NCBI GenBank assembly: GCA_017640685.1
Contig: JAEPQF010000018.1
Coordinates: forward strand, 1 to 37,701
Length of the DNA: 37,701 nucleotides
DNA from: Hyphomicrobiales bacterium
GTDB lineage: Bacteria; Pseudomonadota; Alphaproteobacteria; Rhizobiales; HXMU1428-3
Direction of reading: 5' to 3'
In this document: positions 1-37,701 of the stretch, piece after piece
How positions within the stretch are numbered: the first letter of the stretch is position 1
Layout: each line of letters opens with the position of its first letter
Translations under genes and position numbers: made by a program
The notes under the pieces: generated by a model
Databases searched by the model: none
Told to the model about the DNA's origin: nothing
What the model saw: the letters and a program-made list of their open reading frames with translations, nothing else

Positions 1-864
1 TGTGCCATCATCTTCTTCAGGCATCAGTTCTGTCATCACTTCAGATTTAACTTCTGCGATGGCGTTTTGACGGGCTGATTTGTCAGCTAATTTATAAGCT
101 GCGATCAAAGCATCCTTTGCGATGCGCTCTACATCAGCTTGGTATTTAGATTTATCAACTTCAACCAAATCCCATGGGTCTTTAGCCGCTTTTTCTGCCA
201 AGTTGATGATTGCATCAATCACAGGTGCACAAGCTTCATGACCAAAGTTAACGGCCTTGAGCATGACGTCTTCTGACAATTCTTGCGCTTCTGATTCTAC
301 CATTAGAACCGCATCTGATGTGCCTGCGACAACTAGATCAAGAGATGTTTCTTCCATTTGATCTAGTGTTGGGTTGAGGACATATTCGCCGTCAATATAA
401 CCAACGCGTGAGCCACCAATTGGCCCCATAAAGGGAACGCCAGAAATTGTAAGTGCTGCAGAAGCTGCAACCATGGCTAAGACATCCGGGTCATTTTCCA
501 TATCATGAGATAGAACTGTAATGATCACCTGAGTTTCATTTTTAAATCCGTCAACGAACAACGGACGAATTGGCCGGTCAATCAGACGAGACACCAGTGT
601 TTCTTTTTCACTTGGGCGCCCTTCGCGTTTAAAATAACCACCAGGAATTTTACCCGCGGCATAAGCTTTTTCTTGATACGATACTGTGAGGGGGAAGAAA
701 TCAATGCCTGGCTTTACGCTCTTTGCTGCAACGACTGTTGCTAGAACAGATGTCTCGCCATATTGCGCAAGGACGGAACCATGAGCTTGACGCGCAATTC
801 TGCCTGTTTCTAATTTTAAGGTGCGACCACCCCATTCAATTTCTTCTCTGTGTATATCAAACAT
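1..864 (-). CDS. pnp: Polyribonucleotide nucleotidyltransferase (PNPase), N-terminal part; gene runs off the window start
   Basis: Reverse-strand translation begins [103 protein letters not shown], typical PNPase; adjacent to rpsO. Missing from the ORF track because it is truncated. Confidence 0.96.
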
Positions 865-992
865 ATATTTTCTCTTCATACATTTCTGAACAGTCCTATT
901 GGCTCCCTCATTAGAACCTTAAAACTTTGTTCAGTTACTAAATGGCCCATCCATTTAGCAGTGCCTCATTAATTTCGTTTAGAGGGCTTTTT

Positions 993-1091
993 TGTGCTTC
1001 AGATGCCCACTAGGCATCCGCAAAATGTGCTTCAGATGAATTATTTGACGGGCCTTCAGGTTTCCCACTTGAAACCGGCCCTAAGCATCCG
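993..1091 (+). repeat. Family A hairpins: one single copy (993-1023) and one nested pair (outer 1027-1090, inner 1050-1081)
   Basis: GTGCTTCAGATGCCCACTAGGCATCCGCA; TTCAGATG-aattatttgac-[GGGCCTTCAGGTTTCCCACTTGAAACCGGCCC]-taaGCATCC. Confidence 0.85.
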
Positions 1092-1155
1092 AAATTCGAA
1101 TTCTTAAATTTCTTGAAAAGTGCTCTTTTGCTCTTTTCAAAGTTTTCTGTTTTCT

Positions 1156-1191
1156 AAAAAGAAAGGGGCAAGCTTAAGTTTAAGCATGCCC
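1156..1191 (-). terminator. Probable Rho-independent terminator downstream of rpsO
   Basis: Minus strand GGGCATGCTTAAACTTAAGCTTGCCCC followed by TTTCTTTTTAG. Confidence 0.6.
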
Positions 1192-1292
1192 TCTCAATTC
1201 ACATCCACGATATTGAAAAACAATTCGCGATGATTTCTAGAACCTGAAATTTTCTTAATGAATTCATTGTCAGCTTCTAAGTTTTTGTTTGG

Positions 1293-1374
1293 GCGTGTCT
1301 TTTTAGTGGCGCTTCAGTTGCCTACTCGCAACCGCGCTTTTCACAAAACCAGTACCCACTTTTGTGCGACACGC
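1293..1374 (+). repeat. Family C composite: outer palindrome with nested family A hairpin, abutting rpsO stop
   Basis: GCGTGTC-tttttagtg-[GCGCTTCAGTTGCCTACTCGCAACCGCGC]-ttttCACAAAAccagtacccacTTTTGTGc-GACACGC. Confidence 0.9.
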
Positions 1375-1375
1375 T

Positions 1376-1645
1376 CTAACGACGAATACCGAGGCGCTTA
1401 ATTAAATCCTGATAGCGTTCTTCGTTTTTACCTTTTACATAATCAAGAAGACGACGACGCTGGCTCACCATTTTTAGTAGGCCTCTGCGTGAGTGGTTGT
1501 CTTTTTTATGATCTTGGAAATGTTCAGTTAAGTTTGTAATACGCTCTGTTAGAATTGCAACTTGCACTTCTGGTGACCCTGTATCATCAGGTTTTACCGC
1601 GTATTCTTTGATCAATTCTTGCTTACGAGCAGGACTAATCGACAT
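1376..1645 (-). CDS. rpsO: 30S ribosomal protein S15
   Basis: 89 aa, [42 protein letters not shown]...[19 protein letters not shown]. Confidence 0.98.
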
Positions 1646-1687
1646 CGTGTTCTCCTTAAAAAATATATTTAAAATCTAATAATGGGG

Positions 1688-2611
1688 TTACTGGCCAAGA
1701 TTCATAACACGCGCTGGTTTGAACTCACCTTGTGAGACAACTCCCAACGCTACGATATTTGATCCGGACATTGCATATGCTGGCCCCTTGATGATTGGTG
1801 CATCTCGTCCCTTTAACAAGACGGCTTGCCCTAATCGTACTCTTGCCGCATCATCCTCATTTATGGCCACCGCCGGGATGTCGTCCAGCGCGGTCTCAAT
1901 GGGACATAATTGTTCTAACAATACGTCTCGAGCGGCTGCACTATGACTTAACTCTTCAAGTTTTTCCAGTGAAATCGACATTTTTTCCGTAAAAGGGCCA
2001 CTCTTTATACGTCTTAACCTTGATACATGGCCTAAACAGCCTAATTCACGACCAATATCGCGGGCGAGTGAGCGAATATAGGTGCCTTTGCCGCATTCTG
2101 CTGTGAATGTCATTTCCTCATCTTCTTGGAAAGATTTAATAGAAAGATCATAAATCGTGATTTCTCTCGATTTTATTTCGACTTTTTCACCGCTTCTTGC
2201 CAAGTCATAAGCGCGTTTTCCATCAATTTTAATAGCTGAAAATGCAGGAGGTGTTTGCAAGATTGTTCCAATAAAAATGGGTAGAACATCTCTTACTTCT
2301 TCTTCGGTTGGCCGCTTTAAACTGGTTGAGGTGACTTCACCTTCAAGATCATCCGTGCTGGTCTCCGATCCCCATTTAACGGTGAATTCATAAATCTTCC
2401 CACCCTCCATCACATTAGAGACAGTTTTCGTTGCTTCTCCTATTGCGATTGGCAAAATGCCAGTTGCCAGTGGGTCTAACGTGCCGGCATGTCCTGCTTT
2501 TTGAGCGTTAAAAATACGCCTTACAATTCCAACAGCTTTTGTTGAGGTTAGTTCAAGAGGTTTATCCAGAACCAACCAACCATGTATGCGCTCTCCGCGT
2601 TTGCGTGCCAT
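1688..2611 (-). CDS. truB: tRNA pseudouridine(55) synthase TruB
   Basis: GWLVLDKPLELTSTKAV...KAGHAGTLDPLATGILPIAIGEATK. Confidence 0.97.
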   Translation of the reverse strand: MARKRGERIHGWLVLDKPLELTSTKAVGIVRRIFNAQKAGHAGTLDPLATGILPIAIGEATKTVSNVMEGGKIYEFTVKWGSETSTDDLEGEVTSTSLKRPTEEEVRDVLPIFIGTILQTPPAFSAIKIDGKRAYDLARSGEKVEIKSREITIYDLSIKSFQEDEEMTFTAECGKGTYIRSLARDIGRELGCLGHVSRLRRIKSGPFTEKMSISLEKLEELSHSAAARDVLLEQLCPIETALDDIPAVAINEDDAARVRLGQAVLLKGRDAPIIKGPAYAMSGSNIVALGVVSQGEFKPARVMNLGQ

Positions 2612-2617
2612 TTTTTA

Positions 2618-2770
2618 TCTCTCACGGCTATTCCAAGCGCTAAACGCGCTTGGGCCTCCGAGGGGCGGCGCAACGCGCCGGGCTCCACTGACGTTTCGCC
2701 ATGTCCCTCAGCCTTTTTTGTCCTTCAGTTCCCCACCAGCAACCGGACCAAGGCTGAGCTCCTCCTTCGG
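2618..2770 (+). repeat. Family B multi-hairpin element (copy 1) with nested family A hairpin (2720-2748)
   Basis: CTCTCACGGCtattCCAAGCGCtaaacGCGCTTGGGCCTCCGAGGGGC-GGCGCaacGCGCC-...CCATGTCCCTCAGCC-[GTCCTTCAGTTCCCCACCAGCAACCGGAC]-GGCTGAGCTCC. Confidence 0.85.
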
Positions 2771-2793
2771 AACTTTTGCTATAAATTATTTTC

Positions 2794-3237
2794 TTAATTG
2801 TCTATTGATGGGTCAGTTTCAGGTTTTTCGCCAAGGTCTTGGGCGACTTTTTTTGAATTTAATACATCTGAAATGCGACCTGATTCATCAAAAGTTTCAT
2901 CAAGACGAAAGTGAAGCTCGGGCATATATTTGAGTGTGACTCGTCTTGATAATTCACCACGTAAAAATTTGCGGTGTCTAGTCAAAGCTTCAACAACAAC
3001 CTCTTTATTCTTGCCCCCTAAGGGCATAACAAAAACCGTTGCCTGGCGCATATCTGGACTGGTGCGAATTTCAGAAACCGTGATGATAACATCCAGCAAA
3101 TCTTCATCACGAATATCTATTCGTGTGAAAATTTGTGAAAGCTCATGACGCAAGTTTTCAGACACACGCAACTGACGTTGGCTTGGTCCTTTTTTTGCGC
3201 GTCTATCACTATTGTCTGAAGACTTAGATGATCCCAT
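2794..3237 (-). CDS. rbfA: 30S ribosome-binding factor RbfA
   Basis: 147 aa, QRQLRVSENLRHELSQIF...; between truB and infB. Confidence 0.95.
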   Translation of the reverse strand: MGSSKSSDNSDRRAKKGPSQRQLRVSENLRHELSQIFTRIDIRDEDLLDVIITVSEIRTSPDMRQATVFVMPLGGKNKEVVVEALTRHRKFLRGELSRRVTLKYMPELHFRLDETFDESGRISDVLNSKKVAQDLGEKPETDPSIDN

Positions 3238-3271
3238 TTTCTTGCCGCCTTAAAGCATTTCACTTCGTTTA

Positions 3272-3356
3272 AGCTTGTTTTTTTAGTTGTGCTTTAGATG
3301 CCCACAAAGCATCCGCACTATCCTAAAAACCGGTGCCCACTTTTAGGTAACAAGCT
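3272..3356 (+). repeat. Family C composite with nested family A hairpin (3289-3318)
   Basis: AGCTTGTTT-ttttagtt-[GTGCTTTAGATGCCCACAAAGCATCCGCAC]-tatCCTAAAAaccggtgcccacTTTTAGGt-AACAAGCT. Confidence 0.92.
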
Positions 3357-3367
3357 CTTTTTTTCTA

Positions 3368-3414
3368 AGCTTGTTATTTTCCTAAAACCGGTACCCACTT
3401 TTAGGTAACAAGCT
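3368..3414 (+). repeat. Family C palindrome without nested insert; 3' arm overlaps the infB stop codon
   Basis: AGCTTGTTA-tttt-CCTAAAAccggtacccacTTTTAGG-TAACAAGCT. Confidence 0.92.
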
Positions 3415-6094
3415 AAAGCGTGCGCTCGATTTTCTCGATGCGGAATGCTTCGATAATATCGCCTTTTTTCAGATCTTGATAATTTTCAAATGCTGTACCA
3501 CATTCTTGGCCTGTTGGCACTTCATTGACTTCATCTTTGAAGCGTTTCAACGTGCTAAGCTTACCTTCGTGAATAACAACATTTTCACGAATAAGACGCA
3601 CACCGGCACCGCGTTCCATTTTACCTTCTGTCACACGACAACCAGCAACTTTACCAACTTTTGAAATGTGGAAGACATCCAAAATTTCAGCGTTGCCAAT
3701 AAAGTGCTCTTTAATCGTTGGATCAAGAAGCCCTGACATAGCGTCTTTTACTTCATCAACCAGATCATAAATCACTGAGTAATATCTGATCTCTAAACCA
3801 TGTTGTTGAGCAGCAGCACGTGCTTGGATGTTTGCCCGCACGTTAAAGCCAAAGATGATGGCGTTACTTGCGTTAGCTAACGAGATATCAGATTCTGTGA
3901 TGCCGCCAACACCGCTATGGATCACACGGGCAACAACTTCATCTGTTCCTAGTTTTTCAAGTGCTGCAACAATGGCTTCAACAGAGCCTTGCACGTCACC
4001 TTTAATCAATACAGGAATTTCTTTTACATCTGCTTCATGAAGCTGGTTCATCATCTGCTCGAGTGTACGAACAGAACCGGCGCCCGCTGCGCGAATATCA
4101 CGGCGTTTCTTAATGCGGTATTCAGTAATTTCGCGAGCTCTTGCTTCATTTTCAACGATGCCAAATTGATCACCAGCTTCTGGTGCTGTGTTGAAACCAA
4201 GCACTTCAACTGGAACAGAGGGACCTGCTTCAACTACATTTTCACCATGATCATTGATAAGTGCGCGAACTTTACCCCATGCTCGACCCGCAACAATGAT
4301 TTGGCCAATTTTAATTGTGCCTCTTTGAACAAGCATTGTACCAACAGGACCGCGGCCGCGCTCAAGTTGGGCTTCAATCACAATGCCTTCGGCTCTGCGA
4401 TCTGGATTGGCCTTAAGCTCAAGGATTTCTGCTTGCATGTGGATGGCTTCAAGAAGATCGTTTAGGCCATCACCTGTTTTAGCAGAGACTTCGACTTCAA
4501 GCGTTTCACCGCTCATGCTTTCTACAATCACTTCATGTTGTAGTAGATCTGTGCGTACACGTTGTGGGTTGGCCTCTGGTTTGTCCATTTTATTGATGGC
4601 AACAATCAGTGGCACTTCAGCCGCTTTTGCGTGGTTAATGGCCTCGATGGTTTGTTGCTTCACGCCATCATCAGCCGCCACAACAAGGATCACCAGGTCA
4701 GTTACTTTTGCACCGCGCTCACGCATCGCTGTGAAAGCTTCGTGACCAGGTGTATCAATGAAAGTCACCTTCCGGTGATCTTCAGTTTCAACTTGATAAG
4801 CACCAATATGCTGTGTGATACCACCAGCCTCGCCAGAGACGACATTAGCTTTGCGTAATGCATCGAGAAGAGATGTTTTACCATGGTCAACATGGCCCAT
4901 GATTGTAACAACTGGCGCTCTTGGCTCCATGTTTTCATCATCATCAACTTCAGTAGTATAAAGACCTTCTTCAACATCAGCTTCAGATACACGGCGTGGA
5001 ATGTGCCCAAATTCTTGTACGATTAATTCAGCTGTATCGCCGTCAATCAAATCATTGATTTTGTGCATTTGCCCTTGTTGCATCATGAATTTAATCACGT
5101 CAACGCCGCGTTCTGTCATGCGGTTGGCTAATTCCTGAATGGTAACAGTTTCAGGAATTGTCACTTCACGTACAATTTTCTCACGAGGTGTTTGAGGTGC
5201 AGCTTTGTTCTTCTCACGCTCCCGCTTCCGTTTTAATGATGCAAGTGAACGCTCACGTTGGTTTTCATCCAACGCGTTAGAGATGGTTAATCGACCTTTC
5301 ACACGGCCTTCACCGCGACGATTACGCTCTGTTTTATTTTGTTTTTTCTTAGCTTCGTCAGAAACTGAAGCAGGCGAAATCTCACGTGGTTTAATCACTC
5401 TCTTGGCACCAGAGGCCTCAGCTTTTGCGTTCGCTGCTTCTAAATCAAGTGGATTAATGATTTTTGGCTGAGCTTTGGATTGATGTGGTTTACCTGATGG
5501 CGCCTTTGATGATTTCTTAGGTGCGGCTTTCGTTTTTTCTTCAGCCTGCTTTTCAGCTTCTTTTTTCGCTTCTTTAGCTTTTAGGGCTTCTTCTTCAGCT
5601 TTGCGTTTTGCTTCAAGTTCTTTTTTTGCCTTGATCGATTCTTGTTCGCGGCGATCAGCTTGCTCTTTAGCAATACGCTCCTCTTCTTCACGGCGCTCTC
5701 TTGCCTCTTCAAGCACTCTTAAGCGAGCGGCTTGCTCTTGATTAGACAAACCACCTTGTGCTGATTTGTTTTGCGCACCAGATTTTTTACCTGATGAACG
5801 GCCACCAGTATTGGCACCCGGTTTTGCAGAGCTTTTAGTCGTTGCTTGCACGGGCTTTTTAGCATCCTTTGGAGCTGCCTCAGCTTTTTTACTTGCTGAT
5901 TTATCTGCAGTTGTTCCAGGTTTTGTTAGTGTGCGTTTTTTCTTTTTTTCAACGACGACAGATTTCGACCGACCACCGCTTACATTTTGTCGAACGTGAC
6001 CGGCATCAACTGTTCGCTTTAACTTTAATGTGCCGCGCCCAGATTGCTCTGATGATTTGTTGCCAGTTTCTTTTGTTTCGCTCATAGATTCCAA
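3413..6094 (-). CDS. infB: Translation initiation factor IF-2
   Basis: GTPase core [26 protein letters not shown]...; long charged N-terminal region. Confidence 0.98.
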
Positions 6095-6327
6095 ATTTCC
6101 TGAATCTGCACTTACAGATTCCGTTTCTTTTCTTTTCGACCCACTGTCATTTTAGACATTTATGTCTTTGATCAATATTTCTTTCATTGATCAGTATTTG
6201 TCTTAATGACTTTTGCTTTTAACCTATTTGAGAGATGACTTTCATCAAAAGGGCTCTCTCACTTAATCTTTTTCAATATAAAATTTTTTTGCCCAAAGCG
6301 TTCTATCAAACCTTAGAAATGAAGGCA

Positions 6328-6957
6328 TTAGCTGTCATTGTAAGTGATTAATTTCTGTGTTGCCTCAATCATCGCTATTGATGCGCCACCCGTTTTTAAT
6401 CCTGCATGTATGACATTAGCCTGGCCAAAAGCCAAACTCAATTCTTCAGTTTTAAAGCAATAACATGGATTTTTGAGGCCACCTTGTTCCAAAATGCCAC
6501 TTTGTTCCAATTTTGTTCGAAACTTATAATCCAATTTCTCTGCTGTATCCATGCTTGCTTCCCTTGCATGGAATAGGGCTATTATACTCTCTTTTTCAAT
6601 GGCTGCCATGAGTTTTGTGAACCCATAAATGGCAAGACCTGATTTATTCGCCAGCTTTAACCGCCCCATTGCGGCTTTTTCCAACAAATCTTCTACCTGT
6701 TTTTCGATTTCAGGACCAACTTTAATGTCTTTTGCAAAACCACGGTGAAAGGTTTTTCGTTTCACTGCTTCTTTAATTGAACTGTGTTTTGCTGTTACCC
6801 AAACACCACGACCTGGCAGTTTGCCTTTTATATCAGGTGTTACAACATTATCAGGCGATAGCACAAACCGAAGTAATTTGCTTTTTTCCATCACTTCACC
6901 TGTTAGTGCACATCGCCGTTCTGGCCCTTTACTCTCCTTTTCTATTTTTATGCTCAC
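6328..6957 (-). CDS. YlxR-family (DUF448) RNA-binding protein with C-terminal L7Ae-like region
   Basis: RRCALTGEVMEKSKLLRFVLSPDNVVTPDIKGKLPGRGVWV; position between infB and nusA. Confidence 0.9.
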   Translation of the reverse strand: MSIKIEKESKGPERRCALTGEVMEKSKLLRFVLSPDNVVTPDIKGKLPGRGVWVTAKHSSIKEAVKRKTFHRGFAKDIKVGPEIEKQVEDLLEKAAMGRLKLANKSGLAIYGFTKLMAAIEKESIIALFHAREASMDTAEKLDYKFRTKLEQSGILEQGGLKNPCYCFKTEELSLAFGQANVIHAGLKTGGASIAMIEATQKLITYNDS

Positions 6958-6965
6958 TTTTTTTA

Positions 6966-7151
6966 GGCGCCTTTAGGTTGCCCACTAGCAACCGGCGCTG
7001 TTGCCTACAGAAATCGTAGTATATTAATCCGCGCAGTTTTTTTAGTCGTGCTTCAGATGCCACTTTTTAATGCGGCTTCGGTTTCCCACCAGAAACCGCC
7101 GCGAGCAACCGCGCTTTTTTTGCGCTTCAGATGCCCACAAAGCATCCGCGC
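6966..7151 (+). repeat. Family A cluster: single (6966-6998), nested pair (outer 7048-7114, inner 7072-7102), single (7122-7151) abutting the nusA stop
   Basis: GGCGCCTTTAGGTTGCCCACTAGCAACCGGCGC; GCGGCTTCGGTTTCCCACCAGAAACCGCCGC inside GTGCTTCAGATGCC...GAGCAACCGCGC; GCGCTTCAGATGCCCACAAAGCATCCGCGC. Confidence 0.88.
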
Positions 7152-7153
7152 TA

Positions 7154-8845
7154 TTATTCTTCCTTATCATCCTTTTCGCTAAAGATGGCTTCAGCATCTT
7201 CAAGAGGTGTTGAACTTTCAGCTTCTTCGGACGCTGTTTCTTCAGTTTCAGCTTCGTCTTCTACTGCTTCCTCTTCAGGTTCATCTTTTTTCAGATCTTC
7301 TTCGCTGATCCAGCCAGCTTTTACGCGGGCCTGCATGATCATTTCTTCAGCTTGGAATTTACGTAGATTAAATCCATCCAAGAAGCCTTCATATTTTGTG
7401 ACGTCACCATCTTTGCGCTCACTCCAACCGATAAGATCATCAGTTGCGCATTCGGCTAAGTCTTCCACGCATTTCACGTCGTTTTCGCCAAGGGCTACAA
7501 GCATTTCGATAGAAAGGCCTTCCACTTCGCGAATGTCATCTTGAATTTCAAGTTCTTTACAGCGCTTTTCAAGCTCAGCTTCTCTTTGCTCTAAATGTTC
7601 ACGAGCGCGGGTTTGGATTTCATCTGCTGTGTCTTCATCAAAACCTTCGATTGAAGAAATTTCAGATGGATCAACAAAGGCAACTTCGTTCACTGACGTA
7701 AAGCCTTCAGAGGCTAGCAATTGGGCGATGAATTCATCAACGTCCAACGCTTTCATGAACTTCTCAGTTCTTTCCGCAAATTCTTTTTGACGTTGTTCTG
7801 ATTCTTGTTGTTCAGTTAGGATGTCAATTTCCCACCCTGTTAATTGAGACGCTAAGCGAACATTTTGACCGCGGCGACCAATCGCCAAGCTCAATTGATC
7901 ATCAGGTACAACAACTTCAATACGCTCTAAGTCTTCATCCAAGACCACTTTAACAACTTCAGCTGGTGCTAATGCGTTCACAATGAATGTGGCTGCGTCA
8001 TGTGACCATGGGATGATGTCGATTTTCTCGCCTTGAAGCTCGTTTACAACCGCTTGTACACGGGCACCGCGCATACCAACACAGGCACCAACAGGGTCGA
8101 TTGAGCTATCTTGGCTGAGAACTGCGATTTTCGCGCGGCTACCAGGATCACGAGCAACAGATTTAATATTGACGATATTGTCATAAATTTCAGGAACTTC
8201 CTGGGCAAATAGTTTCGCCATAAATTCTGGACGTGTCCGGCTGAGGAAAATTTGCGGCCCTCTTTGTTCGCGGCGCACATCATAAATGTAGGCACGAACA
8301 CGATCACCATAGCGGAAGTTTTCACGTGGTAAGCTTTCATCTCGGCGGACAATGGCTTCAGCACGGCCGAGATCAACAACGACATTGCCATATTCAACAC
8401 GCTTTACTGTGCCGTTGGCGACTTCGCCAATGCGATCTCTATATTCTTCATATTGACGCTCACGCTCAGCATCACGCACTTTTTGAACAATCACTTGTTT
8501 CGCATTTTGAGCAGCGACACGCCCGAAATCCAGTGGCGGCAAATCTTCAGCAAGAACTTGGCCGATTTCAATGTCTTTTTGAGCGCGTTTTGCTGCTTTT
8601 AAGGTGATTTCAGTTGCTTCATTAACAACGGTTTCAACCACTTCTAGCAACCGCGAGAGTTTGATTTCACCTGTTACAGGATCAATTTTGGCCTGAATTT
8701 CATTTTCACTGCCATAACGGGATTTCGCTGCCTTTTGTATGGCATCTTCCATAGCTTCAATCACGACTTCACGATTGATCGACTTCTCACGGGCTACTGC
8801 TTCTGCGATTTGCAACAGTTCTAACCGATTGGCGCTTACAGCCAT
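7154..8845 (-). CDS. nusA: Transcription termination/antitermination factor NusA
   Basis: MAVSANRLELLQIAEAVAREKSINREVVIEAMEDAIQKAAKSRYG... The ORF-track start at 8908 reads through a repeat (MCLGNLKRHYKKNAKEKTENE), so the start is placed at 8845 with an upstream GGAG. Confidence 0.95.
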   Translation of the reverse strand: MAVSANRLELLQIAEAVAREKSINREVVIEAMEDAIQKAAKSRYGSENEIQAKIDPVTGEIKLSRLLEVVETVVNEATEITLKAAKRAQKDIEIGQVLAEDLPPLDFGRVAAQNAKQVIVQKVRDAERERQYEEYRDRIGEVANGTVKRVEYGNVVVDLGRAEAIVRRDESLPRENFRYGDRVRAYIYDVRREQRGPQIFLSRTRPEFMAKLFAQEVPEIYDNIVNIKSVARDPGSRAKIAVLSQDSSIDPVGACVGMRGARVQAVVNELQGEKIDIIPWSHDAATFIVNALAPAEVVKVVLDEDLERIEVVVPDDQLSLAIGRRGQNVRLASQLTGWEIDILTEQQESEQRQKEFAERTEKFMKALDVDEFIAQLLASEGFTSVNEVAFVDPSEISSIEGFDEDTADEIQTRAREHLEQREAELEKRCKELEIQDDIREVEGLSIEMLVALGENDVKCVEDLAECATDDLIGWSERKDGDVTKYEGFLDGFNLRKFQAEEMIMQARVKAGWISEEDLKKDEPEEEAVEDEAETEETASEEAESSTPLEDAEAIFSEKDDKEE

Positions 8846-8867
8846 TTCATTCTCCGTCTTTTCCTTA

Positions 8868-8955
8868 GCGTTCTTTTTATAGTGGCGCTTTAGGTTTCCT
8901 AAGCACACAAACCGTGCTTAATCCTAAAACCGGTATCCACTTTTAGGCGGAACGC
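8868..8955 (+). repeat. Family C composite with degenerate family A insert, between rimP stop and nusA start
   Basis: GCGTTC-tttttatagtggcgctttaggtttcctaagcacacaaaccgtgcttaat-CCTAAAAccggtatccacTTTTAGGcg-GAACGC. Confidence 0.85.
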
Positions 8956-8985
8956 AATATGTGGCAGTTTGATTAATTCATAAAA

Positions 8986-9543
8986 CTAACCATCTTGCTC
9001 TGATTGAGTGCGCTCTTGGGCACTTTTTAACAATTCATCTGTCATTACAAGTTTCGCACTTGCGAGCATTGCTTTGTTGAAGCCGAGTGTTACCGGCTCA
9101 TCGCCGTCATTTAAACGAACATTCATAAGCAACTCATCATCTTCAAAACCTTCAATTGTGCCTTTAAATCTTTTCCGGCCTTCAATTGCTTGTTTTGTTT
9201 CAATTTTCGCTTCAAAGCCCAACCAGCTTTGAAAGTCTCTCATTCGAACCAACGGGCGATCAATACCAGTTGATGAAACTTCCAGGTGATAATTACCTGG
9301 GATGGGGTCATGGCTATCTAAAAAAGGTGAAAGTTCTTTAGAAATTATCTCACAATCTTTAACACCAAATCCACCGTTTGCTTTGTCTGCCATGATTTGA
9401 ACTGTCATGCCATCACGGCCAGAGACTATGACCCGAACAAGCAAATAGCCAAGATCTGTAATCACAGGCTCTACAAGCGAGGCAATATCACCCGCGAGGC
9501 CTGTTTCTGTTACAAATCTTTTATCCAGATCTTCTGTTTGCAT
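8986..9543 (-). CDS. rimP: Ribosome maturation factor RimP
   Basis: LVEPVITDLGYLLVRVIVSGRDGMTVQIMAD...YHLEVSSTGIDRPLVRMRDF. Confidence 0.95.
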   Translation of the reverse strand: MQTEDLDKRFVTETGLAGDIASLVEPVITDLGYLLVRVIVSGRDGMTVQIMADKANGGFGVKDCEIISKELSPFLDSHDPIPGNYHLEVSSTGIDRPLVRMRDFQSWLGFEAKIETKQAIEGRKRFKGTIEGFEDDELLMNVRLNDGDEPVTLGFNKAMLASAKLVMTDELLKSAQERTQSEQDG

Positions 9544-9547
9544 TTCT

Positions 9548-9654
9548 CTCTCTCACGGGCTATTCCGCTGCTACGCTGCGGGCCCTCCGAGGGGCGGCGC
9601 TTGCGCCGGGCTTTGCCATGTCCTTCAGCCTGAAAAGGGCTGAACTCCTTCTTC
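9548..9654 (+). repeat. Family B multi-hairpin element (copy 2, no family A insert)
   Basis: CTCTCACGGGCtattCCGCTGCtacGCTGCGGGCCCTCCGAGGGGCGGCGCttGCGCCGGGCtttGCCATGTCCTTCAGCCtgaaaaGGGCTGAACTCCTTCTTC. Confidence 0.88.
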
Positions 9655-9725
9655 GTTTTTCTAGTATTTATCTATTGGTTTTAGTCGCCATTTATCAAAC
9701 ACATGACCCTTTTTTTCAATTCATC

Positions 9726-9758
9726 AAAACAAAAAGAGCGGACCCGAGGACCCACTCT
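9726..9758 (-). terminator. Rho-independent terminator downstream of trmB
   Basis: Minus strand AGAGTGGgtcctcgggtCCGCTCTTTTTGTTTT. Confidence 0.75.
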
Positions 9759-9964
9759 GACGAGAGATGATCAAATAAGGCATGATCATGAGTTGATAGA
9801 TATATAGTGCTTTATTGGGAAAATCGCAAGTTTTTTATCGTTTTGAGAGATTTCGTGGCACTTTTAAAGCCTTTGATTTTGGCTTTATTAGATAAATTCA
9901 ACAGGTTGTTGCCTATAAATGCCTCTCTGCACACTCAAAATTGATAGATTTGCGCTGTTTATGT

Positions 9965-10651
9965 TTATCCGGTGCGTTTCACTTTTAAATAAGTTGGATA
10001 ACGGCCCTCACGAAGCGCTTTTTGCTCATATCTTGTGCTTGGCCAACCTTCAGGGGGCGTTCGCCAATCTTTTCTCGATTGGGGTGACCAGACGAAATCT
10101 TTGCTTTGCTCAATCGCACTCAGGGAAGTTCGAATGTAATCTCCTATATCTGAAGCAATAATAAAATCTGCTCCCGGTTTTAAGACGCGGGCTAACATTT
10201 TGAGCGTTTCAGCTGTCACAAACCGGCGTTTGCGGTGACGTTTCTTTGGCCAAGGATCAGGGTAGAGCAAATAAATTCGGCTCAAACTTTGAGCTGGCAG
10301 CCAATTAATTATTTTGCGGGCATCATGGTCGAATATACGGATATTTTCTAAATTTTCACCCTCTATCGCCACTAGTAATTTTGCAATGCCGTTTAAAAAG
10401 GGCTCGCAACCAATGAACTGAATATCAGGATTAACCTTGGCTGTTGCGCTTAGATGTTCACCGCCGCCAAAGCCAATTTCGAGCCAAAGCTCTTTGTCGC
10501 ATTGGCTTAGGCTATCTGCTTCAAATGGAGTTTCAGGATTAATTTTCAGTTTCGGCAGGAGAGTTTCAACTAAGTTTTGTTGTCTGGCACTTAGTTTTTT
10601 GCATTTTTGGCGACCGAAAATGTAACTTTTTTTAGTGAGATCTTCAGCCAT
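9965..10651 (-). CDS. trmB: tRNA (guanine-N7-)-methyltransferase TrmB
   Basis: LWLEIGFGGGEHL...IYLLYPDPWPKKRHRKRRFV. Confidence 0.96.
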   Translation of the reverse strand: MAEDLTKKSYIFGRQKCKKLSARQQNLVETLLPKLKINPETPFEADSLSQCDKELWLEIGFGGGEHLSATAKVNPDIQFIGCEPFLNGIAKLLVAIEGENLENIRIFDHDARKIINWLPAQSLSRIYLLYPDPWPKKRHRKRRFVTAETLKMLARVLKPGADFIIASDIGDYIRTSLSAIEQSKDFVWSPQSRKDWRTPPEGWPSTRYEQKALREGRYPTYLKVKRTG

Positions 10652-10682
10652 GTTATTTGCCGGAGGTGGGTTGTATCAGTTA

Positions 10683-10718
10683 TTCCACCACTTTGAGATG
10701 AAGCAAAGTGGTGGAATG
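10683..10718. other. Perfect 14-bp inverted repeat between metK and trmB
   Basis: ATTCCACCACTTTG-agatgaag-CAAAGTGGTGGAAT. Confidence 0.9.
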
Positions 10719-10739
10719 ATTATTCAATTAGCTAACTGC

Positions 10740-11909
10740 TTAACTTACTGCGCTTTTCAATTGGTCGACAAGATCAGTGCGCTCCCATGAGAAGCCGCCA
10801 TCTGCATCTGGTGTCCGACCAAAGTGACCATAAGCTGCTGTGCGCTCAAAAATTGGCTTTTGTAGACCTAGATGCTCACGAATGCCACGTGGACTTAAAT
10901 CCATAACTTCCATTAACGCTGCTTCTAGTTTGGCTTCGTCTACATTTCCTGTGCCATGTAAATCAACATAGATTGACAATGGTTTTGACACACCAATCGC
11001 ATATGAAAGTTGTAATGTGCATTTATCAGCAAGTTCAGCAGCGACAACGTTTTTCGCAAGATAACGTGACGCATAGGCAGCTGAGCGGTCAACTTTGGTT
11101 GAATCTTTTCCAGAGAACGCGCCGCCGCCGTGAGGTGCTGCACCGCCATATGTATCAACAATGATTTTACGGCCAGTTAAACCTGCGTCACCATCTGGTC
11201 CACCGATTACAAACCGGCCAGTTGGGTTAACATAAAGCTCTTCATCTGGGCACATCCAACCTTCAGGTAGGACATCTTCGATAAATCCACGCACTTTTTC
11301 ACGAAGTTCAGCTTGATCTGTTCCTTCGCTATGCTGCGTTGAAACAACGACTGATGTAGCTTTTACTGGTACACCGTTTTCATAGGCCAAAGTTACTTGG
11401 CTTTTTGCATCTGGGCCAAATTCTGGGCATGAGCCATCATGTCGTGCTTTTGCCATGTTTTTCAAAATTTGATGTGAAAAGTGGATTGGAGCTGGCATAA
11501 GCACATCTGTTTCACGGCATGCATAACCAAACATAATGCCCTGGTCACCAGCGCCTTCATCTTTATTACCATCAGCATCAACACCTTGTGCGATATCCAC
11601 TGATTGCTCATGCACAACGCAATCAATATCTGCTGTTGCATGATGGAAACCGTCTTGTTCATAGCCAATGTCTTTAATGGCTCTGCGCGCGACTTCGATT
11701 AATTGGTCTTTTGTTACGCTACCGGCACAGCGAACTTCACCTGCAAGCACGACTTTATTTGTCGTTGTTAACGTTTCAACAGCAACGCGGCTATCAGGAT
11801 CAACAGCAAGATAAGTATCTACGATGGCATCTGAAATACGATCACATACTTTATCTGGATGGCCTTCAGATACAGATTCGCTTGTGAATAAATAGCTTTG
11901 ACGCGTCAC
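10740..11909 (-). CDS. metK: S-adenosylmethionine synthetase
   Basis: [34 protein letters not shown]...; GTG start at 11909 preceded by GGGGAG is preferred over the TTG start in the ORF track. Confidence 0.97.
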
Positions 11910-12026
11910 GTTTTCACTCCCCAAAATGGAAAAAAGATTAACTTTGATTGAATATTTAAACTTAGTGGGGACTTTTTGCAGAAAGGTGGGGTATCGGTCA
12001 AGTGATTTCTAGCAAATTATCTGAAA

Positions 12027-12476
12027 CTACTCATCATTCGTACTGCTTGCTTCTTCCGATAAACTTCTGATGAGGTCTATGACACGGCGACGGACTTGAG
12101 GATCTTGAATTTTTACGAATGCACGGTTTAATTCCAGTCCTTCCCGTGAATTCAGAAATTCGAGAACAAAATCCTGAGACTTTTCCTCGGCAAACCCGAC
12201 TTGCATGTCACCTGAGTTTTCTGTTTCAAGATCATCGAAAAAGTAAGAAATTGGAACTTCAAGGACTTTTGCCAGTTGGAATAGACGGCTTGCGCCAACC
12301 CGGTTTGCGCCTTTTTCATATTTTTGGATTTGTTGGAAGGTTAGGCCCATTTGCTCACCTAACCGTTCTTGACTAAGGCCGCTCATCATTCTGCGCAAGC
12401 GAATGCGCCCACCAACATGGATATCAATAGGATTTGGTTTTCTTGGTTGGTTGTTGGAACCCGTCATCGTATCCAT
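12027..12476 (-). CDS. XRE-family helix-turn-helix regulator (conserved alphaproteobacterial, PraR-like)
   Basis: IDIHVGGRIRLRRMMSGLSQERLGEQMGLTFQQIQKYEKGANRVGASRLFQLAKVLEVPISYFFDD. Confidence 0.9.
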   Translation of the reverse strand: MDTMTGSNNQPRKPNPIDIHVGGRIRLRRMMSGLSQERLGEQMGLTFQQIQKYEKGANRVGASRLFQLAKVLEVPISYFFDDLETENSGDMQVGFAEEKSQDFVLEFLNSREGLELNRAFVKIQDPQVRRRVIDLIRSLSEEASSTNDE

Positions 12477-12615
12477 AATTTTCTCCCTTTAAGGGCCGTT
12501 CGTTATGATTATTTAGTATGCCTAGCATTAAATAATTTGCATGCTGATATATTATATATGAAATCGACTTTTAGCCCAAATTGGGCCAGAAACCTATCGA
12601 TTTTTTAAATCTTGG

Positions 12616-14328
12616 TTAGTGCTTGCTAGTGAATTTTGAACGATTTGTCAAAATTTTCTCTGTACTGATTAGTACGCCAAAAGTAAGCAAGACTAAAAAG
12701 CTCAATAATTCTTTAGGCAGGGGGAGATTAATAATTTTAGATGTTTTAGGTAATTTTGAAATTACTATTTCTGTTTTATTTAAAGATGTCTTTTTTACTA
12801 CTCTTCCAATACCATCAAAAATCGCAGACATACCACCATTTACAGATCTAACCATTGGCAAGCCTGTTTCCAAGGCTCTTAACCGGACTTGGTGAAGATG
12901 CTGATGTGGGCCAACCGTTTGGCCGAACCACCCATCATTTGAAATGTTTAACAACCATTTAGCTCCCTGTTGCGCTGTATTTTCTGGCAAGGGAAAAATA
13001 GCTTCGTAGCAAATTGAGGGAAGAAATGAAGGTGCTTTTTTTAGTTGAACAGGCTTTGGTTCAGGGCCGATTTTAAACCCGCCTCTTTCATCCGCGATGG
13101 CTTTTAAACCAAGCCATTTAAAAAGTTGGGGAAAGGGGAGGTATTCACCGAAAGGAACAAGATGATTTTTATCATACAGACTTTCAATCTCACCTCTATC
13201 ATTAACGACGAACAAACTATTATAGACTTGGTAATTACTGGTTGAATTTAAATCTTGGTTATTTTCAACATGGAACGCACCTGAAATGAGTGTGCTCCTC
13301 TCTGCCAACATTTCATCTAATCTTTTTAAAATTGTAGGGCTTCTGTTTAATGCAAACGGAATGGCTGTTTCTGGCCAGATGATTAATCTTTGCTCAAATT
13401 TATTTTTATCTAGTTCTGGCAAAGTTTCTGTTAGCTCTATTGTTTTTAAAAGAGCCGCTGGGCGTTTTTTTAAATCGACTTTGTCTTTTTGAGAGATATT
13501 TGGTTGAACCAAGACCAGTTCATATTCTTTTAAAAACTTGGTTGGCCCTTCACTTTCAATTCTTAGGACACCAAAGCCATACATCCCGATTAAAACAAGA
13601 GCTGAAAATGCTAACGGCAAAATTTTACTTATTGAGAAATGTGTTTGAATTTCAGCTGTTTTTTTAGCGTCGTCTAGAGGAGATGCAAAAAGAGCTGGCG
13701 TTGAGAATATCAAAGCTGCGATGGCACTTAGACCAAATAAACCAAACACTGAAATGCTTTGCATAAATTCCAGCTGCCCCGTTAAACTATGGCCAATGAG
13801 ATTCCATGGGAAGCCGGTTAGAATGTGACTTCTCAACCAATCAGCGCAGAAAATACTGAGACTGAAAATGATTAAACGCTCAGGACCTGTTGTCCAAAAC
13901 AGACTGCTGACCATTAATGGTATCGAATAAAAGAGGCCTAAGAAGGCTGGCAGCATGGTTACAGCAAAGGGTAAAACCCAACCGAATTTTTCTGGCTCGA
14001 CCAAAAATGAAGAGCCCAACCAATAAAGTGAAACTAGGAAATAACCAAATCCAAATACCCAGCCAATAATGGCTATTTGCTTTAATTGTGATTTATTAAA
14101 TTTTATTTTGCTCTCACCTAGTGCTTTGTTTTCAGCAAACACAGTGCCATCAACCAACCAAATGAGTATCGGGAATGTAATAAAAAGGATTGGCCAAAAA
14201 GAAATTGGTGGCATGGCCAAGGTTGAGAAAATACCAAGCAGAAAAGCTAAAAGATATTTTTGTTTTTTAGGGAGTTGGCTCATGATTTTATTTAAGCTCA
14301 TCAATTTATGAGCATATTTATTCAACAT
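12616..14328 (-). CDS. lnt: Apolipoprotein N-acyltransferase
   Basis: Multi-TM N-terminus, FPWNLIGHSLTGQ, nitrilase-like LIIWPETAIPF...NDGWFGQTVGPHQHLHQVRLRALETGLPMVRSVNGGMSAIFD. Confidence 0.95.
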   Translation of the reverse strand: MLNKYAHKLMSLNKIMSQLPKKQKYLLAFLLGIFSTLAMPPISFWPILFITFPILIWLVDGTVFAENKALGESKIKFNKSQLKQIAIIGWVFGFGYFLVSLYWLGSSFLVEPEKFGWVLPFAVTMLPAFLGLFYSIPLMVSSLFWTTGPERLIIFSLSIFCADWLRSHILTGFPWNLIGHSLTGQLEFMQSISVFGLFGLSAIAALIFSTPALFASPLDDAKKTAEIQTHFSISKILPLAFSALVLIGMYGFGVLRIESEGPTKFLKEYELVLVQPNISQKDKVDLKKRPAALLKTIELTETLPELDKNKFEQRLIIWPETAIPFALNRSPTILKRLDEMLAERSTLISGAFHVENNQDLNSTSNYQVYNSLFVVNDRGEIESLYDKNHLVPFGEYLPFPQLFKWLGLKAIADERGGFKIGPEPKPVQLKKAPSFLPSICYEAIFPLPENTAQQGAKWLLNISNDGWFGQTVGPHQHLHQVRLRALETGLPMVRSVNGGMSAIFDGIGRVVKKTSLNKTEIVISKLPKTSKIINLPLPKELLSFLVLLTFGVLISTEKILTNRSKFTSKH

Positions 14329-14369
14329 GAAGCTTCGGCTCCGCTTAATGAAAAACTACTTTTAAAGGC

Positions 14370-15422
14370 TTATTTTTTAATAGAAATCTTTAGAGTTTTA
14401 ATGCGTCTTGGATCAGCACTTAGGACTTCAATTTCCAACCCAACCGGATGAGTTATGATTTCACCTCGAACCGGTACACGGCCTACGAGAGAGAAAACAA
14501 GACCACCTAATGTATCGATGTCATCATCACGCTCTTCTTCACCAAACAGATTTAAATTAATCTTCTCTTCTAAATCTTCAATCGGTGTTCTAGCTGAAGC
14601 GGTGAGCCCCGTTTCAAGATTACCACTCATGAGGCGGTCATTATTATCATCGTGCTCATCTTCAATTTCACCAACAACTTCCTCAACTAAATCTTCAATG
14701 GAGACAAGGCCATCTGTTCCGCCATATTCATCAACCACAAGTGCTAAGTGCACTCTTGTTGATTGCATTCTAAGAAGTAAGTTCACAACAGGCATTGAAG
14801 GCGGGACATAAAGCACATCTCGTGAAATATTGGCGTCTTTAATTTGCACCATAAAATCTTTCGCAGTGAGCCTGAATTGATCGATGTCTTTGACTAAGGT
14901 TGGTGCTTTGATTTCTTCATTTGTTTCTCTCCCACCAGAGATCACTTTTAAACCAACTGTTGCTTGTTTTTTTGAATTAGAATTTTCACCATTTTCTGCA
15001 ATCCAGCAAAGTAAATCTTTCACGTGAACCATGCCTGTTGGATCATCTAATGTTTCGCGGTAAACGGGGATGCGGGAATGACCAATTGTTTCGAAGTGTG
15101 TTAATAACTCTTTTAAACTTGCAGTTTCCTCAATGGCTTCAATATCTGCTCTTGGCACCATAACATCTTCAACGCGCAGGCTACCAAAACGTAAGATGTT
15201 TGCAATCATCACCCGTTCTTGATTGCTGAAACTATCGCTTTCACCAGATTCTAAATCAACAGCTTGCTCAAGCTGGTTTCTTAGATCATCCGACATTGTG
15301 TCAGAGAAAACCGTTTTAATCGTTTTCTTGATAAATTGTTTAATTTTACCTGGTTCAGAGGTTTCAGACTCTAAATGACTATCTGTCTTGATTTCTGAAC
15401 TTGGTACTGTTTCGTCGGTCAT
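14370..15422 (-). CDS. Hemolysin/CorC-type CBS-domain protein
   Basis: VEDVMVPRADIEAIEE...GHSRIPVYRETLDDPTGMVHVKDLL...LALVVDEYGGTDGLVSIEDLVEEVVGEIEDEHD. Confidence 0.92.
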   Translation of the reverse strand: MTDETVPSSEIKTDSHLESETSEPGKIKQFIKKTIKTVFSDTMSDDLRNQLEQAVDLESGESDSFSNQERVMIANILRFGSLRVEDVMVPRADIEAIEETASLKELLTHFETIGHSRIPVYRETLDDPTGMVHVKDLLCWIAENGENSNSKKQATVGLKVISGGRETNEEIKAPTLVKDIDQFRLTAKDFMVQIKDANISRDVLYVPPSMPVVNLLLRMQSTRVHLALVVDEYGGTDGLVSIEDLVEEVVGEIEDEHDDNNDRLMSGNLETGLTASARTPIEDLEEKINLNLFGEEERDDDIDTLGGLVFSLVGRVPVRGEIITHPVGLEIEVLSADPRRIKTLKISIKK

Positions 15423-15468
15423 TATCTTTTAAAAAATCTGTTTCTAATCATTTCGAAATTTTAGTGCT

Positions 15469-15632
15469 TCTTCAGTTGCTCTTTTTTGCGTTCCTTAAGT
15501 TTCCCACTAGAAACCACCGCGAGCATCCGCTTTTTTATGCTTCAGATGCCCACAAGCATCCGCATTTTTTGCGCTTCAGATGCCTACAAGCATCCGCATT
15601 TTTTGCGCTTCAGATGCCTACAAGCATCCGCA
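15469..15632 (+). repeat. Family A cluster: nested pair (outer 15469-15530) followed by three near-tandem copies
   Basis: ATGCTTCAGATGCCCACAAGCATCCGCATTTTTT then two perfect copies of GCGCTTCAGATGCCTACAAGCATCCGCA with 34-nt period. Confidence 0.9.
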
Positions 15633-15640
15633 AGCAATAC

Positions 15641-16219
15641 TCAAACAACAGGGTCACCTTCGTACGGATTTTCTAATCCTAGCTGTTTCATGAGCTTTAT
15701 TTCAAGTGTTTCCATTGCCTCAGCATCTTCACTTGTCTCATGATCATAGCCTAAAAGATGTAACACTCCATGAACAACTAAGTGAGAAAGGTGCGTTTGA
15801 AGCGCTTTTTTCTCGTTTTTTGCCTCTTCTGACACATAATCATAAGCCAAAATCACATCTCCAATGTGAACTGGCTCATTTTCTTCGCCTGGCAATAGAC
15901 TTTCAGTTGACGGAAATGAGAGCACATTGGTTGCTTTATCTCTCCCTCGGTAGGTTTTGTTTAAATTTCTGATGGACACATCATCACTCATCACCAAGAC
16001 AGCAAGACGATGTGGTGATTTCATGGCTAAGCGGGCAGATTTTGTTGGTTCTTGGCTGAGAGCTAATAGAGATGCTTCTTTCAAAAAGGTAAAATCCGTG
16101 TCTATTTCGCTCCACCTTTGGTCTTCCAAGATGAGTTCAATTTCTAGATCTTGCCCCTCTTTATGAGCACTCCATTCAATTACAGGGGCTTCGTTGGCTG
16201 AGACATCATCTTGTTCCAC
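15641..16219 (-). CDS. ybeY: Endoribonuclease YbeY
   Basis: NKTYRGRDKATNVLSFP...GDVILAYDYV...HLVVHGVLHLLGYDHE (HGxxHLxGYDH motif). Confidence 0.95.
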   Translation of the reverse strand: MEQDDVSANEAPVIEWSAHKEGQDLEIELILEDQRWSEIDTDFTFLKEASLLALSQEPTKSARLAMKSPHRLAVLVMSDDVSIRNLNKTYRGRDKATNVLSFPSTESLLPGEENEPVHIGDVILAYDYVSEEAKNEKKALQTHLSHLVVHGVLHLLGYDHETSEDAEAMETLEIKLMKQLGLENPYEGDPVV

Positions 16220-16230
16220 GAGCTTTGACC

Positions 16231-17364
16231 TTATTCATTTTCATCGTAAGCCTTGACTATCTTTGCAACCAAATCTCGGCGCACAACATCTTCACCTTGG
16301 AAAGTGATTTGCTTAATTTCATCTACTTTGCGTAATAGATAAGACGCATCCATTAAACCAGATTTCTCACCCCTTGGAAGATCAACCTGGCTTGGGTCTC
16401 CGGTGATAACCATTTTTGACCCTTCACCCAAACGGGTGAGAAACATTTTCATTTGCATTGTCGTGCAATTTTGCGCTTCATCCAAAATGACAAAACTGTT
16501 TGATAAAGTTCGTCCTCGCATGAAAGCTAGAGGAGCGATTTCAATAACGTTATTTTCAATCTCTTTTTCAACTCGTTCTGCTGGCAAACAATCATAGAGC
16601 GCATCATACAGAGGGCGCAAATACGGGTCGACTTTCTCTCGCATGTCGCCCGGTAAAAAACCTAAGCGCTCGCCCGCTTCAACAGCTGGTCTTGAGAGAA
16701 TAATTCGCTCAACTTTGCCTTGTTCTAAGGCAGCGGCAGCGGCGGCTACAGCGATATAAGTTTTGCCGGTGCCAGCAGGGCCAAAAGCAAAGACCAGATC
16801 GCTTTGCTCCATGCCTCTGATATATTGGCTTTGGCGCGGGGTTCTTGCGGTGATGTGTTTTTTACGTGTGCGGATATGAGCCTGTCCATTTTGGGGTTGG
16901 CCATTTTCGGAAGATTTTTGTTTTCCCTTGCTCTCAGTTTTTTTAGATTTTTTACGTTCCTTTTTAGGAGCATCATCTAAGGGTTCATAGTTAGATTTGG
17001 TCACGTTCTCTGATTTTTGATCGGACGCCATTTCAACTTCCTCGCTTAATTCTGCGCTTTCTGCATGTCTGATAGCGCCGTCAATATCGCCTGGTGTGAG
17101 ATCAGCTCCTGTTGTGATGCGGCTATATAAATGCTCAAGAATTTCTTGGGCCATATCGCATTGTTCTTTTGAACCTTCAAGGGTGAGTATGTTGCCATGA
17201 ATATAGGCATCTATATTTAGACGATCTTCGATGATGGCGAGGTTGCCATCAAATTCGCCAAGCAAAATTGCGAGTAAACGGTTATCTTCAAAGCTCATTG
17301 ATTGGGAATGGCTATTTGTTTTTTTAGCCTTTTTATCCGATCCGGACTTTGTATATGCCCCCAA
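16231..17364 (-). CDS. phoH: PhoH-family ATPase
   Basis: DLVFAFGPAGTGKTYIAVAAAAAALEQGKVERIILSRPAVEAGERLGFLPGDMREKVDPYLRPLYDAL. Confidence 0.95.
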   Translation of the reverse strand: MGAYTKSGSDKKAKKTNSHSQSMSFEDNRLLAILLGEFDGNLAIIEDRLNIDAYIHGNILTLEGSKEQCDMAQEILEHLYSRITTGADLTPGDIDGAIRHAESAELSEEVEMASDQKSENVTKSNYEPLDDAPKKERKKSKKTESKGKQKSSENGQPQNGQAHIRTRKKHITARTPRQSQYIRGMEQSDLVFAFGPAGTGKTYIAVAAAAAALEQGKVERIILSRPAVEAGERLGFLPGDMREKVDPYLRPLYDALYDCLPAERVEKEIENNVIEIAPLAFMRGRTLSNSFVILDEAQNCTTMQMKMFLTRLGEGSKMVITGDPSQVDLPRGEKSGLMDASYLLRKVDEIKQITFQGEDVVRRDLVAKIVKAYDENE

Positions 17365-17382
17365 ACTTGTGTCCTTTCTTTA

Positions 17383-17547
17383 GTGGCGCTTCAGATGCCC
17401 ACTTTGCATCCGCGCTTTTTTAGTTGCGCTTCAGATGCCTACTATGCATCCGCGCTTTTAATGCTCCTTCGGTTGCCTCTTTTAGTGCGCCTTTAGGTTG
17501 CCCACTTGCAACCGGCGCAAAGCAACCGTCGCTGTTACCTACAGAAT
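17383..17547 (+). repeat. Family A cluster: two singles (17386-17415, 17426-17455) and a nested pair (outer 17463-17530, inner 17487-17518)
   Basis: GCTCCTTCGGTTGCCTCttttagt-[GCGCCTTTAGGTTGCCCACTTGCAACCGGCGC]-aaaGCAACCGTCGC. Confidence 0.92.
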
Positions 17548-17574
17548 TTGGTGCTAAAAAAAACGCTATACATT

Positions 17575-17608
17575 AGCTCAGCCCTAAAAAGGCTGAGCTC
17601 CTTCTTCA
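17575..17608 (+). repeat. Family B 3' hairpin fragment
   Basis: AGCTCAGCCctaaaaaGGCTGAGCTCCTTCTTC. Confidence 0.75.
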
Positions 17609-17646
17609 AATAGTAAGCGCTTCATTTTCTTAGTACTATTCCACAC

Positions 17647-18984
17647 CTATGATGATGGATTTATGACGCCTTGCAAGCTATTTAAGGTTGCAGACTTAAT
17701 TGTTACATCAACCATATCGCCGATTTTAGCATGTTCAGCTTCAAGATGCACGGATTGAAGGTAAGGTGAGCGGCCGATGAGCTGGCCTTCATTTCTGCCA
17801 ATTTTCTCAAGCAAAACAGTCATTTGACTACCTACTTTACTTTCATTGAAAGATTTTTGTTGCTCTGTGAGCCGTTTTTGCAATATCGCAAGGCGCTCTT
17901 TCTTGACCTCTTCGTCAATTTGCTCTTCAATTTCAGCTGCTGGTGTGCCTGGGCGTGGGCTATATTTAAACGAATAGGCACTCGCATAACCAATGGTTTC
18001 CACCATATCCATGGTGTCTTGGAAGTCTTTGTCTGTTTCACCAGGGAAACCAACAATGATATCGGTTGAGAGCGCTAAATCTGGTTGCCCTTCACGAATG
18101 CGCTCAACAAGCTCAATGTAAAACTCACGTGTGTGGCGGCGGTTCATATCTTTTAAAATTTTATCTGAACCAGATTGAAACGGGAGATGCAGGTAAGGCA
18201 TGACCAACGGGTTATCCCTGTGAGCATGGATTAAATCATCTTCCATATCTCTTGGATGACTTGTTGTATAGCGAAGGCGCTCAATGCCCTCAATTTTACT
18301 CAACTCATCGAGTAACCTTGCGAGTGACCAATCTTTGCCGTCCAAACCTTCACCATGATAGCCATTTACATTTTGCCCAAGCAATGTGAGCTCATGCACA
18401 CCTTGGTCTACAAGACGATTTGCGTCATCGATGATTTGCTTGGCTGAGCGAGAAAATTCTCCACCCCTTGTATATGGCACGACACAAAAAGTGCAGAACT
18501 TATCACACCCTTCTTGCACGGTTACAAACGAACAAGGCGAGGTCGCTGTGATGCCTGGTAGTTTCCCGAATTTATCTTCTTCAGGGAACTCAGTTTCAAT
18601 CACAGGCTTTTTGCCAGTTTTAAATTCATCTAATAGTTCTGGTAAATTCTGATAAGACTGCGGCCCGACAACCATATCAACCACAGGCGCACGGCGGATG
18701 ATTTCTTCGCCTTCAGCTTGTGCTACACAACCGGCCACGGCAATGATGGTCTCTTTGCCTTTTTCGCTGCGCTCTTCTTTATTTTTTCGAACACGACCTA
18801 ATTCAGAGTAAACTTTTTCAGCCGCTTTTTCTCTAATATGGCAGGTATTGAGAACGACCATGTCAGCATCTGACATGTCGTCCGTTTGCTCATAGCCTTC
18901 ACCATCCATCAATTCAGCCATGCGCTCTGAATCATACACATTCATTTGGCAGCCATAGCTTTTAATAAATATTTTTTTAGTCAT
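17647..18984 (-). CDS. miaB: tRNA-2-methylthio-N6-dimethylallyladenosine synthase MiaB
   Basis: [15 protein letters not shown]...[24 protein letters not shown] (radical SAM CxxxCxxC). Confidence 0.96.
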
Positions 18985-18993
18985 TCTTAAGTT

Positions 18994-19104
18994 GGCCCTT
19001 CAGTTGCCTTTTTTAATGGGCCTTCAGGTTTCCCACCAGAAACCGCCCACAAAGCAACCGGGCCATTTTTCTGGCCCTCCAGTTGCCTACTACGCAACCG
19101 GGCC
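18994..19104 (+). repeat. Family A nested pair (outer 18994-19064, inner 19018-19048) plus single (19073-19104)
   Basis: GGCCCTTCAGTTGCCttttttaat-[GGGCCTTCAGGTTTCCCACCAGAAACCGCCC]-acaaaGCAACCGGGCC; GGCCCTCCAGTTGCCTACTACGCAACCGGGCC. Confidence 0.93.
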
Positions 19105-19149
19105 TATTATCCTTCAGTTGCTTTGAATATATTTAAAACCTGCACAAAT

Positions 19150-19262
19150 ACCTACGAGGAGCGGGATTTTCAGTACTTCAGGTTGCCCACTAGCAACCGC
19201 ACTGCACCGGGCAAGCTAGCTTGCCATGTCCCTCAGCCCGAAAAGGGCTGTGCTCCTTCTTC
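19150..19262 (+). repeat. Family B element (copy 3, 5' incomplete) with nested family A hairpin (19172-19203)
   Basis: CCTACGAGGAGCGGG...[AGTACTTCAGGTTGCCCACTAGCAACCGCACT]...GGCAAGCtaGCTTGCCATGTCCCTCAGCCCgaaaAGGGCTGTGCTCCTTCTTC. Confidence 0.8.
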
Positions 19263-19354
19263 TAAATTGCACGTCTTCTTAATTGTCATTTTTAAGCTCT
19301 TCTAGGGCCAAAAAGCTGTTAGGTCCAGATTTTTTAAAGATCTAGTTAAAATAA

Positions 19355-19720
19355 CTATTCTTCTAAGCCTAATTCTTTTCTTTTTTTCTTCGTTAATTTT
19401 TGGATGACCTGATGGTAGCTCTCTTCAATATATGAGAATAATTCATCTTTACTCAACCCCGGTTCCTCATACATTTGGATCCATTTCATGCCCCTTGAGG
19501 CTAAATAGGGGGCGGGGCGTAGGCCTGGTTGCTCTTTTAGCATTTCATAGGAAATTTCCGAGCATTTAAACGTTATGCCTGAGTTATTCCCCTTATTCCA
19601 GCCGCCAATGGCAAAGACCTTCTCTCCCACTTTCCAAACATGAGCGCCACCCCATTGAACGACATAGGTGGTTTGAGGGAGTGAGCCGCAATAGTCGTTA
19701 AATTCATCATAACTGATCAT
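19355..19720 (-). CDS. MmcQ/YjbR-family protein
   Basis: DYCGSLPQTTYVVQWGGAHVWKVGEKVFAIGGW...ITFKCSEISYEMLKEQPGLRPAPYLASRGMKWIQM. Confidence 0.88.
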   Translation of the reverse strand: MISYDEFNDYCGSLPQTTYVVQWGGAHVWKVGEKVFAIGGWNKGNNSGITFKCSEISYEMLKEQPGLRPAPYLASRGMKWIQMYEEPGLSKDELFSYIEESYHQVIQKLTKKKRKELGLEE

Positions 19721-19722
19721 CT

Positions 19723-20865
19723 TTAAAACCCCTCATTAGCGGCTCTGCCGACCAATTGACCTGATCTATCGCAAATTAAAATCTCTATTTGAATTGTTTC
19801 ATCAGTTAGTTTTTCGTCTACTATCTGTTTGGCTTTCTCTGCGACTAAATTTCCAATATCTAACTCATTGGCTTTGGCGTCATTTAAAATTTCCAATGCT
19901 GTGTTTGCTGATTTTGCTTTTTCTACAATTTCGTCTGTTGCCCCTAAAGTATTTAATAGAGACCCAAGCCAGGCTTTATCGACTTGTGAGCGTTTTGAAT
20001 GAAGGTCCATTTCGCCCATTGCTAATTTGCTCATTTTGGCAAAGCCGCCAGCAATTGTTACTTTTGGCACCGGGTTCTTTTTTAAATATTTCAGCATACC
20101 GCCAACAAAGTCACCCATGTCAATAAGATCTGTCTCATTTAATGAGTGAGTTTTCAAAATCAGCTTTTCAGACATATTGCCAACAGCGGCACCAATATGA
20201 TTTGTATTGGTCGCTCTTGCCACATCAATACCGCGATGGATTGAGTGAATCCAGGCTGAGCAAGAATAAGGAACGACGACCCCTGTTGTTCCTAAAATGG
20301 AGAGACCACCGACAATGCCTAAGCGTCCATTCCAGGTGCTCTTGGCGATCTTCTCTCCATTGGGCACTGAAATTTCAATGTTAACATCTGGGCTGACATT
20401 GTGCTCATTCGCTAACTCCTCGATGACCTTTGTCATAAGTTCTCGAGGCACAGGGTTTATCGCTGGTTCACCTGGAGGAATGGGGAGACCTGGTTTGGTC
20501 ACGGTGCCAACTCCTGGGCCGGCTTTAAAAAAAACACCTGATTGATTATCATTCCAACTGACTGTTGAAATTATGGTGGCACCATGGGTGACATCTGGGT
20601 CATCACCGGCATCTTTGATAATGCCAGCACTTGCACTTTCTGCATTTAATTTCGTGTTGGTGACCGAAAAAGTTGGGGTTTGCCCTTTTGGCAACGTGAT
20701 CGTAACAGCTTTTGAAAATACACCGGTGATCAAAGCTTTAAACGCAGCTTTGGTTGCAGCAGTGGCGCATGCCCCTGTTGTCCAGCCGTATTTCAGCTTT
20801 TCTTTTGTGCTGTTTTTATCAACCAAAACTTTACATCCTGAAACATAACTACTTTCATCCAACAT
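19723..20865 (-). CDS. cbiD: Cobalt-precorrin-5B C1-methyltransferase CbiD
   Basis: LKYGWTTGACATAATKAAFKALITG...GPGVGTVTKPGLPIPPGEPAINPVPREL. Confidence 0.94.
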   Translation of the reverse strand: MLDESSYVSGCKVLVDKNSTKEKLKYGWTTGACATAATKAAFKALITGVFSKAVTITLPKGQTPTFSVTNTKLNAESASAGIIKDAGDDPDVTHGATIISTVSWNDNQSGVFFKAGPGVGTVTKPGLPIPPGEPAINPVPRELMTKVIEELANEHNVSPDVNIEISVPNGEKIAKSTWNGRLGIVGGLSILGTTGVVVPYSCSAWIHSIHRGIDVARATNTNHIGAAVGNMSEKLILKTHSLNETDLIDMGDFVGGMLKYLKKNPVPKVTIAGGFAKMSKLAMGEMDLHSKRSQVDKAWLGSLLNTLGATDEIVEKAKSANTALEILNDAKANELDIGNLVAEKAKQIVDEKLTDETIQIEILICDRSGQLVGRAANEGF

Positions 20866-20932
20866 GGTGCGCAGATGGATTGAAGTGTCAAGTCAAACCC
20901 TAGACTTTAATGTGTTTCCACAGTCTTAAAGC

Positions 20933-22606
20933 CTAGTCATAATCTCTTGGTGTATAGAGCAATTCAGTTTGATTTGGTCCTTTGATGATTTTGGTTTTTG
21001 AGGAGCCAATGATTATCATAGTCCGCATATCGATCATATCAGTATCTAATTCAGCAAGGCTGGTAAAATGGGTTTGCTCGCCTTTTCTGCCAACATTTTT
21101 AGCCAGTAAAACATTCGTCTCTGCTGCTTTGTGCTCTAATAACAACTCTTTCATACGCAAGACTTGCTCGCGGCGAGTTTTTGATGCTGGGTTATAAATG
21201 GCGATGACCATGTCTGATTTGGCAGAGGCAATGAGGCGTTTTTCTATGATATCAAAAGGTTTGCGAATATCTGACAAGGAAATGACTGCAAAATCATGCC
21301 CTAATGGCGCACCAGTTAGGGAGGCGGCTCCTTGCATGGCAGAAAGACCTGGACAGACTTTAAAATCAATATTTTGCCAACGGACGGGGTTTTTATCAAT
21401 CGCTTCAAGAACCGCACTGGCCATTGCGAAAATACCGGGATCTCCAGAAGAGACAACCACAACATTGTGCCCTTGATTGGCAAGATCTAATGCATCTTTG
21501 GCGCGATCTAACTCAACGCGATTATCTGATGCTAGGCGCTGTTGACCAACACGAACTGGTACCATGTCGACATATGTTTTATAGCCAACCAGAATTTCAG
21601 CTTGTTCTAAAGCTTGTTTTACTTCTGGTGTTAACCAGCTTTCTTTACCTGGCCCTAAGCCTATGACGGTGACTTTGCCAATAGCTTTGCCGAGATAATT
21701 TATTTCTGGCGGTGATTTTAGTTCAATAAGTGAGAGGTCTTTTGCTTCTGCTACTTTGGCACGGCGAACAATTGCTAGTTCAGAATAATTTTCAACAATT
21801 CGCACCGGCACCTTTAAAAGAGACGCTAATTTTTTTGCGCAAAACATAGGCCCTGTTTTATTGGTGGCTATCGCAGCAATTGCTTGTTTTGAAATCCCTA
21901 ATTCTTTGCAGGCTGTATCGATATCATCGAGGGTTGTTTCCTCATTTTCTATTTCAATTAAAATAGACTTTGGATGATAGAGCAGACCATTTGTTGGCGG
22001 TGTTTCATCGAATACACTGACGCGAAGTGTTATCTCTCCATCTAAAGTGAAAGGGAGAGTGCTATCTTCTAACCAATTTGCATGGCCGTCTAATTGCAAA
22101 CTTTTGCCATTTAAAATATCTGATGAGATGCGTTTGGCATCCTCTGGGTTCGCTAACACATAGTTTTCAGGTGGGGCTTCTAATTGCAAAGCAAAATGAC
22201 GGGCGCCACTTGCCGTAATTGCGGGGATGCCACTTGTGATCCGGCTGATTTCTTTTGCCAATTCATTGGCGCCGGTTAAGCCGCCAAGAAGAGGCACAAC
22301 AAGAGCACCATCATCAGAGACAGATAAAAGCGGTGGTTCTTTGCGTTTATTGTTTAAAATGGGGGCTAGGCTGCGAATTAAAATGCCAGAAGCGCATAAG
22401 CCAATGATGGTTATTCCATTTTCAAAAAGCTCTTTTAAATGAGCCCCTGTTTCTTTGAAACTTTTGTCGGCGCTGTCCACGCGGTCTTCAAGCCCCCAGA
22501 TGACGACTTCGTCTTTGAGTTGTTGTTGAATGAGTTTGGCTGTCTCGGTCCCTTTATTATTGAGAAGGACAATTGCGATTCTTTGCATAGAAAATTCAGA
22601 GCTCAC
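20933..22606 (-). CDS. cobJ: Fusion: CbiG-like N-terminal half and precorrin-3B C17-methyltransferase CobJ/CbiH C-terminal half
   Basis: N-half: IIGLCASGILIRSLAPIL...VSDDGALVVPLLGGLTGANELA...IPAITASGARHFALQLEAP. C-half: GKVTVIGLGPGKESWLTPEVKQALEQAEILVGYKTYVD...VVVVSSGDPGIFAMASAVLEAI. Confidence 0.92.
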   Translation of the reverse strand: MSSEFSMQRIAIVLLNNKGTETAKLIQQQLKDEVVIWGLEDRVDSADKSFKETGAHLKELFENGITIIGLCASGILIRSLAPILNNKRKEPPLLSVSDDGALVVPLLGGLTGANELAKEISRITSGIPAITASGARHFALQLEAPPENYVLANPEDAKRISSDILNGKSLQLDGHANWLEDSTLPFTLDGEITLRVSVFDETPPTNGLLYHPKSILIEIENEETTLDDIDTACKELGISKQAIAAIATNKTGPMFCAKKLASLLKVPVRIVENYSELAIVRRAKVAEAKDLSLIELKSPPEINYLGKAIGKVTVIGLGPGKESWLTPEVKQALEQAEILVGYKTYVDMVPVRVGQQRLASDNRVELDRAKDALDLANQGHNVVVVSSGDPGIFAMASAVLEAIDKNPVRWQNIDFKVCPGLSAMQGAASLTGAPLGHDFAVISLSDIRKPFDIIEKRLIASAKSDMVIAIYNPASKTRREQVLRMKELLLEHKAAETNVLLAKNVGRKGEQTHFTSLAELDTDMIDMRTMIIIGSSKTKIIKGPNQTELLYTPRDYD

Positions 22607-22610
22607 CTTT

Positions 22611-23354
22611 TTAAACTGGTTTCTCGCAAGGGATAACGATCACTGAGAAATACGCAACATCATTTGGATGTACATCTTTAACAGGAAAAATACGCTCTTT
22701 TTCCATTGTAGCTCGCTCTACATAATAAGCATTATCAATAATATTAGCTTTTTCTAATGCACGGACAACTTTTGGAAAGGTGCGACCTAATTTCATTATC
22801 ACTGCACTACCACATTGGTTTAAGCGCTCGACTAATTCATCTTCACTTAATGTCGCAGGGAGAATAGAAACTGTATCTTCACGGTGACAGAGCGGCATGC
22901 CTAATTGCACAGGTGCTGCAAGAATAGAAGAAATACCAGGGACCACTGTTATATCATAACGATCTGAAAGGCGCGCGTGCCAATACATGTAAGAGCCAAA
23001 AACAAAGGGATCACCAGCGCAAATAATTGAAACATTTTTGCCTTTGTCTAAAATTCTAGCGATTTCTTCAGCTGTTTCATCATAGAACTTATTCATCAAT
23101 GGCAGATAAGAACTTGTGTCAGCCACAGGTCCAGCTGTGACTGGGTAGATTAAGGGCAGGAGTTCATGATTTTCGGTTAAATAAGGCTCAACGGTTTTGC
23201 GGGCATTGCCGCCACTTGCTTTGGCAGATGGAAAGGCCACAACATCTGACTGGGCCAGGAGCTTTACGGCTTTCATGGTCACAAGTTCAGGGTCACCTGG
23301 CCCAACGCCAAGGCCAAATAGTTTGCCTTTGCTGTTGTTTACGCCTTCGCTCAT
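22611..23354 (-). CDS. cobI: Precorrin-2 C20-methyltransferase
   Basis: GKLFGLGVGPGDPELVTMKAVKLLAQSDVVAFPSAKASGGNARKTVEPYL. Confidence 0.93.
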   Translation of the reverse strand: MSEGVNNSKGKLFGLGVGPGDPELVTMKAVKLLAQSDVVAFPSAKASGGNARKTVEPYLTENHELLPLIYPVTAGPVADTSSYLPLMNKFYDETAEEIARILDKGKNVSIICAGDPFVFGSYMYWHARLSDRYDITVVPGISSILAAPVQLGMPLCHREDTVSILPATLSEDELVERLNQCGSAVIMKLGRTFPKVVRALEKANIIDNAYYVERATMEKERIFPVKDVHPNDVAYFSVIVIPCEKPV

Positions 23355-23978
23355 TTATTCTTTTTCCTTCGCGATTGCGTTTAGTGCCGCAACGGCCATG
23401 GCGGAACCACCTCTTCTGCCATGAACAGTGAGGAAGGGAACACCCCTTGGGTTCAAACTTAATTCTTCTTTTGATTCAGCCGCACCAATAAAACCCACCG
23501 GCAAACCTAAAATGGCAGCTGGTTTCGACCAGCCCTCATCCAAGAGTTCTAGCAAACGAAACAGGGCTGTTGGCGCGTTACCAATAACCACCACAGACCC
23601 TTCAATTTTATCTTTCCATAAATCAAGAGCAGCTGCTGTTCTTGTATTCCCCATTTCTTTTGCAAGAGCTGGTACTTGCTCTTCGTGCAATGTGCAAATC
23701 ACTTCGTTTTTGGCTGGCAAACGGGCTCTTGTGATGCCATTGGCGACCATCATCGCATCGCAGAAAATAGGGGCGCCAGCTTCTAGCGCAGCTCTTCCCT
23801 TTTGCAGCACATCTTTTGAAAAGCCGACATCTTTGGGTAAATCTGTTGTTCCAACGGCATGGATCATCCTCACAACAACTTTTTCAAGGTCAGCTGGAAT
23901 GTTAGATAGGTCAGATTCAGCTCTAATAGTGGCAAATGAGCGCTTATAGATCTCAGCGCCGTCTTTTATGTAGTCCAT
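23355..23978 (-). CDS. cobH: Precorrin-8X methylmutase
   Basis: DYIKDGAEIYKRSFATIRAESDLSNIPADLEKVVVRMIHAVGTTDL...GLPVGFIGAAESKEEL. Confidence 0.94.
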   Translation of the reverse strand: MDYIKDGAEIYKRSFATIRAESDLSNIPADLEKVVVRMIHAVGTTDLPKDVGFSKDVLQKGRAALEAGAPIFCDAMMVANGITRARLPAKNEVICTLHEEQVPALAKEMGNTRTAAALDLWKDKIEGSVVVIGNAPTALFRLLELLDEGWSKPAAILGLPVGFIGAAESKEELSLNPRGVPFLTVHGRRGGSAMAVAALNAIAKEKE

Positions 23979-24086
23979 TGAAGTGTCATTCTGTAACTAA
24001 ATTTTAAAAAGCAACTTATGCAGCTCTGAAGCGGAAAGCGCAAGCTTAAGTTTTGTTTTCTTAAAAGGGGTGAGAATTGGACCGAA

Positions 24087-25400
24087 CTAAATCATTTTCT
24101 TAATTTCAGAGATTAATTGGTCTTTGGTTACGGCTTTGCCAGGTTTTTTGGTGCTTGGGCTGGTGTTTGTGTAAAGAGAGATATTATCAGAGTTTCGTTT
24201 CTGCATGATGAGATATTGAGTTGGATTGCGTGTGGCGCACCCTTTTTCACACGCGGATAAATGAATTGAAACCGGATTGGGTATTGCAAATTCGGAGAGT
24301 TCATCCCGCAAATTCAGGGCCGTTAATTTGGTCTCAAAGCCGCCATAAATGCAGCCCTCACTGCCAGAACATGAGATGATTTGTAAATTCTGTTCACTTT
24401 GCTGGGTCAGCAGAGCCATAGCTTCAGCCTTTTCCCAAATATCCGCAATATGATCTTCTTCAATTGAGGGGAGAAGTATTCCTTGCCATGTGGTTAAGCG
24501 CAGCTCATCACTTCCATAGCGATCGACTAATTCAGCCAGGCCTTCAAGTTGGAAATATTTCAATCGTCCTGTTGGGGAGACCAAATTGATGGCCGTTTTA
24601 TTTTGTTCTTTTTGCTTCGTTAGGTTTTTCGGATGTAGCAATTGTTTATTTTTGTTTTGCTCAAGAAGCTCAATAGCTTTATTCGGTGCGATGATTTCCA
24701 ATAGTTGTTTCCCGCCCAATTGGGAAAGTAAATTTTTAACGCGGATATTTTTTGATTTATCTTCAGCGATGTCACAATTATTGGAAAATCCATTATATGG
24801 TTTTAGGTGATCGAGAATTTTTATAATCTCATCTATGATATTTGAAGGATTTAAATAGAGCGTTGTTAAATGCCCGGCTAAGCTTACTTGAAACTTTGCT
24901 TCATGATTTGTTGCTTCATTCTTTACCGCTAGAAATGCGAAATCATGAGGAGTTGTGCCGATGTTTGTTTCTCCGCCGCCATCAAACACAAAGGCCATTT
25001 TGGGTGAGTATAGTTCTGGATGATCTAATTTCGAAAAAGCTTCATCCAAACTTTTGACCATCTCTGTACAATCTATTAATTCATCACAAAGTCCAGCTAA
25101 TGGGTCCATTGTGATGTTCCTTAATCGGTCATGCTCAACGGATTGCGAGATTAGCTTTTCATTTAACAGTTTTTGTACAAGCTCGTTCGTAGCATCTGGC
25201 TTGATGCCTCGCAGTTGAATATTTGCCCGATTGGTGAGGTCAATTGTGCCGTTGCCGAAAGTTTCTGCTGCTTTGCTTAACACTCTGGCTTGTTTGGATG
25301 ATAAGATACCACCTGGTACGCGAATGCGCGCCAAGAGGCCATCTTTCATTTCAGATAATTTATATATTCCCGGACATTCAGCCATAGTTTGATTTAACAA
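24087..25400 (-). CDS. cobG: Precorrin-3B synthase (nitrite/sulfite reductase-like)
   Basis: AECPGIYKLSEMKDGLLARIRVPGGILSSKQARVLSKAAETFGNGTIDLTNRANIQLRGI; C-terminal SACEKGCATR. Confidence 0.9.
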   Translation of the reverse strand: MLNQTMAECPGIYKLSEMKDGLLARIRVPGGILSSKQARVLSKAAETFGNGTIDLTNRANIQLRGIKPDATNELVQKLLNEKLISQSVEHDRLRNITMDPLAGLCDELIDCTEMVKSLDEAFSKLDHPELYSPKMAFVFDGGGETNIGTTPHDFAFLAVKNEATNHEAKFQVSLAGHLTTLYLNPSNIIDEIIKILDHLKPYNGFSNNCDIAEDKSKNIRVKNLLSQLGGKQLLEIIAPNKAIELLEQNKNKQLLHPKNLTKQKEQNKTAINLVSPTGRLKYFQLEGLAELVDRYGSDELRLTTWQGILLPSIEEDHIADIWEKAEAMALLTQQSEQNLQIISCSGSEGCIYGGFETKLTALNLRDELSEFAIPNPVSIHLSACEKGCATRNPTQYLIMQKRNSDNISLYTNTSPSTKKPGKAVTKDQLISEIKKMI

Positions 25401-25436
25401 GCTTTTTCGCTGAATTCAATGTTTTGGTCTTTTTTG

Positions 25437-25550
25437 TCTCACGGGCAGTGGCATTCTCTATACTTCAGATTGCCCACTAGCAACCGTAAAAAAGCTACCG
25501 CCCTACGAAGTGCAGCGCAAAGCGCTGACGGCCGTTCGGCCTACGTTTTC
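25437..25550 (+). repeat. Family B variant (copy 6) with nested family A hairpin (25459-25488)
   Basis: CTCACGGGCAGTGGC...[TACTTCAGATTGCCCACTAGCAACCGTA]...GCTACCGCCCTACGAAGTGCAGCGCaaaGCGCTGACGGCCgttcGGCC. Confidence 0.75.
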
Positions 25551-25635
25551 CGCTTTGTGCTAATTGAAGGCTTTTTTCTCTCGCAGTTAAACTCTGCCAA
25601 GGAGTGCCTGATAAATTTAAGTTCGAAATTATCCT

Positions 25636-25667
25636 AAAAAGGCGGCTAATGATTTAGCCGCCTTTTT
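25636..25667 (-). terminator. Strong bidirectional intrinsic terminator after the dual-ATPase gene
   Basis: AAAAAGGCGGCTAA-tgat-TTAGCCGCCTTTTT, perfect 14-bp stem with T-tracts on both strands. Confidence 0.92.
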
Positions 25668-25684
25668 ATTCTTTAAACCTGTCT

Positions 25685-28600
25685 TTATTCAAACTCGAAG
25701 CCGATTTGGCTGCTTGGGTCTTTGCCGAGGGTTTCGCGGCCCAGTTCTTCGATCCTGTCGAACGGCACCTGATCTGCTTGAATGAGGGAGCGCTGTGATT
25801 TAATCGCTTTCACCGCCCCTTCTTGAATGAGGTGGAACTCACCAACTGTTTGGTTCGGCAAAACAAGAGCTGGGTCTATGCCGCTGTCACTTGAGAAAGC
25901 TGCGCGCAATTTTCTAAGCGCTGTGTCTTCTCTCACCTTACCAATAAACCAGGATGTGATTTGATCTCTTGATTTATAGTCAAGATCGCCCGGACTTTGC
26001 GTGGCTAGCATCAGCCCCATGCCGGCAGAGCGAGCGCGTTTGAGTAAGCTCTCTAATGGCTCTTTCGTTGCTGGTTTTGAGTTTGCCGGGATGTATAAAT
26101 CCGCTTCGTCAAACATCACCATGGCTTGCAACACATCTGATGGGTTGCGCTGGCAGAAGCGCAGAGCTTCACCAAGGAACTGAGCCACCCAGAACAAGAT
26201 GTTTTCATTATCGCCCAAGAAGCCTGTGTAAATGATGGAAAGTTTAGTTTTTCCTGGTTTTTTATGTTTTTCTCTGCCCAAGAATGCTTCCATAGACATC
26301 GATTCGCCTGCTCCATCAAAGAGGGCATAATTTCGGTGGCTTAGACTATCTAACTGAGCGACCAAATCTTTCCGCAAGCGGCCGTTCGGGTCCATCCGTG
26401 AAATCACTTCTGTGAGCTCGGATTCTTCCTCATCCATAAAGGTGATGAGATCTGTTAGTGTCACTTCTTTTCTGGCAAACTCACCTAACAGTTTCAAAGC
26501 CACAGAGAGGATACCGCTATAACGCTGGTGCGTTGGTGAGACACCAAGGTGCAGCATTTCCCCCAAAGCGGCAGCTGACATATTCGCTAACTCTAATTGC
26601 TCATGATCGTGCAAATCTGCCATGCCTTGAGGCAAGAGCGTAATTGAAATAGGCCTACCTGATGTGCGACCAGGTGTGTAAACGGCTATATCTGTATGTT
26701 CTCTTAAATAAGCTTTTTGAGCACGGCGTTCTTCTGTGTCGTTCGGGTCATCTTCCCACACATCTGAATTCGCGTAAGAGCAAAGGTCACCTTTTCTATC
26801 AATAAGAACAGCAGGGATATCCTGCATCAACAGCTGTTCAATGAGAGACAAAGCAAGAGTTGTTTTACCAGAGCCTGAGCCACCTAGAACTGCAGCGTGA
26901 CGTCTGAGCAAGCTGGTTTCAAGGTTTGCTAAATCTGCTGGGTTTCGCATGGCATGGCCAAGACGCAATACGCCATTGGTGACACCGGCTGGTAGGTCAG
27001 AGCCTTCAGCATTTTCAATTTGCTCTAACTGTGCATTGAGCTGTGTTTCTATTGCCGATGGTGACATTGGTGCTTCTTGCGCTTCAGCAATAGGGCCTGT
27101 TTCAGTAACTGTATCAATCAACTCCAGATTAGGCGCTGCTGCGGCACCACCGGTTAGCTGGTTGTGCATTGAGGTTGCACTGCCATCATCACCGTGTGAG
27201 AGGCCCAGCAACATACGAACAGATGGTAAGTCTCTGAGTGGCCGAACAGATTTTGTCCAGGTTTTGATATTCGGGTCTTTATGATATTTTTCACGGAAAT
27301 CTTTCACCATGATCATCCGTTCCCATTCATAAATGGGAATAACCAACCGATTGCCGCCACTTTGCAGATATTGACGCACCGCAACAGCTGTTGAACTTTT
27401 GGCGTTTGGTGGGAAATCACTTGCGCGCAAGACAACTGGTTTGCGCCCTTGAGTGGATGCCATAACCCGCTCCATTTGGCGGCGCAATCCACCACCTTGG
27501 CTAGAGCGGTTACACATAAAGAGGCGTGAATTTTCTTTTTGACCAGAGCCATGAGAGACAATCACATCAACAGCGGAAACTTCTTCAATCCAACCAATAG
27601 GTTCTATCTCAATTTCTGTGCCTTGATCACATTCATCTTTGGCCAAAACAAGCGCGCTTGCTAGCACGCTCATTAGATCACCTTCTTCAGCCGGAATTTC
27701 TGGCTGATGATCGAAGGTGAATTTTTCCCAAAGCTGGTTAAGGTCTTCAGCAGCAACTTTTCTGGCCTCTACTAATGGAGACACGGTTGCTGGCGTGAGT
27801 TTGTTGGTTAAGTTCGAGCCTGTTTGGACCGATGGTGGGGTTTGACTTGCTGGTGTGAACTGAGAAGCTTCTTTCTCGTCCATTGAGCAAGGTTTTTCAC
27901 CAGAGAGTTCCAACCATCTTGTTTGCGATGCCTCAAGCAATCGTCTGGTTGGAAGGCCAGCCACTTCATGGAAGAAACTTTCACCAAAAATATCTTCTGC
28001 CCTTGGCGGCGTTTCATCTGTTGATGTTCCTTTGGCCTTGTGAAAGGCTTGGCTAATACGGCGATTTAAAATCATCCGTGCTTCATCAGCGCTACACATT
28101 TCGCCTAAAAGGACGGGCTCTGTTTTTTCAATCCGGTCAATAAAGCTTTGCGGCAAGAACTGACGCATTTGGAAATAGAAATCATCAAGACAAGAAATCA
28201 AAATAATCGATGATGACACCCGATTAGCTATTTGGATCAAATCACGAATGGCTTTTTGAAAGCGCTCTTCAGGATCATCAAAAAAGCGAAGATCTTCAAC
28301 TTGGTCTATGCAGAATACAAGCGGGGACCCTTCCGTTGCATATGTAATTTTACCAATAGATTCAATGAGTTCAAATGGGCGATCTTGCGATGTTTTAATC
28401 TCTAACGCTGGGACCATTTGATGACTGCGCTTTGTTAGCGCTGTGCCATATAGGAACTGACGCACGCGTTGGTCTATGCGTGGGTCATTTCTTTGTAAAT
28501 ATAAAAGGGCGCGCACAAGGTTAGCGTCTAAATCTTCTTCAATAAAGGGATGTGAGGAGACGATGTCATCTGCCATATCTGTGATGAGTTCACCTAATTC

Positions 28601-29092
28601 ATCGGCGCTAAATTCACCTTCTCTTAATTCTTCAACTTGTTCGTCCTCAATTAGTTCAGCTTCTTTCACCAAACGATTGGACATGCGCACCAAACCGCTT
28701 TCACCAAATTCAGCTGGGTCATAAGGCTTTTCAAGCGCATTAATGAGACGCCTTAAATAATAGTCAGCATAATTGGTGACATCAGGTGTCATTTGCGCAT
28801 AACCGAAATAGGCGCGGCGTGTTAAATGAGATGATGTGCGAAGGGCACGAATGAGGTGTGTTTTACCAGCGCCTGATTGGCCGTGAAACAACATCATACG
28901 TGATTGTACACGATGCGGTGCTAAGGTCACGCTATCGAGAATTTCATTGAATTTTACCCGCGCGGTTTTGTGCACCTCTTCCACGTCAAATGGATCTAGT
29001 CGCCAAACGTCATCTTCCCACGTGATGGAATGTTCGAAGGTTTGGGCGTTTGGCTTCCATATCGCGTTTTCAGCCATACTTGCAACTGTCAT
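25685..29092 (-). CDS. Large dual-ATPase protein: N-terminal AAA domain, unassigned middle region, C-terminal HerA/FtsK-like ATPase
   Basis: N-terminal Walker A GQSGAGKTHLIRAL and Walker B-like PLVFCIDQVEDL; C-terminal Walker A GGSGSGKTTLALSL with IDRKGDL, Walker B MVMFDEADLYIP, and RARSAGMGLMLATQSPGDLDYKSRDQITSWFIGKV. Start MTVASMAENAIWKPN at 29092 lies just downstream of the previous ORF's stop; the track start 29197 overlaps that ORF. Confidence 0.85.
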   Translation of the reverse strand: MTVASMAENAIWKPNAQTFEHSITWEDDVWRLDPFDVEEVHKTARVKFNEILDSVTLAPHRVQSRMMLFHGQSGAGKTHLIRALRTSSHLTRRAYFGYAQMTPDVTNYADYYLRRLINALEKPYDPAEFGESGLVRMSNRLVKEAELIEDEQVEELREGEFSADELGELITDMADDIVSSHPFIEEDLDANLVRALLYLQRNDPRIDQRVRQFLYGTALTKRSHQMVPALEIKTSQDRPFELIESIGKITYATEGSPLVFCIDQVEDLRFFDDPEERFQKAIRDLIQIANRVSSSIILISCLDDFYFQMRQFLPQSFIDRIEKTEPVLLGEMCSADEARMILNRRISQAFHKAKGTSTDETPPRAEDIFGESFFHEVAGLPTRRLLEASQTRWLELSGEKPCSMDEKEASQFTPASQTPPSVQTGSNLTNKLTPATVSPLVEARKVAAEDLNQLWEKFTFDHQPEIPAEEGDLMSVLASALVLAKDECDQGTEIEIEPIGWIEEVSAVDVIVSHGSGQKENSRLFMCNRSSQGGGLRRQMERVMASTQGRKPVVLRASDFPPNAKSSTAVAVRQYLQSGGNRLVIPIYEWERMIMVKDFREKYHKDPNIKTWTKSVRPLRDLPSVRMLLGLSHGDDGSATSMHNQLTGGAAAAPNLELIDTVTETGPIAEAQEAPMSPSAIETQLNAQLEQIENAEGSDLPAGVTNGVLRLGHAMRNPADLANLETSLLRRHAAVLGGSGSGKTTLALSLIEQLLMQDIPAVLIDRKGDLCSYANSDVWEDDPNDTEERRAQKAYLREHTDIAVYTPGRTSGRPISITLLPQGMADLHDHEQLELANMSAAALGEMLHLGVSPTHQRYSGILSVALKLLGEFARKEVTLTDLITFMDEEESELTEVISRMDPNGRLRKDLVAQLDSLSHRNYALFDGAGESMSMEAFLGREKHKKPGKTKLSIIYTGFLGDNENILFWVAQFLGEALRFCQRNPSDVLQAMVMFDEADLYIPANSKPATKEPLESLLKRARSAGMGLMLATQSPGDLDYKSRDQITSWFIGKVREDTALRKLRAAFSSDSGIDPALVLPNQTVGEFHLIQEGAVKAIKSQRSLIQADQVPFDRIEELGRETLGKDPSSQIGFEFE

Positions 29093-29102
29093 GCTGTGTC
29101 CT

Positions 29103-30197
29103 TTACTCATTCTCATCTTCCACCCTAATAAAATGCCATTCGGAATTTTTGTAGGCGATGCGACTTTCCGCAACATCTTCAACATTGGATTTATCACGCA
29201 GATCAGCGATGGTTAGCCTTAGCAACCCTGCGCGCTGAGCGTTTAAAATCATGTCTTTATATTCTTCCTCGTTTAAACTCCACTGCGGAAACTTGGCTTT
29301 TAAATCGCGCCAGACATGAGAAATAAATGCGCGTTTATTACCTGGCCATCCAACGGCACTTTTCGCAGCAATGTCTTTTACCTCACGTGTGAACTCTGGT
29401 AATTCCGGCGGGGCTTCTAGAATAGGGGTCATCCTTTTGGGCACTTCACTTGATTCTTTATTGTTAATCAATTGCCGAAATAACATTTGACGGAGCTCGC
29501 CTGCACTTTCATTCATGGCGCCAACAACCTCTGCGGCTAAGCACGCCATCAATTCCCCATCACTTTCAACGACATGGCGAGATTTTAATAATTTCGCACC
29601 CATCATCACGGCCTCTTTATGGGAAAGATTTTTTTCGTGGATTGGTGTGGTGCGTATGCCAGCTGTAAGACCGCGGCGTTCAGCAACTGTTGCAAGACCG
29701 ACACGAATTTGCTCAAGGCTAGCTGTGGCTATATCCAACGGCAGTGCAAAATGATCAATAATAATGGCACATCTTAGTCCTTCTGCTGAGAGAAGTCTTT
29801 GGGCTAATTTTCCATTGGGGGCTAAATTTAGGGCCAGCGCGGTTAAATACCCGTCTCTAATCTCGTGCCATGCAAGTTTGGGTAAACGAGAAACCTCTAA
29901 AAACTGTAAAATTCTTGGCAGACTGTTTTCAGTGCACATATAAGCGTTTGCGCGAACAGGACGCATTAGCCCGCAATCAACAAGGCGAACAATGATTTGC
30001 CCTAAAACAGAGCGCCATTCTTTTGCGCTGACTTGATGCATCACAATGGGATGTAAATCCTTGCGCAATTGAACCTCTGTTTCCCCTTCTTCAGCACCAA
30101 ACGCCAGCCTTAAAAGCACAATATTTTCAATCGTGTGAGTGTTAAGACGAGCTTCTAATGTTTGAGCATCTTGTAGCATAACCGCTCTTTGCTGCAT
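29103..30197 (-). CDS. Unassigned protein, probable partner of the dual-ATPase; possible winged-helix regions
   Basis: Start MQQRAVMLQDAQTLEARLNTHTIENIVLLRL at 30197. The upstream part of the track ORF (MLVGNLKEPKNSAVACGQPKAQLKESTV) is translated repeat DNA. 10-nt gap to the ATPase, same strand. C-term RAFISHVWRDLKAKFPQWSLNEEEYKDMILNAQRAGLLRLTIADLRD looks wHTH-like. Confidence 0.8.
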   Translation of the reverse strand: MQQRAVMLQDAQTLEARLNTHTIENIVLLRLAFGAEEGETEVQLRKDLHPIVMHQVSAKEWRSVLGQIIVRLVDCGLMRPVRANAYMCTENSLPRILQFLEVSRLPKLAWHEIRDGYLTALALNLAPNGKLAQRLLSAEGLRCAIIIDHFALPLDIATASLEQIRVGLATVAERRGLTAGIRTTPIHEKNLSHKEAVMMGAKLLKSRHVVESDGELMACLAAEVVGAMNESAGELRQMLFRQLINNKESSEVPKRMTPILEAPPELPEFTREVKDIAAKSAVGWPGNKRAFISHVWRDLKAKFPQWSLNEEEYKDMILNAQRAGLLRLTIADLRDKSNVEDVAESRIAYKNSEWHFIRVEDENE

Positions 30198-30216
30198 GAC
30201 TGTACTCTCTTTAAGT

Positions 30217-30510
30217 TGCGCTTTAGGTTGCCCACAAGCAACCGCGCTATTTTTTGGCTCCTTCAGGTTGCCCACAAGCAACCGTCGCGAGTGCTCCTTC
30301 AGGTTTTGTTTCTTGTGCTTCAGATGCCCACTTTTTTAGTGCTCCTTCGGTTGCCCACTAGCAACCGTCGCATCAACCCCGCTTTTTTGTTACGTTTTAG
30401 GTTGACTTTTTAGTGTGCCTTTAGACTGTCACTAGCAACCGGCACAAAGCACCGTCGCATCATCCACGTGATTTTTAGCCCCCTTCAGTTGCCTACTTAC
30501 ACAACCAGGG
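30217..30510 (+). repeat. Dense family A cluster with apparent multi-level nesting, upstream of the dual-ATPase operon
   Basis: GCGCTTTAGGTTGCCCACAAGCAACCGCGC; GGCTCCTTCAGGTTGCCCACAAGCAACCGTCGC; GTGCTTCAGATGCCCACttttttagt[GCTCCTTCGGTTGCCCACTAGCAACCGTCGC]; GTGCCTTTAGACTGTCACTAGCAACCGGCAC. Confidence 0.85.
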
Positions 30511-30952
30511 AATTTACGAATCATTAATTATTGTACTGTGTTGCAAAGACGATTTAAGCCTAAAGTTTGTTTCCTCCCCTGATGATTTCAATTCTCCTAG
30601 AACTGGCACGTCATAAACAACTTTCAGGCATTTCTAGCGACTGAAAGTCATATTTCCGTCCCTTTTTTTTATGAAAGTGTGGGTGAAACAAGAGTTAGTC
30701 CTGCGTTTTTCGCGATAAATCTTGAAGGGTTGAGCTTTTACCCTTTCATATTTCATTAACTATATTCACCAAAAGGTGTCTTGAGCCATAGCGTTTTGGC
30801 GAGTTAATTGCTTTGTTTTAGAGGGTTCGTCCCGAATTGGGTAAATGTCTGAGGTTTGCCCATGAAACACGTGAACTTGTTGTTAAGAATAAAGTTGTAA
30901 TATACAGAAATGATAAAGTTTTATTCAATTTGTAGTAAGGAGGATTAGTGCA

Positions 30953-31585
30953 ATGAGACCTGCTCTTATATCCTTACAAATGTTATTTGTATTATTTCTT
31001 TCTGGTTGTTCTACCATCCCGCTAAATGAAGGTATTTTTAGCGCTAAAGAAGCTAATTCTGAGCTTTATGCGCCAAAATCTGATGGTATTGAGAAACTTT
31101 CGAAAAAAGAACTTGCGGCTGGAAAGTTGCCTGAGGGCACTTATGACAAAGCCCCTGTTGGTGCTTTTCAACATCGCAACTATAGCAAGGTAAGACTAAA
31201 CCCCAATGATGCCGTTAAGCTGATTAATCAATATCGCAAATCAAAAGGGCTTGGCTCTGTTTCCATTGATCCAAAATTGACTGCTACAGCGAAACAACAT
31301 TCCTCTGATTTGGCCAAACATGATCGAATTTCTCATTATGGATCAGATGGCTCTAACCCGTGGGATCGGGTTGAACGCTCAGGCTATAATCCACAGTTGG
31401 CAGCTGAGAACGTTGGCACCGGACAACTTTCGATCAAAGAAGTGATGCAAGGCTGGAAAGATAGCCCTGGTCATAACAAAAATCTTCTTCTTCCCGATGC
31501 AAAGCACATTGGCATTGCTCTCGTCTATGACCCGAAATCTGAATATAAAACATTTTGGACGCTAATTTTGGGGGCCAAAATATAG
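30953..31585 (+). CDS. CAP-domain (SCP/PR1) lipoprotein
   Basis: Lipobox LFLSGCS; LINQYRKSKGLGSVSIDPKLTATAKQHSSDLAKHDRISHYGSDGSNPWDRVERSGY...AENVGTG...MQGWKDSPGHNKNLLLPDAKHIGIA. Confidence 0.92.
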   Translation: MRPALISLQMLFVLFLSGCSTIPLNEGIFSAKEANSELYAPKSDGIEKLSKKELAAGKLPEGTYDKAPVGAFQHRNYSKVRLNPNDAVKLINQYRKSKGLGSVSIDPKLTATAKQHSSDLAKHDRISHYGSDGSNPWDRVERSGYNPQLAAENVGTGQLSIKEVMQGWKDSPGHNKNLLLPDAKHIGIALVYDPKSEYKTFWTLILGAKI

Positions 31586-31597
31586 CGTTCTTTTTTC

Positions 31598-31710
31598 GCT
31601 CACGGTAAATTTGCGCCGAAGCGCAAATACCTCCGCGGGGGCGGCGCAACGCGCCGGACGCCCTTGGCGTCATGTCGCTCAGCCCGAAAAGGGCGCTGAG
31701 CTCCTTCTTC
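31598..31710 (+). repeat. Family B multi-hairpin element (copy 4)
   Basis: GCTCACGGTaaATTTGCGCcgaaGCGCAAATACCTCCGCGGGGGCGGCGCaacGCGCCGGACGCCcttGGCGTCATGTCGCTCAGCCCgaaaaGGGCGCTGAGCTCCTTCTTC. Confidence 0.88.
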
Positions 31711-31725
31711 ATATATCAAGATTCT

Positions 31726-31850
31726 TCTCTCTCACGGGCGATGGCAGCAAAGCTGCGGCGCTACGAGGTGCAGCGCTTTTTTTGGGATCAGCTTATCCGT
31801 ACTCGCTCCGCTCCGTTCGGGCTGGTCTACAGCGCTGACGGCCTCTTTAC
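31726..31850 (+). repeat. Family B variant (copy 5) with an extra inserted hairpin
   Basis: CTCTCACGGGCGATGGCAGCaaaGCTGC...CTACGAGGTGCAGCGCT...GATCAGC...GCTGGTC...AGCGCTGACGGCC. Confidence 0.75.
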
Positions 31851-31855
31851 ATTTA

Positions 31856-31922
31856 TGCTTTAGGTTGCCCACCAGCAACCGCTTTTTATCTGCGCTTCAG
31901 GTTGCCCATTAGCAACCGCGCT
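31856..31922 (+). repeat. Two family A hairpins, the second abutting the stop codon of the 31923 gene
   Basis: GCTTTAGGTTGCCCACCAGCAACCGC; GCGCTTCAGGTTGCCCATTAGCAACCGCGC. Confidence 0.9.
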
Positions 31923-32321
31923 TTACCTTGCATCTTGTTTGGCTAAGTAGGCACTCCATTTTTCTTTGTTTTGTAGCTGGGCGACATAATGTTGGTCGCT
32001 ATTATCATCCAATCTCATCAAACGCCCTAAAATTTCATGGCGGCGTTCGTAATCGTGCTCTTTTAGTTTGTTAAGCTCAGCCTTTAGCTTCACCACATGC
32101 GCTTTATTATTTTTAACCTGCCATTTTTGCAAATCCGGGTCTTTTAACCGCTTGTATTTATTGATAAGTTCACGAGCGCTGTCATGCTGGCCTTTTTTGA
32201 AAAAGCTTTCGATGTATCTTAAGAGCTGAGGCTTGTCTTTTTTAAATTGCTCAGCATCAGGACCAGAACAACCTGCACATAGCAAACAAAGTAGCAGACA
32301 TAGTCTTTTCAAAAAATTCAT
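31923..32321 (-). CDS. Small putative lipoprotein, unknown function
   Basis: Signal MNFLKRLCLLLCLLCAGCSGPDAEQF with lipobox LCAGC. Confidence 0.75.
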   Translation of the reverse strand: MNFLKRLCLLLCLLCAGCSGPDAEQFKKDKPQLLRYIESFFKKGQHDSARELINKYKRLKDPDLQKWQVKNNKAHVVKLKAELNKLKEHDYERRHEILGRLMRLDDNSDQHYVAQLQNKEKWSAYLAKQDAR

Positions 32322-32365
32322 TGAAAAACCTCCGCTTAAATCCATAGAGAGTTTATGACCAATTT

Positions 32366-33706
32366 CTAATTCGCAGTCTTGCTGCCCAAAGCAAAAATAT
32401 TGATTTTCAAGCGAACTTTAATGGCGATGAAAAACAATATGGCGGCTAGAGTGAGAGAGAGTGCTGTGGCGCTGGCTGCGCCGATTAGGCCGAAATATGG
32501 GATAAGTAAGAAGTTTAAACCAAGATTGACCATCGCCGTTAGAAACAAAAGCACGGCACATATTTTTTGCTCACCTAACATATTCAACACATATTCTGCC
32601 GGGCCAAACATAGATTTAATAACCAAGCCAACCGCCAGGATAAACATCACCGGATAGGCATTTGTAAATTCTGGGCCAAACAGCCAAAGCAAGGGCTTGC
32701 CCATTGCCAGCAACAAAATAGCAGCACCCAATGAAGGCCAGAAGGTCCATTTCACGGATTGGCGGATGAAGGCAGCTAAGCGCTCTTTATCCCCCCTTGC
32801 TTCATAGGCTGAAAAGCGATTGGCCACAGCATTGGCGACAGCAAAATGAACAAAGGTGATGAGATTGATGGTCTTAAGGGCAGCGTAATATTGCGCGATA
32901 TCTTCAGGAGGGTGATATTGCGAGAGCACCAACACATCTGTGTTTTGCAAGAACAGCACAAAGCTCTCAACTAAAAGAATTGGAAAGGCTGTTATAAGCC
33001 AGAATTTTGTTTCATTTTGCTTGGCACCTTTAGGAACTTCTTTTCGAATTCGAGGTTGGAGAAACGCTATTTGTATGATTGAAGTTAGCCAAGTTGCTGC
33101 AACGGCTACTGAGATAGCTGTTAGTGCCGTTAAAGGCAAACCTGCCATGTATGCTGTTGCCATACCGAATAAAATCAACATGGGGCGCAAGAGAAATGGC
33201 GGGATAAGCGCCATATTCATCCAGCTATAACCGCGTGCCATTGAATCATGCAGATCTGTGATGGCGTAAGCTGGCAAACATAACAGCACCAATATAGCTG
33301 GCAAAAAGACATAACTCTCAACATAATCTTTTAACAAAAACAATAATGCCAAGCTGATGCACATCAGCGCTGTTGAGACAATTAAAGTTATGATCCGGCT
33401 TTGAAAGATGATGCCGCGCAGTTTATCGAGCTGATTTTTCTCTGTATATTCAGGAATGAAGCGAATGACAGCCGTGTTTAGCCCAATGGTTGAGAGGCCG
33501 CCCAAAAGCAGCAGCCACACCCATACATAAGCATAAATGCCATATTCATAGCTTCCCATCCAGCGGGCAAGCAAGATTTGGCTAAGGTAAGCAAGCCCAG
33601 CGCTGCCAACCCGAATGATGAACGCTAAAATGGCATTTCTGCCACTTACCGAGCCATCAGAGTCGCCACGCAATCGATTTAGGATCGTATTTACCTTAGC
33701 AATCAT
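32366..33706 (-). CDS. Polysaccharide/lipopolysaccharide flippase (Wzx/MATE-like)
   Basis: Multi-TM; GRNAILAFIIRVGSAGLAYLSQILLARWMGSYEYGIYAYVWVWLLLLGGLSTIGLNTAVIRFIPEY. Confidence 0.9.
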   Translation of the reverse strand: MIAKVNTILNRLRGDSDGSVSGRNAILAFIIRVGSAGLAYLSQILLARWMGSYEYGIYAYVWVWLLLLGGLSTIGLNTAVIRFIPEYTEKNQLDKLRGIIFQSRIITLIVSTALMCISLALLFLLKDYVESYVFLPAILVLLCLPAYAITDLHDSMARGYSWMNMALIPPFLLRPMLILFGMATAYMAGLPLTALTAISVAVAATWLTSIIQIAFLQPRIRKEVPKGAKQNETKFWLITAFPILLVESFVLFLQNTDVLVLSQYHPPEDIAQYYAALKTINLITFVHFAVANAVANRFSAYEARGDKERLAAFIRQSVKWTFWPSLGAAILLLAMGKPLLWLFGPEFTNAYPVMFILAVGLVIKSMFGPAEYVLNMLGEQKICAVLLFLTAMVNLGLNFLLIPYFGLIGAASATALSLTLAAILFFIAIKVRLKINIFALGSKTAN

Positions 33707-33878
33707 TTCTTCATCGTTCCTAAGAACTCTAAGCCATCTTTTGATAGTTTACCTATCTATTGCAAAACAACACCCCTGACTACTCACGAAATGCACAAGT
33801 ACTCTATTTATTTATTATTTTCATAATTGATTGGTTTACCAAAACGGGCACTTTGGACTTTTTAACTCTAGGTTTACC

Positions 33879-34187
33879 TTAGTTAAGTTGGCTTTCAACT
33901 ATGGTTTGGTCATGCTGAACATCAAGGTATGTCATCACCTTTAACCAGCTTTCGGCTCGTTCATGATCGCGAAGCTCTAAATGTTCGTCTAGGAAAAACG
34001 CTGCTATATTAATGGCTTGCGCGCCATATTTCCCGACTAGAACTGTGGCCATTTCTGCAACTTCATGCTCTGAAATTGTTAGATTTTCCGAAATTTGAGA
34101 TGACGGTTTACTATTGTTAGTCAAAATACACCTTACTAAATTGTTATGGCCATGAAAGACAACCGCTTCGCTTTGGGTATTATGCAC
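33879..34187 (-). CDS. Small hypothetical protein
   Basis: 102-aa ORF; no family recognised. Confidence 0.5.
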   Translation of the reverse strand: MHNTQSEAVVFHGHNNLVRCILTNNSKPSSQISENLTISEHEVAEMATVLVGKYGAQAINIAAFFLDEHLELRDHERAESWLKVMTYLDVQHDQTIVESQLN

Positions 34188-34316
34188 ACCAAAGACGGCA
34201 ACTGACTTTGCTCATTTACAAGACCTTAACACAAGGCTCTTTTCTTTCTCTCAATTTGGGAAGGGAGTTTTGATTAAAATTTTAAGTATTTTTTGATTCT
34301 AGTTAGCTCTTGTTTC

Positions 34317-34426
34317 CTCTCACGGCTATTCCATGAGAGGAACTTGTGAAACTCATAGGCCTACTCGGTACGGCGCATGCAAAACTCTACATTGTGCATC
34401 TCACTATGATTGACTAGGCCGTAGAC
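34317..34426 (+). repeat. Diverged family B element (copy 7)
   Basis: CTCTCACGGCTATTCCATGAG...CTCATAGGCCTACTCGG; TACGGC...GCCGTA outer arms. Confidence 0.6.
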
Positions 34427-35326
34427 TCATGAATTAATTTCTAATTTGTCTTGAGTTCTCAGTTCAAAATCAGATGCATCGTGCCTTTCGTGCAGTTGTT
34501 CAGACAAATCACCCCAGGTTCTATTGACCTTTCGCCCGCGAACTACAGCCGGGCGATCTTGAATATCGTTTGTCCAACGAAGTAAATTTTTGTAACTTTC
34601 AGTCTGAAGAAATTCAGCGGCATCATAGTTTTTACCAAGAACCAAATTACCGTACCACGGCCAGATAGCCATATCTGCTATAGAGTAAGTGTCTCCACCA
34701 ACAAACTGATTTTTTGATAATTCTCTATCTAAAACATCCATCTGACGCTTCGTTTCCATAGTGAAGCGATTGATCGGATATTCAAATTTCTCAGGTGCAT
34801 AATAATAGAAGTGCCCAAATCCGCCCCCTAGGTAAGGAGCTGAACCTTGCAGCCAGAACAACCAATTTATCACTTCAACTCGCTTTTGAGGGTCTTTTGG
34901 AATAAAGTGGCCAAACTTTTCAGATAGATATAGAAGAATCGCACCTGATTCAAAAACTCTGCTGCCAGTCTCTGTGTCTAGGAGAGCAGGAATTTTTGAA
35001 TTTGGGTTTAATTCAACAAATCCTGATGAAAACTGATCTCCCTTACTAATTTCGATAAGGTGAGCATCATATTCTGCTCTTGTTTCACCAAGTTCTAATA
35101 ATTCTTCTAATAAGATAGTAACCTTCTGCCCATTGGGTGTACCAGTGGAATATAATTGCAGAGGATGATCCCCTTTCGGTAGTGAAGCATCGTGAGTTGA
35201 CCCAGCTATTGGACGGTTCGTCTTTGCCCATTCACCACCATTTTCACTATCCCAGCTCCAGACTTTCGGGGGATGGTATGCTTCTTTCTTAGTAGGGGCA
35301 TCAGACACAATATTATTCCTTTTCAA
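34427..35326 (-). CDS. YghU-like glutathione S-transferase / disulfide-bond oxidoreductase
   Basis: YHPPKVWSWDSENGGEWAKTNRPIAGSTHDASLPKGDHPLQLYSTGTPNGQKVTILLEELLE...YDAHLIEISKGDQFSSGFVELNPNSKIPALLD. Confidence 0.93.
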   Translation of the reverse strand: MKRNNIVSDAPTKKEAYHPPKVWSWDSENGGEWAKTNRPIAGSTHDASLPKGDHPLQLYSTGTPNGQKVTILLEELLELGETRAEYDAHLIEISKGDQFSSGFVELNPNSKIPALLDTETGSRVFESGAILLYLSEKFGHFIPKDPQKRVEVINWLFWLQGSAPYLGGGFGHFYYYAPEKFEYPINRFTMETKRQMDVLDRELSKNQFVGGDTYSIADMAIWPWYGNLVLGKNYDAAEFLQTESYKNLLRWTNDIQDRPAVVRGRKVNRTWGDLSEQLHERHDASDFELRTQDKLEINS

Positions 35327-35541
35327 ATTAAAGAATTCATAGAAATTTCAATCTAGCTGAAAGATTAATTAAGCAAAGCAATTTTTCGTCTGTTTGCAGG
35401 ATACTCTCATCAAATAATTGTTAAATGAAACTAGCAGGAAAGGCCCTTTCAATTTATTTGAAACCTGAAAGAGATATTGCACTGAGATCGGTATCAAGAC
35501 TTGTATTCGCCTCAACTTCTTTTGCTTTCCAGTTAAAGCAC

Positions 35542-36102
35542 TTAAGCTTGGAAACCGCCTTGCTCGAGAAATTGGATTTCTTCAGCGGTTGATTGACGGC
35601 CTAAGACTTTATTGCGATGGGGAAAGCGGTTGAATTTTTCGATGACATCTAGGTGGATTTGGCCAAATTTTATGCCATCCGGATCGTTGGCTTTTTCACA
35701 GAGCTCTATACAATAAAGCTGATCTTTCAATTTTTCTGAATGCATAAAGGGTAGATAGAGAAAGCGTTTTAAAGGCAATTGATAGGTTTGATCAAAATCT
35801 TGATCGATAATCTGGCTCGCTATTTTTTTCGCTTTCTCATCATATGCAAACGCTTTTGGGCTGCCTCTAAAAATGTTTCTCGGAAATTGATCTAGGATTA
35901 AAATCAGAGCTAAGCATTCATGAGCTTGCTCGCTCCAATGATCATATTGGCCCGCTAAAGCTTTGTCTGGCAAATGGCTAAAGCGCGCTTTAATTTCCTG
36001 GTCAAATTCAGGATCAGAGACAAACCATTTTTCAGGCCCAGCTTGTTGCCAAAAGTGGATGATGGCAGATGGATCTATCTCTTCTGATTGTGGCACTTTC
36101 AC
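35542..36102 (-). CDS. DUF924-family protein
   Basis: IIHFWQQAGPEKWFVSDPEFDQEIKARF...LALILILDQFPRNIFRGSPKAFAYD...LPFMHSEKL. Confidence 0.9.
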   Translation of the reverse strand: MKVPQSEEIDPSAIIHFWQQAGPEKWFVSDPEFDQEIKARFSHLPDKALAGQYDHWSEQAHECLALILILDQFPRNIFRGSPKAFAYDEKAKKIASQIIDQDFDQTYQLPLKRFLYLPFMHSEKLKDQLYCIELCEKANDPDGIKFGQIHLDVIEKFNRFPHRNKVLGRQSTAEEIQFLEQGGFQA

Positions 36103-36122
36103 CTCTCAAAAAGATCTGAGTT

Positions 36123-37277
36123 TTAAGAGCCTTTTTTGACGGTCTTTTTTACAACCTTTTTCTTTACGACTTTTTTCTTCTTAACAGGCTTCTTTTTGAC
36201 TACTTTTTTTGTCGTTGCTTTTTTGTTTTTTACGTTTTTTAATTTCTTCTTTTTCTTCTTACGATATTTGCGCTTTTTCTTCGGGCGATAGTTACACACA
36301 TATTTGCGCATCTTGCCTGGAGATGCACTCACCGTCGACATCTCTTTTAAGCCGAGATTGATCGGAAATAATGTCTTCCACCAATAGGTTTTGAACCCAT
36401 GGTCAAGTAAGCTTGTTGCTCTTTCTCGGCGAGACTTGGTTGATTTAGCGCCAAGAACAACTGCGATTAACCTGCGTCCGCCTCTCGTAGCACTGGCCAC
36501 AACGTTAAACCCAGAGTCGCAGATAAAGCCTGTTTTCATGCCATCTGCGCCATCATAAGTGCGCAGCAAATCATTATGAGAGCGCATGCGGCGTTTGCCA
36601 ACTTTTACAGAGCCGAGTGTAAAGAGGTGATTATATTCTGGAAAATCACGAATGAGCGCTTTGGCCAGCATGGCCATGTCTCTGGCGGTTGTCACCTGAT
36701 TTGGATGGGGCAGACCGTGAGGATTGTAAAATTCTGTGTTTCTCATATCCAGACGTTTGGCCGTCTGGTTCATTTTATTGACAAAGCCTTTGACAGAGCC
36801 ACCAATTTTCTCAGCAATCATGACGGCTACATCATTGGCTGATTTTACGATTAAAACTTCAATGCCTTTTTTTAAGGACATTGTAGCGCCTACAGGCAAG
36901 CCGATTTTGCTTGGCGGTTGTTTACGTGCCGTTTTAGACGTGACAAGCTTTGATTCCATGGTGACTTTTTTGGCCTTTAAGGCCTCGAACACCAAATAAG
37001 CGGTCATTAATTTTGTAAGAGATGCCGGGTGCCAGAGTTGGTCTGGGTCTTCTGCATAAAGAATTTGATTGCTTTCATTATCAAAAACCAATGCAGGGCC
37101 AGCATGGGCCTTTTGAGCGCTTACAAGACTTGTGCATGTTATCACTGCAGCGAATAGGCAAGCTAATGTAAGAGAACTCGCTCTCTTAACATGCATTTCT
37201 AGAAAATGAAAAAATCGAGGCTTTAAACTGACTTTATGCATGATACCTTTCACGTCAATGCAGTGGCCCTTCAGCAA
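36123..37277 (-). CDS. D-alanyl-D-alanine carboxypeptidase (penicillin-binding, S11 family) with lysine-rich C-terminal tail; start uncertain (MHKVS at 37241 or MHVKR at 37196 are alternatives)
   Basis: WHPASLTKLMTAYLVFEALK (SxxK), VKSANDVAV (SxN), DGMKTGFICDSG (KTG); tail RPKKKRKYRKKKKKKLKNVKNKKATTKKVVKKKPVKKKKVVKKKVVKKTVKKGS. Confidence 0.93.
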   Translation of the reverse strand: MLKGHCIDVKGIMHKVSLKPRFFHFLEMHVKRASSLTLACLFAAVITCTSLVSAQKAHAGPALVFDNESNQILYAEDPDQLWHPASLTKLMTAYLVFEALKAKKVTMESKLVTSKTARKQPPSKIGLPVGATMSLKKGIEVLIVKSANDVAVMIAEKIGGSVKGFVNKMNQTAKRLDMRNTEFYNPHGLPHPNQVTTARDMAMLAKALIRDFPEYNHLFTLGSVKVGKRRMRSHNDLLRTYDGADGMKTGFICDSGFNVVASATRGGRRLIAVVLGAKSTKSRRERATSLLDHGFKTYWWKTLFPINLGLKEMSTVSASPGKMRKYVCNYRPKKKRKYRKKKKKKLKNVKNKKATTKKVVKKKPVKKKKVVKKKVVKKTVKKGS

Positions 37278-37527
37278 AAGCTCAGAAAGGTCTTACATTT
37301 AACATTCCCCCTAAACCCGCATTATCTTGCTCTTCGAATTAGCCGAACAAGCTTCAACGTGTGTCATTAACAAATGCCCGTAACATCTAAATGACCTTCA
37401 ATTGGCAAGGGGTACATTTCTTAAAAAACCTCAGTGCCTTGTCATTGATGCGTAAATTTTGAACATAGCACAATTTCAGGTTTATACAGAAAGCTTCATT
37501 TAAAGCATTGAACCCTTTACTGAGAAG

Positions 37528-37614
37528 TGGTGCCCCTGGCCTGACTCGAACAGGCACGCCCGTGAGGACAACAGATTTTGAATCTGTCGCGTCTACCAAT
37601 TCCGCCACAGGGGC
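37528..37614 (-). tRNA. tRNA-Leu (anticodon CAA), 3' CCA encoded
   Basis: GCCCCTGTGGCGGAATTGGTAGACGCGACAGATTCAAAATCTGTTGTCCTCACGGGCGTGCCTGTTCGAGTCAGGCCAGGGGCACCA; acceptor GCCCCTG/CAGGGGC, T-loop GTTCGAGTC, anticodon loop TTCAAAA. Confidence 0.96.
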
Positions 37615-37701
37615 TTCTCAGTATTGTTTATGTTCTGCTGCCGATCTTAACCGAGGATGTAACTGCGTCAACACTGGAAGTTACAATTTAGAGGAGTATC
37701 C

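Follow-up and report, generated by a model that had tools for sequence, protein, structure and literature searches.

The adjacent genes P0001 and P0002 form a real two-gene unit, and they are core genes of one bacterial family, in which they lie at a fixed chromosomal site. In its architecture the pair resembles a predicted defence system, and by the genomic measures taken here it behaves like core cellular genes. The original prediction considered a defence role plausible; the look of an accessory or defence-island system is not supported, and what we find instead is a core pair at a fixed site with the signature of very strong purifying selection, and its conserved gene neighbourhoods, which had been proposed as a check, point to a stable cellular role.

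The locus and its gene products

The window (the whole stretch of DNA analysed here, 37,701 bp long) has the following features in and around the pair:

25685..29092, minus strand: P0001, the dual ATPase gene (1135 amino acids, ATG start, stop codon counted in), recognised as an ORF with family matches and full-length orthologues
29103..30197, minus strand: P0002, the partner gene (364 amino acids from the ATG at 30197, stop codon counted in), recognised as an ORF with a structure model of pLDDT 90.8
25635..25668, no strand assigned: intrinsic-terminator-like hairpin 3' of P0001, a 15-bp perfect stem followed by a T run
30210..30475, no strand assigned: leader with copies of the palindromic repeat GGTTGCTWGTGGGCAACC, a genome-wide repeat that is not specific to the pair
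30953..31585, plus strand: CAP/SCP-domain protein gene, a divergent neighbour kept with the pair (Pfam CAP 6.1e-26 and synteny; context only)
32366..33706, minus strand: MATE/flippase-like gene, an order-wide flank (context only)

The open reading frames of the window confirm the predicted arrangement of two adjacent minus-strand genes, with P0002 upstream of P0001 and a gap of 10 nt between them; an in-frame TTG at 30281 gives P0002 an alternative start and a longer frame. The pair had also been said to be isolated by a strong terminator and by repeats. Both elements are real, but the repeats do not isolate the pair, as GGTTGCTWGTGGGCAACC is present in 72 exact copies genome-wide (0 for the reversed control) and in the window is found at 30226-30243, 30266-30283, 30349-30366, 6976-6993 and 19181-19198. 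Some copies are in tandem at a spacing of about 40 bp and are REP-like; no Y1 REP transposase (Y1_Tnp) for them was found in the genome, and an Rfam search gave no match near the pair. Downstream of the pair, positions 19723-25400 of the window hold the cobalamin biosynthesis genes cbiD, a cobJ fusion, cobI, cobH and cobG. These lie beside the pair in the window's genus and are absent there in the other families read; the cobG beside the pair evolves much more rapidly than the genes around it (45-53% identity, against 86-90% for P0001).

The two proteins are divided into domains as follows:

27893..29047, minus strand: AAA/STAND (Orc-like) ATPase domain of P0001, residues 16-400 (Pfam matches, invariant motifs)
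27188..27757, minus strand: middle domain of P0001, residues 446-635, a predicted REase-like fold without ExK
25718..26980, minus strand: HerA/DUF87 motor domain of P0001, residues 705-1125 (Pfam and PDB HerA matches, invariant motifs)
29889..30143, minus strand: N-terminal winged helix of P0002, residues 19-103 (model; 30% mean identity)
29115..29411, minus strand: C-terminal winged helix of P0002, residues 263-361 (model; 54% mean identity)

P0001 does contain the two P-loop modules that had been read from its sequence. The N-terminal one matches the Pfam families AAA_22 (5.5e-11), AAA_16 (8.4e-10) and nSTAND1 (3.1e-7), and its Walker A (GQSGAGKTH, residues 71-79) and Walker B (FCIDQVED, 260-267) motifs are intact; it is an AAA+ ATPase whose profiles fit either the Orc/CDC6 or the STAND type. 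The C-terminal module matches DUF87/HerA (5.2e-12) and HerA_C (1.7e-8) as well as the PDB HerA structures 8wiv and 4d2i, and it has the features of the HerA/FtsK superfamily: a Walker A motif (GGSGSGKTT, 737-745), a Walker B acidic pair (FDEAD, 994-998), a Gln sensor after the Walker B strand (ATQ, 1030-1032) and an upstream arginine, with the arginine motif KRARSAG. The motifs quoted earlier are present, and all of those given here for the AAA and HerA modules (K-R-A-R included) are invariant among the P0001 orthologues. Of the proposal of a HerA/FtsK-type motor for DNA or conjugation, the HerA type holds and the conjugation motor does not. A Pfam profile search found no nuclease domain in either protein, in keeping with the earlier failure to recognise one.

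The region between the two ATPases, which had been suspected of being a separate alpha/beta domain, is one; its AlphaFold2 model (42 sequences, pLDDT 89.1, pTM 0.85) has an alpha-beta-beta-beta-alpha-beta core plus extra helices. In Foldseek this domain matches the endonuclease EndoMS best, at a probability of 1.00, E 2.8e-3 and TM 0.33, with Mus81-Eme1 lower in the list; a PDB sequence search with it gave nothing useful. The second-strand aspartate is conserved, the ExK position is occupied by R-x-F, and ExK is also missing from the middle domain of the distant relatives described below. The model is suggestive, short of proof of the fold, of an REase-like domain, which without ExK is probably inactive. 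Modelled to residue 639, the domain closes with two short helices and has no wHTH; residues 636-704 are a linker (17% identity) that lies mostly outside the model.

In the model of P0002 (45 sequences, pLDDT 90.8) a helical domain lies between two winged helices. The N-terminal winged helix is the most variable of these domains and the C-terminal one the least, as would be expected if the C-terminal end of P0002 contacts the conserved ATPase. Over its whole length P0002 has a mean distance of 0.59, which is above every neighbour measured (0.35-0.47), and P0001 has one of 0.32. P0002 has no family match in Pfam, NCBIfam, PADLOC or PHROGs, a PDB sequence search with it gave nothing useful, and Foldseek returned no match below E 0.001, the weak matches being MarR/PadR/GntR-like winged helices. 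PADLOC, NCBIfam and Pfam contain no named system for the pair, only partial sub-family ATPase matches.

Distribution, inheritance and selection

P0001 is present in 100 of the 103 Hyphomicrobiaceae genomes and in 74 of the 76 good ones (Hyphomicrobiaceae here is our group f2, so taken since it includes the named Hyphomicrobium PB1.3.35 record); HSDR_N, a type I restriction subunit taken as the control, passes its cut-off in 38 of the same 103. These genomes give no sign of a second copy of P0001, the extra matches being contig or domain pieces; the genomes compared are drafts. Across the order about a tenth of the sampled genomes carry P0001, and in the class-wide sample it was found only in the window's own genome, in searches that scored two candidates per genome and so could miss distant relatives. 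The named orthologues come from Hyphomicrobiales, namely from Hyphomicrobium, from Filomicrobium and from MAGs that bear the label Methyloligella, Rhodomicrobium or Hyphomicrobiaceae; a few others, with labels such as Devosia or Hyphomonadaceae, are probably misnamed MAGs. P0002 lies beside P0001 in 78 of 79 loci, the sole exception being cut by a contig end, and this co-conservation upholds the view of it as a dedicated partner. A phage collection has no match to the pair, and plasmids have distant partial matches only.

All 17 carriers among the 59 genomes of an rpoB tree belong to one clade of 22 genomes (support 100/99). The carrier pattern takes 3 changes on this tree, against 15 with shuffled labels (none of 500 shuffles was as low), and its simplest reading is one gain and two losses of the pair. 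The distances between P0001 proteins track those of the neighbours (Spearman 0.88 with the CAP protein and 0.82 with the flippase), the gene order dacF-(DUF924)-flippase-CAP-P0002-P0001 is kept across several families, and non-carrier relatives retain the dacF-DUF924-flippase locus without the pair. The setting is not the patchy one of a mobile element: the family-wide presence, the fixed locus and the single gain on the rpoB tree all speak otherwise. Around the pair lie CAP, flippase, dacF, cob, moeA and PBP genes. Nothing in the conserved neighbourhood was recognised as a defence gene, neither P0001 and P0002 nor their conserved neighbours gave a match to an active REase, the locus has no linked gene for NurA or another nuclease, and no nuclease of the DUF559 family, which was sought in trans, was found in the window's draft genome.

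Within the genus, P0001 has a dN/dS of about 0.02 and P0002 one of about 0.03; the neighbours range over 0.026-0.078 in the nearest pair, for which alone the values are reliable, as dS is high and partly saturated; there P0001 is below every neighbour measured. These ratios indicate that P0001 is under very strong purifying selection.

Further genes recur next to P0001 in other families. An atypical transglycosylase (PBP-like) gene and moeA are often found 3' of it (L030:13449-15929 and similar), and in three families a ParA-like ATPase gene is convergent and directly downstream (L033:6391-7296, L034:11394-12533 and L035:10947-12782). The latter is a possible link to DNA segregation.

Relationship to other HerA-containing systems

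HerA/FtsK capture systems were described in 2024 (NAR) by a comparative study that predicted an anti-invader role for them (PMC10853773). Their core consists of an Orc/CDC6 ATPase followed by an inactive REase, together with an active REase, HerA and a wHTH; the wHTH after the iREase, C-terminal in the AAA protein, is a trait of the class, and some of the systems also have a rapidly evolving multi-wHTH protein (PMC10853773). The pair is like them in having an Orc/STAND AAA+ ATPase, then what may be an inactive-REase-like domain, HerA, and a linked protein with several winged helices, and P0002, with two winged helices and a divergence of 0.59 against 0.32 for P0001, has the character of the fast-evolving companion found in that subset. 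Unlike them, the pair has no active REase gene, the modelled stretch of P0001 shows no wHTH after the middle domain, and the setting is non-mobile, near-universal and vertically inherited in one family. Because it has neither an active REase nor a mobile setting, we consider the pair a relative with the same kind of engine and do not file it as a member of the class. Its origin probably lies in nuclease-bearing HerA capture systems or in an ancestor common to both, the nuclease having been lost here or gained there. The system was originally offered as a candidate undescribed one; its domain combination is in fact published as a class (PMC10853773), but we found no description of a nuclease-free, vertically inherited version.

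Other systems share less with the pair. The best PADLOC match is Mad8 of MADS (mad8, 1.3e-21), which covers the HerA part only (residues 730-1098), and the methyltransferase and other mad genes were not seen in the pair's conserved neighbourhood. In DndFGH, as in the pair, a large protein (DndH) ends in HerA and a companion (DndG) is built of winged helices; the pair, on the other hand, has no DndF, its DndH match (1.6e-7) is to the HerA part only, and the helicase, methylase-like and active REase parts that DndH has are not seen in P0001. HerA-NurA, HerA-SIR2 and HerA-DUF4297 also combine a HerA motor with a partner protein, but P0002 is a winged-helix protein rather than a nuclease or NADase, without a NurA, SIR2 or DUF4297 match, and the HerA of P0001 is fused to AAA and REase-like domains.

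Distant relatives of P0001 are found in a three-gene operon that encodes a DUF559/MTES_1575 nuclease, a small winged-helix protein and an AAA-HerA ATPase. Five complete examples are known to us, in two genomes of the order (L042:7745-12838 and L043:4720-9796), in Methylobacterium aquaticum (L134:4722-9731), in Nonomuraea (L135:4672-9806) and in Tsukamurella (L183:7275-12243), and L131 has a partial copy; the operon spans Alphaproteobacteria and Actinomycetota. As in the window, the ATPase (about 1080 amino acids) has an AAA-middle-HerA design and the winged-helix gene is directly upstream in the same order. The operon ATPases have about 20% identity to P0001, with the same three parts, and share with it GKTHL and DQ[IV][DE] in the AAA domain as well as the HerA motifs. 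The small winged-helix protein was considered as a P0002 homologue, which we do not claim (hhalign probability 6.5%). Unlike the window pair, the operon has the nuclease gene in all five complete examples, and its occurrence is sparse and scattered, with 3 carriers in 249 genomes of the order and 0 in 288 others of the class, where the pair is near-universal in one family. One operon is on a plasmid, adjoining a VapBC toxin-antitoxin pair; viral contigs scanned with the operon ATPase gave no relative. The nuclease and small protein of L042 and L043 match no PADLOC model, and the operon looks like a capture-type defence system without a PADLOC entry of its own; it fits the HerA/FtsK capture class well (PMC10853773). 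The two genomes of the order that have it, G037 (L042) and G054 (L043), are in or beside the carrier clade and have this nuclease version without the two-gene pair; these two cases only might hint that the two versions functionally replace each other.

Possible functions of the pair

Because of the core status of the pair, the selection on it and the missing nuclease, we favour a chromosomal function, and judge the chances about even that the pair is a fixed DNA translocase without a linked nuclease that acts on the cell's own chromosome. In such a machine the fast-evolving N-terminal winged helix of P0002 would bind DNA and its conserved C-terminal winged helix would dock on P0001, the AAA/STAND module might load or gate the assembly, the HerA domains would pump double-stranded DNA as a hexameric ring, and the REase-fold domain might be a DNA-binding or scaffolding part that holds the DNA. 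It would most likely move, segregate or help repair chromosomal DNA rather than destroy it, since no nuclease gene lies alongside. On the simplest reading of the tree the pair entered the clade once, and it has since been retained, near-universally and as a unit, at the same site. Several observations count against this reading. The closest architectural kin are predicted defence systems, the divergence of P0002 beyond all the neighbours measured also fits arms-race recognition, and the nuclease version in G037 and G054 might mean that the two versions do interchangeable, defence-like work.

These same observations, together with the DUF559 nuclease linked to the distant relatives and the plasmid copy beside VapBC, speak for a standing immunity of the core genome, in which a vertically inherited HerA pump catches phage or plasmid DNA as it enters the cell, aided by a nuclease encoded elsewhere, or by none if the DNA is blocked, extruded or compacted. 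We regard this as the main rival, a serious but less likely reading: it is unusual for defence genes to be near-universal and under such extreme purifying selection, the type I restriction control has a patchy distribution over the same genomes, nothing around the pair in the conserved neighbourhood was recognised as a defence gene, and no nuclease partner was found, either as a domain match in the pair or as DUF559 in the draft genome. A mobile or accessory two-gene anti-phage system is suggested by a HerA dual ATPase with a dedicated partner, as HerA is found in many defence systems, but it is very improbable, being largely refuted by the presence of P0001 in 100 of 103 Hyphomicrobiaceae genomes and contradicted by the fixed locus, the single gain and few losses, and the lack of any but distant, partial plasmid matches and of any match in the phage collection. 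Vertical core status would also suit a repair motor of the HerA-NurA kind, in which the pump and a separately encoded nuclease process the cell's own broken DNA ends, and PMC12977600 reports HerA with NurA in end resection in archaea; the absence of a linked NurA or other nuclease gene, and the AAA/STAND and REase-like domains ahead of HerA in P0001, make this unlikely.

The combination of HerA, AAA and partner is insufficient to call a defence system, which is a caution for defence-gene prediction. Whether HerA capture engines can be domesticated for work on the cell's own DNA, and what their role is once the nuclease is absent, is now a testable question.

A more specific form of the favoured chromosomal function concerns reproduction. 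Hyphomicrobium and Filomicrobium, which are among the named carriers, are hyphal budders, and the pair could be a dedicated chromosome pump that moves DNA along the narrow hypha into the bud, or one that clears DNA caught at the bud neck. We think this a long shot. There was no match in the class-wide sample, which probably included other budding lineages, and this counts against it; the near-universal presence of P0001 in Hyphomicrobiaceae and the dacF and transglycosylase genes nearby would fit. If true, a capture-type defence engine would have been put to a new use in cell reproduction. How DNA is transported into the buds of Hyphomicrobiaceae is poorly understood, and the family in any case gains a near-universal, unstudied DNA-motor candidate.
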